NCBI RefSeq assembly: GCF_007827275.1
Contig: NZ_VISE01000001.1
Location: 1,488,001-1,552,000, forward strand
DNA length: 64,000 bases
Reading direction: 5' to 3'
Source: Gillisia sp. Hel_I_86
GTDB lineage: Bacteria > Bacteroidota > Bacteroidia > Flavobacteriales > Flavobacteriaceae
Below the pieces are notes generated by a model. That model had not been told where the DNA came from and did no database searches. It was given only the letters and a program-made list of their open reading frames with translations. The translations under genes were made by a program, and so were the position numbers. Of this stretch, positions 1-64,000 are shown in pieces; within the stretch, counting starts at the first letter, position 1; every line of letters starts with the position of its first letter.

Positions 1-33
1 CATTAAAAGTGAATCCGCAATTAAAAAACAATT

Positions 34-155
34 ATAAATTTTAATCCCTCATTGAGGGTTTAAATCCCCCGAGGTTTTCCTCCAATTTTTAAAATATTTT
101 TCTCTCGATACTTCGGGACATGTCTCGTGGGCTTTCCCCGAAGTTTTTGATTAGA
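34..155. repeat. Dispersed 3'-end repeat (family 2), copy 1
   Basis: This stretch lies directly downstream of the hemB stop codon. Read on the minus strand it runs from CTTCGGGG and CCCACGAG through an AAAATT stretch to ACCCTCAATGAGGG and ATTAAA. The same order of blocks recurs at 34477-34568 around the sufD stop codon, and a short version lies at 31470-31500 by the sufT stop. The block TCCCTCATTGAGGGT is itself palindromic. I see no coding potential. Confidence 0.6.
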
Positions 156-1130
156 TTATGATATCAATTTTACGGCATCCTTTGCAAAATAACTGGCAAT
201 CACATTCGCGCCTGCACGTTTAATCGCAATTAATTGCTCCATCATCACCGCATCATGGTCTAGCCATCCTTTTCCTGAAGCAGCTTTTATCATGGCATAT
301 TCGCCACTAACCTGATATACAGCTACAGGGACATTTACTGCTTCTTTAATATCCCTAACAATATCTAGATAACATAATCCCGGTTTTACCATTACGATAT
401 CTGCTCCTTCTTCAATATCCATCAAGGTTTCACGAATTGCTTCTTCCCTATTTGCAGGATCCATTTGATAGGTTTTTTTATCGCCAAACCCGGGAGCAGA
501 GTCCAATGCATCCCGAAAAGGGCCATAAAATGCAGAGGCATATTTTGCGGAGTAGCTCATAATCCCAGTATCATGAAAACCTTCCCCTTCCAACAAACTT
601 CTAATTTCGAAGATCCTTCCATCCATCATATCGCTGGGTGCCACAAAATCTGCTCCGGAACTAGCGTGAGAAAGGGACATTTCAGCTAAGATCGCAGTTG
701 TGTCATCGTTAATGATCTTTCCGTCTGCAACCACCCCATCATGACCAAAAGAAGAATAAGGATCTAGGGCAACATCTGTCATCACCAACATTTCGGGAAC
801 TGCGTTTTTCACGGTTTTTATGGCGCGCTGCATCAAACCTTCAGCATTCAAGGCTTCGGTTCCTGCATTGTCTTTTAAATTATCCGGTACCTTCACAAAA
901 AGCAAAACCGACTTGAGTCCCATTTTCCAAAGTTCTTTCACCTCCTTATCCAATAGATCCAGACTAAACCTGAAATAATTTGGCATGGAGGCAATCTCCT
1001 CTTTCACACCTTTTCCTTCAACAACAAATAAAGGGACAATAAAATCGTTCGGGCTTATAATGGTTTCACGTACCAAGCTTCTAACAGCTTCGGAGGTGCG
1101 TAATCTTCTATTTCTTCTTAATGGATACAT
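156..1130 (-). CDS. hemB: Delta-aminolevulinic acid dehydratase (porphobilinogen synthase)
   Basis: HemB condenses two 5-aminolevulinate molecules to porphobilinogen in the cytoplasm, the second committed step of heme synthesis. The 324-residue length is normal for the family. The two active-site lysines are visible in YSAKYASAFYG (K196) and MVKPG (K249). The metal loop at 119-131 reads DVALDPYSSFGHD, with Asp and Ala where zinc-dependent enzymes carry Cys, so this is the magnesium-type form. The ATG at 1130 starts a normal MYPLRRNRR N-terminus. It is transcribed away from the ABC transporter at 1554 and is separated from the hemA-hemF operon by 5.2 kb. A possible -7 box lies at 1226-1233. 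Confidence 0.97.
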   Translation of the reverse strand: MYPLRRNRRLRTSEAVRSLVRETIISPNDFIVPLFVVEGKGVKEEIASMPNYFRFSLDLLDKEVKELWKMGLKSVLLFVKVPDNLKDNAGTEALNAEGLMQRAIKTVKNAVPEMLVMTDVALDPYSSFGHDGVVADGKIINDDTTAILAEMSLSHASSGADFVAPSDMMDGRIFEIRSLLEGEGFHDTGIMSYSAKYASAFYGPFRDALDSAPGFGDKKTYQMDPANREEAIRETLMDIEEGADIVMVKPGLCYLDIVRDIKEAVNVPVAVYQVSGEYAMIKAASGKGWLDHDAVMMEQLIAIKRAGANVIASYFAKDAVKLIS

Positions 1131-1553
1131 AGGAAAAAGTCTTTTTTTATTAAACTCCTCAGGAGTACTTTTTTAATGCTCATTAGATCTTTAAACTTAA
1201 AACCTATCCTGAAATTGAGCATTTGCAAATATAAAGCATGCTTAAGAATTTTTTGGTGTTTGATAGGAAGGATTATATTTATGTATATCCGTTTTTTGTC
1301 CAGCAAGACATTTGTTATTTTTATGATTTCGACGAAGGAGGAATCCCTAACACGAAATTTTACTCTATCGAGATTCTTCACTTCGCTGCGCTCCTTTTAG
1401 AATGACAATAAACCTGAATAGTTGGTTAAAAGCACTTACAGTTACAAAACCGGACAATCAGTTATATTTTCAAATATCAAGATAAAATTGTAACGTTACT
1501 GCTTATTACTTACTAATAGAACTAAAGACAAAATCCAACTAAACCACCCAACT
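1131..1553. other. Divergent intergenic region between hemB and ABC transporter
   Basis: This 423 bp AT-rich gap has no credible gene; short open frames on both strands have no recognisable protein character. It should hold promoters for hemB (leftward) and the ABC operon (rightward). A TAnnTTTG-type -7 box in hemB orientation lies at 1226-1233 (reads TATATTTG), with no convincing -33 TTG. The part at about 1325-1408 is a REP-like palindromic repeat (GAGATTCTTC, CACTTCGCTGCGCTC, AGAATGACAA). Confidence 0.55.
1226..1233 (-). promoter_or_regulatory. Candidate -7 box for hemB
   Basis: The minus strand reads TATATTTG, matching TAnnTTTG, about 96 bases before the hemB ATG. No -33 TTG is found at standard spacing, and the implied leader is long, so this is weak. 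Confidence 0.3.
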
Positions 1554-2429
1554 ATGCTTTCCATCAAAAATTTGAACAAAACGTATCCAAACGGAACACA
1601 GGCGCTTAACAATGTTAATTTAGAAATCGATAAAGGCATGTTTGGCTTATTAGGCCCAAACGGTGCCGGAAAATCTACCTTAATGCGCACAATTGCCACC
1701 TTGCAACTAAGTGATACTGGTAGCATAGAATTTGATGGAATAGATGTTTTTAACGAGCCGGAAGAACTCAGAAAGGTTTTAGGGTATTTGCCTCAGGATT
1801 TCGGGGTATATCCAAAAGTTTCTGCAGAGATGATGCTGAACCATATTGCAAAGATCAAGGGAATTCATAATAAGTCCGATAGAACTGCTTATGTAGCAGA
1901 TCTTTTGAATAAAGTGAACCTTTATAAATTCAGAAAAAGAAATTTAGGGGATTATTCCGGTGGGATGCGTCAGCGTTTTGGGATTGCTCAAGCTCTAATT
2001 GGAAATCCTAAATTGATAATTGTAGATGAGCCCACAGCGGGATTGGATCCTTTGGAGCGCAACCGATTCCATAATTTGTTGAGCGAGCTGGGAGAAGATG
2101 CCGTGGTTATTTTATCTACCCATATCGTAGACGATGTAATTAATTTATGTACCAATATGGCGGTTTTCAATGAAGGTTCTGTAGTGGTTCAAGGACATCC
2201 TTTGGAGTTGACAAATTCCCTGAACGGCAGGATTTATAGAAAGAAAATTGATAAAGAAGAGTTAGAAAAATATCAGGAAGAATACAGTGTGCTCTCTGCT
2301 TATTTAAGAAGCGGGCAGTTAAACGTGAATGTTTACGATGAATCTCACCCTGGGGATGGTTTCGAAGTAGTTAACAATACTTTGGAAGATTTTTATTTCT
2401 ACAGTATCAACCAACCTCAAACTGTATAA
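1554..2429 (+). CDS. ABC transporter ATP-binding protein
   Basis: This is the cytoplasmic nucleotide-binding subunit of an ABC-2 type transporter. It has a Walker A GPNGAGKST near residues 34-42, signature DYSGGMRQR and Walker B LIIVDEPTAGLDP, all intact. At 291 residues it has the common length for this class, with a C-terminal extension of about 80 residues. Its stop is two bases from the start of the permease-peptidase gene, so the two form an operon and very likely one complex. The substrate is unknown. Confidence 0.93.
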   Translation: MLSIKNLNKTYPNGTQALNNVNLEIDKGMFGLLGPNGAGKSTLMRTIATLQLSDTGSIEFDGIDVFNEPEELRKVLGYLPQDFGVYPKVSAEMMLNHIAKIKGIHNKSDRTAYVADLLNKVNLYKFRKRNLGDYSGGMRQRFGIAQALIGNPKLIIVDEPTAGLDPLERNRFHNLLSELGEDAVVILSTHIVDDVINLCTNMAVFNEGSVVVQGHPLELTNSLNGRIYRKKIDKEELEKYQEEYSVLSAYLRSGQLNVNVYDESHPGDGFEVVNNTLEDFYFYSINQPQTV

Positions 2430-2431
2430 TC

Positions 2432-5400
2432 ATGAAAGAGATCTACTTATTTGAGTTGAAATATAGAATGCGCAGGCCTGCAACCTATATCTACCTATTT
2501 ATCATGTTTCTCATTCCGTTATTGATAGGAGTATTTGAAAAATCCAACACGGCACAATTTACAAACAGTCCGAATGCCATTATGGGTGTTTTGGGAAGCA
2601 TGAGCGTGCTAGCGCTTTTCTTTTATGCGGCAATTATGGGGGTTGCTGTTTACAGGGACGAAGAGCATAGAACCGCCCAAACGTATTTTACATTTCCTAT
2701 TTCTGAAAAAAATTATATTCTAGGCAGGTTCTGGGGAAGTTTTACGATAGTTACCTTTATGAACATTGCCGCAGTCCTTGGTGCAATGTCCGGATTTGCA
2801 ATTGGGGTATTTTTAGATAGGCCGGATTACGGAACCTATACGACTTTCAATTTTGTGTCTTATTTTTATCCATTTGTTTATTTGCTCACTTTTAATGCGT
2901 TCTTTATTGGAAGTTTGTTTTTTGGGTTGATGACGTTTTTTAAACGCATGCCTATTTTATACCTGGGAGGAATCGTGATCTTTATCCTTACCATAGTTTC
3001 CTCAAGGCTTTTGGCCAATTTGGATACCGAATGGTTGAGTGTTTACGTAGATCCTTTTGGATCCAAGGCTCAAAATTTTATAGATAAATATTGGTCTGTA
3101 CACGAACTTAATACCACGCAGCTATCTCTTACAGGCAAGTTTTTGATCAACAGGATGATTTGGTTAGGCTTAGCTATGGGCATTTTCATATTCACTTTAT
3201 TACGATTTTCTTACAAAGGATTTTTATCTTCAAAAAAGAAGCAAAATACCAAAGAAAATAAAGAGGAATATAACGGGAGCCATGTTCTTGGAAATGTCGT
3301 TCAGGTTTTTAATAGCAAAGCGAGAAGGGAAAATTTATGGTCACTTAGCAAAATAGAATTTCTATCTATCGTTAAGGAAACGGTTTTTATAATTTTAATG
3401 GTAATTGGGATCGTGATCGCTGGTTTTGTGGCATATCAATCCAATCAAATATATGGCACTCCTTCACTTCCGCTAACTAGGTATATGGTAGCCCAGATCG
3501 CTGGTGGAATTTCATTGTTTTCTGTGATAATCCTTATCATCTATGCAGGAGAAGCAGTCCATAGAACCAGAAAAAATAAAACCTTTGAGTTTTACGATGC
3601 CCTTCCGGTTAGCAATAACACCTTATACCTTTCTAAAATAATTTCACTTATCGGGGTTGCGGTAGTGCTTACTTTAATAAGTATCCTGGTTGGGATTATA
3701 TACCAAACCTTTAATGGGTATTTCGATTACGAACTGGGAATGTATTTCATATATAATTTTGTCAAGATCTTCCCAACTTATATAATGACATTGCTATTGG
3801 CATTTTTCATTCATGTGTTGGTCAACAATAAATTTTTGGGACATTTTATAGTAGTGGTAATTTATATAGGTTTGCCTTTGTTGTTTACCTTGGCTTTTAA
3901 AACGTCTAACCCATTATTGATCTTTGGAGAAAGTCCTAGCGGCTTTTTAAGCGACCTAAATGGATTTGGGCATTATTTAATAGGAGAATTTTGGCTGAAT
4001 GCTTATTGGATCTTGCTTACCTGCATTCTGGCTGTTATAGGAAAGCTCTTTTGGAACCGCGGATTCTTCTCTTCAGGGAAGGAGCGTTTGCGCCTAGCAA
4101 AGCAACGGTTTACAGGTAAGACCATTGCTTACACCTTGTTTTTTGTGTTCGCATTTATTTCGGTTGGGGCTTATAGTTACTACAACCTTAAAGTTCTTAA
4201 CCAGTTGGAAGATGGAAATTATGGGGAGAATGTCAATGCGGAAGCAGAGAAAAAATATGGTAAATATATAGGGAAGCCTCATATCCAAGTGGTGGATCTC
4301 AAGGCATTTATAGATATTTTTCCAGAAGACAGAAGGATAGAGGCTAAAGGTGAATTCAAAGTGGTTAACAAGTTCGATGTTGCCTTGGATACGCTTTTAA
4401 TGGAGGTGAAATTTCCTATTGCCGAAACTAGGATCACAAAAGTGGTTTATAACAATGTAGAGTTGAAGCCATTTTTAAAGGATACGGCATACCGCCTTTT
4501 TATGTATAAGTTACCGAAGCCTTTGCAACCAAAAGATGCGGCATCGCTGGTTATTGAAACCAAAGCGATCACCAAAGGATTTACTGTAGATCCAGAAACC
4601 GCTGTTTTAGGGAATGGAACCTTTTTTAGAGATGCAATCTTCCCTTCATTTCATTATGACCGGGTACTAAGTGATAATGGCGTTCGTATAAAACACGGAT
4701 TGGAAAAACTGGATTTCTTGTATCCTCCAAGAACAGATAGTATTGCGCTTAAAAAGAACCTTTTTAACGAGGATGGGGATTATATGACTTTTGAAGCAAC
4801 TGTTAGTACTTCGAAAGGTCAAACAGCGCTTGCTCCAGGTGTGCTCACCAAGAAATGGGAAGAAAACGATCGGAGTTATTTCAATTATAAGTTGGAGGGT
4901 AAAACCGATTATTTCTTCAGTTTTGTTTCCGCAGAATATGAGGTGGAGAAGGATTTCTGGATCGCCCCCAGTGGCAAGAAGGTTAATATTGAGATCTACC
5001 ATTCTCCAAAACATAAAAGGAATTTAGAATACTTTATTAAGGGAATTAAAATATCATTGGATTATAACTCCAAAAACTTTTTTGAGTATCCTTATTCTGT
5101 GATCAGGATCATTGAATTTCCTGCGCATTCTACTTTTGCTCAGTCTTTTGCTACCACCATCCCCTATTCTGAAGACTTTGGTTTCGTTGCAGATTTTTCT
5201 AAAGCAGAAGATTATAATTATGCGTTTAGGGTAACCTCTCACGAAGTAGCGCACCAGTGGTGGGGACATATTGTAACTCCAAGTAAAACCTCCGGAGCGA
5301 ATATTATTTCTGAAACTTTGGCCGAGTATGTTTCACTCATGACCATGAAAAAGGAGTATGGAGAAAACGGGATCAAAGCATTTTTGAAGAATTCTCTGGA

Positions 5401-6037
5401 TAGATACTTGTCTGGGAGACAATTCAGCTTTAAACCGGAGCGCACTTTATTGGATGTTGAAACAGGGCAATATATCTGGTATGAGAAAGGCTCTATGATT
5501 ATGTACGATCTTCAGGATGCTATGGGAGAAGAGAAGGTAAATGCAGGACTTCGCAGCTTTTTGGAAGAATTTAAATACAACGAAAAAGGCTATTATGCGA
5601 CTTCAGAAGATCTTTATAAAGCATTATATAAAGTAACCCCAGATTCCCTTAAATATAAATTAGAGGATGGCTTTAAGGAAATCGTGCTTTATGAAAACAG
5701 GGTTATTAGCGCGAAAACCAAAGAGTTGAAGACCGGTAAATGGGAAACTGCTTTTACGGTTAATTCCAAAAAGATCTATTATGATGATGCCGGAAGAGAA
5801 CGCGAAATAGATACCAAAAAGAACTTGGTAGATATAGGATTGTTTGGTGAAGATGTGGTAAATGATGAACAAGTGACAATTAAAGATCCTTTTTACTTTG
5901 AATTGAAATGGTTGAAACCAGGCGACAATACGTTCACAATTATAACCGATAAAAAACCAATTAAAGCGGGGATAGATCCCTACAATAAATTGATAGACAG
6001 AAACTCAGATGATAATTTGAAATCTATTGAGGAATAG
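2432..6037 (+). CDS. ABC-2 permease fused to M1-family metallopeptidase
   Basis: This 1201-residue protein joins a membrane transporter to a peptidase. Residues about 15-590 hold roughly a dozen hydrophobic segments in two blocks (15-260 and 310-590), like two tandem ABC-2 permease halves. The rest is an M1 (gluzincin) peptidase domain outside the membrane, with the zinc site HEVAHQWWGH at 937-946 and the third ligand in SETLAEY at 960-966. The usual GAMEN exopeptidase motif is not seen. Such fusions are known in Bacteroidota, but the function is not established. A role in exporting and trimming peptides or lipoproteins is inference. It forms an operon with the ATPase upstream. Confidence 0.88.
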   Translation: MKEIYLFELKYRMRRPATYIYLFIMFLIPLLIGVFEKSNTAQFTNSPNAIMGVLGSMSVLALFFYAAIMGVAVYRDEEHRTAQTYFTFPISEKNYILGRFWGSFTIVTFMNIAAVLGAMSGFAIGVFLDRPDYGTYTTFNFVSYFYPFVYLLTFNAFFIGSLFFGLMTFFKRMPILYLGGIVIFILTIVSSRLLANLDTEWLSVYVDPFGSKAQNFIDKYWSVHELNTTQLSLTGKFLINRMIWLGLAMGIFIFTLLRFSYKGFLSSKKKQNTKENKEEYNGSHVLGNVVQVFNSKARRENLWSLSKIEFLSIVKETVFIILMVIGIVIAGFVAYQSNQIYGTPSLPLTRYMVAQIAGGISLFSVIILIIYAGEAVHRTRKNKTFEFYDALPVSNNTLYLSKIISLIGVAVVLTLISILVGIIYQTFNGYFDYELGMYFIYNFVKIFPTYIMTLLLAFFIHVLVNNKFLGHFIVVVIYIGLPLLFTLAFKTSNPLLIFGESPSGFLSDLNGFGHYLIGEFWLNAYWILLTCILAVIGKLFWNRGFFSSGKERLRLAKQRFTGKTIAYTLFFVFAFISVGAYSYYNLKVLNQLEDGNYGENVNAEAEKKYGKYIGKPHIQVVDLKAFIDIFPEDRRIEAKGEFKVVNKFDVALDTLLMEVKFPIAETRITKVVYNNVELKPFLKDTAYRLFMYKLPKPLQPKDAASLVIETKAITKGFTVDPETAVLGNGTFFRDAIFPSFHYDRVLSDNGVRIKHGLEKLDFLYPPRTDSIALKKNLFNEDGDYMTFEATVSTSKGQTALAPGVLTKKWEENDRSYFNYKLEGKTDYFFSFVSAEYEVEKDFWIAPSGKKVNIEIYHSPKHKRNLEYFIKGIKISLDYNSKNFFEYPYSVIRIIEFPAHSTFAQSFATTIPYSEDFGFVADFSKAEDYNYAFRVTSHEVAHQWWGHIVTPSKTSGANIISETLAEYVSLMTMKKEYGENGIKAFLKNSLDRYLSGRQFSFKPERTLLDVETGQYIWYEKGSMIMYDLQDAMGEEKVNAGLRSFLEEFKYNEKGYYATSEDLYKALYKVTPDSLKYKLEDGFKEIVLYENRVISAKTKELKTGKWETAFTVNSKKIYYDDAGREREIDTKKNLVDIGLFGEDVVNDEQVTIKDPFYFELKWLKPGDNTFTIITDKKPIKAGIDPYNKLIDRNSDDNLKSIEE

Positions 6038-6345
6038 GTAGAAAAATTAAATTTTATGAGATTCTGAAACACGTTCGAGATGATAGTACTATTGTCATTC
6101 TGAACGCAGTGAAGAATCTCAAAGAAGCAGTATCAAAAAAAGAGATCCTTCCTTCGTCAGGATGACAAGTAGAGCCTCTTAGGTCGCATTGAGCCTTTTG
6201 AACTGTGAACAATTTTTTTGGAATTCGTCACCCTCAATTTATTTCAGGGTCTCCATTTACAGTTTTGTGAGATTCTTAAACAAGTTCAGAATGACGTTTT
6301 TTATCAGATTATAATACCTTAAGATGAAACAAAACGGATTTAAAC
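6038..6345. repeat. Intergenic region with REP-like palindromic repeats
   Basis: This 308 bp gap lies between the convergent peptidase and hemF genes. It contains two or three units of the window-wide REP-like family: TTGTCATTCTGAACGCAGTG with AGAATCTC near 6103-6120, a partner ending in GATGACAAG near 6140-6168, and GTCACCCTCAATT with TCAGGGTCTC at about 6228-6255, followed by GAGATTCTT and CAGAATGACG at about 6270-6295. Such hairpins could end transcription from both sides. No gene was seen. Confidence 0.6.
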
Positions 6346-7248
6346 TTACACCCAATCTTTAGGCTTCGCCAATACCTTTAAAAGTCGCTCTTCTTCGCTT
6401 CCTTTTTCGGGATGATGGTCGTAAACCCATTGCACATGTGGCGGTAAACTCATCAAGATGCTTTCTATCCTTCCGTTGGTCTTTAGGCCAAAAAGAGTGC
6501 CTTTATCATGCACTAAATTGAATTCCACATACCGTCCACGTCTTATTTCCTGCCAGGTTCGTTGTGCTTCGGAATAGGGTAAATTCTTTCGTTTTTCGGC
6601 AATAGGAACATACCATGCTAAAAAGCTATTTCCCACTTCGGTTACAAATTCAAACCAATCTTCCATGCTCATTTCTTCTGAAGCTTTGCAATAATCGAAA
6701 AACAATCCGCCAATTCCTCTGGCTTCCTCCCGATGCGAATTCCAGAAATATTCGTCGCATTTCTGCTTGTATTCCGCATAAAAATCTGGATCATGGGCAT
6801 CACATGCTTTTTTACAGATTTTATGAAAATGGGTGGCATCTTCATCGAATAAATAATAGGGAGTAAGGTCTTGCCCTCCACCAAACCAACTATCTATAAC
6901 GGTTCCGCTTTTATCATACATTTCAAAATACCGCCAATTTGCATGTACGGTCGGCACCATCGGGTTTTTTGGATGAAGCACCAAACTTAAGCCACAGGCA
7001 AAAAAATCTACCTCTCCCACCTTAAAATATTGCTGCATTGCAGGAGGAAGTGAACCATGAACCTGAGAAATATTGACCCCGCCTTTCTCGAAAACGGCAC
7101 CGTTTTCTATAACCCTTGTCCTTCCACCACCGCCTTCTGGCCTGTCCCATAAATCTTCCTTGAATTTTACGGAACCATCAACTTCTTCCAATTTAGAAGT
7201 AATGCTGTCTTGAAGTTGCTCTATATAATGAAGGAATTTATTTTTCAT
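6346..7248 (-). CDS. hemF: Oxygen-dependent coproporphyrinogen III oxidase
   Basis: HemF decarboxylates two propionates of coproporphyrinogen III to give protoporphyrinogen IX, using molecular oxygen. The 300-residue length fits. Family features seen include RPEGGGGRTRV near residue 36, the stretch PMVPTVHANWRYFE, WFGGGQDLTPYYL and the C-terminal MSLPPHVQWVYDH. It is the last gene of the hemA-C-D-E-(unknown)-F operon, six bases after the unknown gene. Finding HemF rather than only HemN/HemW suggests aerobic heme synthesis. Confidence 0.97.
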   Translation of the reverse strand: MKNKFLHYIEQLQDSITSKLEEVDGSVKFKEDLWDRPEGGGGRTRVIENGAVFEKGGVNISQVHGSLPPAMQQYFKVGEVDFFACGLSLVLHPKNPMVPTVHANWRYFEMYDKSGTVIDSWFGGGQDLTPYYLFDEDATHFHKICKKACDAHDPDFYAEYKQKCDEYFWNSHREEARGIGGLFFDYCKASEEMSMEDWFEFVTEVGNSFLAWYVPIAEKRKNLPYSEAQRTWQEIRRGRYVEFNLVHDKGTLFGLKTNGRIESILMSLPPHVQWVYDHHPEKGSEEERLLKVLAKPKDWV

Positions 7249-7254
7249 GGGTGT

Positions 7255-7650
7255 TTATAAGAAAGATTTTGCCTCATTGATTTTCTGAATAATATTAAAG
7301 GAGAAGGTTTTGCTCTCCTCTTGGATATACTCAAAAATAGCTACTGCTGAAGCTGCTAAATGAGATTCGTGTTGCTCATCTTCAAAAGGAATGATTTTTA
7401 AAAGAAAATCCCCAAATTGCTCCAGATTGGAAAAATCGAAATCCAGCTCTTTTAATTTTACCAGCAATTCTTCAGAAGACCAACTTTCAAGATCTGAAAT
7501 TTTAAAACCCAAATGCTCAAATAAGAGTCCGTTTGCCTTGGAACGCTGTTCAGTTTCATAAAATTCAGGAACAAATTCCAAGTCGATCAACCTACCCACA
7601 AGCTCGTTGATCTTCTGATTTTCTTCGTCTCTTAAACCTTTGCTAAGCAT
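7255..7650 (-). CDS. Conserved-type hypothetical protein inside the hem operon
   Basis: This 131-residue acidic, soluble protein starts at an ATG (7650) six bases after hemE and ends six bases before hemF, so it is co-transcribed with both. I do not recognise a domain. The composition (many Glu, Leu, Phe and Lys, no signal peptide, no Cys cluster) suggests a small all-helical cytoplasmic protein. The C-terminal part reads like amphipathic helices (AIFEYIQEESKTF, NIIQKINEAK). Context suggests a link to tetrapyrrole synthesis, for instance handling of uro- or coproporphyrinogen between HemE and HemF, but that is only inference. Confidence 0.75.
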   Translation of the reverse strand: MLSKGLRDEENQKINELVGRLIDLEFVPEFYETEQRSKANGLLFEHLGFKISDLESWSSEELLVKLKELDFDFSNLEQFGDFLLKIIPFEDEQHESHLAASAVAIFEYIQEESKTFSFNIIQKINEAKSFL

Positions 7651-7656
7651 TACGGG

Positions 7657-8682
7657 TTATTTTGAATATTCTTTAACTGCATCTATAAAAGCACGTGCAT
7701 TTTCTACGGGAATATCTGGTAGAATTCCGTGACCTAAGTTCACGATATATTTATCTTTTCCGAATTCATCGATCATTTGGTGAACCATTTTTTTGATCTC
7801 GGCAGGTGGCGAATACAATCTTGAAGGATCAAAATTTCCTTGTAACGTAATGTTTCCGCCCGTTAAATAACGCGCATTTCGTGGAGAACATGTCCAGTCT
7901 ATTCCTAAAGCAGAAGCCCCGGATTTTGACATTTCATCCAATGCGAACCAACAACCTTTTCCAAAAGCGATAACCGGAACTTCATCTTTTAGGGCATCTA
8001 TAATTTGTTGCATATATCGCCATGAAAAGATTTGATAATCTGTTGGGGACAACATTCCTCCCCAAGAATCGAATATTTGTACTGCATCTACGCCCGCAGC
8101 AACTTTAGCTTTAAGATATGCGATGGTAGTATCGGTGATTTTTTGAAGCAAAGTATGCGCAGCAGCTGGATTGGTAAAACAGAATTTCTTTGCGATATCA
8201 AAATTCTTGGAACCTTGTCCTTGTACCGTGTAGCACAAAATGGTCCATGGAGAACCGGCAAACCCTATCAAAGGGACCTCATCGTTCAAGGCTTGTTTGG
8301 TCATTTTAATGGCATCCATCACGTAACCTAACTCTTCATGTACATTAGGAACATAAACTTTCTCCACATCTTTGCTGGTTCTCACGGGATTTGGCAACCA
8401 AGGTCCCACACCTGGTCTCATTTCCACCTTGATGTTCATTGCCTGAGGGATCACCAAAATATCGCTAAATAATATGGCTGCATCTGGTCCAACTTGATTT
8501 ATAGGCATTATGGTGATTTCTGTAGCCAGTTCTGGGGTTCTGCAACGTGTGAAGAAATCGTGTTTTTCCTTCAATTTCATGAAATCCGGTAAATACCTTC
8601 CTGCCTGGCGCATCATCCACACTGGTGGCCTGTCTACGGTTTCACCCTTTAATGCTCTTAAAAATAAGTCGTTCTTGATCAT
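7657..8682 (-). CDS. hemE: Uroporphyrinogen decarboxylase
   Basis: HemE removes the four acetate carboxyls of uroporphyrinogen III to form coproporphyrinogen III. The N-terminal signature [15 protein letters not shown] at about residues 18-32 and the central [13 protein letters not shown] motif are intact, and 341 residues is the usual length. Its ATG at 8682 overlaps the hemD stop (8679-8681) by the ATGA-type arrangement, indicating translational coupling with hemD. Confidence 0.98.
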
Positions 8683-9341
8683 TTCTTATATTTTTTAACT
8701 GCCTGTACGATCACATTTTCAATACTAGGCTTATTTGCTATAACTATATGTTGTGTATGTTTTTTAGCTTCAGCTGCGGTGGTTTCCCCAATGCAAAATG
8801 CGGTGCTCGAATTTAAACTATTTTTCTGGCAAAAGCTTTGCACTCCACTGGGACTAAAAAATAAAACCCCTTCAAAAGTACGGTTGAATTTTTTGGGATT
8901 TAAGGTTGTTTTATATACCACCAATTCTTTAATAGAAAAATTTTCTGCTTTCAAAATCTTGGATAGTTCCTCCCTGCGCATGGAACCGCAAATATGAAGG
9001 AATTCTTTTTCTTTAAAATCCTTTACGATCAAGTTTGCCAACTCTTCGCCATAATCTGCTGAAGCAATTACACTATAGCCTTCTTTTTCAATTTGAGCCT
9101 TGGTCTTTTCACCAACACAAAAAATGTTGAGATCGCGGGTTTGGAATTCCGGATATTGCGTAAAAAAACCTTTTACTCCGTTCTGGCTGGTAAAGATGAG
9201 GTTTCTGGGTATAGGTGCATCCAATGAAGAATTATCGAATTCAATAGTAATCGCATTGTATTCCACAAGTCCAATTCCTGAATTAAGAAGTAATTGTTTC
9301 TGGGGTGTTGTTAGAATTTTGGTGGAAAGTAAGGTAGCCAT
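8679..9341 (-). CDS. hemD: Uroporphyrinogen-III synthase
   Basis: HemD closes hydroxymethylbilane with inversion of ring D to yield uroporphyrinogen III. The family is poorly conserved; recognition rests on [10 protein letters not shown] near residue 50, the [11 protein letters not shown] region near 155-166, [11 protein letters not shown] near 180 and its place between hemC and hemE. At 220 residues it is slightly short but within the range for the family. The start at 9341 follows the hemC stop by five bases. Confidence 0.9.
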
Positions 9342-9346
9342 GTTAT

Positions 9347-10258
9347 TTAATTCAGGACTTTTTTAATTTCTTCCATTAAAACACTTCCTCCATTATTAAG
9401 TACTTTTAACGCACATTCTTTCCCAAAGTTAGGGGCGTCTTTTATGGCGATCTTTCTTTCCACGGAAATTTTTTTCTTTCCATCCAAACTGAATAAAGCT
9501 CCCTTAAAAGTGATTTCGTTCCCTTCAATAGTAGCTAAAGCGCCAATGGGAGCAGTACATCCACCTTCCAGAACCTGTAGGAAATCACGTTCTATATGTA
9601 CACAAATTTCAGATTCTCTATGATTCAATGCTTTTAAAACCTCTCTCGTCCCGCTGTCTTTTTCCATAGCAACCACTAACATGGCGCCTTGAGCAGGAGC
9701 AGGAAGCATCCAGTCCAGATCTAAGGAATTCTCCGGTGTCAAATTGATGCGCTCTAGTCCGGCAGCGGCAAATATCGCTCCGTTCCAATCGCTATCCTTT
9801 AGCTTTTGCATTCTGGTATTTACATTTCCACGAAGATCTACGCAGGTATGGGAGGGATATTTATTTAGCCATTGGGCTTTCCTTCTTAAACTTCCGGTGG
9901 CAATAACCCCTCCTGCATCTAAAAAATCCAATCCTTTATGAATGAGTACGTCTATTGAATTTGCCCTTTTTAATACCGCAGCCTCAACAATTCCCTTTGG
10001 AAGCGCTGTTGGCACGTCTTTCATGGAGTGCACGGCAACATCTATTTTCCCTGTTAACATGGCAATGTCCAAGGTCTTGGTAAAAATACCTGTAATGCCC
10101 ATTTCATATAAAGGTTGGTCCAGGTTTAAATCTCCAGTGGATTTTACGGGAAGTAATTCGGTTTTATGGCCTAGATTTTCCAATGCAGCTTGTACGGTCT
10201 TCGCCTGCCAAAGTGCAAGTTCACTATCGCGGGTGCCAATTCTAATAACTTTGTTCAT
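9347..10258 (-). CDS. hemC: Hydroxymethylbilane synthase (porphobilinogen deaminase)
   Basis: HemC polymerises four porphobilinogens into hydroxymethylbilane on a dipyrromethane cofactor. The cofactor cysteine is C234 in LEGGCTAPIG, and the catalytic Asp is D81 in HSMKDVP. The N-terminal RIGTRDSELALWQ and the TGSLRRKAQ substrate-binding motif at 121-129 are present. The 303-residue length is standard. Its ATG overlaps the hemA stop by one base (TAATG), so the two are translationally coupled. Confidence 0.98.
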   Translation of the reverse strand: MNKVIRIGTRDSELALWQAKTVQAALENLGHKTELLPVKSTGDLNLDQPLYEMGITGIFTKTLDIAMLTGKIDVAVHSMKDVPTALPKGIVEAAVLKRANSIDVLIHKGLDFLDAGGVIATGSLRRKAQWLNKYPSHTCVDLRGNVNTRMQKLKDSDWNGAIFAAAGLERINLTPENSLDLDWMLPAPAQGAMLVVAMEKDSGTREVLKALNHRESEICVHIERDFLQVLEGGCTAPIGALATIEGNEITFKGALFSLDGKKKISVERKIAIKDAPNFGKECALKVLNNGGSVLMEEIKKVLN

Positions 10259-11511
10259 TACATGGAATCTTCCAGTTGAAATACCTTTTGGATAAGTTCC
10301 AAACTTTCATCTGAGGTGTTAGAATCATCTTTAAGGTGATTGGCAAAATGATTCATTATTTTTTGAATAATCCTATTGCTTACAATCTCTGCTTGCTCGC
10401 TATTGAAATCGGTGATTTTCTTGCTTTGGAAATCCAATTCGGCATCTTTCATCGTTTTCAGCTTTTTCTTTAACGCTTTAATGGTAGGTGCAAATTTTCG
10501 CATTTCCAGCCATTTTATGAAATCTCCTTCAACCTCCTTGATGATCTCTTGTGCCTGCGGAATAAATTCCTTCCTTTTTTCCAAGGTAGCATCGGTCATT
10601 TGGGAAAGTTGGTCTAAATGAATTAAAGTTACATTTTCCATTCCCACAACATCATCGGCAACATTTTTGGGAATAGAAAGATCGAGGATCAACAACTGCT
10701 TTTTCGCATAGATCAATTCCTTGGAAATGGTTGGGTTTTGGGCGCCAGTCGCAACCACTAAAATATCGGCCTGACGAATTTCCGATTGTAGATCGGCGTA
10801 ATCTTTTACCCTTAAATTGAATTTTCCTGCGATTTTTTCAGCCTTGTCCTTGGTTCTATTAATAAGGGTAATATGACTGTTCTTGGTGTGCTTTACCAAA
10901 TTCTCACAGGTGTTCCTTCCAATTTTTCCTGTTCCGAACAAAAGAATATTCTTATCGGTAACATTTTCAACTTCATTTAAAATATACTGAACAGAAGCAA
11001 AACTAACCGAAGTAGCTCCCGATGAAAGCTGGGTTTCGTTTTTAATACGCTTGCTCGCCTGAATTACAGAATTTATTAATCGTTCCAAGAACGGATTGGC
11101 AACACCCACTTTCTTAGAGGCGATAAATGCAAGTTTAAGCTGGCTTATAATTTCGAAATCCCCAAGAATCTGACTATCCAAACCGGTTCCCACTATAAAC
11201 ATATGGGATATGGCTTCACGGTTCTTGTAAACAAACGCTACTTTTTCGAATTCCTCCACGGTACCATGAGTGTGTTCGCAAAGCAATTTAATTAACTGAT
11301 ATGGATGTTGGGCAAACCCGTAAATTTCTGTACGGTTACAGGTAGAAGTAACTATTAAGCCATCTATGCCTTCAATTTTTGCCTGGTTCAGCAAATTTAT
11401 TTTTCCTTCTTCAGTAAGGCTAAAGTGGCCCCTAATATCGGCGTCGGCTTTTTTGTAGCTTAATCCTATGGTATAAAAATGTTTCCCTCTGGAGATGTGA
11501 TATTTTTCCAT
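10258..11511 (-). CDS. hemA: Glutamyl-tRNA reductase
   Basis: HemA reduces glutamyl-tRNA(Glu) to glutamate-1-semialdehyde with NADPH, the entry step of the C5 pathway. The nucleophilic cysteine is C58 in TSTCNRTEIYG. The NADPH-binding motif LLFGTGKIG lies near residue 200, followed by a helical dimerisation tail. The 417-residue length is normal. It is the first gene of the operon hemA-C-D-E-unknown-F and is divergent from the AraC-type regulator. A -7 box candidate (TACCTTTG on the minus strand) lies at 11535-11542, about 24 bases before the ATG. Confidence 0.97.
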   Translation of the reverse strand: MEKYHISRGKHFYTIGLSYKKADADIRGHFSLTEEGKINLLNQAKIEGIDGLIVTSTCNRTEIYGFAQHPYQLIKLLCEHTHGTVEEFEKVAFVYKNREAISHMFIVGTGLDSQILGDFEIISQLKLAFIASKKVGVANPFLERLINSVIQASKRIKNETQLSSGATSVSFASVQYILNEVENVTDKNILLFGTGKIGRNTCENLVKHTKNSHITLINRTKDKAEKIAGKFNLRVKDYADLQSEIRQADILVVATGAQNPTISKELIYAKKQLLILDLSIPKNVADDVVGMENVTLIHLDQLSQMTDATLEKRKEFIPQAQEIIKEVEGDFIKWLEMRKFAPTIKALKKKLKTMKDAELDFQSKKITDFNSEQAEIVSNRIIQKIMNHFANHLKDDSNTSDESLELIQKVFQLEDSM

Positions 11512-11534
11512 GAACCTATTTAGGTGTTCAGGAA

Positions 11535-11542
11535 CAAAGGTA
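11535..11542 (-). promoter_or_regulatory. Candidate -7 box for the hemA operon
   Basis: The minus strand reads TACCTTTG, a full match to the Bacteroidota -7 consensus TAnnTTTG, 24 bases before the hemA ATG. No TTG lies at the usual 17-23 base spacing upstream; the nearest, at 11571-11573, is 28 bases away, so the assignment rests on the -7 box and position alone. Confidence 0.45.
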
Positions 11543-11637
11543 ATTGATTGGTATTTTAAAAAGTAACGCTCAAAGTACTAAATGTGTCGTTTGATGGGAT
11601 TTATGATAAGAACATCCTTAAATTAAGTGAAATGCAC

Positions 11638-11645
11638 TAAATTTG
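11638..11645 (+). promoter_or_regulatory. Candidate -7 box for the AraC-type regulator
   Basis: The sequence TAAATTTG matches TAnnTTTG and lies 55 bases before the regulator's ATG. No -33 TTG was found at standard spacing. It shares the 188 bp divergent region with the hemA promoter, so a factor bound here could affect both directions. Confidence 0.4.
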
Positions 11646-11699
11646 CAGTGATTTCAAATGCTTAGGTCAAATTAATTTAGACTGATTCTAAATAAAAAA

Positions 11700-12617
11700 A
11701 TGAAAATCAAAATGAATTCTGAAGAAAAAAACGTCGCTGGAGGGTTTGTGGATGAGACTAAAATTGAAGATGGATTCTTCCTGTTAAAGTTTCAAAATGA
11801 AGAAATTAAGCAACAAAGAATCACCAGGGAAATAGACAGCAGTTATATTCAATTTCATTTTTGTGTGAAAGGTGAAGGGAAATTTTTATTCAATAACAGC
11901 AGCTATGAATTACCGTTAAAAGAAGAATATTCGTTGCTTTTATACAATCCGCAGCAAGATTTGCCTTTAAATTTGGATTTACATGCAAAGTCGTGGCTTA
12001 TCTCGATGGTGATCTCCATTAAAAAATTTCATTCCATGTTCTCGCAGGAAGCGGGTTATATTCCTTTTTTAAGTTCTGAAAATAGCGACAAAAAATATTA
12101 CAAGGATGGTGAAATTACCCCTTCTATGGCAATTGTCCTCAATCAGTTGATGAACTTCAATTTGATGCCCTCCATTAAATCCCTGTATTTTAAAGCCAAA
12201 GCCTACGAATTGTTGAGTTTGTACTTTAATAGATCTGGCGATAACAACGTGGAGCAATGTCCGTTCTTGGTAGATGAAGACAATGTGATGAAAATCAGGA
12301 GAGCGAAAGACATCGTGATAGCCCATATGGCAGAGCCCCCTTCGCTTCAGGATCTTGCTACAGAGATCGGTTTGAGTTTAAAAAAACTGAAGGAAGGTTT
12401 CAAACAAATTTATGGAGATTCTGTTTATAGTTTTTTGTTCGACTATAAAATGGAATTTGCCCGAAAACTATTGGATTCTGGGGAGTTTAATGTGAATGAA
12501 GTTGGTCTGAAAGTAGGGTATAGCACGGCGAGCCATTTTATTGCGGCCTTTAAAAAGAAATTTGGAACTACTCCAAAGAAGTATGTGATGTCCTTGACGT
12601 TGCCAAACAATTCTTAA
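11700..12617 (+). CDS. AraC-family transcriptional regulator
   Basis: This 305-residue protein has an N-terminal sensing half (about 1-190) and a C-terminal AraC DNA-binding domain (about 200-300) with two helix-turn-helix units: SLQDLATEIGLSLKKLKEGF and VNEVGLKVGYSTASHFIAAF, closing with KKKFGTTPKKY. The layout resembles PchR-like regulators of iron and siderophore genes. It lies between divergent hemA and co-directional hemH, so control of heme synthesis is a reasonable inference, but the ligand cannot be read from the sequence. Confidence 0.88.
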   Translation: MKIKMNSEEKNVAGGFVDETKIEDGFFLLKFQNEEIKQQRITREIDSSYIQFHFCVKGEGKFLFNNSSYELPLKEEYSLLLYNPQQDLPLNLDLHAKSWLISMVISIKKFHSMFSQEAGYIPFLSSENSDKKYYKDGEITPSMAIVLNQLMNFNLMPSIKSLYFKAKAYELLSLYFNRSGDNNVEQCPFLVDEDNVMKIRRAKDIVIAHMAEPPSLQDLATEIGLSLKKLKEGFKQIYGDSVYSFLFDYKMEFARKLLDSGEFNVNEVGLKVGYSTASHFIAAFKKKFGTTPKKYVMSLTLPNNS

Positions 12618-12728
12618 TGTATTGATTTTATTAATAATCCAATTGAGCTAATCTTAGTTTAAACGCAATTTTAAAATATTTATAATCGTATTTTTAAATT
12701 CTGAAAAATTGCTGAAAAAGAAAAGAGA

Positions 12729-13763
12729 ATGAGTAAAGGTGTACTCTTGGTAAATCTGGGTTCTCCGGATAGTACCGACCCAAAAGATGTAAAAAAATAT
12801 TTAGGGGAATTTTTAATGGACGAGCGGGTGATCGATGTTCCCCTTTGGGCGCGAACAATTTTGGTCAAGGGAATTGTTTTAAATACACGCCCAAAACAAT
12901 CTGCCGCAGCCTATAAAAAGATTTGGTGGGATGAGGGTTCTCCTCTTATTGTCCTCTCTGAAAGGTTAAGAGATAAGATAGATGAAAACACCTCTGTGCC
13001 CATTGTTTTGGCAATGCGCTATGGTACTCCAAATATAAAATCGGGTTTACAGGAATTGCATGACCAAGGAGTAGATGAGGTGCTAATTTTTCCGCTCTAT
13101 CCCCAGTTCGCGATGGCTACTACCGAAACTATTTTAGTGTTGGCAGAAGAATTGAGACAAGGATTTTTTCCGAAAATGCAATTCACTTCTATTCCGGCTT
13201 TTTACAATCATCCAGATTACATTAGGGTTTTGGCCAATAGTATTCAGGAGAAGTTAAAAGATGTTGAATATCAGCATATTTTATTTTCTTATCATGGACT
13301 GCCTGAAAGACATATTCGAAAAAGCGATATCACTAAATCCCATTGCCAAATAGATGGCAGTTGTTGCAACACAGCATCTGAAGCACATCAATTCTGCTAT
13401 AGGCATCAGTGTTTTGAAACGACTAGGTTGGTAGCAGAATATCTTCAATTAAAAGAAAATACCTATAGTGTTTCATTTCAATCCAGGCTTGGTTTCGATC
13501 CTTGGTTGCAACCTTATACAGATAGGACCATCGAACGGTTTGGAAAACAAGGCATGAAAAACCTGGCAATCGTAACTCCCGCTTTTGTGAGTGATTGTTT
13601 AGAAACCTTGGAAGAGATTGCCATGGAAGGGGAAGAGATCTTTCACGAAGTTGGAGGAGAAAAATTTACGGTTGTCCCTTGCTTGAATACTCGGGAAGAT
13701 TGGGTAGAAGTGCTTTCCAGATGGGTAGACGAATGGGCTCTTGCTAAAGAGGTAGAGGCATAA
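12729..13763 (+). CDS. hemH: Ferrochelatase
   Basis: HemH inserts ferrous iron into protoporphyrin IX. The metal-handling histidine is H189 in SYHGLPERH. The 344-residue length is normal. A cysteine-rich stretch at 206-228 holds Cys at 206, 212, 213, 223 and 228; internal cysteines of this kind bind a [2Fe-2S] cluster in some bacterial ferrochelatases (reported for Myxococcus), so a cluster is possible here. The stop overlaps the start of the MATE gene by one base (TAATG). Confidence 0.96.
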   Translation: MSKGVLLVNLGSPDSTDPKDVKKYLGEFLMDERVIDVPLWARTILVKGIVLNTRPKQSAAAYKKIWWDEGSPLIVLSERLRDKIDENTSVPIVLAMRYGTPNIKSGLQELHDQGVDEVLIFPLYPQFAMATTETILVLAEELRQGFFPKMQFTSIPAFYNHPDYIRVLANSIQEKLKDVEYQHILFSYHGLPERHIRKSDITKSHCQIDGSCCNTASEAHQFCYRHQCFETTRLVAEYLQLKENTYSVSFQSRLGFDPWLQPYTDRTIERFGKQGMKNLAIVTPAFVSDCLETLEEIAMEGEEIFHEVGGEKFTVVPCLNTREDWVEVLSRWVDEWALAKEVEA

Positions 13764-15127
13764 TGGCTCACGTTAATTCAGCGGCACTTGGGAAGGATCC
13801 AATTTGGAAACTGCTTATTAAACAAGCCTTGCCTGCTTCTATTGGAATTTTGGTTATGTCCCTAAATATTTTAGTGGACACCATCTTTGTTGGGAACTGG
13901 ATAGGTTCTATAGCAATTGCCGCAATAAATGTGGTTTTACCGGTTTCTTTCTTTATCGCTGCTTTGGGAATGGCAATAGGAATTGGAGGTTCTTCCATTA
14001 TTTCCAGGGCTTTGGGTTCTGGCGATAAACCTAAAGCTTTAAAAACCTTCGGAAACCAGATCACGCTCACCCTTATCTTATCGGTATTTTTGGTATTGGT
14101 GGGATTAACATTTATCGATTCCATTATCCCTGCATTTGGAGGAAAAGGCGATATTTTCGCTCCCGCCAAGATCTACTATAAAGTTGTGTTGTATGGAGTG
14201 CCTTTCTTGGCGCTTTGTATGATGGGGAACAATGTGATTAGGGCAGAAGGCAAGCCAAAGTTTGCGATGATCGCCATGATTATTCCCTCTGTTGCCAACC
14301 TTTTTTTAGATTATATCCTCATCAATGTATTGGATATGGGAATGTTGGGAGCGGCTATCGCATCAAGTGTTTCTTACTTCTTTTGCTTTTCTTATGTTTT
14401 ATGGTTCTTTCTTTCCAATCATTCAGAATTAAAGATCAATTGGCCACATTTTGGGTTTGATTTTCCAATTTTAAAAGAAATATCTTCTCTTGGCTTTGTT
14501 ACTTTGGCGAGACAAGCTGTGGTAAGTGTTACTTATTTATTGATGAACAACATTTTATTCGAACTTGGCGGAGAAGATTCGGTAACAGTATATGCAATTA
14601 TTGGGAGAATGCTCATGTTCGCACTTTTCCCAGTGCTAGGAGTAACTCAGGGGTTCCTGCCAATTGCAGGATATAATTATGGAGCGGGGCATTGGGACCG
14701 AGTGAGAAAAAGCATCAATACCGCAATATTATATGCTTGTGGGTTGGGATTGTTGGTCTTTGCCGGGATCATGTTCTTTTCAGAAAATATAGTACGGGTT
14801 TTTACAGATAATCCCGTGGTGGTCCGGGATACCCCAAGTGCCATGCGTTGGGTATTTGCCGCAACTCCAATTATCGCGTTACAGCTTATTGGTTCAGCTT
14901 ACTTTCAAGCCATCGGGAAAGCGGTTCCCGCATTATTGCTCACCCTTTCCCGACAAGGTTTTTTCTTTATCCCGTTGGTTTTGATATTGCCAATTTATTA
15001 TGGTGAAATAGGGGTTTGGATCGCATTTCCCATTGCCGACGTGCTTTCCACCCTTGTAACCGCTTATTTTTTAAATCGGGAAATTAGGTTGAGGTTAAAA
15101 CCATCACTCCCTGAAAAGGTTTCATAG
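13763..15127 (+). CDS. MATE-family efflux transporter
   Basis: This 454-residue membrane protein has about twelve hydrophobic segments and the pseudo-twofold layout of MATE exporters (cation-coupled antiporters of drugs and metabolites). Typical family phrases include VDTIFVGNWIGSIAIAAINV near residue 34 and the repeat half starting near 235. Its ATG overlaps the hemH stop, which implies coupled translation. A role in exporting porphyrins or heme is tempting from context but unsupported by sequence. Confidence 0.92.
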   Translation: MAHVNSAALGKDPIWKLLIKQALPASIGILVMSLNILVDTIFVGNWIGSIAIAAINVVLPVSFFIAALGMAIGIGGSSIISRALGSGDKPKALKTFGNQITLTLILSVFLVLVGLTFIDSIIPAFGGKGDIFAPAKIYYKVVLYGVPFLALCMMGNNVIRAEGKPKFAMIAMIIPSVANLFLDYILINVLDMGMLGAAIASSVSYFFCFSYVLWFFLSNHSELKINWPHFGFDFPILKEISSLGFVTLARQAVVSVTYLLMNNILFELGGEDSVTVYAIIGRMLMFALFPVLGVTQGFLPIAGYNYGAGHWDRVRKSINTAILYACGLGLLVFAGIMFFSENIVRVFTDNPVVVRDTPSAMRWVFAATPIIALQLIGSAYFQAIGKAVPALLLTLSRQGFFFIPLVLILPIYYGEIGVWIAFPIADVLSTLVTAYFLNREIRLRLKPSLPEKVS

Positions 15128-15200
15128 AAATTGGTATCTTTATTTTTCTTTTGAATTACCTATTAGTGAAGTACTTATTAATGCATTTATATCTTATTCT

Positions 15201-18200
15201 ATGAGGACATTTTTACCTAAACTTCTTCTTGTATTTTTTTTCTTCGGAATTTATACAGAAACCAATGCACAGCGGAACAAGAAATCTGCCGAAACAACTA
15301 TAGATTCATCTGCCTTCGGGGCTTTAAAATATAGGTTGATAGGGCCTTTTAGAGGAGGGCGTTCTGCGGCCGTAGTGGGAGTTCCCGGAGAGCCAAACTT
15401 GTTTTATTTTGGTGCCACAGGTGGAGGAATATGGCGTACTACTGATGGCGGACGAACCTGGGAGAACATTTCTGACGGATTTTTTGGAGGAAGCATTGGA
15501 GCGATAAGTGTTGCCAATAGCGATCATAATATACTATTTGCCGGAGGAGGGGAAAAAACCCTAAGGGGAAATGTCTCTTCCGGGTCGGGAATATGGAAAT
15601 CTGTAGATGCCGGGAAAACATGGAAATCCATGGGCTTGGAGAAAAGCAGGCATATCCCAAGGATCTCCATTCACCCAACCAATCCAGAGATCGTATATGC
15701 CGCCGTATTGGGGAATATTTACAAACCAACCCAAGAACGTGGTATTTATAAAAGTACCGATGGGGGAGCAACTTGGAAAAGAACACTTTTCGTTAATGAG
15801 CAAGCGGGAGCAGTAGATCTTATTATGGATCCCAATAATCCGCGAATTTTATATGCTTCCACTTGGAGAGTGCAACGAACTCCTTATAGTTTGAGCAGTG
15901 GTGGAGAAGGATCGGCGCTTTGGAAGAGTACAGATAGTGGGGAAACCTGGAAAGAGATTTCAAAAAATAAAGATTTTCCTCAAGACACCTTGGGAATTAT
16001 GGGAATTACGGTATCACCGGTTAATTCCAACAGGCTTTGGGCAATTGTCGAGAATAAGGAAAAAGGTGGCGTTTATAGAAGTGAAGATGCTGGCGAAACC
16101 TGGAAGAACATAAATAGCGACCGGAGCCTGCGTCAAAGGGCTTGGTATTATACTCGAATCTATGCCGATCCCAAAGATGAAGATGTGGTATATGTGGTGA
16201 ATGTTTCTTATCATAAATCCAAAGATGGGGGGGAGAATTTTACTTCAGCAAGGGCGCCTCATGGGGATCATCATGATATGTGGATAGCTCCGGAAAATCC
16301 CAATCGGATTATTATGGGAGATGATGGTGGTGCACAGGTAACTTACGATGGTGGGAAAACTTGGAGCACGTATCACAATCAGCCTACAGCACAATTTTAT
16401 AGATTGACTACAGATAATCACTTTCCGTACAGGATTTATGCCGCACAACAGGATAATTCCACGATTAGGATAGACCACAGAAGTACCGATTATTCAATTT
16501 CCGAAGAGAACTGGGAATCTACCGCAGGCGGGGAATCGGCACATATTGCAGTAGATCCAGAAAATGATGACATTGTTTATGGAGGAAGCTACGGTGGATT
16601 TTTATCTCGTGTAAATCACGAAAAGAACACCCAACGTGCAATTAACGTCTGGCCAGATAATCCTATGGGGCATGGTGCAGAGGATATGAAATATAGGTTT
16701 CAATGGAATTTCCCGATCATATTTTCCAAACATGATCCCAACAAATTATATACGTTTTCCAACCATGTACATGTAACTACCAATGAAGGTCAGTCCTGGG
16801 AAACCATTAGTGAAGATCTTACCAGAAACGATAAGTCAAAACTCGGTTCCAGTGGAGGACCAATTACCCAAGACAATACAGGAGTAGAATATTACGCCAC
16901 TATTTTTGCTGCGGAAGAATCTGCCTTGCAAGAAGGTTTGATCTGGGTGGGAAGTGACGACGGATTGGTGCATGTAACCAAGGACGGAGGAAAGAATTGG
17001 GAAAATATCACTCCAAAAGGATTGCCGGAATGGGCGCAGATAAATTCACTGGAAACCAGTGATCATGATGCGGGGACTGCCTATATTGCTGCAACCAGAT
17101 ATAAACTGGGGGATTTTGCACCGTATCTATACAAAACTACAGATTTTGGAAAAAGCTGGACAAAGATCACCGATGGGATAGGAAATGAACATTTTACCCG
17201 TGTAATTCGTGAAGACCCAACCGATAAAAACTTGTTATATGCAGGAACTGAAAATGGAATGTACATCTCCTTTAATCAAGGAAAACAATGGCAGGAATTT
17301 CAATTGAATTTACCTATAGTTCCTATAACAGATCTTGCTATTAAAGAGGACAATTTAATTGTGGCCACACAGGGAAGGAGTATTTGGATTTTGGATGATT
17401 TAAGCGTCCTGCATCAATATACTCCTGAAAACTCTAAAAAAGACTCATTCCTTTATCAGCCTAAAGCTACTTATAGAATAAGTGGAGGAGCACGGGAAAA
17501 TTCCAAGACTGAGGGCACCAATCTTCCGAATGGAGTGGTGACCTATTTCAACATAAAAAATCTGGACGAAAAGAAAGATACCATTCATCTTACCTATTTT
17601 AATCAAGCAAATGATACTTTAAAATCCTTCGGGAATCAAGCTAAAGAAGATAAGTTAAAAGTGAAAAAGGGTTCCAATATGTTTGTTTGGAATATGTATG
17701 AAAAAGGTGCCGAAAAATTGGATGGAATGATCCTTTGGTGGGCAGATTTGGAAGGCCCAAGGATCCTTCCTGGAGAGTATGTTGTGGAACTAAATGTGAA
17801 TGGAAAAAAAGAGCGCAAAAACTTTAAGGTATTACCAAATCCCAATGCAGAAACCGATAAAGCAGGATTACAAAAGCAATATGATTTTATTGCAGATGTG
17901 AATGCAACGGTGGACGAGGCTCATAAATCCATCAAAAAGATCAGAAAGATCAACGAGCAACTTAAATCTTTTCAAACTCAATATAAAGGGAACGAAAATG
18001 TAAAAGACCTGGTTGAAAAAGCGAAGCAAATGGAGGAGGAATTTGGAGAGATAGAGAAGGCGCTTTACCAAACCCAAAACAAGAGCGGGCAAGACCCTTT
18101 GAATTTCCCGATTAAACTCACCAATAAATTGGCACATTTAAACTCCTTGGTAGGAATGGGGGATTTCCCACCTACAGATCAGGACTTAGCGGTGAAAAAC

Positions 18201-18326
18201 GAGTTGTCTTCAGCAATAAAAAAACAACTGACTGCTTTTGACGCTTTGATAGACAAAGAAATTGAAGAATTCAATAGACAATTTAACGCCAAGAACCTTA
18301 ATTATCTATTTTTGGACGCTCAATAA
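15201..18326 (+). CDS. Secreted BNR/Asp-box beta-propeller protein (sortilin/VPS10-like)
   Basis: This 1041-residue protein begins with a signal peptide (hydrophobic 7-19, ending near TNAQ). Its body carries repeated Asp-box motifs of the form S/T-x-D-x-G-x-T-W, such as TTDGGRTW (about residue 80), STDGGATW (about 187), STDSGETW (about 243), SEDAGETW, TYDGGKTW, TTNEGQSW and TKDGGKNW, as in sortilin-like or glycosyl hydrolase-annotated propellers. A helical C-terminal part (about 900-1000) follows. Flavobacterial homologues are often labelled glycosyl hydrolase, but I see no catalytic motif. It lies five bases before hemJ; the pairing may be only positional. Confidence 0.88.
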   Translation: MRTFLPKLLLVFFFFGIYTETNAQRNKKSAETTIDSSAFGALKYRLIGPFRGGRSAAVVGVPGEPNLFYFGATGGGIWRTTDGGRTWENISDGFFGGSIGAISVANSDHNILFAGGGEKTLRGNVSSGSGIWKSVDAGKTWKSMGLEKSRHIPRISIHPTNPEIVYAAVLGNIYKPTQERGIYKSTDGGATWKRTLFVNEQAGAVDLIMDPNNPRILYASTWRVQRTPYSLSSGGEGSALWKSTDSGETWKEISKNKDFPQDTLGIMGITVSPVNSNRLWAIVENKEKGGVYRSEDAGETWKNINSDRSLRQRAWYYTRIYADPKDEDVVYVVNVSYHKSKDGGENFTSARAPHGDHHDMWIAPENPNRIIMGDDGGAQVTYDGGKTWSTYHNQPTAQFYRLTTDNHFPYRIYAAQQDNSTIRIDHRSTDYSISEENWESTAGGESAHIAVDPENDDIVYGGSYGGFLSRVNHEKNTQRAINVWPDNPMGHGAEDMKYRFQWNFPIIFSKHDPNKLYTFSNHVHVTTNEGQSWETISEDLTRNDKSKLGSSGGPITQDNTGVEYYATIFAAEESALQEGLIWVGSDDGLVHVTKDGGKNWENITPKGLPEWAQINSLETSDHDAGTAYIAATRYKLGDFAPYLYKTTDFGKSWTKITDGIGNEHFTRVIREDPTDKNLLYAGTENGMYISFNQGKQWQEFQLNLPIVPITDLAIKEDNLIVATQGRSIWILDDLSVLHQYTPENSKKDSFLYQPKATYRISGGARENSKTEGTNLPNGVVTYFNIKNLDEKKDTIHLTYFNQANDTLKSFGNQAKEDKLKVKKGSNMFVWNMYEKGAEKLDGMILWWADLEGPRILPGEYVVELNVNGKKERKNFKVLPNPNAETDKAGLQKQYDFIADVNATVDEAHKSIKKIRKINEQLKSFQTQYKGNENVKDLVEKAKQMEEEFGEIEKALYQTQNKSGQDPLNFPIKLTNKLAHLNSLVGMGDFPPTDQDLAVKNELSSAIKKQLTAFDALIDKEIEEFNRQFNAKNLNYLFLDAQ

Positions 18327-18331
18327 GATCC

Positions 18332-18880
18332 ATGGAATATTACAATTATATTAAAGCCCTGCATTTAATTTTTATAGTTACCTGGTTTGCGGGACTGTTC
18401 TATATTCCGCGGCTGTTTGTTTATCATATAGAAGCAGCCGCGAAGTCAGAACCAGATCGGTCTATCTTGACCACACAATTAAAACTGATGACTAAAAGGC
18501 TTTGGTATATCATCACCTGGCCTTCGGCAATTTTAACCAGTATCTTTGCATTTTGGATGCTATTTCTTATGCCGGTTTGGGTAGAACAAGATTGGATGCA
18601 GGTAAAATTGGGGTTTGTGGTTTTGCTGTATGCCTATCATTTTAAATGTCATTTGATCTTTAAGGAAATGCAAAACGATGTTATAAAATGGACTTCCAAC
18701 CAAATGCGACTTTGGAATGAAGGCTCTACGCTGATCCTTTTTTCAGTGATTTTTTTGGTGATCGTTCGGGATGCCATTAACTGGATCTACGGAGTGCTTG
18801 GAATATTTCTGTTGGCCGCTATGTTAATGCTTGGAATCAAGATATATAAGCGTATTCGCTCTAAAAATCCCAATGCTTAA
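18332..18880 (+). CDS. hemJ: Protoporphyrinogen IX oxidase, HemJ type
   Basis: HemJ oxidises protoporphyrinogen IX to protoporphyrin IX in the inner membrane. The 182-residue protein has about four membrane segments. The conserved N-terminus contains H11 in ALHLIFIVTWFAGLFYIPRL, and the conserved MTKRLWYIITWP loop supplies the key lysine region. It supplies the step between HemF and HemH, so all steps from glutamyl-tRNA reduction to heme except HemL lie in this window. Confidence 0.92.
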   Translation: MEYYNYIKALHLIFIVTWFAGLFYIPRLFVYHIEAAAKSEPDRSILTTQLKLMTKRLWYIITWPSAILTSIFAFWMLFLMPVWVEQDWMQVKLGFVVLLYAYHFKCHLIFKEMQNDVIKWTSNQMRLWNEGSTLILFSVIFLVIVRDAINWIYGVLGIFLLAAMLMLGIKIYKRIRSKNPNA

Positions 18881-18927
18881 TGTGGTGTGATAATTGATTA
18901 TTTCAGAATACGTACTCGAAATATTTT

Positions 18928-20391
18928 ATGAAGCTTTTAAAACTGTCTTTAAGAAACCGGATTTTCATTTCCATGATGTTGCTGGTTCTTGTAGCTTCCA
19001 TACTTATTGCCGGGGTTACAGTTTTTCAATATAAACAGGAGTCTGAAGATTATCACCGCGAACGTCTGGAACGAAAAGAGCAGGCAATTAGGGAGAACAT
19101 AAAATTTGTTTTAGAGGGAACTAGTTATTTGGTGAATACAGAGAATATGCCTGTAATCCTTCAGCAACACGATAAAATTTATGAGATCTCACAGGTGCAC
19201 GACATGCAGCTTAATGTGTACGATCTTAATGGAAAACTGCTTATAAAATCCAGCGAATCTTTTTTTAGGGATACTACCAATGTCCAGATCCCAAAACATA
19301 TTATCAAGGAACTGGAAAATTCGCCTAATAAGCGATATTTAAAGAGGTCTCAGGTAAATGATCAGAAATTCCAGTCTTCTTATACGTATATAACCGACAA
19401 TAAATTTAAGCCTTTGGCAATCCTTTATTTGCCATATCTGCAGGATGATGATTTGCTTCAGAAAGATTTGAATGATTTTTTAATGAAGTTGGGAGAAATC
19501 TATCTCTTTATGTTCCTAATTGCGATTTTAATGTCCTATTTCCTTTCCAAATACATTACGAAATCGCTTAAAATAGTATCACAAAAGATCATAGAGACCC
19601 GATTGGACAAACGCCTTCAGAAGATTCAAATTGACAATGCTTCCGAAGAGATCTATGCGTTGGTTTCAGCCTATAACAGTATGATAGACGAGCTGGAGGA
19701 AAGTGCAGTAAAACTTGCAACAGGGGAACGGGAACAAGCATGGCGCGAAATGGCAAAACAGGTGGCGCATGAAATTAAAAACCCGTTAACGCCAATGCGC
19801 TTAACCGTGCAAAGCTTCCAAAGAAAATTTGATCCTAACGATCCAAATGTGCATCAAAAAGTAGACGAATATACCAACACCCTTATTCATCAGATTGATA
19901 CCATGAGCGCAATTGCTTCTGCATTTTCCAATTTTGCAAAGATGCCGGCACAACAAAATGAGATCCTGAATGTTCCAAAGATCGTTAAACTGGCGCTGGA
20001 TATTTTCAACGAGAACTACATTGTTTTTTATTCAGAAAAAGAAGAAATTCTCGCAAAGTTTGACAGGACCCAACTGATTAGAGTGGTTACCAATCTGGTT
20101 AAAAATGCTACCCAAGCCTTAAATGAAGAAGCAGGCCCCAAAATATTGGTGGAGGTAAAGGAAGAAGCAGGAATGGTCATAATACAAGTATCAGACAACG
20201 GACTTGGGATTCTGGAAGAAGATAAAGAAAAGGTCTTTGAGCCTAAATTTACCACCAAATCCAGCGGAATGGGACTGGGACTGGCGATGGTTAAAAATAT
20301 TGTGGAAACCTACCATGGGGATATTTCCTTTGCTTCAGAAAAAAATAAAGGCACTATCTTTACCGTAAAGTTTCCAAAACAAGCGACTTGA
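18928..20391 (+). CDS. Membrane sensor histidine kinase (NtrY-like architecture)
   Basis: This 487-residue kinase has membrane segments at about 11-31 and 188-207 enclosing an extracytoplasmic sensor domain, then a HAMP-like linker (about 208-260). The phospho-accepting histidine is near residue 281 in VAHEIKNPLTPMRL. The ATPase domain has N-box NLVKNATQAL, DNGLGI and GMGLGLAMVKNIV. No response regulator is adjacent, so it is an orphan in this window. The signal is unknown. Confidence 0.93.
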   Translation: MKLLKLSLRNRIFISMMLLVLVASILIAGVTVFQYKQESEDYHRERLERKEQAIRENIKFVLEGTSYLVNTENMPVILQQHDKIYEISQVHDMQLNVYDLNGKLLIKSSESFFRDTTNVQIPKHIIKELENSPNKRYLKRSQVNDQKFQSSYTYITDNKFKPLAILYLPYLQDDDLLQKDLNDFLMKLGEIYLFMFLIAILMSYFLSKYITKSLKIVSQKIIETRLDKRLQKIQIDNASEEIYALVSAYNSMIDELEESAVKLATGEREQAWREMAKQVAHEIKNPLTPMRLTVQSFQRKFDPNDPNVHQKVDEYTNTLIHQIDTMSAIASAFSNFAKMPAQQNEILNVPKIVKLALDIFNENYIVFYSEKEEILAKFDRTQLIRVVTNLVKNATQALNEEAGPKILVEVKEEAGMVIIQVSDNGLGILEEDKEKVFEPKFTTKSSGMGLGLAMVKNIVETYHGDISFASEKNKGTIFTVKFPKQAT

Positions 20392-20596
20392 AAAAAGGTA
20401 TATTTATTAGCATCTTTAACGGGATGCTGAACTCGTTTCAGTATGACGCCAACTTTAGGAAATAGCATTGTCACCCTGTCCCGAAGCATCGGGAGTCTCA
20501 GGATCTAAAACATCTCGACTTCGCTCGATGAGACATTATGAATCTGGACAGAGAATAGGGAAAACATATTATAAGAATTTAAAAAACCCATAAACA
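20392..20596. repeat. REP-like repeats between kinase and enoyl-CoA hydratase
   Basis: The gap holds repeat units GGGATGCTGAACTCG with TTTCAGTATGACG at about 20420-20445, and GTCACCCTGTCCCGAAGC with CGGGAGTCTCAGGATC at about 20470-20505, followed by CTCGACTTCGCTCGATGAGAC at about 20514-20534. The last block is a strong hairpin (CTCGA, TCGAG-like arms). These belong to the same palindromic family as other gaps in this window. No gene was seen. Confidence 0.55.
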
Positions 20597-21379
20597 ATGA
20601 ATTTTGAAAATATAATAGTTGAAAATAACGAAGGCATCCTTCAAATAATGATTAATAGACCCTCAAAATTGAATGCTTTGAACAAAGCGACTATAGGTGA
20701 ATTGCATGATGCCTTTGAAGATGCAGAAGAAGACACTGATGTAAAAGTGGTTATTTTAACCGGTAGCGGGGAGAAAGCTTTCGTTGCAGGAGCGGATATT
20801 AGTGAGTTTTCAGATTTTTCCCCGGAAGAGGGAAAAGTGCTTGCTGCCGAAGGCCAGGCGAAATTATTCGATTATGTTGCTAATTTCCCGAAGCCTGTAA
20901 TTGCCGCTATAAATGGATTTGCACTTGGAGGTGGATTGGAGCTTGCCATGGCTGCACATTTTAGGGTAGCCAGCGATAATGCAAAAATGGGCCTTCCAGA
21001 AGTTTCGCTTGGAGTAATTCCAGGTTATGGTGGTACGCAAAGATTGCCTCAATTGGTGGGAAAAGGACGTGCCATGGAAATGATCATGACGGCTGGGATG
21101 ATAGATGCCAATCAGGCATTGCAGTACAATTTGGTGAACCATGTCGTTTCTCAGGAAGAGTTGATTGATTTTGCTGAAAAAATGGCTGGAAAGATCATGC
21201 GAAATTCCTTGGTTGCAATAAGCTCTGCGATTAAAGCTGTGAATGCAAATTATGAATCTGGGGTAAATGGCTTTGAAACTGAAATAGATGAGTTTGGTTG
21301 GTGCTTTGGTACGGCCGATTTTAAAGAAGGAACCGCAGCATTTTTAAACAAACGAAAAGCAGATTTTCCCGGGAAGTAG
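20597..21379 (+). CDS. Enoyl-CoA hydratase/isomerase family protein
   Basis: This crotonase-fold enzyme of 260 residues most likely hydrates enoyl-CoA in fatty acid or amino acid breakdown. The oxyanion-hole segments AFVAGADISEF (near 60) and GFALGGGLELAMA (near 105) are present, and the catalytic glutamate motifs (LELAM and GLPEVSLGVIPGYGGTQRLP) are intact, which favours true hydratase activity. It stands alone with its own terminator downstream at 21433. Confidence 0.93.
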   Translation: MNFENIIVENNEGILQIMINRPSKLNALNKATIGELHDAFEDAEEDTDVKVVILTGSGEKAFVAGADISEFSDFSPEEGKVLAAEGQAKLFDYVANFPKPVIAAINGFALGGGLELAMAAHFRVASDNAKMGLPEVSLGVIPGYGGTQRLPQLVGKGRAMEMIMTAGMIDANQALQYNLVNHVVSQEELIDFAEKMAGKIMRNSLVAISSAIKAVNANYESGVNGFETEIDEFGWCFGTADFKEGTAAFLNKRKADFPGK

Positions 21380-21432
21380 GTAAAATTACCTTTTGATTGC
21401 CAAACTAAGGTCGAAATGTGAAGTTATAATAT

Positions 21433-21466
21433 AAAGATCCAGAGCAGTTGTTGTTTTGGATCTTTT
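21433..21466 (+). terminator. Rho-independent terminator after enoyl-CoA hydratase
   Basis: Arms AAAGATCCA (21433-21441) and TGGATCTTT (21457-21465) form a nine-pair stem with a 15-base loop, followed by only a short T-run. It lies 53 bases after the stop codon. Confidence 0.65.
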
Positions 21467-21497
21467 AGCTTAAAGAAATATTAGAATTTAATACGAA

Positions 21498-21590
21498 TGT
21501 CATCCTGAAGGGAACATAGTGGACTGAAGGATCTCAATGCAGTAGAATCTTTGGCACTAGAGATCCCTCCTTAAGTCGGGATGACACTAA
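21498..21590. repeat. REP-like palindromic repeat
   Basis: Starts with TGTCATCCTGAAGGG, has ACTGAAGGATCTC in the middle and ends with AGAGATCCCTCC and CGGGATGACAC. The GTCATCC and GGATGAC ends pair with each other. It has the same character as repeats at 6103-6168 and 44877-44900. Confidence 0.55.
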
Positions 21591-21682
21591 ATCAACATAA
21601 TATCAGTTTTAAAATTAAATTTTCACTTAGTTAAACTTTTGTTGAATACAGCACTCTAAGATTTAGGTTACAATCTATTGTG

Positions 21683-21690
21683 TAACTTTG
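21683..21690 (+). promoter_or_regulatory. -7 box TAACTTTG placed for a leaderless hflX transcript
   Basis: TAACTTTG fits TAnnTTTG exactly and ends five bases before the ATG at 21696, so the predicted transcription start coincides with, or nearly with, the start codon. No -33 TTG is found at standard spacing. Confidence 0.5.
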
Positions 21691-21695
21691 TGATT

Positions 21696-22916
21696 ATGAT
21701 AGAAAAGAATGATTTAACATACGAGAAAGCGGTGCTCATTGGGGTTGTTACCCAGCAGCAAAGCGAAGATAAACTTAATGAGTATTTAGACGAACTAGAG
21801 TTTTTAACATATACTGCCGGGGGTGAGGTTTTAAAGCGCTTTACCCAAAAAATGGAAAAGCCTAACCCAAAAACATTTATTGGAACTGGTAAGATTGAAG
21901 ATGTAAGGGCTTTTATTGCAGCCAATGATGTTGGAACTGCCATTTTTGATGATGAACTTTCTCCTGCGCAACAAAAAAATATAGAAAAGATCTTGGATTG
22001 TAAAATTCTGGATAGAACGAATTTAATTCTGGATATTTTTGCCCAAAGAGCCCAAACAAGTAATGCGCGAACACAAGTAGAGTTGGCTCAATATCAATAC
22101 TTATTACCTCGTCTAGCGGGTATGTGGACGCACTTGGAACGTCAGCGTGGGGGTATTGGAATGCGTGGTCCCGGGGAAACAGAGATCGAGACAGATAGAA
22201 GGATTGTACGTGATAAAATTGCCCTATTAAAGAAGAAGATCGAAACCATCGATAAGCAAATGGGCGTACAACGAGGAAATCGTGGATCCCTTATTCGTGT
22301 TGCCTTGGTTGGATATACGAATGTGGGGAAATCTACTTTGATGAATGTGATAAGTAAGAGCAAGGTTTTTGCTGAAAACAAATTATTTGCCACTCTAGAC
22401 ACCACCGTGCGAAAAGTGGTTATCAGGAACCTGCCTTTTCTATTAACCGATACCGTTGGGTTTATCAGAAAACTTCCCACTCAATTGGTAGAATCCTTTA
22501 AGTCTACACTAGATGAAGTAAGGGAAGCAGATTTATTATTGCATGTGGTAGATATATCGCATCAAAATTTTGAAGATCATATTGAATCTGTGAACCAAAC
22601 ATTGGCAGATATCAAGAGCAATAACAAGCCCACTATTATGGTGTTCAATAAGATCGATGCCTTTGTTGAAGAAAAAATAGAAGAAGACGATCTAATCACT
22701 GAGCGTACCGAAGCGAACTATTCTTTGGAAGAGTGGAAAAAAACTTGGATGAACAGAATGGGGGATAATGTACTATTTATCTCTGCCTTGAATAAGGATA
22801 ATATAGAAGAATTCAGGAAAAAAGTTTACGACGTGGTTCGAGAGATCCACGTTACCAGGTTTCCTTACAATAACTTTCTCTATCCAGAATACGAGGAGAT
22901 TGAGGAGAAGGAATAA
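21696..22916 (+). CDS. hflX: Ribosome-associated GTPase HflX
   Basis: HflX is a GTPase that binds and splits stalled ribosomes. The protein shows the N-terminal HflX domain with the family stretch GGIGMRGPGETEIETDRR near residue 152, then the G domain with G1 GYTNVGKST (about 206), the TDTVGFI switch and NKID. I chose the ATG at 21696, giving 406 residues (MIEKND), over an in-frame TTG at 21678, because the -7 box TAACTTTG sits between them. It ends convergently with the DUF5689 gene. Confidence 0.95.
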   Translation: MIEKNDLTYEKAVLIGVVTQQQSEDKLNEYLDELEFLTYTAGGEVLKRFTQKMEKPNPKTFIGTGKIEDVRAFIAANDVGTAIFDDELSPAQQKNIEKILDCKILDRTNLILDIFAQRAQTSNARTQVELAQYQYLLPRLAGMWTHLERQRGGIGMRGPGETEIETDRRIVRDKIALLKKKIETIDKQMGVQRGNRGSLIRVALVGYTNVGKSTLMNVISKSKVFAENKLFATLDTTVRKVVIRNLPFLLTDTVGFIRKLPTQLVESFKSTLDEVREADLLLHVVDISHQNFEDHIESVNQTLADIKSNNKPTIMVFNKIDAFVEEKIEEDDLITERTEANYSLEEWKKTWMNRMGDNVLFISALNKDNIEEFRKKVYDVVREIHVTRFPYNNFLYPEYEEIEEKE

Positions 22917-22939
22917 GTTGTTATAAATATAATTCAAAT

Positions 22940-22967
22940 AAGCCTGTTGCTTTTTAGTAGCAGGCTT
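22940..22967. terminator. Bidirectional terminator-like hairpin between hflX and DUF5689 gene
   Basis: Arms AAGCCTG (22940-22946) and CAGGCTT (22961-22967) form a seven-pair stem extended by weaker pairs. It lies between the hflX stop and the DUF5689 stop on the opposite strand. The T-runs are imperfect on both sides. Confidence 0.5.
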
Positions 22968-22968
22968 G

Positions 22969-24363
22969 TTACTTTCCCGTAACCCTAATATTATCAATAT
23001 CATAAGTGGTTGTTTTATCTGGTGCCGCCCCGAGATATTTAAATGCCACATGTACAGTCCCTTCCAAACAAGAAACATCAATTTTGGAGTTTTTGAAGTT
23101 TTTACCAAACTGGCTGGTTGGCCCAACAGGGATCTTGGCATCCAAAAGTTGCCATTCTGTAGTAAGTGGATTTCCTGTAAAACCTGTTGTAATAAGCACA
23201 GATAGCAACACCCCATTATCGTAAGAAGATTTCAAATCAAAACTCAGCACTTCATTAATGGAGTTGTTAAAATTAATTCCAGGAGTTATCAGCCAAGCTT
23301 CCAAAGGATTTTCTGAAGTCTCATATGCCGAAATCCTAATATACCGATCGCTATTCAAGATCCCATCTTCAAAACGCTCGTTTCCCCCATTTACGTTTAC
23401 GTTGGTCCATCCCCGGCCATCCAAAATATTCTCATTACTCACTCCAACAAAATTCTCCTGAAATAATACTTTTGAGCCTTCTGTTTCATTTTCGCCGCAT
23501 TTCAAAAAGGCTGGATCGCATCTGGCATCAGCTTCAAATTGAAGGTCTTCTGGAGAATTAAGAATTACCACAAATTGATCATCGTAAAAATTTCGGGTTA
23601 AAACTCCTTCAATGTTTCCTGATAATTGAGGCAACAACAAAGATTTAAAATCTGAAAAGGTGCTAGTGCTCAAAAAACTTGTGCTGCCAGTTGTACAGCT
23701 CTCTATTTGTCGTTCCCCATCGAATCTATCGGTTACCTCAGCAGCAAATGTAAATCGCTTCTCCTCTCTTACCAGATTTCTATTGAATTGCACCCTTTCC
23801 AAACGTACATACAGGTTTCTATAGGCTTCAGAAAAATCCTTTATATCCAGCGGTAGTGGTTCTATTTCTGAAGAAATTCCAGACCTCATAATATGCTCAT
23901 CTATTAAAGATGCTGGAATTGCAACGACATCTCCTCTATTCTGAATTCCCAGTTGAAATACGCCATTGTTAAACCATAAACTCAATCCGTCCAACTTTAT
24001 ATAAATTTTCCTACCAAATTCATACGTTGAAAATAAGGAGGTATTATCCACCAAAATTTGAATTCCTGAAGAAGGATTGGCAGCCCGATCTTGTATGATG
24101 AGTTTCTTGTAAAAATTCCCAGCCTCATCACTGGAAATCACATAGCCTTCAATAAAATCCTCTGTATTTTGAAAGGTATATATCTCACCCGTTGTAGGGT
24201 TATAATTGCCTTTTATGCCTGAAATACTGGTCAGATTCCCATCGAAACCATCATCAACTTCCGTGGTTTTAGGCACTTCAAAATCATCGGTTTTTACGCA
24301 AGCATTCATTAAAAAGACTAAAAATAATAGCCCTACCAACTCAATAATTTTAAATCTCTTCAT
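22969..24363 (-). CDS. DUF5689-type surface lipoprotein
   Basis: This is a 464-residue lipoprotein. I chose the ATG at 24363, since it gives a clean lipoprotein signal with C22 in VFLMNAC. The N-terminal half (about 40-270, with GYVISSDEAGNFYKKLIIQD) matches the DUF5689 style of OB-fold-like domains found with secreted nucleases in Bacteroidota. The C-terminal part (about 300-464), with AWLITPGINF and a DIDNIRV end, resembles a choice-of-anchor J domain. It begins 20 bases after the TonB receptor gene, forming a two-gene operon. A role in capturing substrate for the receptor is inferred from this pairing. Confidence 0.85.
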   Translation of the reverse strand: MKRFKIIELVGLLFLVFLMNACVKTDDFEVPKTTEVDDGFDGNLTSISGIKGNYNPTTGEIYTFQNTEDFIEGYVISSDEAGNFYKKLIIQDRAANPSSGIQILVDNTSLFSTYEFGRKIYIKLDGLSLWFNNGVFQLGIQNRGDVVAIPASLIDEHIMRSGISSEIEPLPLDIKDFSEAYRNLYVRLERVQFNRNLVREEKRFTFAAEVTDRFDGERQIESCTTGSTSFLSTSTFSDFKSLLLPQLSGNIEGVLTRNFYDDQFVVILNSPEDLQFEADARCDPAFLKCGENETEGSKVLFQENFVGVSNENILDGRGWTNVNVNGGNERFEDGILNSDRYIRISAYETSENPLEAWLITPGINFNNSINEVLSFDLKSSYDNGVLLSVLITTGFTGNPLTTEWQLLDAKIPVGPTSQFGKNFKNSKIDVSCLEGTVHVAFKYLGAAPDKTTTYDIDNIRVTGK

Positions 24364-24383
24364 CTTCTTTCCATTTATATTTT

Positions 24384-27194
24384 TCAAAATCTTATATATA
24401 CATTCCCATAATAGGAAGCTCCCGTTCCATACCAATATTTAGATCCAAATACTGGTTGTTCCCGATCCCTATCTGCCTTAAGGGTTCTAAAATTTGCATT
24501 TCGAGATTGCTCGAAACCTCCGGTTTTATACAATTCGTCCAAAATATTGTTGATGCTCACAAAAAATCCTATATAATAATTTTTTATTCGCCAAGATTTT
24601 CCGCCCACGGTGTTCAATAAAAAATAATCGTCAAATTGTTCTTGTTTTAAGAGGTCTCGTGCCATATTCTCGTCATAATTTAAAAGTGGCAAGCCATCAG
24701 AATCTGTCGCAAAATTGCTGGTCCTAGCAAGCGGACTCACATCTGCAAAAGCATGGGAAAAATAATTGAGCGTCGTGCCAAACCACCAGAAATCGGGATC
24801 ACGATATTCAAATCCTATTTGTGCGGCTCGTTGCGGGCCACCCGCGATCCTGTAATTTTTTAAATTCGATTCCCCATAATCTTGGGCTTCAATAAAATCG
24901 TCGGAGGTAAGTTTTAAGTTGGGATTGTTGTTATAGGTGAATTGTCCCATGGCAACAGCTGTTTTCAACTTTAAAGTGGAGGTTACTTGCGCCTCGGCTC
25001 CCATTTCTAAACCAAGGTGTTGTTTATCTATACCTGTTAATATCTCCTGTACAAAAGCTGTGGTGCTATTTCTTCCCAAACCAGAAAGCCCATCGGCATA
25101 ATAAAAGGAGATTTCGGTGGCATTGTTGATCTGGGTAAAATATCCCGTAAGCCTAGCTTTTAAAAAGGAACTTCGAAAAATGTAACTGGCATCCCCAGAA
25201 TAAATACGTTCGCTGTTTATCCCCTCTACTACATTGTTGTTTTGCCTCGAATTAGAAAACGAATTTTTAAGAGCGGGAGCCTTTGTGAAATAGCCCGCGT
25301 TAAATTCCAACAAATGCTTCCCGGTAATTTTCCATACAGTCCCGGCCTTTGCCCCATAATCTGTAAAGTCTAGCGCTTTACTTTTTCCAAATGAACTTTC
25401 CGGGAAATTTCCGTTTTTATATAATCCTTCACGCTGGTAATTGGTTTGAGATAAACTGAAGGCTGCATAAGAATCCCACTTTTCGGTCCTAATCAATGCA
25501 TTTATAAATGCTTCAGCAGAAGCTGCTTTCCACTTAAAATTGTATTTAAATCGTTCTCCTAATTTGGCGATCCTATTTGGGTTCAAAAGATCACTTTGTG
25601 CCTTGTCCCCTTCAGAAAAGAAATCTACATCCAGATATCCCGTTCCGCCTAAAAGGTCATTTACTTCAGCATAATTTTCGCTATTTAGATTGGAAAACTT
25701 TAGCTTGGCGGTTAGCATTAATGAGGAATTGATATTCGCAGTTAAAATTGAATTTACATTTAACAGCTTGTCTTCCACTTTATCTTCAGCGCTTACATAA
25801 ATTGAATTTCCACCATTGTTTAGGGAAGAACTATTGGCTTTATATAGCTCCCGCCAATCGATTTGTCCATTCTGTTGAAAATCCTTTTGAGCCCGATAGG
25901 CCGCTTCAAAATTCTGATTGTCAAAAAACCTCAAAAAATAACTAGGTAGTTTTTGATAGTAGGAGGGATCTGGGTTGCTCCCGCCACCTACAAAACTTTG
26001 TTGTCCATCTGTTTGGGTCACCAAACGGGTTCCACCAAAATCCAAACGAGTATTTCCAATCGATCCAAATTGGTAGGCCACATTATTGTTTATTTTTAAT
26101 TTTTCTGAAAGTTTCCAGAAATGGTTCAGCATTAAAATGGGCTCTTTTACTTCCTTGATCCTGCTATTCCTGATCTCCCCATTCTGAATGCCCCAAAATG
26201 AATTATATTTCCTGCCTTTTAGATCGTAAACCTCCTGAGTGTTTGCTGAAGATTTCCCTCGAATATTTGGAGTATAAAATCCCGTGAAATTTATGCTATG
26301 TGCATTGTTCAATTTTTTTTCTGCTGAAATAAAAAAAGAGTTTGCATCGTATAAAGTGCCTTCCACATAAGCCTCTTTGGCAAATCTTCTTGCTAAACCC
26401 AAGGCATACCACCAGCCCCCAGGCTTTTCCCCAGAGCTATACGTTGCCATAAGCCTCCCAGAATAACTTCTATTTGCAGACGCATAGGAAAGTTTGCCAT
26501 TTTTCGCATACTGGGATGCACGCATTATGATATTGGTGTTTCCCGCCAAATTCCCAAAGGTGGTTTCCCCAGGAACCAAAGCATTGGCAAAAACCTGATT
26601 CCGCTGCAGGTCATTTAATCCTCCCCAATTGCTCCATTGTGGCCTTCCATCGAAGAACTTGTTCATCTCCACTCCGTTGATAGAAACAGTTCCATATTCA
26701 CTTCCCAATCCGCGTGGCTTGAAGAAAGTTTGGCTGAAATCGAAGGCTGCTGCATTTAGAAACACATCGCGGGTTGCGTAAAGTAATCCAGTAATATTAT
26801 CGGTCTCCCCTTGATCTTCATTTAACTCAGATTCTGACAAACTTATGGTCGCCAATTGAACTTGCTCTTTCATAAAATCGGGTTGCAATGGGATTAATTC
26901 TAAGCTTTTAGCTGTTCCGCCAACTAGATTTACAGAAATTCTTAGTAGTATATATCCTGCTTTTGAAACTTCCAAGATATAAGAACCACTTTCCAAGGAA
27001 CTATCGGCAAATGCAAAACTCCCATCTTGTCCTGAAGTTTTTATATAGGCAGTTCCCTCCAATTTCAGGCGAGCCCCTGCAATAGGATCATTAGACAAGG
27101 CGTCCACTACGGAACCTGTAAGGGCGGTATTTTGAGCAGAAATCTTGAGGATGCCAAGAAGCATCAGAAATAATAAAAGCTTTCTGCCTTTCAT
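24384..27194 (-). CDS. TonB-dependent outer membrane receptor
   Basis: This 936-residue receptor imports a ligand across the outer membrane using TonB energy. From the ATG at 27194 there is a signal peptide (KLLLFLMLLGILKISAQ), a carboxypeptidase-like regulatory domain at about 24-105 (GSVVDALSNDPIAGARL), then a plug and a long beta-barrel with many aromatic strands, ending in an aromatic-rich YGNVYIRF. It is not of the SusC length or type. It is paired with the DUF5689 lipoprotein downstream and divergent from a secreted nuclease-fold protein, which suggests nucleic acid or phosphate-ester uptake. Confidence 0.9.
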   Translation of the reverse strand: MKGRKLLLFLMLLGILKISAQNTALTGSVVDALSNDPIAGARLKLEGTAYIKTSGQDGSFAFADSSLESGSYILEVSKAGYILLRISVNLVGGTAKSLELIPLQPDFMKEQVQLATISLSESELNEDQGETDNITGLLYATRDVFLNAAAFDFSQTFFKPRGLGSEYGTVSINGVEMNKFFDGRPQWSNWGGLNDLQRNQVFANALVPGETTFGNLAGNTNIIMRASQYAKNGKLSYASANRSYSGRLMATYSSGEKPGGWWYALGLARRFAKEAYVEGTLYDANSFFISAEKKLNNAHSINFTGFYTPNIRGKSSANTQEVYDLKGRKYNSFWGIQNGEIRNSRIKEVKEPILMLNHFWKLSEKLKINNNVAYQFGSIGNTRLDFGGTRLVTQTDGQQSFVGGGSNPDPSYYQKLPSYFLRFFDNQNFEAAYRAQKDFQQNGQIDWRELYKANSSSLNNGGNSIYVSAEDKVEDKLLNVNSILTANINSSLMLTAKLKFSNLNSENYAEVNDLLGGTGYLDVDFFSEGDKAQSDLLNPNRIAKLGERFKYNFKWKAASAEAFINALIRTEKWDSYAAFSLSQTNYQREGLYKNGNFPESSFGKSKALDFTDYGAKAGTVWKITGKHLLEFNAGYFTKAPALKNSFSNSRQNNNVVEGINSERIYSGDASYIFRSSFLKARLTGYFTQINNATEISFYYADGLSGLGRNSTTAFVQEILTGIDKQHLGLEMGAEAQVTSTLKLKTAVAMGQFTYNNNPNLKLTSDDFIEAQDYGESNLKNYRIAGGPQRAAQIGFEYRDPDFWWFGTTLNYFSHAFADVSPLARTSNFATDSDGLPLLNYDENMARDLLKQEQFDDYFLLNTVGGKSWRIKNYYIGFFVSINNILDELYKTGGFEQSRNANFRTLKADRDREQPVFGSKYWYGTGASYYGNVYIRF

Positions 27195-27290
27195 TATAAA
27201 CAACTCAATTTCAGCATTTAAGATACTATTTTTATTAAATCGAACTAATAAAAAATGTAAATTCACTAATAATTTAACTTTTAGCCATTA

Positions 27291-28370
27291 ATGATACAGA
27301 CTACTAGTAATTGTATAAATTTGAAAACAATTGTAATTTTTCTGATTGCAGTTGTTTTAATTACAGATAGTTCCTTGGCTCAGGAAAGAAAAGATTACAA
27401 TATCTATACTATTGCGTTTTACAATGTTGAAAACCTTTTTGACACCGAAGATGATCCCTTAACATTCGATGATGACAGGACTCCTCTAGGAAAAGATGTT
27501 TGGACCCAGGAAAAATACGAGGATAAAATAAAGAACATCGCTAGGGTGATCTCCGAAATTGGCGTTGCTAATTCCAAAACATCTCCTGCCATTATTGGTT
27601 TATGCGAGATCGAAAATCTGCGGGTTTTAGAAGATCTGGTCAGCCATCCCTTTTTAGAAAAATTCAACTATCAAATAATACATTATGATTCTCCAGATAT
27701 GCGTGGCATAGATGTCGCGCTGTTATATCAAAAATCATTATTTATTCCAGATGAGTCCCAATCCAGAAGGTTGCTATTATATGATCTGGATGAACCTACA
27801 AAAAGGATATTTACCAGGGATCAGTTGGTAGTTTCCGGCAAACTTAATGGAGAGCAAATTAATATAATCGTGAATCATTGGCCATCCAGAAGTGGAGGAG
27901 AAGCAAAAACCAATTATAGAAGGGAAAAAGCTGCTTACCTAAACAAACAGATCATGGATTCGCTTTATAAAAAAGATCCATTCGCCAAAATCCTAAGCAT
28001 GGGCGATTTTAATGACGATCCAACCGATAAGAGCTTTAAAAAAATTTTAAAAACCAACAATAACCGGAAAACCATCATGGCTCAAGAGCTATTCAACCCT
28101 ATGGAAAGCATGGTAAAGCAAGGTAAAGGTTCTTTGGCCTATAGGGATAGTTGGAATTTATTCGACCAAATTTTGGTTTCGGAATCTCTATTGGGTAGCC
28201 CTAACGGACTTCAGTTTTACCAAGCTGGAATATTTAACTCACATTATCTCATTACCCAGAATGGGCAATACCGTGGGTATCCTTTTAGAAGCTATGATTA
28301 CAGTGGGTACACAGGAGGGTTTTCAGATCATTTTCCAGTGTTTGTATATTTGGTTTCCATCTCGAATTAA
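27291..28370 (+). CDS. Secreted endonuclease/exonuclease/phosphatase-family protein
   Basis: This 359-residue protein has an N-terminal signal peptide (hydrophobic 11-30, cut near LAQE) and an EEP (DNase I-like) fold: FYNVENLFDTEDDP near residue 43, NHWPSRSGGEA near 199, MGDFNDDPTD near 240 and the C-terminal SDHFPVFVY, which gives the catalytic Asn, Asp and His set. It should cleave phosphodiester or phosphomonoester bonds outside the cell. It is divergent from the receptor-DUF5689 pair and overlaps the end of the radical SAM gene by four bases. Confidence 0.9.
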   Translation: MIQTTSNCINLKTIVIFLIAVVLITDSSLAQERKDYNIYTIAFYNVENLFDTEDDPLTFDDDRTPLGKDVWTQEKYEDKIKNIARVISEIGVANSKTSPAIIGLCEIENLRVLEDLVSHPFLEKFNYQIIHYDSPDMRGIDVALLYQKSLFIPDESQSRRLLLYDLDEPTKRIFTRDQLVVSGKLNGEQINIIVNHWPSRSGGEAKTNYRREKAAYLNKQIMDSLYKKDPFAKILSMGDFNDDPTDKSFKKILKTNNNRKTIMAQELFNPMESMVKQGKGSLAYRDSWNLFDQILVSESLLGSPNGLQFYQAGIFNSHYLITQNGQYRGYPFRSYDYSGYTGGFSDHFPVFVYLVSISN

Positions 28371-29443
28371 AACAGCTTCATTTGCCCATCCTTATATTGC
28401 TCATGAAGTTCACAATTAAGTTTTGGCATCGCCCTGCCCGATAAATACTTTTTTCGAGCGATCTTGAATTGCTGTGATACCTGTTCTGCTATATTGCCGG
28501 AACCTTTCATTCGTCTACCAAACTCGCTATCGTTCAAATTCCCCCCATGGCATTCAGCAATTTGATGCAATACTTTTTCTGCCCTATCCGGCATTGCTTT
28601 TTTAATCCAATCTGTAAATATTCCTCCGATCGCTCCGTTCAAACGAACTATGGTATATCCAACTCCTAAGGCGCCGTTTTCAGCAATGGTTTTTACAAGT
28701 GGAATAATTTCATGACTATTAATTCCCGGAATAATGGGAGCCATCATTACATTTACAGGAATATCATTTGAGGCTAATAGGTTAAGGGTTTCCAATCTTT
28801 TTTTGATAGTTGCTGTTCTTGGTTCCAAGAGCCTTCGAGTTTCTTCATTTAAAGAGGTGATGGAAAGATGTACTTGGACTAAATTGTCTTTTGCCAATTC
28901 CTTCAATAAATCCAAATCCCGAAGCACCAAGGAGTTTTTGGTGATTATCCCCACTGGATGTTTGAATTTCAAGAACGTTTTAAGAAGTTGTCTGGTAATC
29001 TCCAATTTCTTTTCGATAGGCTGATAGCAATCTGTATTTCCCGATAATACAATTGGAGCCGCCTTCCATCTTGGACTTTGTAGTTTTTTTGCCAGAAGTT
29101 CTACCGAATTTCTTTTTACCAGAATTTTTTGTTCAAAATCCAATCCGGCGCCAAAGCCCCAATATTCGTGGGAATTTCTTGCATAACAATAGATACAACC
29201 ATGTTCACACCCTTGATACGGATTTAAAGAATAGCCCATTCCAACATCTGGGCTCATCACTTTATTCACGATCGTTTTTGGAAAAGTATCTATGAGGACT
29301 GTTTTGGAATTGGTTGCTTCATCTCCTTCAACAGCACAATAATTAAGAAAATCTGAGCGTAGCTCGTGACTATGCGCATCAAATTTGTTCGAAACATTTA
29401 ATTGAGCACCTCTTCCCTTTATATATTCCTTTTCAAAAGCCAT
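28367..29443 (-). CDS. PA0069/Rv2578c-like radical SAM protein
   Basis: This 358-residue protein has the radical SAM iron-sulfur motif CxxxCxxC in GCEHGCIYCYARN (C79, C83, C86). The N-terminal SPDVGMGYSLNPYQGCEHG and the middle PVNVMMAPIIPGIN are typical of the spore photolyase-related group annotated PA0069. The reaction is unknown. It is monocistronic, facing the nuclease gene and ending within its stop region. Confidence 0.92.
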   Translation of the reverse strand: MAFEKEYIKGRGAQLNVSNKFDAHSHELRSDFLNYCAVEGDEATNSKTVLIDTFPKTIVNKVMSPDVGMGYSLNPYQGCEHGCIYCYARNSHEYWGFGAGLDFEQKILVKRNSVELLAKKLQSPRWKAAPIVLSGNTDCYQPIEKKLEITRQLLKTFLKFKHPVGIITKNSLVLRDLDLLKELAKDNLVQVHLSITSLNEETRRLLEPRTATIKKRLETLNLLASNDIPVNVMMAPIIPGINSHEIIPLVKTIAENGALGVGYTIVRLNGAIGGIFTDWIKKAMPDRAEKVLHQIAECHGGNLNDSEFGRRMKGSGNIAEQVSQQFKIARKKYLSGRAMPKLNCELHEQYKDGQMKLF

Positions 29444-29934
29444 AAATCAAAAATATGGAAAATATCCTTTTTAACGGATATATTCCATATTAAATTTCAG
29501 AGGTCAGTAGACAAACACATATCTAAATAAGATGATTATCCTGTTAATAATCAGTATTTTAATCTTTACCACAATGTCAGTTCGAGATCCGTGATAAAAA
29601 AATTATCCAGTGTAGGAAATTGACGTGTTTTTTATATAAGCTGATGGGATGCTGAAACAAGTTCAGCATGACGACAATTCCGTATCGTCACCCTGAACTG
29701 GTTTCAGGATCCTGGATTCACAAATAAATAAAAACACGTCAATGGTAGCGCAGTCGAGAACTCTTCGTCCTCTAAATAAAGGTTTCGACTACGCTCAACC
29801 TGACAGATAGCGACATTGATAAATTAACTATCTACTGACCTCCATTAAATTTATTGGTTCAATATGGCTGAAAACGTAGCTTTTCAGTTCCAAACTTCAA
29901 CACAATATGACAACCTAAAATGAGCTAGGACTTT
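29444..29934. other. 490 bp intergenic region with MITE-like copy A and REP-like repeats
   Basis: No gene is visible. It contains the 161 bp mobile-like repeat (29587-29747) inserted in a REP-like unit. The two halves of the host repeat are GTCAGTTCGAG on the left and CGCAGTCGAGAACTC on the right. A further REP-like block follows at about 29766-29807 (TTTCGACTACGCTCAACCTGACAG). The flanking genes run in the same direction. Confidence 0.6.
29587..29747 (+). repeat. MITE-like dispersed element, copy A (161 bp)
   Basis: This unit runs from ATCCGTGATAAAA to CGTCAATGGTA. Its 123 bp core (29620-29742) is bounded by perfect 13 bp inverted repeats TTGACGTGTTTTT and AAAAACACGTCAA. Inside are two hairpins, GATGCTGAA..TTCAGCATG and ACCCTGAA..TTTCAGGAT. 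Copy B (61906-62066) is nearly identical, and copy C (32943-33104) is inverted. No transposase is inside, so any movement would need one supplied in trans. Confidence 0.75.
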
Positions 29935-30840
29935 TTAAAACTTATGGTTGATCCCAAGTCCGAATACTTCTCTAATTTGAAAAGCACCAACGGTATTGTC
30001 ATCATAAATCGCTTGGAAGATCACGTTTGCAGAAAGATATTTGTTGATGCTCATTTCTATATTCAATAAATAGTCGATATCAACATTTTCAGGCTTATCA
30101 AGGTAATTAGAGTATAAATTTAAGGTATGCTCTGCGGTTACGTTCTCTAACAAGAACATTTTTGCATACACCCCAATAGATGCTCCAAACTCAAACCGGG
30201 TAGATTTTCCTTCATCTACTCCAAAATAATCTCCATCTACATATCCTGGAACGGTTGTGAATTTATCGTCTACAAAAATAAGTCTGGCAGTTGCCGGAGC
30301 TATATTCACACTTAAGTGTTCGTTATATTTCCAAAGCATTCCGGGGCCCGTTTGCAAATATCCGGGAGATAAAAAGTGCGTGGTTTCAGTTCTTATGGTT
30401 TCACCTGTTTCAGCATCTTCGCTAAAATCATATCCTTTGGCTAATTGTGACCTGAAATTCAAGAAATAGGAATAATACCATTTTGATTCTTGAATCTGTT
30501 TTCCAGCAATCGAATTGAATTCTATCCTATCACTGGTCTTTCTTGTAAATTCGTCATCTTTCACTTTAGTAAGGCCATAATTGGCAAGAATCCTATTGTC
30601 CCAAGTAAAATCGTTCATTCTATAGTTGAAATCGTAATTCAGGGTTAAATTCCCTGAGATACTGGATGTTCCACCCCCTGTCCATTCTTTGTTGAAAGCA
30701 GACTGGTTAAACAACAATTGGATATTCCCATTTTTGGACCAACCATTAGGTGGCACATCTTGTTCTTTTTTGTCTTGAGCGTTTACAGTTGAAGCAGTAA
30801 CAAATACAAATACTGTTAAAGCAAGTAATAATTTCTTCAT
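29935..30840 (-). CDS. DUF3078 outer-membrane-type protein
   Basis: This 301-residue exported protein (start chosen at 30840 for a clean MKKLLLALTVFVFV signal ending at VNAQ) is rich in alternating aromatic and polar strands, as expected for a beta-barrel. The features WTGGGTSSISGNLTLNYDFNY near 50-70 and the final FGLGINHKF are typical of the Bacteroidota DUF3078 family. The function is unknown. It follows the DUF2480 gene by five bases in one operon. Confidence 0.88.
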   Translation of the reverse strand: MKKLLLALTVFVFVTASTVNAQDKKEQDVPPNGWSKNGNIQLLFNQSAFNKEWTGGGTSSISGNLTLNYDFNYRMNDFTWDNRILANYGLTKVKDDEFTRKTSDRIEFNSIAGKQIQESKWYYSYFLNFRSQLAKGYDFSEDAETGETIRTETTHFLSPGYLQTGPGMLWKYNEHLSVNIAPATARLIFVDDKFTTVPGYVDGDYFGVDEGKSTRFEFGASIGVYAKMFLLENVTAEHTLNLYSNYLDKPENVDIDYLLNIEMSINKYLSANVIFQAIYDDNTVGAFQIREVFGLGINHKF

Positions 30841-30845
30841 TCTAT

Positions 30846-31358
30846 CTAAGCGTTTTTGTTTTTGAACAATGGTACAGAAGAGCAAGCTTCCCCATATAAG
30901 ATACTTTTTGCAATAGGTTGCAATTTTTCAATCAATAATAAATATGCGTTTTGAGGTACTGGTTTATGGGAACAACCTTTTACAATAATCGGCTTTCCCT
31001 TCAATGCTGAAACATCCAGATCTTTGATAATTTCAGTATAAAGGATAGTTTCCAATATGTCCAGATCTCCGGTTACTACTTTTTTTGCAACAGGGCTTAA
31101 ATAAGTAGAAAGCAGCATGTATGCCCAGGCCGGAATTATAGCGTCGGTAGTACAAGTTAAAGCCACAAATTTATCCTGATATTGGCTCCAATCGTGTGCT
31201 AGCGCCTTTTCCCTGAAAACAGCTTCTCTTAACACCAAACCTTCCAGTAACCAATCTTTAATGTCTAATAAGACGCGTTCACCCTGCGGGTAAAAATCCT
31301 CGAGATCGAAGGTTACCAGCTTGCTATTTGCAACTCTATTTATTATTTCTGTAGACAT
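30846..31358 (-). CDS. DUF2480 family protein
   Basis: This 170-residue cytoplasmic protein starts with MSTEIINRVANSKLVTFDLE. The family is restricted to Bacteroidota and often lies beside Fe-S or SUF genes. Motifs seen are CTTDAIIPAWAYMLL near 96 and the C-terminal KGCSHKPVPQNAYL with a conserved Cys and His. The position directly downstream of sufE-sufT suggests a role linked to iron-sulfur assembly, but this is inference. I chose the ATG at 31358 over upstream in-frame starts because the family N-terminus begins there. Confidence 0.88.
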   Translation of the reverse strand: MSTEIINRVANSKLVTFDLEDFYPQGERVLLDIKDWLLEGLVLREAVFREKALAHDWSQYQDKFVALTCTTDAIIPAWAYMLLSTYLSPVAKKVVTGDLDILETILYTEIIKDLDVSALKGKPIIVKGCSHKPVPQNAYLLLIEKLQPIAKSILYGEACSSVPLFKNKNA

Positions 31359-31469
31359 GGTCTTTATTATAAAATTCGATATTAAAAATAAAGGAATCAT
31401 GTACCTAGGTACAAACCTGAAAAGAAGTCCCCGAGAATAATTAATGTGGGAGGAATACTTTTAACATTC

Positions 31470-31500
31470 AGGCGGGTTAAACCCTCAATGAGGCTTAAAG
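31470..31500. repeat. Dispersed 3'-end repeat (family 2), short copy
   Basis: GCGGGTTAAACCCTCAATGAGG overlaps the end of the sufT gene. The core ACCCTCAATGAGG recurs at 34550-34562 and, inverted, at 46-59, each at the 3' end of a gene. Confidence 0.55.
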
Positions 31501-31818
31501 CATTCCCAACTCTAGTTTTGCTTCCTCACTCATTAAATCCTGAGTCCAGGGCGGATCGAAAGTGATCTCCACTTCACAGTCCTTGACAGTGTCCAAAGAC
31601 CTCACCCTATCTTCTACTTCTTTTGGCAAACTTTCTGCAACTGGACAATTAGGAGTGGTAAGCGTCATTAAAATTTTAACGTCGTAATCTGTATTTACCA
31701 TCACGTCGTAGATAAGTCCCAATTCGTAAATATCTACCGGGATCTCTGGATCGTAGATCGTTTTTAAAACCCGCACTATTGTTTCCCCCAATTCCTGAGT
31801 GTTTATTTCTGTTTCCAT
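31495..31818 (-). CDS. sufT: SufT-like DUF59 iron-sulfur assembly protein
   Basis: This 107-residue MIP18/DUF59 domain protein assists maturation of Fe-S clusters. It has the family DPEIPVDIYELGLIYDV stretch at about 24-40 and the conserved cysteine in LTTPNCPVAESLP. A second family motif, VEITFDPPWTQDLMS, is near the C-terminus. It starts one base after the sufE stop, so the two are co-expressed. Confidence 0.93.
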   Translation of the reverse strand: METEINTQELGETIVRVLKTIYDPEIPVDIYELGLIYDVMVNTDYDVKILMTLTTPNCPVAESLPKEVEDRVRSLDTVKDCEVEITFDPPWTQDLMSEEAKLELGML

Positions 31819-31819
31819 C

Positions 31820-32242
31820 TTAATCTAATTGTGTTTGATATGCGATTGCATACATTTTTAATTGCTTTATCATACTAACCAAACCATTTGCTCTTGTGGG
31901 CGAAAGATGCTCTTTTAGCCCTATTTCATCTATAAACTTAGTGTCTGCATCTAAAATATCTGAAGGATGCTGATTGGAATAGGCACGAACAAGAATAGCC
32001 ACAATTCCTTTGGTAATAATAGCATCGCTATCTGCTGTAAAAACAAGTTTATCTCCTTCTAATACGGCATGAACCCAAACTTTACTTTGGCAACCTTTTA
32101 TCAAATTTTCTTCAACTTTGTATTTTTCATCTATTAAAGGTAACGACTTTCCTAGCTCGATCATATATTCATAACGCTGCATCCAGTCGTCGAACATGGA
32201 AAATTCATCTACGATCTCCTCTTGTATTTCCTTTATGGTCAT
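31820..32242 (-). CDS. sufE: Cysteine desulfuration protein SufE
   Basis: SufE accepts sulfur from SufS and passes it to the SufBCD scaffold. The acceptor cysteine lies in LIKGCQSKVWV near residue 51. I chose the ATG at 32242 (140 residues) because the promoter -7 box at 32258-32265 leaves no room for upstream starts. The gene is followed by sufT in an operon distinct from the main suf cluster. Confidence 0.95.
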   Translation of the reverse strand: MTIKEIQEEIVDEFSMFDDWMQRYEYMIELGKSLPLIDEKYKVEENLIKGCQSKVWVHAVLEGDKLVFTADSDAIITKGIVAILVRAYSNQHPSDILDADTKFIDEIGLKEHLSPTRANGLVSMIKQLKMYAIAYQTQLD

Positions 32243-32257
32243 TCCTGTGATTTTATG

Positions 32258-32288
32258 CAAAAGTACAATAACAAGATGTGCTATTCAA
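32258..32288 (-). promoter_or_regulatory. Promoter of sufE-sufT operon
   Basis: On the minus strand, a -33 TTG (32286-32288) is followed after 20 bases by TACTTTTG (32258-32265), a full TAnnTTTG match at standard spacing. The predicted start gives a very short leader before the ATG at 32242. The -33 element lies inside the last codons of the upstream gene. Confidence 0.7.
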
Positions 32289-32712
32289 CTGTTTCCCCCA
32301 ATCTTAGTATAGCTTTAACCAATGGTTTGATCTCGCTTGGAGGGTTGCCATGATCGAAGGAATTGGATTTGTAAACCTTGTCCCCCATCTTAATAGTTAG
32401 AATCGCATGTGCAGCTCCATCAAAGGTTCTTTTATTACTTGGTGGTTTTAACTTATTGATATTAGGGACATCTATTTCTTCCATTTTTTCCATGAGGTTT
32501 TCCCAGTCCTTAGAGGTCGTTTTTTCTGAAGCCTTGGTTTCTGTGCCCATATTTTTAACCACTTTTACCTCTTCTTTGTTCAACGTGCAACTAGTTCTAG
32601 AGCCACGAGTGATCGTTTCATATGTGAAACTGATGTCTTTCTCCTGCTCATTGTTTTGAGAACAGGTTTCAGCAATTAAAATGGGGAATAGAAGAATGAA
32701 TATAAATTTCAT
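32281..32712 (-). CDS. Small exported hypothetical protein
   Basis: This 143-residue protein has an N-terminal hydrophobic signal (FIFILLFPILIAET) followed by C17, a non-ideal lipobox. I do not recognise a domain. The mature part is charged, with ISFTYETITRGSRTSCTL near the start and a C-terminal IKPLVKAILRLGETVE. It lies upstream of sufE and hosts part of the sufE promoter in its last codons. An unlinked function is possible. Confidence 0.7.
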   Translation of the reverse strand: MKFIFILLFPILIAETCSQNNEQEKDISFTYETITRGSRTSCTLNKEEVKVVKNMGTETKASEKTTSKDWENLMEKMEEIDVPNINKLKPPSNKRTFDGAAHAILTIKMGDKVYKSNSFDHGNPPSEIKPLVKAILRLGETVE

Positions 32713-33177
32713 AATATATGGTTTTGAGTAGAAATCGTTAAAATTGAAGAGGTAAAATACGAAAACTTAAGATGTTTGATTACCGCTATTTAAATATTTT
32801 GAAACAGGGCTGTTTAAGGCTAATAATAAAATTGATATGTATATCCGTAAAGTATCCTAAAATGATAAATAACGTCATTCTGAACTTGGTTCAGAATCAT
32901 ATAACACTAAGCAATATAGTAAATTGAGACCCTGAAATAAATTACCATTGACGTATTTTTATTTATTTGTGAATCCAAGACCCTGAAACCAGTTCAGGGT
33001 GACGATGGGGAATTGTCGTCATGCTGAACTTGTTTCAGCATCTCATAAGCTTCTATGAAAAATTCGTTAATTCCCTACGCTGGCTAATTTTTTTTATCAG
33101 GGGTCTCAGGGTGACGAAACAACTATAGGACATAAAGCGGATACACAAAAAATTGCTAAATATTGCTGCCATTAATG
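32713..33177. other. 465 bp intergenic region with MITE-like copy C and outer repeat
   Basis: No gene was found. A 161-162 bp element in inverted orientation lies at 32943-33104. Its surroundings match the surroundings of copy B: a left block (about 32846-32880, AATGATAAATAACGTCATTC), a middle block (TAGTAAATTGAGACCCTGAAA, about 32918-32938) and a right block (GACGAAACAACTAT, about 33112-33125). Confidence 0.6.
32943..33104 (-). repeat. MITE-like dispersed element, copy C (inverted, 162 bp)
   Basis: Reads in the opposite direction to copies A and B. Core is 123 bp (32948-33070), with one end TTGACGTATTTTT (one mismatch from the consensus) and the other end decayed to AAAAATTCGTTAA. The internal hairpins (ACCCTGAA..TTCAGGGT and ATGCTGAAC..TTTCAGCAT) are kept. 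The element sits within a palindromic GAGACCCTGAAA..TCAGGGTGACG host repeat. Confidence 0.72.
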
Positions 33178-34416
33178 CTACTGAAGCATCATTTTTGCCT
33201 TTTTCACGGCTGCAATAAAGGAATCCACCTCTTTAAAAGTATTGTAAAAAGAGAAACTTGCGCGAACGGTTCCGGGAATTTTGTAGAAATCCATAACTGG
33301 CTGTGCGCAATGGTGACCGGTACGAACGGCAATCCCCAATTTATCTACGATTGTGCCTATATCGTAAGGGTGAAGTCCTTCAATATTGAAAGAAATTACC
33401 GAGGTTTTATTTTTTGAAGTCCCGTAAATCTTTACTCCTTTAATTTTGAGAAGTTCTTTGGTGGCATATTCAAGCAACTGATGCTCATAGGAAGCAATGT
33501 TCTTAAATCCTATTGCATTCATGTAATCCAGTGCAGCTCCAAAAGCGATTCCGCCACAGATATTGGGTGTTCCGGCTTCAAATTTATGCGGAAGCTCGGC
33601 GTAGGTTGTTTTTTCAAAAGAAACCGTTGCTATCATTTCGCCACCCCCTTGGTAAGGAGGCAGTCTATTTAGCCATTTTTCTTTTCCGTACAATATTCCA
33701 ATTCCTGTTGGGCCACACATTTTATGGGCAGAAACCACATAGAAATCGACATCTAAAGCTTGTAGATCAGCTTTAATATGTGGAGCAGCTTGTGCTCCAT
33801 CAACAAGAACAGCGGCACCCGCTTTATGGGCGGCTTCAATTATTTCTTCAATAGGATTAACGGTTCCAAGTGCATTGGAGACATGGTTCACAAAAACCAT
33901 TTTCGTCTTAACAGAAAGTAATTTATGAAAAGCAACCATATCCAATTCGCCATCTTGGGTCATGGGAATTACTTGAAGTTTAGCTCCAGTTTTTTCACAA
34001 AGCATCTGCCAGGGCACAATATTGGAGTGGTGTTCCAATGCTGAAACTATTACTTCATCTCCTTTTTTCAACTCTTGTGCAAATCCATTAGCTACCAGGT
34101 TAATTCCATGAGTTGTACCCGATGTAAAGATGATCTCGTGGGAATTGGCCACATTAAAATGCTGCTGGATCTTCTTTCTGGCAGTCTCGTACTTATCTGT
34201 AGCTTCTTGAGAAAGACTGTGCACTCCCCTGTGGATATTCGCGTTGTAATTGGAATAATAATCTACAATTACATCTATCACCTGCTGTGGGGTTTGCGAA
34301 GTAGCTGCGTTATCTAAATAAACCAAAGGGTATCCATTTACTTCTCTTTTCAAGATTGGAAAATCCAAACGGATAGTTTCTATATCTAATGGCAATTTAC
34401 TGGCAACAGCTTTCAT
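33178..34416 (-). CDS. sufS: Cysteine desulfurase SufS
   Basis: SufS is a PLP enzyme that takes sulfur from cysteine for iron-sulfur assembly. The PLP lysine is in VVSAHKMCGPTGIGILYG and the catalytic cysteine in RTGHHCAQPVM. Family length is met with 412 residues from the ATG at 34416. The extended N-terminal DNAATSQTP is typical. It is the last gene of the main suf operon, separated from sufD by a 146 bp repeat-bearing gap. Confidence 0.97.
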   Translation of the reverse strand: MKAVASKLPLDIETIRLDFPILKREVNGYPLVYLDNAATSQTPQQVIDVIVDYYSNYNANIHRGVHSLSQEATDKYETARKKIQQHFNVANSHEIIFTSGTTHGINLVANGFAQELKKGDEVIVSALEHHSNIVPWQMLCEKTGAKLQVIPMTQDGELDMVAFHKLLSVKTKMVFVNHVSNALGTVNPIEEIIEAAHKAGAAVLVDGAQAAPHIKADLQALDVDFYVVSAHKMCGPTGIGILYGKEKWLNRLPPYQGGGEMIATVSFEKTTYAELPHKFEAGTPNICGGIAFGAALDYMNAIGFKNIASYEHQLLEYATKELLKIKGVKIYGTSKNKTSVISFNIEGLHPYDIGTIVDKLGIAVRTGHHCAQPVMDFYKIPGTVRASFSFYNTFKEVDSFIAAVKKAKMMLQ

Positions 34417-34476
34417 ACAGGACACAATTTTATTCTTAAGAATTCAAAACTTAAAGTTTGTTCCCAATTAGAGAAC

Positions 34477-34568
34477 TTCGGGGCAAGCCCACGAGCTAAG
34501 AATGGGAAAACACTTTTAAAAATTTGAGGCAAGCCTCGCTGAATTAAACCCTCAATGAGGGATTAAAG
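34477..34568. repeat. Dispersed 3'-end repeat (family 2), copy 2
   Basis: Shows the same block order as the copy at 34-155: CTTCGGGG, GCCCACGAG, an AAAATT stretch, then ACCCTCAATGAGGGATTAAA. It spans the end of sufD and includes its stop codon. CCTCAATGAGG is palindromic. Confidence 0.6.
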
Positions 34569-35879
34569 ATCAAAACCTAAATTCACTCCTAACTTAAGTG
34601 CGATTTGATGTGTTATTCTTTTTTTTATTTCCGGAATTTTCACACTTTCCATAACATTATTGGCAAAAGCGTACATTAGAAGGGCACGAGCTTCTTTTAA
34701 AGGAATTCCTCTGGAACGCAAATAGAACAATGATTCTTCATCCAATTGCCCAATAGTACAACCATGACTACATTTAACATCATCTGCAAAAATCTCCAAT
34801 TGGGGCTTAGAGTTGATAGTTGCCTTATTGTCCATTAGAATATTGTTGTTGGACTGGAACGCATTGATCTTTTGTGCTTCTTTATCCACTAGGACCCTTC
34901 CGTTAAAAACTCCGGTAGAAGTATCGGCGAAAATGCCTTTATAATCTTGGTGGCTTTCGCAATTGGGCGAAGTATGATGAACCAAGGTGTTGTGATCTAC
35001 ATGTTGCTTCCCTTCAATTATTGTTATTCCCTTTAACGTAGATTCAGCACGTTCTCCTTTTTGATAAAAATTCAAATTGTTCCGGGTCAATTTTCCCCCG
35101 AAAGAAAAGGTATGCATAAAGCAATTACTTTCTTCTTTCTGCTCTACAAAGGTATTGTCTATCAACGAAGCAGAATCCCTGTCGTTCTGGATCTTGTAAT
35201 AATCTACAATGGCACGTTTTTCAGCATAGATCTCGGTAACAGAATTGGTGAGTACCGGGTGGTCTGTTAAACTTTGATGCCTTTCTATAATTTGAACTTG
35301 GGAATTTTCTCCCACCACAATTAAATTTCTGGGCTGAACCAGTAAAGCCGATTCGTTCCCTGTTGAAAAATTGATTATTTGAATGGGCTTGTCTGCCGAT
35401 TTATTCTGGCGGATATGAATAAATGCACCTTCCTTGGAAAAAGCGGTGTTTAGCGCATTTAGCCCACTGTTTTTGGGCACTATCTTGTTGAAATAGGTGT
35501 CTATAATTGGCTTGTACTTAGATATGTTCAATGCCGAGGACATTAAGCAAACATCTATTTTATCGTGTGTGGTTTCCGATAGATGGGAGGAGTGTATACC
35601 ATCTATAAAGATCAATTTATAGGAGTCTATATCGTTAATCAGGTACTTTTTAATATCCTTATATTCTATAACATCTTCCTTTTTTGGGAAAACGCTATAA
35701 TCATATTTCAATACCGAATTTAAAGAAGTGTATTTCCAAGCTTCATCCTTTTTAGAGGGAAAGCCTATGGTTTCAAATTCCTTAATAGCATTGCTCCTTA
35801 ATTGATGTATATCTGTATCCACATCGAAAGCCTCTTCAAAAGCCATAAAAGAGGATACTAATTTATCTTTTAATTCCAT
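34563..35879 (-). CDS. sufD: SufD, Fe-S cluster assembly scaffold subunit
   Basis: SufD partners with SufB and SufC in the SufBCD scaffold. The 438-residue protein (start chosen at 35879) shows the SufD-type beta-helix and the C-terminal CSHGCTIGQLDEESLFYLRSRG with conserved Cys, His and Glu. It lies between sufC and sufS. It is followed by the family 2 repeat that includes its own stop codon. Confidence 0.96.
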   Translation of the reverse strand: MELKDKLVSSFMAFEEAFDVDTDIHQLRSNAIKEFETIGFPSKKDEAWKYTSLNSVLKYDYSVFPKKEDVIEYKDIKKYLINDIDSYKLIFIDGIHSSHLSETTHDKIDVCLMSSALNISKYKPIIDTYFNKIVPKNSGLNALNTAFSKEGAFIHIRQNKSADKPIQIINFSTGNESALLVQPRNLIVVGENSQVQIIERHQSLTDHPVLTNSVTEIYAEKRAIVDYYKIQNDRDSASLIDNTFVEQKEESNCFMHTFSFGGKLTRNNLNFYQKGERAESTLKGITIIEGKQHVDHNTLVHHTSPNCESHQDYKGIFADTSTGVFNGRVLVDKEAQKINAFQSNNNILMDNKATINSKPQLEIFADDVKCSHGCTIGQLDEESLFYLRSRGIPLKEARALLMYAFANNVMESVKIPEIKKRITHQIALKLGVNLGFDL

Positions 35880-35927
35880 TGTGTACAATTCAAGTTTTCT
35901 CTGCCTTTGGCAGGTATCAAGGGTCAA

Positions 35928-36170
35928 GTTTTAAACGTTGCACCTTGAATTTTTTTTTTTTAAATATGATATGAAACCGGCAATTTTTTGCTCAGCCTTT
36001 CACAATCATTTTTTAATCACTCATTGAGAGCTTGACCCACCAGAACAGCTGGGCAGGTTCCCAGTTTCAATAGCTATTGGGGTGATTCGAATTTTTTGAT
36101 TGGCAGCCATGATTTTATAAATTTATCGATATGAGTTTTAACGTTCTCAGGCCTCAATCCTCAAACCTTT
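35928..36170. other. 243 bp gap between sufC and sufD
   Basis: The region is long for an operon-internal gap and is AT-rich with two T-tracts. It contains AAGGGTCAAGTTTTAAACG and TTGCACCTTGAATTTT, resembling the sequence next to the four-helix-bundle genes, and a CTCATTGAGAGC block like family 2 repeats. No open frame longer than a few dozen codons looks real. This may be the scar of a lost insertion. Confidence 0.4.
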
Positions 36171-36923
36171 TTATACCGTTTTTTCTTGTTTCACCCAGTC
36201 ATACCCTTTTTCTTCCAATTCGTAAGCCAATTCTTTTGTGCCGGATTTCACGATTTTACCATCTACAATTACATGTACAAAATCTGGAACTATGTAATCC
36301 AATAAACGTTGGTAATGCGTGATCAATAAAACCGCATTATCTTCGTTTCTAAGTTTGTTCACACCGTTGGCGACAACTTTGAGCGCATCGATATCCAATC
36401 CTGAATCGGTTTCATCCAAAATTGCCAACTTAGGATTTAAAATTGCCATCTGGAAAATCTCATTCCTCTTTTTCTCTCCTCCAGAAAACCCTTGATTTAG
36501 GGATCGGGACAAGAATTTACGGTCTATTTCCAATAATTCAGATTTATCACGAATTAATTTCAACATGTCCTTTGCAGGCATATCATCCAATCCTTGAGCT
36601 TTTCTATGCGCATTGATAGATGCCTTAATGAAATTTGTTACTGAAACGCCAGGAATCTCAACTGGGTACTGAAAAGACAAGAAAATACCTCTGTGAGCCC
36701 TTTCTTCAGGATCGAGGTCTGAAAGATCTTCTCCTTCAAACAAGATTTCCCCACCTGTCATCGCGTACTCTTCCTTACCAGCAATTACAGAAGAGAGCGT
36801 ACTCTTTCCAGAACCATTAGGTCCCATGATAGCATGGACTTCTCCCGGATTAATTTCCAGATTTATTCCTTTAAGGATTTCTTTATCCTCTATATTGGCC
36901 CGTAAATTTTTTATTTTAAGCAT
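36171..36923 (-). CDS. sufC: SufC, Fe-S cluster assembly ATPase
   Basis: SufC is the ABC-type ATPase that drives SufBCD. It has Walker A MGPNGSGKSTLSSVIAG, signature SGGEKKRNEIFQM and Walker B LAILDETDSGLDIDAL, the usual SufC set. The 250-residue length is normal. The gene starts 36 bases after the suf lipoprotein gene. Confidence 0.97.
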   Translation of the reverse strand: MLKIKNLRANIEDKEILKGINLEINPGEVHAIMGPNGSGKSTLSSVIAGKEEYAMTGGEILFEGEDLSDLDPEERAHRGIFLSFQYPVEIPGVSVTNFIKASINAHRKAQGLDDMPAKDMLKLIRDKSELLEIDRKFLSRSLNQGFSGGEKKRNEIFQMAILNPKLAILDETDSGLDIDALKVVANGVNKLRNEDNAVLLITHYQRLLDYIVPDFVHVIVDGKIVKSGTKELAYELEEKGYDWVKQEKTV

Positions 36924-36959
36924 GTGTTTATTATATTTTTTCCGTGAAAACCGGATAAA

Positions 36960-37337
36960 TTATTCATTCATTTTTATAATGGGTTTCGCCATGATATCCA
37001 CCACCTCGGTTATTTCAATCAATTGCGAATAGCCCGTGGCTTGTATGTTCTTTTTAACCTGTCCTTTTACTTTAATTGGAACAATGCTGTTTTCATCTTT
37101 TTTGAAAGCACTTAAGCTATCTGTAAGTTGAAATGCAACCGAATCCATTTTTACTTGATAAACAAAGGTGTCGCCTTTTAAAACTGCCGATTTTCCAACA
37201 GATATAAAATTCCCTTGATATACCTGAACACTATCTACAACTTTTTCAGCGATCTCCTTCTCTGGTTGCCCTTCAGTCTCATTATCGCATGCTACAGCAA
37301 ATAGAACAAGGCTTGTTAAAAGTAGAAATTTCTTCAT
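36960..37337 (-). CDS. Small lipoprotein inside the suf operon
   Basis: This 125-residue lipoprotein has a clean signal with C17 in LFAVAC. The mature part (VYQGNFISVGKSAVLKGDT and IKVKGQVKKNIQATG) has alternating hydrophobic strands and may form an OB-like fold, an inference from pattern only. It starts eight bases after the sufB stop and precedes sufC, so it is expressed with the scaffold. An envelope protein inside a cytoplasmic assembly operon is unexpected. Confidence 0.8.
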   Translation of the reverse strand: MKKFLLLTSLVLFAVACDNETEGQPEKEIAEKVVDSVQVYQGNFISVGKSAVLKGDTFVYQVKMDSVAFQLTDSLSAFKKDENSIVPIKVKGQVKKNIQATGYSQLIEITEVVDIMAKPIIKMNE

Positions 37338-37345
37338 TTTTAATT

Positions 37346-38791
37346 TTATCCAACAGATCCCTCAAGGGATATTTCCAATAATTTTTGTGCTTCTACAGCA
37401 AATTCCATTGGCAACTTGTTCAATACTTCTTTACTAAAACCATTCACGATAAGCGCGATTGCTTTCTCCGTGTCTATCCCCCTTTGGTTGCAATAGAAAA
37501 TTTGGTCTTCCCCAATTTTACTGGTAGTTGCTTCATGCTCTACTTGAGCGGTTTTATTTTTTACTTCAATATATGGGAAGGTATGCGCTCCACATTCATT
37601 CCCCATTAAAAGGGAATCACATTGCGAAAAATTTCTCGCATTTTCTGCCCTACTGTTTATTTGGACCAATCCTCTATAGGAATTCTGGGATTTCCCAGCA
37701 GAGATCCCTTTCGAGATAATGGTACTTCGGGTATTCTTGCCTAAATGGATCATTTTAGTCCCAGTATCTGCTTGCTGAAAATTGTTGGTTACCGCAATGG
37801 AATAAAACTCCCCAATGGAATTGTCCCCTTTTAAAATACAAGACGGGTATTTCCAAGTGATCGCCGATCCTGTCTCCACTTGTGTCCAGGAGATCTTTGC
37901 ATTTTTCTCGCAAAGTCCGCGTTTGGTCACAAAATTATAAACCCCACCTTTTCCTTCTTTATTTCCAGGGAACCAGTTTTGTACCGTGGAATATTTTATC
38001 TCGGCATCATCCAAGGCAATTAGTTCCACAACCGCAGCGTGCAGTTGGTTTTCATCCCTGGAAGGAGCAGTACATCCTTCTAAGTAACTCACATAACTAC
38101 CTTCATCTGCGATTAAAAGGGTTCTTTCAAATTGTCCTGTTCCAGCCTGATTGATCCTGAAATATGTAGAAAGTTCCATTGGGCATCTTACGCCTTTTGG
38201 AATATAACAGAAAGAACCATCACTAAATACAGCTGAATTTAATGCTGCGTAAAAATTATCTTTCTGCGGAACAACCGTCCCCAGGTATTTCTTAACGAGC
38301 TCTGGATGCTCTTTAATAGCCTCAGAAATACTCATAAATATAATTCCCTTTTCACCTAAGGTCTTTTTGAAAGTAGTTGCAACCGAAACGGAATCTACCA
38401 CAACATCCATGGCAACATTGTTCATCTTCTTTTGCTCGTCTACAGAAATTCCCAGTTTTTTGTACATGGCTAAGAGATCTGGATCTACATCGTCCAATGT
38501 TTTATTTGGGTCTACAGTTTGGGGTGCCGAATAATAAGAGATGGCCTGAAAATCTGGTTTAACGTACTTTACGTTTGCCCATTCCGGCTCTATCATTTTT
38601 TCCCATTCCCTAAATGATTCCAATCTCCAAGTGGTCATCCATTCCGGTTCCTCTTTTTTCTTGGAAATAGCCCGAACGATATCTTCATTTAAGCCATTAG
38701 GGAACGTATCCGATTTGAAATCGGTATAAAAGCCATACTCATACTCTTTGGTTTCAAGCTCCTTTTTTAAATCGTCTTCAGTATATGCCAT
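37346..38791 (-). CDS. sufB: SufB, Fe-S cluster assembly scaffold
   Basis: SufB is the central scaffold on which clusters are built. The 481-residue protein shows the conserved SufB core, including [40 protein letters not shown] and the C-terminal [21 protein letters not shown]. It lies downstream of the four-helix gene with a 37-base gap and upstream of the lipoprotein. Confidence 0.98.
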
Positions 38792-38828
38792 GTTTTGAAA
38801 TTCAAAATTCTTAATTCAAAGTTTAAAA

Positions 38829-39218
38829 TTATTTAAACTTACTTCCTTTATAATCACTTTGCTGCAAGTAATTCATAAAGCCTCCAATTTGTTTGCTAAG
38901 CATTATTAGTTTCTCATGCTCTGTATCAAATTCTTCTCGCGTAATATAATTTCTATCTAAGACTCTATATAATTGTGAGCGAGTCTCACCGCAGGATGCC
39001 TTGGCAATAGAAAGAAATTGACGAAATTCATTATTTCCATTCCTCTCAAATCCCTCGACTATATTATCCATTATTGATCCCGAAGAACCGTTAATTTGAT
39101 CAAAAAGCCTATAATCCTTTTTTAAATCTGACTTTTCTCTTATTTCAAAAATCTTGTTACAGATTTCTCTAGATTTTATCCAAATTTCTAAATCTTCAAA
39201 TTGTTTTATAGTCCCCAT
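38829..39218 (-). CDS. Four-helix-bundle (S23/IVS-type) protein inserted in suf operon
   Basis: This 129-residue protein fits the four-helix-bundle family first seen in 23S rRNA intervening sequences: FEDLEIW near residue 7, NIVEGFERNGNNEFRQFL in the middle and a C-terminal helix. The start is the ATG at 39218. Both flanks are unusual AT-rich runs (TTCAAAATTC, AATTTTGAATTT), as seen around other members. It splits the sufA-sufB junction. A relative lies in the sdh operon at 51729. Its function is unknown. Confidence 0.85.
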   Translation of the reverse strand: MGTIKQFEDLEIWIKSREICNKIFEIREKSDLKKDYRLFDQINGSSGSIMDNIVEGFERNGNNEFRQFLSIAKASCGETRSQLYRVLDRNYITREEFDTEHEKLIMLSKQIGGFMNYLQQSDYKGSKFK

Positions 39219-39257
39219 ATTCAATTTTGAATTTTGGATTCGAAATTTTGAATTTAG

Positions 39258-39587
39258 TTAGAGCGAAAAACTTTCCCCACAGCCACAAGTGCGTTGCGCG
39301 TTCGGGTTATTGAACACAAAACCCTTGCCGTTTAGTCCGCCGGAATATTCAAGGATTGTTCCTGCCAGATATAAAACACTTTTCTTGTCGACAACAATTT
39401 TCACATCATTATCTGTAAAAAGTTTATCGGTTTCTTGTTGGGATTTATCAAATTTCAGTTCGTAGGATAATCCAGAACAACCCCCACTTTTCACACCAAC
39501 GCGCACAAAGTCTGTAAGAGCATTATAGCCTTCATCGGTCATAAGCAATGCTATCCTTTTTTTCGCGTCTTCGCTTACCTTTATCAT
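39258..39587 (-). CDS. sufA: HesB/IscA-type A-type carrier (SufA-like)
   Basis: This 109-residue A-type carrier delivers Fe-S clusters to client proteins. Three conserved cysteines are present: C37 in SGGCSGLSYEL and C101, C103 in TCGCGESF. It is the first gene of the suf operon; the divergent gene is thiL. A -7 box candidate (TATATTTG on the minus strand) lies at 39617-39624. Confidence 0.94.
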   Translation of the reverse strand: MIKVSEDAKKRIALLMTDEGYNALTDFVRVGVKSGGCSGLSYELKFDKSQQETDKLFTDNDVKIVVDKKSVLYLAGTILEYSGGLNGKGFVFNNPNAQRTCGCGESFSL

Positions 39588-39616
39588 ACTTAAAAAGATT
39601 CATTCTAAATTGGCAA

Positions 39617-39624
39617 CAAATATA
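39617..39624 (-). promoter_or_regulatory. Candidate -7 box for the suf operon
   Basis: The minus strand reads TATATTTG, matching TAnnTTTG, 29 bases before the sufA ATG. The only TTG nearby upstream is just 8 bases away, so no regular -33 element is visible. Confidence 0.45.
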
Positions 39625-39832
39625 CTAATAAACAAGCGTTTTACCATAGTTGTGGGATTTGTTTTAAAAATGGGGCTATAGGCAATTCCAATGAGTTTTT
39701 TAGTAAATTCTACTGAAAAAATATCGCATAATCAAAAGTGCTTTTAAGTCATCTTAAAATCATAAATGCTATCAAAACAATAATTTTTGAAAGAATATTC
39801 AGTTATTTTGTACATTCAAAATTCAAACAATC

Positions 39833-40885
39833 ATGCTAGAAGATAGTCAACAAAGTAGAACAAAACTTTCAGAATTGGGGGAATTTGGTTTGATAGACCT
39901 TTTAACCAAAAATCTTGAAAGTAAATTGCCATCCACCATCAAAGGGATTGGTGACGATGCTGCTGTCTTAAATTTTGTAGGAAAGCAAACGATCCTTACT
40001 ACAGATTTGTTGGTGGAAGGAGTGCATTTCGACCTTGCCTATATGCCACTGAAGCATTTAGGATATAAAGCAGTGATGGTAAACCTTTCAGATGTGTATG
40101 CCATGAATGGCGTAGCAACTCAAATAACCGTTGGGATTGCTTGTTCCAATAGGTTTCCGGTGGAAGCTTTAGAAGAATTATATGCCGGGATAGAGTTGGC
40201 TGCGAAATTATATAGTATAGATGTTGTTGGTGGCGACACGACATCATCCACAAAAGGCCTTTTAATAAGTATTACCGCTGTTGGAGTTGTAGATAAAGAA
40301 GATGTGGTTTATAGAAGCGGTGCAAAACCAAACGATCTGTTAGTGGTAACTGGAGATCTCGGGGCAGCCTATATGGGATTACAGATCTTAGAACGTGAAA
40401 AAGAGGTTTTTAAGGTGAATCCCAATTCGCAGCCGGATCTTGATGCCTATACGTATTTGATTGAAAGACAGTTAAAGCCGGAAGCAAGGCGGGATATTTC
40501 TGGATTGCTCAAATCTTTGGAAGTTAAGCCAACATCGATGATTGATATTAGTGACGGATTATCTTCTGAAATTATGCATTTATGTAAAAATTCCAAGACT
40601 GGAGTGAATTTATTTGAGGATAAAATCCCATTAGATCCTTCTGTTATTGCTGTTTGTGAGGAATTTAATATAGATAGCACCACAATTGCTTTAAGTGGTG
40701 GTGAAGATTACGAATTGCTTTTCACGGTTTCTCAAACCGATTTTGAAAAGATCAAGGCGAATCCCAATTTTTCAATTATAGGTCACATGACCCAAGAAAA
40801 TGAAGGAATGCATTTAGTGACCAGAAGCAATACTAAAATTCCTTTAATTGCCAAAGGTTGGAATGCAATGGAAAAAGATGATTAA
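39833..40885 (+). CDS. thiL: Thiamine-monophosphate kinase
   Basis: ThiL phosphorylates thiamine monophosphate to thiamine diphosphate. The 350-residue protein has the family motifs GEFGLIDLL, GIGDDAAVL (about 42-50), TTDLLVEGVHFD, VVGGDTT and MIDISDGLSSEI, with ATP and metal aspartates intact. It is divergent from suf genes and carries its own strong terminator. Confidence 0.96.
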   Translation: MLEDSQQSRTKLSELGEFGLIDLLTKNLESKLPSTIKGIGDDAAVLNFVGKQTILTTDLLVEGVHFDLAYMPLKHLGYKAVMVNLSDVYAMNGVATQITVGIACSNRFPVEALEELYAGIELAAKLYSIDVVGGDTTSSTKGLLISITAVGVVDKEDVVYRSGAKPNDLLVVTGDLGAAYMGLQILEREKEVFKVNPNSQPDLDAYTYLIERQLKPEARRDISGLLKSLEVKPTSMIDISDGLSSEIMHLCKNSKTGVNLFEDKIPLDPSVIAVCEEFNIDSTTIALSGGEDYELLFTVSQTDFEKIKANPNFSIIGHMTQENEGMHLVTRSNTKIPLIAKGWNAMEKDD

Positions 40886-40906
40886 TTGCGGCGTATAATA
40901 ACAACT

Positions 40907-40956
40907 ATAGCAGTCAAGAACTAAGCAAATTGTTTAGTTCTTGACTGCTATTTTTA
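40907..40956 (+). terminator. Strong terminator after thiL
   Basis: An 18-pair perfect stem: left arm 40907-40924 (starts ATAGCAGTC), right arm 40934-40951 (ends GACTGCTAT), nine-base loop, then TTTT. It lies 21 bases past the thiL stop and also shields the convergent lipoprotein gene. Confidence 0.85.
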
Positions 40957-40973
40957 TATACGTGTTAAAGTGA

Positions 40974-41390
40974 TTAATTACATTCTTCAAGATTCTCAAA
41001 TTCATTACTTTCAAAAGTGTAAGTGAATTTAAAACTATTGACTTCAACTTTTTCTGAAATATAATTATCCATATCCAATGGTCCTTCACCAACAGTTAAT
41101 GAAGTACTATTATATGTTTTACAATAAATTTCATCAACTATAATTGTTAATATATCTCGGAAGGGTGGTAAAAAGTCTTCAGAAGTTAATTCACATGGAC
41201 CAATATCATTATATTTTTTTATTAGCACAGAGTTTGGTAAAATTAATCCAATAGGTGTTTCCAAACTATATTCTGTATTATTTATGTAGGTAAATTCTGA
41301 AATTGCAAGACAATCTTTCTGTTCCTGAGAGCAAGATGTATTTATACTAAATAAGAGGACGCTAAAAATCCCACCTATTAAAGAGTGCAT
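40974..41390 (-). CDS. Hypothetical lipoprotein
   Basis: This 138-residue lipoprotein starts at the ATG 41390 with C20 in FSINTSC. The mature part has several cysteines (CELTSEDF, IYCKTY, LEECN) and a beta-rich look. No domain was recognised. It overlaps the 3' end of the disrupted metallopeptidase-like gene by 29 bases, so the two were likely co-expressed as a secreted pair. Confidence in function is nil. Confidence 0.65.
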   Translation of the reverse strand: MHSLIGGIFSVLLFSINTSCSQEQKDCLAISEFTYINNTEYSLETPIGLILPNSVLIKKYNDIGPCELTSEDFLPPFRDILTIIVDEIYCKTYNSTSLTVGEGPLDMDNYISEKVEVNSFKFTYTFESNEFENLEECN

Positions 41391-43023
41391 CCAAGTTGTT
41401 TTCTGTACCATTGTTATATTTGTTTTTTATGTTATCTCTCCAATTAATCCAAGATTTTTTTCCTCGTAAGGCATCTTCAATTTGTCTGATTGTATAGCCT
41501 TCAACTTGATCAGTCCCACCCAACCCATCTATCATATCAACAACTACTCCAGTGTATACATTGCCGAATCCTCTACTGTAATTAGGGTATACTGATCTAG
41601 ATAAATTCCATTCAACACCAGCTGCCCAAGATTCTTTTATTCTTGATTCAGTATCATCAAAATCATCTGCCTCTCTCCACATATTCCAATGTGAAGCGTG
41701 AGCTAGTTCATGAATCACTGTACTGTAAGTGTCCTCTGCTAGTCTAGTATATGTGTAGATTTTTATTTGAGCTCCAAGAAAACGTCTTTCTTCTTTATGT
41801 CTACCTAGAACGTTTCCATCATATAAATTTTGCGGATATGCTCTTATTTTTAATTGAGTTCTAAAAAAACTATTTCCTGGGGGTCTTCTTAAACCGTTAA
41901 TATCTTTATAGTAATAATGGTAGGCTGCTCTAAAAATAGTAGCATAATATTCTTGTTCTCCGCTATTTAAATTTAAATTCCAATTTCCAGTTATTTTTAG
42001 ACTATTGTAGGTTGCTCCATTTAGCCATCCATCTTGTAAAGCAAAATCATATCTTTCCCAATCTATACTATAATTTGCGGGGTTTCTAAATGTTCCATCA
42101 CAAGAGTAGTTTCCATTGGCATCAGCAATTCCTCTGTAGGTTGTAAACCATCTTCTTGCTCTTACTTTAACACCTTCCACACCAACATAGCTTCCGTTAA
42201 TTGATGTAGTTACATATGTATAGATGGCCCTTTTGCACTATTCGATTGGTACTAATCTTAACTGATTGATAGGTAAGTCACCATTAATTTCACAGTCATA
42301 GTATTCCCAATGACTGAACACTCTCGTGGTAGATGTGCTTGTCCCAATATTGTCATCCCAAACCTTAATAGTTCCTGCAGGTCTCCAAGAACTACTTTTA
42401 CTTGCAAGTAGATTTTCGCTATTTTCAGATTCATTCAAATTATTGGTTATTCTTAAAGATTCATTAACTAAAGCATCGATATTTTGATTAGATAATTTGT
42501 TTTTTTCTTTACTAACTACATTGTCTTTATTTTCATCTGGGATGAAAAGTTCTTCAAGGATTTTATTTTCAACCTCTGTTGGGAGTATCTTATCAATTTT
42601 AACAGCACAATACTGGTAAGTTGGTTACCCTTCTGGAACATTAGGGTCTCTGTAATAACCACTGCCTTCAATAATTTCATAGTCCAATGGGTAAGTGTAG
42701 AGTATTAGCGTTGAGTCCATTTTAAGTATCGATAATTCCTCTTCGCTTTTTGGAATAAACTTTATGTATAAGTGAGTAGCTTTAATATCCAAATTAAAAT
42801 TGTTAGCGTTTTTGGATTTATTTTTTAAATTGTCGTATGCTTTTTTCATGTTGGTAACAGAATAAGGATTTTCCAATTTTTTTCCTAAGACTCTGCTGTT
42901 ACTTATGTCAGGTTCATTTCGGTCTCCTTGGCTTTCAAGGTAAAAATCATCTTCTTTTTGGCAGGAATAAATTAAAATTCCAACTAAAGTTACTAATAAA
43001 AACCGGAAGATTTGTTTTTGCAT
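41362..43023 (-). pseudogene. Lipoprotein with HELAH metallopeptidase-like domain, two in-frame stops
   Basis: A single reading frame of 554 codons runs from the ATG at 43023 (lipoprotein signal with Cys in LIYSC) to the stop at 41362. It is interrupted by TAA at 42625-42627 (codon 133) and TAG at 42238-42240 (codon 262). All three open pieces are in the same frame and read through with no frameshift. The C-terminal piece has HELAHASHW at about codon 438, a possible zinc-peptidase site, preceded by a VEGVKVRARRW stretch as in carboxypeptidase-like beta-sandwich domains. It is most likely a recent pseudogene of a surface protease-like lipoprotein. Confidence 0.78.
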
Positions 43024-43279
43024 AGTTGTGTTTTTTAAGGTGAATATTTTTTTGCTAACCAGCTTAATACGGTTAAAGATTATAGACAAAACGGTTTGAA
43101 ATTTTATCCTGTAGAGAATGTAGGAGATATATGTTTTATATTATCTGACTTAGGCCCCGTTTGTGGAAGATTAATTGGATATCCTGTATTTAATACATAT
43201 TGGTAAAAAATAAACCTTAAAGGTTCTTTATGATATGGAAACATATTCAAAGTTTATTCAGAAAACTATTATAGTTTAA

Positions 43280-43543
43280 CTAAGAAGCGTTTACAACCTG
43301 ACGCTGCCTACTTCTGCGTCTTCTTCTTTCGTGAAAACTGGCTAAATAGGCATTTGTCTCTTTAAACTTAGGGGTTAGCTTGGCTAAAAATCCATGTGCA
43401 GTATCCGTCATTTCCATGCCGCACTTTGCGCATTCATATTCATGTATGTGATTGGTAACGTTCTTGGACACTTTTAACTGATGTCCGAAAATGCTGCAAT
43501 ACACCTCTGAGAACGAGAATGATTTTGGGGATTTTGAACTCAT
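43280..43543 (-). CDS. Small Cys/His-rich protein
   Basis: This 87-residue protein, from the ATG at 43543, has a zinc-ribbon-like arrangement: YCSIFGHQL, then HIHEYECAKCGMEMT. The C-terminal tail is strongly basic (ERRRRRSRQRQ), which suggests nucleic acid contact. No family was recognised. It lies three bases after the alpha/beta hydrolase gene and may share its transcript. Confidence 0.65.
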   Translation of the reverse strand: MSSKSPKSFSFSEVYCSIFGHQLKVSKNVTNHIHEYECAKCGMEMTDTAHGFLAKLTPKFKETNAYLASFHERRRRRSRQRQVVNAS

Positions 43544-43615
43544 AATGGGATAATTTTTATGGTTGTAAGAATTAAATGTATTAAAAAAAATTAACAAATC
43601 GACAATAAGCACTAT

Positions 43616-44386
43616 TTAATCGATTAAATGCATAAGCTTTTTTGTTTCATTTTTGTTTTCTATAAAGGATAAGTGCCCACCAGAAAGTGATAAGAAATTG
43701 CAGTTTGTACTATATGCAACTATTTTAGCTTCAGAAAATTTAAGGACAGGATCTTGGTTTCCTGCTACAATATATTTCGGACCGGTAAACTGGCTTAATA
43801 TGGTTTTATTGTCTGTACGAATTTTCATACCTTTTAGTGCAGCTATAATTCCTTGTTCAGAAAAACTTAAGGCCTCTTTTTTTAATGTTTCCAGCTCCTG
43901 AGGAAATAACTCCCTGTTTTTTTTACTTAGCAACTTGGAAATAGCCGTGTTTATATAGGTGTCCTTGCTCTTTCTTACAATTTCAATGGCACGATCCCTG
44001 TTTTGTCTGCGTTCTTTATTATCTGGCTCTGGGGTAGAGTTAAGAAGCATAAGTCCTTTCGTTAATTTAGGAAAATTTTTACAGAAAGCCAAACTAACAT
44101 AGCCGCCCATGGAATGACCAATAAAAGTGGCCTCTTCAATTTGAAGCTGCATGAGTATTTCATGAACCGCATCTGCCATGAGATCCATACTGTGACATTC
44201 GCCTATACTACCCGATTTTCCATGACCGGGAAGGTCTATAGTAATCACCTGTCTTTTTTTCGAAAGCTCTTCTATAAATGGGTCCCAGATAGCACTGCTC
44301 TCTAAAAAACCATGTAAAAGCACTAATGGATTTCCAGCTCCTACAGATCTGTAAAAGAGCGGGGTATTTTTATACATTTGTATCAT
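43616..44386 (-). CDS. Alpha/beta-fold hydrolase
   Basis: This 256-residue protein has the alpha/beta hydrolase core: LLHGFLESSAIW with the oxyanion region near residue 25, nucleophile elbow GHSMGGYV, acid in NQDPVLK and histidine in GGHLSFIENK. The substrate is unknown; the MhpC/BioH type is the nearest style. I chose the ATG at 44386. It is divergent from the small membrane protein at 44421. Confidence 0.9.
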   Translation of the reverse strand: MIQMYKNTPLFYRSVGAGNPLVLLHGFLESSAIWDPFIEELSKKRQVITIDLPGHGKSGSIGECHSMDLMADAVHEILMQLQIEEATFIGHSMGGYVSLAFCKNFPKLTKGLMLLNSTPEPDNKERRQNRDRAIEIVRKSKDTYINTAISKLLSKKNRELFPQELETLKKEALSFSEQGIIAALKGMKIRTDNKTILSQFTGPKYIVAGNQDPVLKFSEAKIVAYSTNCNFLSLSGGHLSFIENKNETKKLMHLID

Positions 44387-44420
44387 TTTCACAATATATT
44401 ATAATATTTTAATTAGCTAA

Positions 44421-44708
44421 ATGAAATTCACAAAAGAAGGCCTATTAACTATCATCTTGATTTTACTGAATGTAATGCCTGCTAATTTTAGAACAAAATT
44501 AATAATGTCATCGGTCGTGATTGCAACTTCAATTTTTAGCCTTCCCGATGCTTTAAAATACGTGGTTTCCGAAGAATTGTTCTCGAATATTCAATTATAT
44601 ATCCCTTTGTCCAAATATGGATTGGGATGGTTGATCCCTGCAACTTTGACATTTTTTGGAAGTTATTTTTACGAGCGCAAGTTTAAAATGATAAAGTTTT
44701 CAAGCTGA
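44421..44708 (+). pseudogene. Probable C-terminal remnant of a BrnQ-type amino acid carrier
   Basis: This 95-residue open frame has two or three hydrophobic segments. Its second half (SIFSLPDALKYVV and IPLSKYGLGWLIPATLTFFG) resembles the last helices of BrnQ/LivJ branched-chain amino acid carriers, with IPLSKYGLGWLIP equivalent to the final helix region. The first two thirds of a carrier are missing, so this is probably a deletion remnant. A weak hairpin (AAGCTGAA, TTCAGCTT) lies at the stop. A short intact hypothetical membrane protein is the alternative. Confidence 0.5.
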
Positions 44709-45069
44709 AGTTGTTTCAGCTTTAATCATTAGAATTCCCCGATGGCTCTGCCTCGGAGGTTTTAGAGGAAAGTTTGAAAACGGATGGTTTTCATAAAATG
44801 TTATAACTTTCTTCCGTTGAATACCTCGACGGCTCTGCCTCGAGGATTATTTATTTTGCAATATATCTTATACTAGCTCCTGAAACGAGTTCAGGATGAT
44901 GTCTTTATTTTGAAGAACTGTCATATTGAGCTTGCCGAAATATGCTAGTTTTATAACTCGGTTTCAACAAGTTCAACCTGACATAATTATTTCGCCTTGC
45001 TGAGCGCAGTCGAAGGGTCTAATACCAATTTACTTATACAATGTCGCTATTTTTTTTGTATATTTACTA
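44709..45069. other. 361 bp repeat-rich gap before the transposase
   Basis: No gene is seen. Two copies of GGCTCTGCCTCG occur at 44744-44755 and 44831-44842, each in a GAYGGCTCTGCCTCG context. REP-like blocks follow at about 44877-44902 (CTCCTGAAACGAGTTCAGGATGA) and 44925-45018, the last ending in GAGCGCAGTCGAAGGGTCT. The probable left end of the IS630-type element starts where this block breaks off near 45019. Confidence 0.5.
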
Positions 45070-45564
45070 ATGGCAAAACCACAGGAATTTACAATAACCC
45101 AAAGCGTTGAAGAGCTTAGGGCACTCCGCAAAAGTCAAACTAATATAAAGCATGAAAAGCGTGTTATGTTTTTAATCTATCTAAAAGAGAACAAATTTAA
45201 AACACGCCACGAGCTTTGCGATTATTTAGGTATTGATCCACGAACCCAACAACGCTGGACAAAACAGTATCTTGAAAATGGAATATCGTTTTTATTGACT
45301 GATTTGCCCAAGAACAAAAAGTCAAAAATAATCACTCCTGAAATACATAAGGAACTTGAAAAACGTTTGAATTCTAGCGACCAGGGATTTTTAGGATATT
45401 GGGATGCGCAAGCGTGGGTAAATAATGAATTTGACATAGATATACAATACCATTGGTTGCGCAAATATTTGATAAAGCATTTTAAGACCAAGCTTAAAAG
45501 CCCCCGTAAATCTCATTATAAAAAAGATGAAGAAGCTGGAAAAGCTTTTTTAAAAACTCCCTAA
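45070..45564 (+). pseudogene. IS630-type transposase, N-terminal part
   Basis: This 164-residue part holds the helix-turn-helix DNA-binding region: KTRHELCDYLGIDPRTQQRW near residues 45-64 followed by a winged-helix-like segment ending LRKYLIKHFKTKLKSPRKSHYKKD. It ends in a premature stop just after the run TTTTTTAAAAAC; a +1 shift in that A-run would join it to the downstream frame (KLPNDLD, then YFQDEARFG). A plausible cause is a one-base insertion in the A-run. Confidence 0.8.
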
Positions 45565-46099
45565 TGACCTAGACAACATTAGAACAAGTCTAAATAAAAA
45601 CAAGTATAAGCAAGTAAATTTGTACTTTCAAGATGAAGCTCGATTTGGTATGATGACCCATACCGGCAAACACTTAACAGCCTGCGGGATCAAACCTATT
45701 GTCAAATATCAACACATATTTAAAACAACTTATCTATATGGTAGTTATTTCCCAATAAACGGAAATAGTTTTGTCTGGGAAATTGATGGAGTAGATACTA
45801 CTGTTTTCGAAGCTTATCTAGAGAACTTCTCTAAATACAAACCTCAAGAATTTAAAATTGTGATAATTGATAATGCTGGTTTTCATTCGACAAAAAACAT
45901 TAATGTTCCCGAGAATATATATTTGTTGAGAATTCCGCCTTACACTCCAGAACTCAATCCGTGTGAACAAGTATGGCAGTATAAAGCTATTGAGCCTGTT
46001 GAAAATATGTTCAACAGGCTCAATGAAAATATAATAAAAACCCTAAGAGTTCATAAGATCTTCGATCTCTTCGGCTTCAATAGGGATGTTGCGCATTAA
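45554..46099 (+). pseudogene. IS630-type transposase, DDE catalytic part, truncated
   Basis: Open from 45554 in the frame +1 to the first part. The catalytic carboxylates are seen in YFQDEARFG, VIIDNAGFH and PYTPELNPCEQVWQ. After EQVWQY (about 45980) the family C-terminus is lost, and the frame runs by chance through a hairpin into the antisense of the aminopeptidase P gene to stop at 46099. It is therefore a truncated transposase. Confidence 0.8.
45989..46024. terminator. Perfect 15-pair hairpin downstream of aminopeptidase P
   Basis: ATTGAGCCTGTTGAA and TTCAACAGGCTCAAT form a perfect stem with the six-base loop AATATG. It lies 19 bases past the aminopeptidase stop on the minus strand. No T-tract follows on either strand, so it may be a terminator whose T-tract was lost at the IS junction. 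Confidence 0.55.
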
Positions 46100-47335
46100 A
46101 TTAAAAGGTTCCCCTTTTTCTTGAAGCACCAAATCATCTTCCAATCTAATTCCAAAGCCTTCCGCAGGAATATAGATTCCCGGTTCTACAGTAAACACTT
46201 GGTTGGCTTCCATTGGCTCAGTTAATATTCCGTAATCATGTGTGTCTAACCCGATATGGTGGGAGGTACCGTGCATAAAGTACTTCTTGTACGCTGGCCA
46301 ATCTGGATCTTCATTTTTAACATCGGTTTTGTCCAATAAGCCAAGTCCTAATAATTCCGAAGTCATTAATTTTCCAACTTCCACATGATAATCTGCCCAG
46401 ATGGTTCCTGGAACCAACATTTTTTGAGCCTCTTTTTTAACACGATTTACCGCATTGTACACTTCTTTTTGTCGTTTGGTAAAAGTTCCCGAAACTGGGA
46501 TCGTTCGGGACATATCGCTGGAATAATTGGCATATTCTGCCCCGGTATCCAATAAAATAAGGTCTCCGGCTTTACACTGCTGATTGTTCTCGATATAATG
46601 CAACACATTTGCATTGTTCCCGCTTGCAATAATTGGAGTGTAGGCAAAACCTTGAGAACGATTGTTCAGGAATTCGTGCATCATTTCTGCCTCAATATTA
46701 TATTCCCAAACGCCTGGTTTCACAAAACCTAAAGTTCTTCGGAAGGCTTTTTCAGTAATATCGCATGCCTTTTGCATTAGATCCAGTTCAATTTGATCTT
46801 TAACAGAACGCAACCTCTGAAGGATCGGATTGCTTTTGGCAACCTGATGTGCAGGATATTTTTGCTTGCACCACTCTATAAATCTGGCTTCCCTGGTTTG
46901 AGTCTCCACATTTGCACGGTAATGCTCATTGGTATTAAAATAAATGGTTTCAGCTTGCGTCATGATCTCGAAAAACACCTTTTCGAATTCTTTTAACCAG
47001 TACACTGTTTTAATTCCGCTGGTCTCAAATGCCTTTTCTTTTGTCAATTTTTCACCTTCCCAAACCGCGATGTGATCATTGGTTTCTGTTAAGAAAAGGA
47101 TCTCCTTGTGCTTTTTATTTGGAGCATCCGGAAATAAAACCAAAATGCTTTTATCTTGGTCTACCCCGCTTAAATAGAAAATATCACGAGCTTGTTGAAA
47201 TGGCATCGTACTATCTGCGCTTACTGGGTAAATATCATTGGAGTTAAAAACCGCCAGACTATTGGGCTTCATTTTGGACATGAAGTTTTTGCGGTTTTTG
47301 GTATAAAGTGAATTATCTATTAAATCGTATTTCAT
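46043..47335 (-). CDS. pepP: Xaa-Pro aminopeptidase (aminopeptidase P)
   Basis: PepP removes N-terminal residues next to proline, using two metal ions. The 430-residue protein from ATG 47335 carries the M24 ligands: the DTGAEYANYSSDMSRT aspartates, HGTSHHIGLDTHD, the glutamate in VEPGIYIP and the one in IRLEDDLVL. The N-terminal aminopeptidase P domain is present (about 1-160). It is intact to its own stop despite the IS fragment reaching into its 3' flank. Confidence 0.95.
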   Translation of the reverse strand: MKYDLIDNSLYTKNRKNFMSKMKPNSLAVFNSNDIYPVSADSTMPFQQARDIFYLSGVDQDKSILVLFPDAPNKKHKEILFLTETNDHIAVWEGEKLTKEKAFETSGIKTVYWLKEFEKVFFEIMTQAETIYFNTNEHYRANVETQTREARFIEWCKQKYPAHQVAKSNPILQRLRSVKDQIELDLMQKACDITEKAFRRTLGFVKPGVWEYNIEAEMMHEFLNNRSQGFAYTPIIASGNNANVLHYIENNQQCKAGDLILLDTGAEYANYSSDMSRTIPVSGTFTKRQKEVYNAVNRVKKEAQKMLVPGTIWADYHVEVGKLMTSELLGLGLLDKTDVKNEDPDWPAYKKYFMHGTSHHIGLDTHDYGILTEPMEANQVFTVEPGIYIPAEGFGIRLEDDLVLQEKGEPFNLMRNIPIEAEEIEDLMNS

Positions 47336-47471
47336 AAAAATATATTTCGTTTTTGCTGAATCGATAAAAAGCAAATTCCAATCAGCTTTGGAAAAGTTCA
47401 AAATTAAAAAAGATAAAGTCAAATCTTGTTAAACCAAGGGTAAAAGACTTGGGTTTTCTTTAACAATTCGA

Positions 47472-47762
47472 TTATTCATAAAGGCCCAGCCTATTTCTTA
47501 GTGCTAGATTTTCTTCCTTTAAATCGCTAAACCTGTCCAGTAAATGCTTAATAGCCTCCAAGCCTTCCAAGTTGATCTTTAGATCGAAATGCAAACGTAG
47601 CATCTTTTCGAAATCTGCCATTTTATCGCAGTGTACATATTCCCTCTTTTCCACGGTGATCACTTCCAATAGACCGCTATTGTTTAATGACCTTATAAAA
47701 GTGTGGGCTACGCTATAGCGTTCACAAAGCTCTTCGGTTGCAATTAATTCTTCTAAATTCAT
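47472..47762 (-). CDS. CbpM-type chaperone modulator
   Basis: This 96-residue MerR-like helix-turn-helix protein resembles CbpM, the inhibitor of the DnaJ-like chaperone CbpA. Features are EELCERYSVAHTFIRSLNNSGLLEV near residues 11-35 and a C-terminal helix (LRNRLGLYE). It overlaps the end of the CbpA-like gene by four bases, which supports the pairing. Confidence 0.85.
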   Translation of the reverse strand: MNLEELIATEELCERYSVAHTFIRSLNNSGLLEVITVEKREYVHCDKMADFEKMLRLHFDLKINLEGLEAIKHLLDRFSDLKEENLALRNRLGLYE

Positions 47763-48670
47763 GAGCGTAATTTTTGTAATTCGGTGTACAATTCCTTTTC
47801 TCTTGAAGATAGATTTGTCGGAATTTTAATATCATAAGTAATAAACAGATCTCCAAAGTGACCTTCTTTCTTGTATTTAGTAAAGCCTTTTCCTTTCAAT
47901 TTTACCCGGGTGCCATTTTGGGTTTCTGGTTTTACGGTGAGTTTTGCTTTTCCGTTAAAAGTATCTACAGTGACCTCTCCACCAAGTAGTGCGGTGTAAA
48001 AATCCAGATCGACACTGCTGTAAAGATTTTCTTTCTCCCTTTTAAATTTAGTGTTGTTGGCAATCTTAAAGGTGATAAAAAGATCCCCTTTTGGCCCACC
48101 TTGTACCCCCGGACCACCATGTCCTGCAATTTTAATGGTTTGCCCATTCTCTACTCCTGCGGGAATGGTAAGTCTAATGTTTTTGCCATTTACGGTAAGG
48201 GTTTGTTTGTGGCTGGTATAAACATCGGTTAGATTTAATTGAAGTTCGGCATTAAAATCCTGCCCTTTAAATTGCGGAGATCTTCCTGTTCCACGGGATC
48301 TTGCGCCACCTCCAAACATTTGTTCAAAGAAATCGGAGAAATTATCATCATCAAAACTACCGGAATAGGATTGTCTTTGACCCCCTCCAAACCCCCCACC
48401 GGCATAGCTCCTTTGTTGTTGTTTTTGTTGTTCAAAATGCTCGGCATGTTGCCAATCTTTCCCGTACTCATCATATTTCTTGCGCTTTTCGGGATCGCTT
48501 AGCACCTCGTTGGCCTCATTTATCTGCTGAAAACGCTTTTTGGCGCTATCGTCATCGGGGTTGAGGTCTGGGTGATACTTACGAGCAAGTTTTCTATATG
48601 CTTTTTTGATAGCTGCTTTAGTGGCAGATTTGTCTAATCCTAAGGTTTTATAATAGTCTATAAATTCCAT
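47759..48670 (-). CDS. cbpA: DnaJ-like co-chaperone (CbpA type)
   Basis: This 303-residue protein has a J domain at 1-70 with the HPD motif in KYHPDLNPDD, a Gly/Phe-rich linker (about 80-130, with FGGGQRQS and MFGGGARS) and a substrate-binding C-terminal domain with no zinc-finger cysteines. That layout fits CbpA rather than DnaJ. The start is taken at 48670 (MEFIDYYKTL). It acts with DnaK on misfolded proteins and is controlled by the CbpM-like partner. Confidence 0.93.
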   Translation of the reverse strand: MEFIDYYKTLGLDKSATKAAIKKAYRKLARKYHPDLNPDDDSAKKRFQQINEANEVLSDPEKRKKYDEYGKDWQHAEHFEQQKQQQRSYAGGGFGGGQRQSYSGSFDDDNFSDFFEQMFGGGARSRGTGRSPQFKGQDFNAELQLNLTDVYTSHKQTLTVNGKNIRLTIPAGVENGQTIKIAGHGGPGVQGGPKGDLFITFKIANNTKFKREKENLYSSVDLDFYTALLGGEVTVDTFNGKAKLTVKPETQNGTRVKLKGKGFTKYKKEGHFGDLFITYDIKIPTNLSSREKELYTELQKLRS

Positions 48671-48913
48671 TTGAAAATTGAATAAGTACTGAGATAGATT
48701 ATGAAGCAATGAAATTACTAAAAATGAACCTTACAACGAGTTAAGTTTTTCTAAAAAGCCAATTAAACATGCTTATTCTGAAGTTTTAATTTAGGGAAAA
48801 GGTTTTTAAGGTTTTTGAATGATCATTTTACAAACTTCTGTAAAAATGAAGATTCAATAAATCCTAAAGTACTTTGGTTTAGTTCTAAATTGGTGTTGAA
48901 ATACGCTGGAAAG

Positions 48914-48945
48914 TTTGCGGGAAACTATTTTCAAGTGTATTTTTG
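48914..48945 (+). promoter_or_regulatory. Promoter of sdhC-A-B operon
   Basis: A -33 TTTG (48914-48917) and a -7 TATTTTTG (48938-48945) are spaced by 20 bases. Both match the Bacteroidota consensus. They lie 31 bases before the sdhC ATG. Confidence 0.75.
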
Positions 48946-48975
48946 CTGTTAAAATTTTATAAAATAATCAAACCA

Positions 48976-49671
48976 ATGGGTGGATTACTTAAATCTTCAG
49001 TAGCAAAAAAGTTTGCTATGGCCTTATCGGGACTTTTCTTAGTCCTATTTTTAGCACAACACTTCACTATTAATTTAACTTCGGTAATAAGCCCAGACAC
49101 TTTTAATAGCTGGTCTCATTTTATGGGAACCAACATTTTAGTACAGGGAATTTTACAGCCTATACTTATTTTGGGTGTGATATTTCATTTTATTATGGGT
49201 TTTGTTTTAGAAATTCAAAACAGAAATGCAAGGCTGAAAAGCTATGTAAGATATAACGGAAGTGCTAACTCTAGCTGGATGTCCAGAAACATGATTTATT
49301 CGGGAGCAGTGGTTTTGGCATTTTTGGGCCTTCACTTCTATGATTTCTGGGTCCCGGAAATAGTACATAAATATATTGAGTCCCATCCAGCAGATGCTAC
49401 TAGATACTATGGGGAGTTGGTTGCGAAATTCGTGAGCCCGGTGAGAACTGGATTATATGTGATCTCATTTATATTTTTGATGCTTCACTTGTTGCATGGG
49501 TTTGCATCTTCATTTCAATCCATGGGTGTCAAAAACAAATATCAAAAAGGATTGGAAGGATTTCAAAGTAGTGCTTCTCGTTGGGTATATGGATTGACAA
49601 AGGGCTTTGCGATAGTAATTCCGCTAGGGTTTATTTTTATAGCTCTCTTTCATTATTTTAATAACGCTTAA
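48976..49671 (+). CDS. sdhC: Succinate dehydrogenase cytochrome b subunit
   Basis: This 231-residue protein anchors the complex and binds heme and quinone. It has about five membrane segments, as in the fused C/D type of Bacteroidota complexes, with several histidines on segments 1, 3 and 4 (HFTINL, HFYDFW, HLLHGFAS) able to hold heme b. I chose the ATG at 48976 (MGGLLKSS), because an upstream TTG start at 48943 falls inside the promoter -7 box. Confidence 0.95.
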   Translation: MGGLLKSSVAKKFAMALSGLFLVLFLAQHFTINLTSVISPDTFNSWSHFMGTNILVQGILQPILILGVIFHFIMGFVLEIQNRNARLKSYVRYNGSANSSWMSRNMIYSGAVVLAFLGLHFYDFWVPEIVHKYIESHPADATRYYGELVAKFVSPVRTGLYVISFIFLMLHLLHGFASSFQSMGVKNKYQKGLEGFQSSASRWVYGLTKGFAIVIPLGFIFIALFHYFNNA

Positions 49672-49683
49672 AAGGTAAAATTC

Positions 49684-51687
49684 ATGTCAGTTTTAGATTC
49701 AAAGATACCAAAAGGGCCACTAGAAAATAAGTGGAGCGACTATAAGAATAACATCAACCTAGTTAACCCTGCAAATAAGCGTAACATTGATATTATTATG
49801 ATTGGTACCGGTTTGGCCGGAGGAAGCGCTGCAGCTACTTTAGCAGAACTTGGATATAATGTAAAAACGTTTTGCTATCAGGATTCCCCAAGAAGAGCGC
49901 ATTCTATAGCGGCTCAAGGAGGAATTAATGCTGCAAAGAATTATCAAGGAGACGGAGATTCCAATTATAGGTTGTTCTACGATACTATAAAAGGAGGGGA
50001 TTACCGTTCTCGTGAAGGAAACGTATACCGATTGGCAGAAGTTTCAGGAAATATCATAGATCAATGTGTTGCGCAAGGAGTTCCTTTTGCGCGCGAGTAT
50101 GGTGGAATGTTGGATAACCGTTCTTTTGGAGGGGTATTGGTTTCTCGTACTTTTTATGCAAAAGGTCAAACAGGTCAACAATTATTGTTGGGGGCATATT
50201 CGGCAATGAACCGACAAATAAATAGAGGGAAAATCACAGCTTATAACCGTCATGAAATGATGGATGTGGTTCTTGTAGATGGAAAAGCGAGAGGCATTAT
50301 TGCCAGGGATATGGTAACCGGCGCAATCGAGCGTCACTCTGCCCATGCGGTAGTATTGGCTTCAGGTGGATACGGAAACGTGTTCTTCTTGTCTACCAAT
50401 GCCATGGGAAGTAATGTGATGGCTGCCTGGAGAGCACACCGTAGAGGTGCATATTTCGCAAATCCCTGTTACACACAAATTCACCCAACATGTATTCCGG
50501 TTTCAGGAGATCATCAGTCCAAATTGACTTTGATGTCTGAATCGCTTCGAAATGATGGTAGGATTTGGGTTCCGAAGAAATTAGAAGATGCTGAAGCAAT
50601 TCGAACCGGGAAGAAAAAGCCAACAGATCTTTCAGAAGAAGAAAGAGACTATTACTTAGAAAGAAGATATCCTGCTTTTGGAAACTTGGTTCCACGAGAT
50701 GTAGCTTCCAGGGCTGCAAAAGAGCGTTGCGATGCTGGGTTTGGGGTAAATAAAACAGGGGAAGCAGTGTATTTGGATTTTGCTAGTGCCATAGAGCGCT
50801 ACGGAAAGGAAAAAGCATTTACTTCCGGACATAAAGATCCTTCGAAAGAAGAAATCACAAAATTGGGTAAGGACGTTATAGAGTCCAAGTATGGAAATTT
50901 ATTCCAGATGTACGAGAAAATCGTCGATCAAGACCCATATAAAACCCCTATGATGATCTATCCTGCGGTTCACTATACCATGGGTGGTCTTTGGGTAGAT
51001 TATAATCTTCAAACCACTATTCCGGGATGTTACTCTACTGGAGAAGCTAACTTCTCAGACCACGGTGCTAACAGACTTGGAGCTTCTGCCTTGATGCAAG
51101 GGCTTGCAGATGGTTATTTCGTACTGCCTTATACTATTGGGGATTACCTTTCCAAAGAAATTAGAACAGGAAAGATCCCAACAGATTCTGCTGAATTCAA
51201 TTCTGCTGAAAAAGAAGTGAGCGATAGGATCAATAAATTGATGAATGCCGGGGGACAACATTCTGTAGATTTTTACCATAAGAAATTAGGTAAGATCATG
51301 TGGAACAAATGTGGAATGTCCAGAAATGCCAAAGAACTTGAAGAAGCTATTCATGAGATAGCCGAATTACGAGAGGATTTTTGGAAAAATGTAAAAGTTC
51401 CTGGAACTGCGAATACTAAGAATTCTGAATTGGAAAAAGCAGGAAGAGTGGCAGATTTCCTTGAATTGGGAGAGCTTTTTGCTAAAGATGCATTGCATAG
51501 AGAGGAATCTTGTGGAGGGCATTTTAGGGAAGAATATCAAACCCCGGAAGGAGAAGCGCTTAGGGACGATGAGAACTTTAAGTATGTAGCTGCTTGGGAA
51601 TACACGGGAAGACCAAGTGATGCAGTCCTTCATAAAGAAGAACTGATATTCGAAAACATTGAATTGAAAACGAGAAGTTATAAATAG
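49684..51687 (+). CDS. sdhA: Succinate dehydrogenase flavoprotein subunit
   Basis: SdhA oxidises succinate to fumarate through covalent FAD. The 667-residue protein has the FAD dinucleotide motif [18 protein letters not shown] near 39-56, the FAD-attachment histidine region [13 protein letters not shown] and the catalytic stretch [12 protein letters not shown], all in order. It is preceded by sdhC with 12 bases between. The four-helix gene follows its stop by 41 bases. Confidence 0.98.
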
Positions 51688-51728
51688 AAGTTCAAAAGTT
51701 AAGGGTTAATGGTTAGTGGTGAATTGAG

Positions 51729-52106
51729 ATGGATAAAATAAAATCTTTTGAAGATCTTAATTGTTGGAAAACGGCAAGGGAATTGAGAAAAGAGATTTCA
51801 ATTTTGATTCTAAAATTTCCAAGCCATGAAAAATTTGAGCTGATATCACAAATGAGAAGGGCCTCAAGGTCTGTAACGCATAATATTGCCGAAGGTTATG
51901 GGAGGTTTCATTTTAAAGAAAATGCACAGTTTTGTAGAATTTCTAGAGGGTCACTATACGAGTTATCAGATCAGTTAATCACTGCATTGGACGAAGGTTA
52001 TATAGAAGAAGATTATTACAAAAAATTGAAAATAAAGGTTGTTGAATGTATTGCAATTTTGAATGGGTATATAAAGTATCTAACAAGCGCAACTCAAACC
52101 CAATAA
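51729..52106 (+). CDS. Four-helix-bundle (S23/IVS-type) protein inserted in sdh operon
   Basis: This 125-residue protein belongs to the same family as the one at 38829: FEDLNCWKTARELRKE near residue 7, SVTHNIAEGYGR in the middle and SRGSLYELSDQL. It lies between sdhA and sdhB with 41 and 34 bases of AT-rich spacer (AAGTTAAGGGTTAATGG, AACTTTTAATCAATTAAC). The operon is otherwise uninterrupted. Function is unknown. Confidence 0.85.
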   Translation: MDKIKSFEDLNCWKTARELRKEISILILKFPSHEKFELISQMRRASRSVTHNIAEGYGRFHFKENAQFCRISRGSLYELSDQLITALDEGYIEEDYYKKLKIKVVECIAILNGYIKYLTSATQTQ

Positions 52107-52140
52107 CATTTAACTTTTAATCAATTAACATTATAAAGGG

Positions 52141-52887
52141 ATGAAGCTTACATTAAAAATATGGCGTCAGGAAAGTGCCGAAGCTAAGGGGAAAATGGTA
52201 GATTATATCATTGACGGAATAGAGGGTGATATGTCTTTTCTTGAAATGTTGGATGTACTAAATGAAGATTTGGTTAATAAAGGTGAGCAGCCGATAGAAT
52301 TCGATCACGATTGTCGTGAAGGAATTTGTGGGGCATGTTCTTTACAGATCAATGGAGAGCCACACGGACCAGATAGATTAATAACTACCTGCCAGTTGCA
52401 CATGCGTACTTTTAAGGATGGGGATACTATCGTAATAGAGCCTTTTAGGGCAAAAGCTTTTCCGGTAATTAAAGATCTAATTGTAGACCGTACCGCTTTC
52501 GATAGAATTCAGCAGGCTTATGGGTATATTTCCGTTAATACTTCGGGAAACACTATCGATGCAAACTCTATCCCTATTGAAAAAGAAAATGCCGATACTT
52601 CCTTTAACGCAGCTATTTGTATTGGATGTGGAGCCTGTGTTGCAGCTTGTAAAAATGCAAGCGCCATGTTGTTCACTTCAGCCAAAGTAAGTCAGTTTGC
52701 ATTATTACCTCAAGGGGAAGTAGAGGCAGATAGACGTGTGCTTGCAATGGTAGAGCAAATGGATAAAGAAGGTTTTGGAAATTGCACGAATACCGGGGCT
52801 TGCGAGATCGAATGTCCCAAAGGAATTTCTTTAGAGAACATCGCAAGAATGAATAGGGAATATATGTCTGCAAGTACCAAGGGCTAA
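52141..52887 (+). CDS. sdhB: Succinate dehydrogenase iron-sulfur subunit
   Basis: SdhB passes electrons from FAD to the quinone site. The 248-residue protein shows the [2Fe-2S] motif [13 protein letters not shown] with TTCQLHM, and cysteine groups [13 protein letters not shown] and [14 protein letters not shown] for the [4Fe-4S] and [3Fe-4S] clusters. It lies downstream of the four-helix gene and ends the operon with its own terminator. Confidence 0.98.
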
Positions 52888-52911
52888 ACCACCTTTTTAA
52901 AAACATATTTC

Positions 52912-52947
52912 AAATCCCGGATTCTATTTAGAGTTCGGGATTTTTTA
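52912..52947 (+). terminator. Rho-independent terminator of sdh operon
   Basis: Arms AAATCCCG (52912-52919) and CGGGATTT (52936-52943), with a partly paired loop between, then a T-run. Located 24 bases past the sdhB stop. Its right arm and tail (TTCGGGATTTTTTATTA, 52934-52950) recur exactly after vsr at 55562-55578. Confidence 0.8.
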
Positions 52948-52979
52948 TTAACAATACTTTTTTAAGTCATAAAAACCAT

Positions 52980-53018
52980 TATTTTTGTAACCATATACAA
53001 GGTTGCACAACATGGTTA
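52980..53018 (+). promoter_or_regulatory. -7 box and possible operator before the methyltransferase
   Basis: TATTTTTG (52980-52987) matches TAnnTTTG. Next to it, TAACCAT (52988-52994) and ATGGTTA (53012-53018) form an inverted repeat that includes the start codon. A protein bound here would block both transcription and translation starts. The methyltransferase carries its own HTH domain and could be that protein (inference). Confidence 0.4.
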
Positions 53019-54292
53019 TAAAAGATTATTATACGGTTTCTGAAGCCGCTGAAATTTTAGATAAGAACCCAGACACTCTCCGTCGTTGGGATAATGAAGG
53101 TAAGCTTTCTGCCGTAAGGGAGCCCATTAGCAATTATAGGAAATATTCCAAAGAGCAACTTGAAATTTTTCCTGAATTCAAGACCTATTTTGAAAAGGTT
53201 GATAAAGGGAATTATTTGGAACCATCCAAGGAATTTTCGGTTTTAGAGCTATTTGCAGGAGCTGGCGGCTTAGCGATTGGTCTGGAAAAAGCTGGATTAA
53301 AATGTAAGGCATTAAATGAAATAGATAAATGGGCATGTAAAACTTTACGTAGTAATCGGCCCAATTGGCAAGTGCTGGAAGGCGATATTAGGGAAATGGA
53401 TTTTTCTGAATATAAAAATGACATAGATGTAGTCACTGGAGGTTTTCCTTGTCAAGCTTTTAGCTATGCCGGTAAAAAATTGGGATTAAAAGACGCAAGG
53501 GGAACATTGTTTTATGAATTTGCAAGGGTTGTTCAAGAAGTAAAGCCTAAAATATGTATTGGAGAGAATGTAAGGGGCTTATTGAATCATGAAAATGGTA
53601 AAACCCTAGAGGGCATGATTTCAATCCTTGATGAAATAGGCTATAACGTGGTTGCCCCAGTGCGGGTTTTAAAAGCCATAAACTACAATGTACCGCAGAA
53701 AAGGGAACGATTGATCCTTGTAGCAATTAGAAAGGACATAGATGTAGAATATCACTACCCGAAACCATTTTCCGAAATATATACTTTAAAGGATGCCTTA
53801 AAAAAGGGAGATTTGTTTTCTAAAAAAGTTCCAAAATCTGAAGGATCAAAATACCCACAGCATAAAAAGGAGGTCTTGGATTTAATACCACCAAAGGGAT
53901 ATTGGCGGGATTTGCCCATAGCTATTCAAAAAGAATATATGCAAAAAAGCTTTTATCTTGGAGGGGGAAAAACAGGAATGGCAAGAAGGATTGGTTGGGA
54001 TGAGCCCTGTTTGACTTTAACGTGCAGTCCTGCGCAAAAACAAACCGAACGGTGCCATCCAGATGAGACCAGACCTTTCACTGTCCGGGAATATGCTAGA
54101 ATTCAGACTTTTCCAGATGAATGGAAGTTTGAAGGGTCAATTTCCCAACAATACAAGCAAATAGGAAACGCAGTACCAGTTAATTTGGCAAAAGAAATCG
54201 GATATTCTATTATAAGGTTTTTAAATGAAGAATTATTGAGTGATCAAGCAGCCATTTCAGCTGAACCAAAACAGCAAACTGTTAATTTTTGA
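53012..54292 (+). CDS. DNA (cytosine-5) methyltransferase with N-terminal MerR-like HTH
   Basis: This 426-residue protein methylates cytosine in a specific DNA site. Residues 1-50 are a MerR/excisionase-like HTH (YYTVSEAAEILDKNPDTLRR). The m5C motifs follow: I LELFAGAGG (about 77), IV GGFPCQAFS with the catalytic Cys (about 147), VI GENVRG, VIII QKRERLI, and IX-X REYARIQTFPDEW and IGNAVPVNLA. The neighbouring Eco47II-like nuclease suggests a GGNCC site, which is inference. I chose the ATG at 53012 over a TTG nine bases upstream. Confidence 0.93.
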   Translation: MVIKDYYTVSEAAEILDKNPDTLRRWDNEGKLSAVREPISNYRKYSKEQLEIFPEFKTYFEKVDKGNYLEPSKEFSVLELFAGAGGLAIGLEKAGLKCKALNEIDKWACKTLRSNRPNWQVLEGDIREMDFSEYKNDIDVVTGGFPCQAFSYAGKKLGLKDARGTLFYEFARVVQEVKPKICIGENVRGLLNHENGKTLEGMISILDEIGYNVVAPVRVLKAINYNVPQKRERLILVAIRKDIDVEYHYPKPFSEIYTLKDALKKGDLFSKKVPKSEGSKYPQHKKEVLDLIPPKGYWRDLPIAIQKEYMQKSFYLGGGKTGMARRIGWDEPCLTLTCSPAQKQTERCHPDETRPFTVREYARIQTFPDEWKFEGSISQQYKQIGNAVPVNLAKEIGYSIIRFLNEELLSDQAAISAEPKQQTVNF

Positions 54293-54293
54293 A

Positions 54294-55061
54294 CTATAGA
54301 TTTTTAAAACCTTGATAATAATAGAAATTTTCAAAAGCAATTTCATCTAGAATACTCCTTTTTGTGGTTTCTGCACTTGTTGAAATATCCTCTATGATAG
54401 AATTTTCCTTTTCAGTTTTTGGATCAATCCCTTTTAAGAAATCTTCCACTGCCCTTGGTAGTGCTTCGTAAAGTTTGAAAAAAGAATCTGGGTCACCGCT
54501 TAAAAGGGCATAGAATTTATCTCCAGAAACTATATGCACCCTACTATGACTATATTCTTTTCCATTTATAATAGCCTCCCATTTTTTAGAAAAACTTTTT
54601 TTGGCTAATATCTGTACTAAATAGCAGTTGGCTTTTCTATGGTCATCCGCAAATCTAGCAAGTTTTTGAAATGCACTTTCAGCAGAACTACTGTTCATTG
54701 TATTATGCTTGTTTTTTATTTCTGCAAAAATAGATTCATCATTGGCCTTAATATCATAGCCACTTTCATACCCCTTAATTCCACCAAGGATTTCTTCGTG
54801 AAATGTGCCGATTGCATTATTCACCGATTTGTCGATTTGCCTTGACATTTCAAGTTTTATTAGGTCATCTTCAGTAAGGTCATTAAACTTCGAATCGAAT
54901 ATTAATTTGAAAACATCTACTTTATTACTGTAAAATTTCTTTTTGGTAAATTCTTTTTTAGCCTCTAAATATGAGTTGAATAAATTTGAAACACACTTTA
55001 ATAAATGTTCATCTTCAACAAAATCCACATATTTATTTTTTGGGTTGGAAATATTATTCAT
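54294..55061 (-). CDS. Eco47II-family type II restriction endonuclease
   Basis: This 255-residue protein has the Eco47II-like core: NAIGTFHEEILGGIKGYESG near residues 82-101 and a PD-(D/E)xK-like site, D..FAEIKNKHNTMN. Family members cut GGNCC. It converges with the methyltransferase, leaving only one base between stops, and faces vsr across a 16-base gap holding no separate gene. Confidence 0.85.
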   Translation of the reverse strand: MNNISNPKNKYVDFVEDEHLLKCVSNLFNSYLEAKKEFTKKKFYSNKVDVFKLIFDSKFNDLTEDDLIKLEMSRQIDKSVNNAIGTFHEEILGGIKGYESGYDIKANDESIFAEIKNKHNTMNSSSAESAFQKLARFADDHRKANCYLVQILAKKSFSKKWEAIINGKEYSHSRVHIVSGDKFYALLSGDPDSFFKLYEALPRAVEDFLKGIDPKTEKENSIIEDISTSAETTKRSILDEIAFENFYYYQGFKNL

Positions 55062-55077
55062 ATTTTAAATAGAAGTT

Positions 55078-55545
55078 ATGAATTACGAAGATAATAAAAT
55101 AAAAGTCCCAAGGTTTAATGAAGAATCTGGGTTCTACACCACAAAGACCAGGTCCAAGCACATGTCCAAAATTCACGGGAAAGACACCAAGCCGGAAATA
55201 ATGTTCAGAAAAGCTTTATGGAAAGCGGGCTATCGGTATAGGATCAATTATAAGAAATTGATCGGAAAACCGGATATTGTAATGAATAAGCATAAAACCA
55301 TAATATTCATAGATGGTGACTTTTGGCATGGTTTCAACTGGAATGAAAAACGCGAAAAAATCAAGAGTAACAGGGGTTTTTGGATTCCTAAAATAGAGCG
55401 AAATATGCAACGGGACAGAGAGGTAAATGCGTTCCTTAAAGAAAATGGATATACGGTTTTTAGGTTTTGGGAGAGTGAAATTAAAAAAGACTTGCAATCT
55501 TGTCTTGAAACCGTTTTAAAGCATTTGGATTCAAACACAAAATAA
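55078..55545 (+). CDS. vsr: Very short patch repair endonuclease
   Basis: Vsr nicks DNA at T:G mismatches that arise when 5-methylcytosine deaminates. The 155-residue protein shows SKHMSKIHGKDTKPEIMFRKAL near residues 23-44, the catalytic region GKPDIVMNKHKTIIFIDGDFWHG, and WIPKIERNMQRD. It protects the site methylated by its neighbour. It starts 16 bases upstream of and divergent from the endonuclease. Confidence 0.93.
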   Translation: MNYEDNKIKVPRFNEESGFYTTKTRSKHMSKIHGKDTKPEIMFRKALWKAGYRYRINYKKLIGKPDIVMNKHKTIIFIDGDFWHGFNWNEKREKIKSNRGFWIPKIERNMQRDREVNAFLKENGYTVFRFWESEIKKDLQSCLETVLKHLDSNTK

Positions 55546-55576
55546 AAATCCGAAATTTTGTTTCGGGATTTTTTAT
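55546..55576 (+). terminator. Terminator after vsr
   Basis: AAATCCGAAA (55546-55555) and TTTCGGGATTT (55561-55571), paired with one bulged G, followed by a T-run. It reaches the stop codon of the convergent DUF1440 gene and shares its right arm with the sdh terminator. Confidence 0.75.
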
Positions 55577-56094
55577 TATAGATTGTTTTGAGATCGCTTC
55601 ATTCGTTCATTTATAAAGCTTCGCACAAACTCGGTGGTAATACCAAAAGCGATATGTGCGAAAAGTTCATTCGCTTGCATTTTTAAAGGAATGTCTGTAG
55701 GTTTAGCTTCCAGTCCCGCCAATGGCAAAGAGGTTTCGTGGGTAGAAACCCAAGTAGTGGCCCCAAAGATCACTCCGTCGGCAATGTTCATAACATCCTT
55801 GTCTTTTTTGCCATAGCCGTAAGCGGCTCCAATACTAGCTCCAAAAGGGAAGTTTACCAACTGCTCTGCCAGGGCTTCATTTTCTACACTTATGGGAGTT
55901 CCGGTGATCTTGGTAGAAAGATCATCTACAATTTTAAGTTGCGCCGATTTTTGCTCGATCTTCCTCACGGGAAGAAAATGTTCTATTAAGGACTTTACCG
56001 CAGTACCCGCCAATCCTCCGACAAAGCCCGAAATAAGTCCGCGTGAGGTGTTCGAAAAATAAGTATCTTTTCGTAAAAAAGTATCTAGGTTCAT
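55576..56094 (-). CDS. DUF1440 (YagU-like) membrane protein
   Basis: This 172-residue protein resembles YagU/DUF1440: glycine-rich membrane segments GLISGFVGGLAGTAV near 19-33 and FPFGASIGAAYGYG near 82-95, and a C-terminal ANELFAHIAFGITTEFVRS as in the family. E. coli YagU is an inner-membrane protein linked to acid resistance; a similar role here is unproven. Confidence 0.72.
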   Translation of the reverse strand: MNLDTFLRKDTYFSNTSRGLISGFVGGLAGTAVKSLIEHFLPVRKIEQKSAQLKIVDDLSTKITGTPISVENEALAEQLVNFPFGASIGAAYGYGKKDKDVMNIADGVIFGATTWVSTHETSLPLAGLEAKPTDIPLKMQANELFAHIAFGITTEFVRSFINERMKRSQNNL

Positions 56095-56197
56095 AGGATT
56101 TTATTTAGGGAATAAAGCTATTTATAATCTATTTTCCTTCCAACCTTTTAACACGTATTTAATAACGGTCCCTTTATTTTTTATAATTTTACTGGAC

Positions 56198-56974
56198 ATG
56201 GAAAATTTAAACATCGCCTTAATCCAAGCAGACCTTGCTTGGGAAAGTACCAAAAAAAACCTGAAGCAATTTGAGGAAAAAATAACCGCTACAAATGCCG
56301 AAGTAGATCTATTTATTCTTCCGGAAATGTTTAGTACGGGCTTTTCCATGAATGCTGAAAAATTGGCGGAACCCAAAAATGGTTCAACTTTAAAATGGAT
56401 GCAACGGCTTGCCAACGAAAAAAATGCTGCGGTAACAGGGAGTGTCATCGTTAAAGAGGACAACAACTATTTTAATAGGCTCTATTTTGTGTTTCCAGAT
56501 AAGACCTTCAAAAAATATGATAAACGCCACACCTTTACCTTAGCGAAGGAGCACGAGACCTATACAGCTGGTACAAAGCGTTTGATCGTTGAATATAAGG
56601 GATGGAAAATATGCCCTCTTGTTTGTTACGATCTTAGATTTCCGGTCTGGGCTCGAAATACGGTAGATTATGATCTCTTGATCTATGTTGCTAATTGGCC
56701 AAAAACCCGAATTAAAGCTTGGGACGTGCTTTTACAAGCCAGGGCTATAGAAAACATGGCCTATTGTGCAGGTGTGAACAGAACGGGTCTGGATGGTAAT
56801 AAATATCAATATACAGGCCACTCCGCAGTGTACGATAGTTTAGGCAACCCCTTGTTCGATCAAGAGACTGAAGCAGAATTCACTAAAGTGGTAACCCTGA
56901 ACAAAAATCATTTAAATGAAACCCGTAAAAAGCTGAAATTCTTACAGGATCGCGATAAATTTACTTTAGGGTAA
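56198..56974 (+). CDS. Nitrilase-superfamily amidase (omega-amidase-like)
   Basis: This 258-residue enzyme has the nitrilase Glu-Lys-Cys triad: E in LPEMFSTGF, K in KYDKRHTFTLAKEH, C in PLVCYDLRFPVWAR. It resembles YafV-type omega-amidases that hydrolyse 2-oxoglutaramate. Its stop overlaps the convergent Ig-like lipoprotein gene by 14 bases. Confidence 0.92.
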   Translation: MENLNIALIQADLAWESTKKNLKQFEEKITATNAEVDLFILPEMFSTGFSMNAEKLAEPKNGSTLKWMQRLANEKNAAVTGSVIVKEDNNYFNRLYFVFPDKTFKKYDKRHTFTLAKEHETYTAGTKRLIVEYKGWKICPLVCYDLRFPVWARNTVDYDLLIYVANWPKTRIKAWDVLLQARAIENMAYCAGVNRTGLDGNKYQYTGHSAVYDSLGNPLFDQETEAEFTKVVTLNKNHLNETRKKLKFLQDRDKFTLG

Positions 56975-58571
56975 ACGTCTGATTGATATCCCAGTTTGGT
57001 CTTACCTCCAATAAATCCGGAAAATAAATGATCTCTTCCGGATTGGTTTTCAATAAAAAATTACCCGTATCCCATTGGCCATTTGCATTGGAATCATAGA
57101 TCACCCTAATAAAATATTGCCCCGGCGAAACTAGTTCAAAAGCGATATTGCTTTGATCTTCAGATTTTTCTTCAGCCTTAATAACGCCTTTTTCATCGGT
57201 TAATTGAATAATGATCGGATAGCTACGTACATTTTGCAAATTCAACCGCACATTCCCATAATCAGACAAGGTTTTTGTCTTCAAGGTCTTAGATATTGTA
57301 TCGTTTGTAGCATTAAAGAAATCTGTAATTGCTCCTGGCAGAATTTTTATACGATACGTATCATTTTCATTTTTATTGAAATTAAGTTGGAGGGTGTTTT
57401 CCAAACGTTTTAATTCCGAAGAAAAAGGAACATCAACAGAATCTTTGTCCAATATTTTTATCAAAGAATCATCTTTTGAGACAAGAGGGGTATTCGCTTT
57501 TATGATGAAATTTTTGTTGAACTCTATATTTCCCGAAGGCTCTGTAGCAATTACCAACGTATCTGCTTTCATATCAGAAATTCTGGCCATTAAACTGGTG
57601 GTGTCTTTTTGGGAATTGAATTTGAACCGCAAGCTATCTGTTTCTATCACAGGTTTGTACCATAAATGCAAACTATCTTTATCTACGACCTTGGTAAATC
57701 GATATTCAAATTCTTTAGGAACTGTTGTTATAGGATCTATGGAAATACTATCCAACTTCGTTTTTCCTTTATATCCAATCAAGATTTTTTGTTTGGCAAC
57801 TTGTTTGGGCCGCTCAACTTTAAAAGCAAGGTCTTCTTTAAATAATTGCAAGTTATATGAAGTATCCATTGGGACTGTAATTGTCTCTTGCAAAAATGCT
57901 ATTTTTTCTTTCCCGGGATTATATTTATAGTCATTGTTTAAATCCCTAACTGCAACCAAATGGTAAGTGCCTTCTTTAATATTGGTAAGTTTAAAGGTTT
58001 TAAGGCTATCCAAGGTATTGGTGATATATCTTGGCGGAGTGGTAAATATTAAAGAGTCATTATAAGTTTCATCTGCATCATAAAGCATGATAGATATAAA
58101 GGGATCTGCCTCTTTTAATAGTGCATCGCTCACTGTGCCCGAAACCGATAAAGAATCGATATAATCTCCTGTGGAAAACACATATTTAAAATAAGGCAAG
58201 GGATTCCCTTCATTATTATCTACAACACTTTTGCCGAAATTAATGGCATAGGTAGTGTTTTGCCTAAGCGTATCGTTTAGCTTGATCTTTATGTATTTAC
58301 TGGGCGAGCCTAAAGGTGTGATCGTAGGTTTATTGGCCATTGGTGGGGAGATAATGATCTGTTTTTGGGCATCGTCCAGTTTAATAAATTCATCAAAATA
58401 GATCCTTATCTCTTCTTTGTTGAACTGAGTGGAATAATTTTCAGGCGCTGCCCTTAAAAATTTTGGGGGTTCGGTATCCAATTCCCCACCTTGTGGAGTT
58501 CCTTTTTTTGCACATTGCACAAATGTGAGCAAAAGAAGTATCAGCAATAATCCTGAAAAATATTTTTTCAT
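56961..58571 (-). CDS. Ig-like domain surface lipoprotein
   Basis: This 536-residue lipoprotein (start at 58571; C20 in TFVQC) opens with a Big_5/SbsA-type Ig-like domain at about 30-135 (DTEPPKFLRAAPEN, IRIYFDEFIKL, FGKSVVDNNEGNPL). The rest is beta-rich, with repeat-like strands and YDSNANGQWDTGN near the end. Function is unknown; this type is common in Bacteroidota beside comF-type genes. It ends over the amidase's stop. Confidence 0.87.
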   Translation of the reverse strand: MKKYFSGLLLILLLLTFVQCAKKGTPQGGELDTEPPKFLRAAPENYSTQFNKEEIRIYFDEFIKLDDAQKQIIISPPMANKPTITPLGSPSKYIKIKLNDTLRQNTTYAINFGKSVVDNNEGNPLPYFKYVFSTGDYIDSLSVSGTVSDALLKEADPFISIMLYDADETYNDSLIFTTPPRYITNTLDSLKTFKLTNIKEGTYHLVAVRDLNNDYKYNPGKEKIAFLQETITVPMDTSYNLQLFKEDLAFKVERPKQVAKQKILIGYKGKTKLDSISIDPITTVPKEFEYRFTKVVDKDSLHLWYKPVIETDSLRFKFNSQKDTTSLMARISDMKADTLVIATEPSGNIEFNKNFIIKANTPLVSKDDSLIKILDKDSVDVPFSSELKRLENTLQLNFNKNENDTYRIKILPGAITDFFNATNDTISKTLKTKTLSDYGNVRLNLQNVRSYPIIIQLTDEKGVIKAEEKSEDQSNIAFELVSPGQYFIRVIYDSNANGQWDTGNFLLKTNPEEIIYFPDLLEVRPNWDINQTFTLK

Positions 58572-58617
58572 TTTAACCCGAAATTTTAAACAAAGAAACA
58601 ATTATTTTTTGTTTCTG

Positions 58618-59298
58618 TCATCCCGTGAATGCCATAGTAGCAATGCTTAGTTTAACATTTCTGGCTTCCAAAAGGACATCTGCACAAGCTTCCAGGGTAG
58701 CACCGGTAGTAATAAGATCGTCCACAAGCAAGATATGCTTGTTTTTAATTCTTTCAGAATTCATCAAGACAAAACTCTCCTCGATATTTCCCCATCTTGC
58801 AATTCTGGTTTTCAGGGTTTGTGTAGTGGAGAATGATGTTTTTAAAAGAACATCGTCCACATACTCAATATTCAATGCGGCTGCGATTTCTTTTCCAAAT
58901 TTTTCTACCTGATTAAAACCCCTGGAGCGAAGTTTCTTTTTATGTAGCGGCACGGGAATTATAAGGTCGATACCCCTATAAGAATCTGTTTTAGCAAGTT
59001 CTGCGCCTAGCCAAGCACCTAGATACGTGCCAATTTCCTGGTGCCCCCTATATTTTAAGCGATGAATTAATTTTTGAACGCTGCCTTTCTTTTTGAATAT
59101 TAAGAGAGAAGCCGCATTTTCCAAAGGAAGCCTCCCGTAAAATACTTTTTTAACAGGATTCTCGTTATCTAGATGGAAATTGCTAATGGGAAGTTCATTT
59201 GCACAATGAGTGCAGAGGATAGTTTGATTTTTATACAATTCGGTATCGCATATCTGGCAGATATTGGGATAAAATAAATTGATTAAATCTTGAAACAT
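58618..59298 (-). CDS. ComF-family phosphoribosyltransferase-like protein
   Basis: ComF proteins take part in DNA uptake in competent bacteria. This 226-residue protein has zinc-type cysteines in CQICDTELY and CTHCANELP near the N-terminus and the PRTase loop LVDDLITTGATLEACAD near 190. A typical GFNQVEKFG segment is present. It lies 46 bases upstream of the lipoprotein gene and divergent from the coiled-coil protein. Confidence 0.93.
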   Translation of the reverse strand: MFQDLINLFYPNICQICDTELYKNQTILCTHCANELPISNFHLDNENPVKKVFYGRLPLENAASLLIFKKKGSVQKLIHRLKYRGHQEIGTYLGAWLGAELAKTDSYRGIDLIIPVPLHKKKLRSRGFNQVEKFGKEIAAALNIEYVDDVLLKTSFSTTQTLKTRIARWGNIEESFVLMNSERIKNKHILLVDDLITTGATLEACADVLLEARNVKLSIATMAFTG

Positions 59299-59357
59299 TA
59301 GTTAATGTATTGTAATTTCGCTAATTAAACCAATAATTTACAAACTAAATCACATTT

Positions 59358-60242
59358 ATGATGACCGAAACAAAAAGTAATACCGCCCTTAAGATTTTAA
59401 CCGGTATTTTGGCTGTTGCCCTTGTGGCACTGGGTATTTATACGGTTAAATTTTATAATGAGGAAAAAGAAAACAAGGCAATACTACAGAAGGAAAAAAC
59501 GGTTATTGAAGATGAGTTGAATGATCTAATCGTAAAATACGATGAAGCCATTGCAACCAACGAAGTAATGGACCAGGATATGGTGAATGCAAGAGAGCGT
59601 ATCTCTAGATTGCTGGATTCCGTTAAAGATTCTGAAGCTAATCTTGTATTGATCTCTAGATATAGAAGAGAAATAGGAACTTTAAAAAGTGAAAAGGACA
59701 GGCTATTTAGAGTGGTGGATAGCTTGAGCAATCAAAATAGAATGATGGCGATGACTATAGATAGCACAAATACCGTGCTTGCTCAAAAAGTTCGTTTATC
59801 CGATTCTTTACAAGTAAATAACCAAAGTCTTTCTACCAAAGTAGACAAGGCCTCACAATTAAAGATCACTTCCCTTAAAGGAGAAGGTGTCATCGTTCGG
59901 AATAGTGGGAAATTGATAGAGAACGACAAGACGCGAAGAATAGATCAAATTAGAACCTGTTTCACAGTTAGTTCCAATGATCTTGCTCCATCTGGGGAAA
60001 AAACAATGTATGTACAGGTTTACAATCCCGAAAATGAATTGGTAGGAGACCAAATTGCTGTAAAGCATGAAGGAGGAGTAATGATGTATAGTGCGACTTC
60101 AACAGTGTTTTATGAAAATGAAGAATTGGACGTATGTATCCTTTCTAAAACTGAAGGTGATAAACTAATCGAAGGCACGTATAAGGTATATGTTTATGAA
60201 GGCGCACAACTTATTGGAACTTCATCTTTCAACCTAAATTAA
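59358..60242 (+). CDS. Membrane-anchored coiled-coil hypothetical protein
   Basis: This 294-residue protein has one membrane segment at about 13-29 (ILTGILAVALVALGIYT), a heptad-rich coiled coil at about 32-160, and a compact C-terminal beta-domain (about 175-294) with RRIDQIRTCFTVSSN and TYKVYVYEGAQLIGTSSF. No family name is known to me. It is probably an inner-membrane protein with an external domain. It precedes glyQS and is closed by a terminator. Confidence 0.75.
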   Translation: MMTETKSNTALKILTGILAVALVALGIYTVKFYNEEKENKAILQKEKTVIEDELNDLIVKYDEAIATNEVMDQDMVNARERISRLLDSVKDSEANLVLISRYRREIGTLKSEKDRLFRVVDSLSNQNRMMAMTIDSTNTVLAQKVRLSDSLQVNNQSLSTKVDKASQLKITSLKGEGVIVRNSGKLIENDKTRRIDQIRTCFTVSSNDLAPSGEKTMYVQVYNPENELVGDQIAVKHEGGVMMYSATSTVFYENEELDVCILSKTEGDKLIEGTYKVYVYEGAQLIGTSSFNLN

Positions 60243-60260
60243 TAAAATAACAAAATTCAC

Positions 60261-60294
60261 AAACCGCCTTGAGTTTTATCAAGGCGGTTTTTTT
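60261..60294 (+). terminator. Terminator of the coiled-coil gene, overlapping the glyQS promoter
   Basis: AAACCGCCTTGA (60261-60272) and TCAAGGCGGTTT (60279-60290) form a 12-pair stem, followed by a T-run. The -33 TTG (60269-60271) of the next promoter lies inside its left arm. Confidence 0.85.
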
Positions 60295-60301
60295 ATTTTT
60301 G
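60269..60301 (+). promoter_or_regulatory. Promoter of glyQS inside the upstream terminator
   Basis: TTG (60269-60271), a 22-base spacer, then TATTTTTG (60294-60301). The ATG follows four bases after, so the transcript would have almost no leader. Confidence 0.6.
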
Positions 60302-60305
60302 CGCT

Positions 60306-61844
60306 ATGGCAAAACAAGAAGATTTATTCAAAAATGTAATTTCCCATGCTAAAGAGTATGGATATATTTTCGCATCCAGTGAGATATACGATGGGTTAAG
60401 TGCGGTTTATGACTATGGTCAGAACGGAGCTGAACTTAAAAAAAACATCAAAGAATACTGGTGGAAAAGCATGGTACAGCTACATCAAAACATTGTTGGG
60501 TTGGATTCTGCGATCTTGATGCATCCAAAAACATGGAAGGCTTCTGGTCACGTAGATGCGTTTACCGATCCTTTAATAGACAATAAGGATTCTAAAAAAA
60601 GATATCGAGCAGATGTTTTGGTGGAGGATTATGCTGAAAAATTGAACATCAAAGCACAAAAAGAGATCGTTAAAGCCAAAAAACGATTTGGGGAGGCTTT
60701 TAATGAAGACGAGTTTGTCACCACCAACGGTCGGGTTGTAGGTTATTTAGCAGAAAAAAAACGAATTTTACAGCGGTTGGCTAGCTCCTTGACCAAAGAA
60801 GATCTAGCAGATGTTAAGGCTTTAATTGAAGAATTGAAAATCGCCGATCCAGATACTGGTTCCCGTAATTGGACAGAAGTTCGTCAATTCAACTTGATGT
60901 TCGGGACCAAAATGGGGGCTTCTGCAGATTCCTCTACAGATCTTTATTTAAGACCAGAAACAGCACAAGGAATTTTTGTGAACTTTGCAAATGTTCAGAA
61001 AACGGGAAGGATGAAAATCCCTTTTGGAATTGCTCAAATAGGAAAAGCTTTCAGAAATGAGATTGTTGCAAGACAATTTATTTTTAGAATGCGGGAATTC
61101 GAACAAATGGAAATGCAATTTTTTGTGCGTCCCGGAGATGAGATGAAATGGTATGAACATTGGAAAGAACAACGCATAAAATGGCATTATTCTTTGAATT
61201 TGGGAGAAGAGAACTATAGGTTTCACGACCATGAGAAATTGGCTCATTACGCGAATGCTGCAGCAGATATTGAATTTGATTTTCCGTTCGGTTTCAAAGA
61301 ACTGGAAGGGATCCATTCCAGAACAGATTTCGATCTAAAAGCACATGAAGAATTTTCTGGTAAAAAACTTAGGTTTTTCGATCCGGAAATAAATGAAAAT
61401 TACGTTCCTTATGTGATAGAAACTTCAATAGGACTCGATAGAATGTTCTTGGCAGTCCTTTCTTCAACTTTACAGGAAGAAACCTTAGAAGATGGTTCCT
61501 CCAGGACAGTATTGAAATTACCGGCAATTTTAGCACCTACAAAAGCGGCGATTTTACCGCTGGTTAAAAAAGATGGTTTGCCAGAATTGGCTCAGAAAAT
61601 CATAGATGATCTTAAGTGGGACTTCAACGTTCAATATGACGAAAAAGATGCTATTGGAAGAAGATATAGAAGACAAGATGCTGCTGGAACACCTTTGTGC
61701 ATTACGGTGGATCATGATTCGCTAGAAGATAATTCTGTAACCATACGATATAGGGACACTATGGAACAAAAACGTGTCAATATTTTAGAATTGTCAAAGC
61801 TTATAAAGGAAGAAATAGATTTTAAACACTGGATGAAAGAATAA
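60306..61844 (+). CDS. glyQS: Glycyl-tRNA synthetase, alpha2 type
   Basis: This 512-residue class II aminoacyl-tRNA synthetase charges tRNA(Gly). It is the single-chain dimeric form. Motif 2 is in FRNEIVARQFIFRMREFEQME, motif 3 in SIGLDRMFLA, and the C-terminal anticodon-binding domain (about 410-512) reads LPAILAPTKAAILPL. The start ATG at 60306 follows the promoter directly. Confidence 0.97.
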   Translation: MAKQEDLFKNVISHAKEYGYIFASSEIYDGLSAVYDYGQNGAELKKNIKEYWWKSMVQLHQNIVGLDSAILMHPKTWKASGHVDAFTDPLIDNKDSKKRYRADVLVEDYAEKLNIKAQKEIVKAKKRFGEAFNEDEFVTTNGRVVGYLAEKKRILQRLASSLTKEDLADVKALIEELKIADPDTGSRNWTEVRQFNLMFGTKMGASADSSTDLYLRPETAQGIFVNFANVQKTGRMKIPFGIAQIGKAFRNEIVARQFIFRMREFEQMEMQFFVRPGDEMKWYEHWKEQRIKWHYSLNLGEENYRFHDHEKLAHYANAAADIEFDFPFGFKELEGIHSRTDFDLKAHEEFSGKKLRFFDPEINENYVPYVIETSIGLDRMFLAVLSSTLQEETLEDGSSRTVLKLPAILAPTKAAILPLVKKDGLPELAQKIIDDLKWDFNVQYDEKDAIGRRYRRQDAAGTPLCITVDHDSLEDNSVTIRYRDTMEQKRVNILELSKLIKEEIDFKHWMKE

Positions 61845-61905
61845 CTGTGTAATCGGAAAGTATCATAAAATGATAAATAACGTCATTCCGTTCCGACCGT
61901 TCGAG

Positions 61906-62066
61906 ATCCGTGATAAAAAAATTATCCAGCGTAGGAAATTGACGTGTTTTTTATATAAGCTGATGGGATGCTGAAACAAGTTCAGCATGACGACAATTCC
62001 GCATCGTCACCCTGAACTGGTTTCAGGGTCTTGGATTCACAAATAAATAAAAACACGTCAATGGTA
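61906..62066 (+). repeat. MITE-like dispersed element, copy B (161 bp)
   Basis: Nearly identical to copy A, with perfect 13 bp inverted repeats at 61939-61951 and 62049-62061 bounding a 123 bp core. The host is split: AACGTCATTCCG on the left, TTTCAGAATCTC on the right, the two arms of a REP-like palindrome. Confidence 0.75.
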
Positions 62067-62220
62067 GAGTTTCAGAATCTCATAACATGAAGAACCAATA
62101 CAGTAAATTGAGACCCTGAAAACCTCGACACTTTGGGACAGGGAGACGAAACAACTATTAGGATAAAAAACAGATATTCAAAATAATAATATTATTCCTT
62201 TTTGTTTAACAAATGATTAA

Positions 62221-62255
62221 GAGGCAATTGAATATATTAATTGCCTCATTTATTT
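62221..62255 (+). terminator. Terminator-like hairpin before the secreted protein gene
   Basis: A nine-pair stem (GAGGCAATT, AATTGCCTC; loop GAATATATT) followed by a mixed A/T tract, not a pure T-run. It is 377 bases past glyQS and 45 bases before the next ATG, so it could end glyQS transcription or act in the leader of the next gene. Confidence 0.5.
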
Positions 62256-62320
62256 ATATAATTTTATAATTGACTATTTTTAGGGCTTTAATAAATAAGA
62301 TGCTCTCCTTGAACCATAAT

Positions 62321-64000
62321 ATGATCAAAACTATACCATACTTTACGCTGTTCTTCCTTCTTTTTTCTTTACAAATAATAGCACAAAAAAGAGAAACATC
62401 GGGACCTGTGTATATAGATTCTGCAGTTGCTGTTCCTGTAACAGCAATTTCCAACCGAAAAATGAAGGCGCCCTCTACAGAATATAAATTGGTGAACCCA
62501 AGGAATAGGGGAATTAACAAAGTGGTTCCGGGTAAAGGTCTGCCAAAAACACAAGATGCTGCATTGCAATCCAAAATGGGAGAATTACCTGCAAAAGCGC
62601 CACTTTTCACCTTTGATGCAGCAGTAACAAGATCTACGCCATCGGACCCAACAGGGGCTGCGGGCCCAAATCATTATGTGAACGGGTGGAACTCGGCATT
62701 TTCTATATTCGATAAAAGTGGAAATCAAATTGTGCCTCCAGCTTCCCTTTCGAGTATCGGAGGAGAATTTACAAACGAAACGTTAGGGGATCCAATCATT
62801 TTATATGACGAATTTGCAGATCGCTTTTTGATAACCCAGTTCAGTGATACCCCAGAAAGTTTTTTAGTTGCAGTTTCGCAAACTTCCGATCCAGTAAATG
62901 GAGGATGGAATACCTATAGATTTCCAACTAATGAAGCATTGCCAGATTATCCAAAAATCTCTGTTTGGAGCGATGGGTATTATGTAACAACCAATAAAAA
63001 TTCGAACACCGCCAGTACTAGTCAAGTTGTCTATGTTTTTGAACGGGACAAAATGTTGGTGGGGCAAAGTGCAAAAGTTGTCTCTTTTCCCTTACCAGGT
63101 ATTAGAACCAATGGGTTTTATAGCCCGGCAGGGTTTCATGCAATGGGGGGCGAGCTTCCGCCAAGAGGAAATTCTCCCATTATCTTTTTACAGGATGATG
63201 CTTGGGCAGGTGTTTTCGAAGATCATTTAAAATTCTGGAACGTTAATATAAATTGGAATTCGCCTGGAAATTCCACAATAGCTGAATCTCAAGAGTTGGG
63301 GACAAGCAATGGGGTGACCCCATTTATTGCCACTTTTGATGGTGGTGCATTTTCTAATCTTGCACAGCCAGAAGGTGCTCCAGATTTAGATGTTTTGCAG
63401 GCTACAATGATGTACATGACGCAGTATAGACGATTTTCAACGTATAATGCAGCGGTGTTGAATTTTGTGGTGGATGTAGATGCCACAGCAGCCGAGCATG
63501 CCGGAATTCGTTGGTACGAGCTAAGGCAGCCTTCCAATGGGGGTCTTTGGGCAGTTTTTCAGGAAGGAACCTATGCGCCAGACAAAAGCGATAGGTATTC
63601 TGGAAGTATTGGTATGGATGCCAATGGCAACATAGGTCTAGGTTTTACGGTATTGGATGACAGTCCCGAAACCCCTATTTTTCCTTCTATTAGATATACG
63701 GGCAGGTATAATAATGATCCTAAAGGACAAATGACCGTAAAGGAAGAGGTGATCGTTAATGGAATTAGCGCCGATCCTTCCTCAAGATATGGAGATTATG
63801 CCCATTTAACGGTAGATCCTGCAGACGATTTAACCTTTTGGCACAATGGAGAATATTTTGATGGTCCAGATAGAAAGAACCGGGTTGGGGTCTTTAAACT
63901 TGCTCCAGATTTTACAAATGATGTTGGAATTGTTGCATTGGTAAGTCCTACCAATGCCACCTTAACCTCTTCGGAAGTAGTTACCGTAACCATTAGAAAT
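62321..64000 (+). CDS. Secreted repeat-rich protein, 5' part only (cut by window edge)
   Basis: An open frame runs from the ATG at 62321 (or 62300) to the last base, giving 560 codons without a stop. It opens with a signal peptide (YFTLFFLLFSLQIIAQ), then a long beta-rich domain with TPSDPTGAAGPNHYVNGWN near residue 105 and DPIILYDEFADRFLITQF near 156. A domain starting NDVGIVALVSPTNATLTSSE at the edge looks like a CARDB or fibronectin-like module. Flavobacterial relatives usually end with a type IX secretion signal, but that part lies outside the window. Confidence 0.8.
   Translation, partial: MIKTIPYFTLFFLLFSLQIIAQKRETSGPVYIDSAVAVPVTAISNRKMKAPSTEYKLVNPRNRGINKVVPGKGLPKTQDAALQSKMGELPAKAPLFTFDAAVTRSTPSDPTGAAGPNHYVNGWNSAFSIFDKSGNQIVPPASLSSIGGEFTNETLGDPIILYDEFADRFLITQFSDTPESFLVAVSQTSDPVNGGWNTYRFPTNEALPDYPKISVWSDGYYVTTNKNSNTASTSQVVYVFERDKMLVGQSAKVVSFPLPGIRTNGFYSPAGFHAMGGELPPRGNSPIIFLQDDAWAGVFEDHLKFWNVNINWNSPGNSTIAESQELGTSNGVTPFIATFDGGAFSNLAQPEGAPDLDVLQATMMYMTQYRRFSTYNAAVLNFVVDVDATAAEHAGIRWYELRQPSNGGLWAVFQEGTYAPDKSDRYSGSIGMDANGNIGLGFTVLDDSPETPIFPSIRYTGRYNNDPKGQMTVKEEVIVNGISADPSSRYGDYAHLTVDPADDLTFWHNGEYFDGPDRKNRVGVFKLAPDFTNDVGIVALVSPTNATLTSSEVVTVTIRN

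Follow-up and report, generated by a model that had tools for sequence, protein, structure and literature searches.

A candidate outer-membrane DNA-uptake locus comprising a TonB-dependent transporter, a DUF5689 lipoprotein and an EEP-fold enzyme in Gillisia sp. Hel_I_86

The window analyzed here, a 64,000-nucleotide stretch of the Gillisia sp. Hel_I_86 genome, carries three genes whose open reading frames and profile matches agree with the arrangement given in the initial annotation. A TonB-dependent outer-membrane transporter of 936 amino acids, including the start methionine (minus strand, positions 24384 to 27194), is followed after 20 bases by a surface lipoprotein of 464 amino acids carrying DUF5689 and choice-of-anchor-J domains (minus strand, 22969 to 24363), and the two form one apparent operon. 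The third gene (plus strand, 27291 to 28370) is divergent and encodes an exported enzyme of 359 amino acids with an EEP fold (Exo_endo_phos_3). The 96-bp region between the two units (27195 to 27290) presumably holds promoters. The most likely start codons are the ATG at 24363 for the lipoprotein, rather than the TTG at 24435 that yields the longest frame, and the ATG at 27194 for the transporter, rather than the GTG at 27266. Between positions 21500 and 29500, a sigma-70 consensus scan returned 36 sites versus 24.9 (SD 5.5) in shuffled sequences, which is uninformative for the 27195 to 27290 gap, and a terminator scan returned 4 versus 7.2 in shuffles; neither result was used.

The label of TonB-dependent receptor, initially assigned to the larger protein, is borne out by its predicted fold. 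CarboxypepD_reg-type domains are its sole Pfam matches (PF13620, 33.9 bits, cut-off 32.3), and neither the plug model PF07715 nor the barrel model PF00593 was matched at E ≤ 0.001. Among solved structures, a phmmer search returned no relatives and a profile search matched the N-terminal domain only. Residues 112 to 935 of an AlphaFold2 model (20 sequences, mean pLDDT 71) can be superimposed on solved TonB-dependent transporters with a best Z score of 25.8 (3.2 Å, 479 residues aligned), the top matches being siderophore and cobalamin transporters. As modeled, the protein represents a divergent sequence family that is predicted to form the plug and β-barrel.

The lipoprotein matches DUF5689 (PF18942, 176 bits), which is its sole Pfam match at E ≤ 0.001 and leaves it without a SusD-like domain (PF07980 or PF14322), and it also matches NF038128 with 75.6 bits. 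Against NF052645, the NCBIfam model for the M949_1556 family lipoprotein, it scores 226 bits over residues 10 to 461, below the cut-off of 475 bits, whereas the lipoprotein of a Riemerella-like locus in our collection (L093) scores 599 bits. The window protein thus appears from its sequence to be a distant relative that lies outside this subfamily. All 30 aligned proteins share its lipobox cysteine (Cys22), D26 and P31; one comparison kept 60 proteins and left out lengths outside 400 to 520 amino acids. By sequence, searches of solved structures gave weak chance matches only. In the predicted structure (pLDDT 79.6), residues 294 to 464 resemble a chondroitinase carbohydrate-binding domain (Z 15.8) and the cleaved-adhesin domains of gingipains (Z 15.2), and it is this C-terminal domain that fills the list of matches when the model is used in a fold search.

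The EEP enzyme matches PF19580 with 384.5 bits (cut-off 27), and EEP domains are the only ones found in it by Pfam; the Endonuclease_NS fold (PF01223) is not among its matches. Its score against the ExeM/NucH model NF033681 is 28.7 bits, below the cut-off of 300. Solved relatives were sought by sequence with phmmer, which found none, and with a profile search, which gave one chance match. An N-terminal signal peptide can be recognized by eye. The catalytic residues had been described as intact, and indeed the motif residues N45/E47, E106/E108/N109, H131, D136-R138-G139-D141, R176-D177, N195-H196, D239/N241 and S345-D346-H347 are invariant in all 22 aligned proteins. Which of these are catalytic we take from general knowledge of the EEP fold.

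The function of this gene pair is best approached through Riemerella anatipestifer, in which markerless deletion of either RA0C_RS04915 or RA0C_RS04920 brings transformation below the detection limit of 4.2e-10 (PMC8459023). The products of these two genes, which form a predicted operon, carry PF13620 and DUF5689 plus DUF5017, respectively (PMC8459023). The succession of a PF13620 transporter and a DUF5689 lipoprotein, the latter with a choice-of-anchor-J domain in the window, is common to both organisms, and a divergent EEP gene upstream likewise makes the window resemble a Riemerella-type locus. However, the Gillisia strain belongs to another family of the same order and identity is low, amounting to 31% for the transporter (residues 1 to 935) and 28% for the lipoprotein in full-length comparisons with L093. 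The gene order in L093 is comEC, two genes, EEP, transporter and DUF5689, which fits RA0C_RS04895 to RS04920 numbered in steps of five, so the EEP gene can be read as RA0C_RS04910. This counterpart, assigned by gene order, lies outside the published deletions. A locus from R. anatipestifer itself (L126) has the same order, with identities to L093 of 94, 99, 94, 93 and 90% for ComEC, a carboxyltransferase, EEP, transporter and DUF5689, respectively. Three genes separate comEC from the transporter in L093, whereas comEC lies about 440 kb away in the window genome. Linkage to comEC was rejected as a general feature, L126 being the only one of 64 loci in which a protein matched the ComEC of L093 at E ≤ 1e-15.

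We consider it probable that the locus serves natural transformation in Gillisia sp. Hel_I_86 as its outer-membrane module for DNA uptake, with the EEP enzyme as candidate nuclease. The earlier suggestion of a system that captures, cuts and imports nucleic acids is favored in its general shape, but its purpose is probably transformation, for which both Riemerella genes are required; the accompanying suggestion of phosphate-ester acquisition is disfavored by the same genetics. This assignment ties two genes known to be needed for transformation to a third that can be deleted. The EEP gene is absent from the hits of a 3000-insertion screen in Riemerella. We calculate that such a screen would miss a gene of 1.2 kb in 2.16 Mb with a probability of about one in five, and RS04920, though needed, was reached there through a polar effect only. 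Our literature search, which had most subscription papers and preprints outside its reach, returned no paper that assigns this gene a role in transformation, nor did it find in print the EEP enzyme as a third member, the added nuclease genes of relatives or the absence of the ComEC motif described below.

Whether the host is competent is a separate matter. Genes for ComEC, DprA and a PF07075 (DUF1343) protein are present in the window genome, but the first two are widespread and hardly informative on competence. Flavobacterium johnsoniae is reported to carry homologs of the Riemerella genes yet to be untransformable under the conditions tried, so gene presence is no proof of competence.

The case for the EEP enzyme as a member of the module comes from its distribution. 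Among 29 distant Bacteroidia genomes with a strong transporter match, 22 have the EEP gene within 5 kb of the transporter, whereas random placement in a 3.7-Mb genome predicts about 0.15 genomes. The arrangement varies: the EEP gene is upstream and divergent in 14, downstream on the opposite strand in five, upstream on the same strand in two and downstream on the same strand in one. It could instead be a mere neighbor with a separate role, such as breakdown of biofilm DNA or envelope upkeep, leaving the transporter and lipoprotein alone as the uptake module. This would agree with the seven genomes in which the gene is not adjacent to the transporter, and with the broader occurrence of PF19580, found in 84 of 149 genomes versus 29 with a strong transporter match (absence of the transporter being a soft call because at most five candidates per genome were scored). 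We nevertheless judge a separate role unlikely, since the linkage persists through rearrangement and the EEP group tracks the transporter even where the genes are apart. A tree of 64 EEP rows contains a supported group (99/94) with 31 members, made up of 24 linked EEPs and seven unlinked ones; the seven all come from transporter genomes that encode the EEP enzyme elsewhere. Outside this group fall 23 EEPs of genomes lacking a strong transporter match and 10 extra copies from transporter genomes. To judge from this tree, which is midpoint-rooted and whose bootstrap had not quite settled, the EEP enzyme tends to be inherited together with the transporter and lipoprotein. The EEPs of L105, masked by a longer opposite-strand frame in the open-reading-frame filter, and of L221 are left out of the tree. 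L204 was counted as unlinked, its neighboring transporter being of another type; the second EEP of L114 was counted as linked by distance; and G018 and G046 were counted as lacking the transporter despite weak partial matches (6.9e-25 and 1.5e-31).

Some relatives add further nuclease-type genes at the locus. These include a PF01223 nonspecific endonuclease (shown in L112 and L115, and by clustering in L114), a T9SS-sorted EEP protein (shown in L102 and L109, and by clustering in L100 and L107), a T9SS protein with similarity to the ExeM N terminus (shown in L103, the family occurring in eight loci) and a T9SS PLD-like protein (shown in L108, the family occurring in three). Altogether nine neighbor families recur in at least three loci. 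At least one member of each was annotated, and none proved to be a phosphatase, a nucleosidase or a SusD-type protein. The other recurrent neighbors, which we take as ordinary, are an alpha/beta hydrolase, PdxJ, a Gfo/Idh/MocA oxidoreductase, a deoxyhypusine-synthase-like protein and one further family.

TonB-dependent import usually feeds the cell, and the same protein classes, together with the nuclease-type genes added in relatives, would also suit a scavenging system that obtains phosphate or nucleosides from DNA, RNA and phosphate esters outside the cell, with transformation in Riemerella as a by-product of importing DNA fragments for food. This has some support, in that F. johnsoniae has an orphan PF13620 transporter strongly induced by phosphate starvation, Fjoh_3841 (PMC8115612), a possible ortholog of the window transporter, and in that R. 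columbina transforms better without phosphate. In R. anatipestifer, however, phosphate removal lowers transformation (PMC8383284), and these opposite effects in two species give no consistent phosphate signal. The phosphate-starvation table for F. johnsoniae, in the part available, names no DUF5689 gene and lists a small change (1.15) for the EEP gene Fjoh_0074, while the extracellular nucleases Fjoh_4721 and Fjoh_4723 rise (PMC8115612). With a phosphatase, nucleosidase or SusD-type protein absent from the recurrent neighbors and with transformation abolished by loss of either Riemerella gene (PMC8459023), a nutritional role is weaker than one in transformation, and we regard it as rather unlikely.

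It is less probable still that the transporter and lipoprotein import another ligand needed for competence, such as a metal complex or peptide, and that the EEP enzyme acts on lipids or other phosphodiesters, so that the transformation defect is indirect. The barrel does match siderophore and cobalamin transporters best. EEP folds include lipid enzymes, and the substrates of EEP-fold and PLD-like enzymes are diverse phosphodiesters, among them lipids. In Riemerella, transformation responds to peptone, iron and phosphate, and tonBA and tonBB mutants transform less, effects discussed as nutritional by the study's authors, who put that of tonBB down to iron and suspected nutrient transport for tonBA (PMC8383284). 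Yet transformation is decreased in the tonB mutants, whereas the defect in the RA0C_RS04915 and RA0C_RS04920 deletions is complete, and further nuclease families turn up repeatedly at the locus. A connection to nucleases is also seen within the window genome, where DUF5689 and an EEP domain share one frame in an LTD/T9SS protein. This fusion was detected by the Pfam model on the cut-out region or by genome search only, and a DUF5689 profile built from our 30 lipoproteins gave no clear bridge to it (best domain, 1.7 bits).

A possible task for the enzyme in transformation emerges from ComEC. A ComEC match was found in 145 of 149 genomes, and from these we drew 71 frames, partly as best-scoring loci and partly by hand, of which 30 come from transporter genomes (counting G200) and 41 from other genomes; the frames from G039 and G096 end at contig ends. 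The zinc motif of the metallo-β-lactamase domain, present in E. coli YcaI, occurs in none of the 71 (0 of 30 and 0 of 41). Its absence therefore does not single out the locus, being seen without the transporter as well. Likewise, PF00753 is found in YcaI but in neither of two flavobacterial ComEC proteins tested. EndA of pneumococcus has the PF01223 fold. This nuclease accompanies a ComEC whose lactamase domain is believed to be inactive (PMC12455585). With the zinc motif missing from the Bacteroidia ComEC frames examined, another enzyme may similarly make the single strand, a step that a 2021 model paper ascribes in Bacteroidota to “a yet unknown mechanism.” The EEP enzyme, which differs from EndA in its fold (PF19580) and in being predicted as exported rather than membrane-bound, could be the missing cutter and is the obvious candidate, given its linkage and the absence of the ComEC motif.

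In the transformation model that we prefer, the DUF5689 lipoprotein would bind extracellular DNA atop the TonB-dependent barrel in the manner of a lid or receptor. The barrel, putatively powered by TonB directly, would hand the DNA to the periplasm, from which ComEC, encoded elsewhere in the genome, would move one strand to the cytoplasm. The EEP enzyme, acting on the cell surface or within the periplasm, would nick or degrade DNA, either creating entry ends or removing the non-translocating strand, a step for which the ComEC of these bacteria apparently does not suffice.

The combination of outer-membrane barrel, surface lipoprotein and exported hydrolase recalls the SusCD and PusCD systems of Bacteroidota (PMC8115612), but the window lipoprotein carries DUF5689 and choice-of-anchor J rather than a SusD model, and the barrel matches neither PF00593 nor PF07715. 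ExeM/NucH nucleases (NF033681) share the EEP domain, and a DUF5689 region adjoins such a domain in the genome's own LTD-EEP-T9SS protein, itself a weak NF033681 match; in the window, by contrast, the enzyme has EEP domains only and its partners are separate proteins. More tentatively, and with greater doubt than for the locus itself, we suggest that Bacteroidia might use a three-part DNA-uptake machine of their own, in which a TonB-dependent barrel, covered by a DUF5689 lid, stands in for the secretin and pilus and a dedicated EEP nuclease for the ComEC lactamase domain, and in which the choice of DNA for uptake may depend on the lid's exchangeable C-terminal domain. Many Bacteroidia may carry an uptake route derived from a nutrient-type transporter, which would bear on gene flow, including that of resistance genes, in a large phylum.

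The 64-kb window was also searched for a DNA uptake sequence, but none of its 8- to 12-mers is overrepresented to a degree that would point to one. In L093, the repeated words found probably originate from a CRISPR array, since that stretch contains a large Cas9-like gene.

The initial annotation had placed a transporter and DUF5689 lipoprotein gene pair opposite a divergent EEP-fold gene, and this arrangement is indeed present. The gene for the outer-membrane transporter (24384-27194, minus strand, 936 aa) is the first of the pair and is followed after 20 bases by the gene for the DUF5689 lipoprotein (22969-24363, minus strand, 464 aa). The gene for the exported EEP-fold protein (27291-28370, plus strand, 359 aa) lies 96 bases from the transporter gene, and its end overlaps by four bases, tail to tail, with a convergent PA0069-family radical SAM gene (28367-29443). 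This last gene and the HflX-type GTPase gene that precedes the locus look like ordinary neighbors. The genome itself is a single contig of 4.25 Mb.

In Pfam, the transporter yields only CarboxypepD_reg-type domains; neither a plug nor a barrel model is matched at E ≤ 0.001. Residues 112-935 of its predicted model (mean pLDDT 71, built from 20 sequences) match TonB-dependent transporters (Z 25.8, 3.2 Å, 479 residues). In this phylum, the signal for export of lipoproteins to the surface consists of acidic residues directly behind the lipid-bearing cysteine; in the DUF5689 lipoprotein, Cys22, D26, and P31 are invariant in all 30 aligned proteins. The C-terminal 170 residues of the lipoprotein model are structurally similar to the carbohydrate-binding domain of a chondroitinase (Z 15.8) and to cleaved-adhesin domains of gingipains (Z 15.2). 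The EEP motif residues are intact, as had been claimed, and are invariant in 22 of 22 aligned proteins.

The DUF5689 family is named in a study of Riemerella anatipestifer that screened transposon insertions for effects on natural transformation (PMC8459023). According to the available sections of that report, transformation falls below detection upon deletion of either RA0C_RS04915, which encodes a PF13620 outer-membrane protein, or RA0C_RS04920, which encodes a DUF5689 and DUF5017 protein. The authors proposed that RS04920 binds DNA and that RS04915 carries it, left the conversion from double- to single-stranded DNA open in their model, and described the pair as widespread in Flavobacteriaceae and mostly adjacent. 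The main text mentions RS04910 once, as the upstream gene, with unchanged transcription, and it is absent from the table of markerless mutants. In a companion paper, tonBA and tonBB mutants are described as having lower transformation, with the tonBB effect ascribed to iron by its authors (PMC8383284).

A Riemerella-like locus among the genomes compared (L093) has the gene order comEC, two genes, EEP, transporter, and DUF5689, which, when numbered in fives, fits RS04895 to RS04920. The order is the same in R. anatipestifer CCUG25054, whose proteins share 94% (ComEC), 99% (carboxyltransferase), 94% (EEP), 93% (transporter), and 90% (DUF5689) identity with those of L093. From this gene order, we infer that RA0C_RS04910 is the EEP gene. 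The window proteins align with their L093 counterparts at 31% identity for the transporter (residues 1-935), 28% for the lipoprotein (residues 12-459), and 40% for the EEP protein (residues 11-354). The two-gene core in the window is a distant member of the known Riemerella uptake pair, and we lean toward the view that the locus as a whole is a DNA-uptake system. What seems to be new is the third gene, which encodes a conserved and co-inherited EEP enzyme.

In an evenly drawn sample of 149 Bacteroidia genomes, the transporter was called in 29 (E < 1e-90), and an EEP gene lies less than 5 kb from it in 22 of these, where the chance expectation is about 0.15. The 22 EEP genes are most often upstream and divergent (14), with the others downstream on the opposite strand (5), upstream on the same strand (2), or downstream on the same strand (1). 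Among 64 loci retrieved by searching with the Riemerella transporter, which are not independent because they come mostly from Chryseobacterium and its kin, the EEP gene is divergent and less than 1 kb away in 61 and is 6 kb away in one; it was not found in the remaining two, where the contig begins inside the transporter gene. At one of these loci (L175 of Chryseobacterium angstadtii, 9926-12872), the transporter gene is split over two frames and so may be broken or misassembled.

In a midpoint-rooted tree of 64 EEP rows, whose bootstrap was not fully settled, one branch (99/94) splits off 31 rows, comprising 24 linked and seven unlinked EEPs. The seven unlinked rows come from G062, G095, G132, G063, G072, G021, and G096, which are exactly those transporter genomes that lack an adjacent EEP gene. 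On the opposite side of the tree are the 23 EEPs of genomes in which the transporter had no strong match, together with 10 extra copies from transporter genomes that were fetched separately from the locus. This split, along with the origin of the seven unlinked rows, indicates that, within the sample, one subgroup of EEPs accompanies the transporter even after the genes have separated. At a locus in G044 (L204, about 7,449-13,033), an EEP gene is transcribed divergently from the genes for a TonB-dependent receptor of another type and for a lipoprotein with no evident DUF5689; this arrangement may represent a parallel system that handles another substrate.

Most ComEC proteins include a metallo-beta-lactamase domain, by which the strand left outside is degraded (PMC12455585, in part). 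The same source holds that this domain is thought to be inactive in pneumococcus, where EndA degrades that strand, and that H. pylori lacks both; therefore, yet other solutions exist. The zinc motif H-x-[HDGSN]-x-D-H was found in none of 71 Bacteroidia ComEC frames (30 from transporter genomes and 41 from genomes without), including that of the window's genome (G000:C1:1955583-1956389). E. coli YcaI carries the motif and matches PF00753 with 83.8 bits; this Pfam family was not found at E ≤ 1 in the ComEC of either the window's genome or L093. Because genomes that have the transporter lack the motif just as the others do, its absence gives grounds for seeking another nuclease and does not prove that this EEP is the one. 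With less confidence than in the DNA-uptake reading as a whole, we regard the EEP enzyme as a tentative candidate for the strand-making nuclease; if this reading is true, it fills the gap left by the published transformation model. In G018, which gave no strong transporter match, about 5 kb separates an EEP gene from a ComEC gene (locus L198).

The locus might instead serve nutrition by supplying phosphate, a reading on which phosphate data point neither way. In the available portion of the F. johnsoniae phosphate-starvation gene list, an orphan PF13620 transporter that is a possible orthologue of the window transporter (Fjoh_3841) is strongly induced. No DUF5689 protein was seen there, Fjoh_0074 as the single EEP gene shows little change, and two further extracellular nucleases increase (PMC8115612). 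Without phosphate, transformation falls in R. anatipestifer (PMC8383284, in part). For R. columbina, an abstract reports that it rises.

Nine further gene families appear repeatedly, at a distance of up to five genes from the transporter, in at least three of the loci compared, with at least one member of each annotated (annotation reached only some of the families present in fewer than three loci), and four of the nine are nuclease-like or phosphodiesterase-like. These are a PF01223 DNA/RNA non-specific endonuclease (annotated in L112 and L115, by cluster in L114); a T9SS-sorted EEP-type protein (annotated in L102 and L109, by cluster in L100 and L107); a T9SS protein in eight loci, which in L103 has a central region similar to the N-terminal portion of the ExeM model, the second annotated member (L116) showing a T9SS tail only; and a T9SS PLD-like protein in three loci (annotated in L108), although lipids may likewise be substrates of PLD enzymes. 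The remaining five families comprise an alpha/beta hydrolase, PdxJ, an oxidoreductase, a deoxyhypusine-synthase-like protein, and one without clear assignment.

DUF5689 occurs once more in the window's genome, in a large LTD-DUF5689-EEP-T9SS protein encoded in one frame (G000:C1:3706644-3708002), where it scores 40.5 bits on the cut-out region and was missed by whole-protein hmmscan. A profile of 30 lipoproteins gave no clear bridge to this protein, which is probably a separate extracellular nuclease. L112 has a second DUF5689 protein besides the lipoprotein, and in L102, L122, and L123 two DUF5689 lipoprotein genes stand in tandem behind the transporter gene. Among 60 DUF5689 lipoproteins from the Riemerella-transporter loci (L126-L189), 490 pairs share at least 60% identity in the N-terminal half, and 121 of these have less than 30% in the C-terminal half; linked at 35%, the C-terminal halves fall into groups of 42, 8, 7, 2, and 1. 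Judged by sequence comparison, the C-terminal half is swapped among close relatives, and it may constitute a variable recognition or adhesion part.
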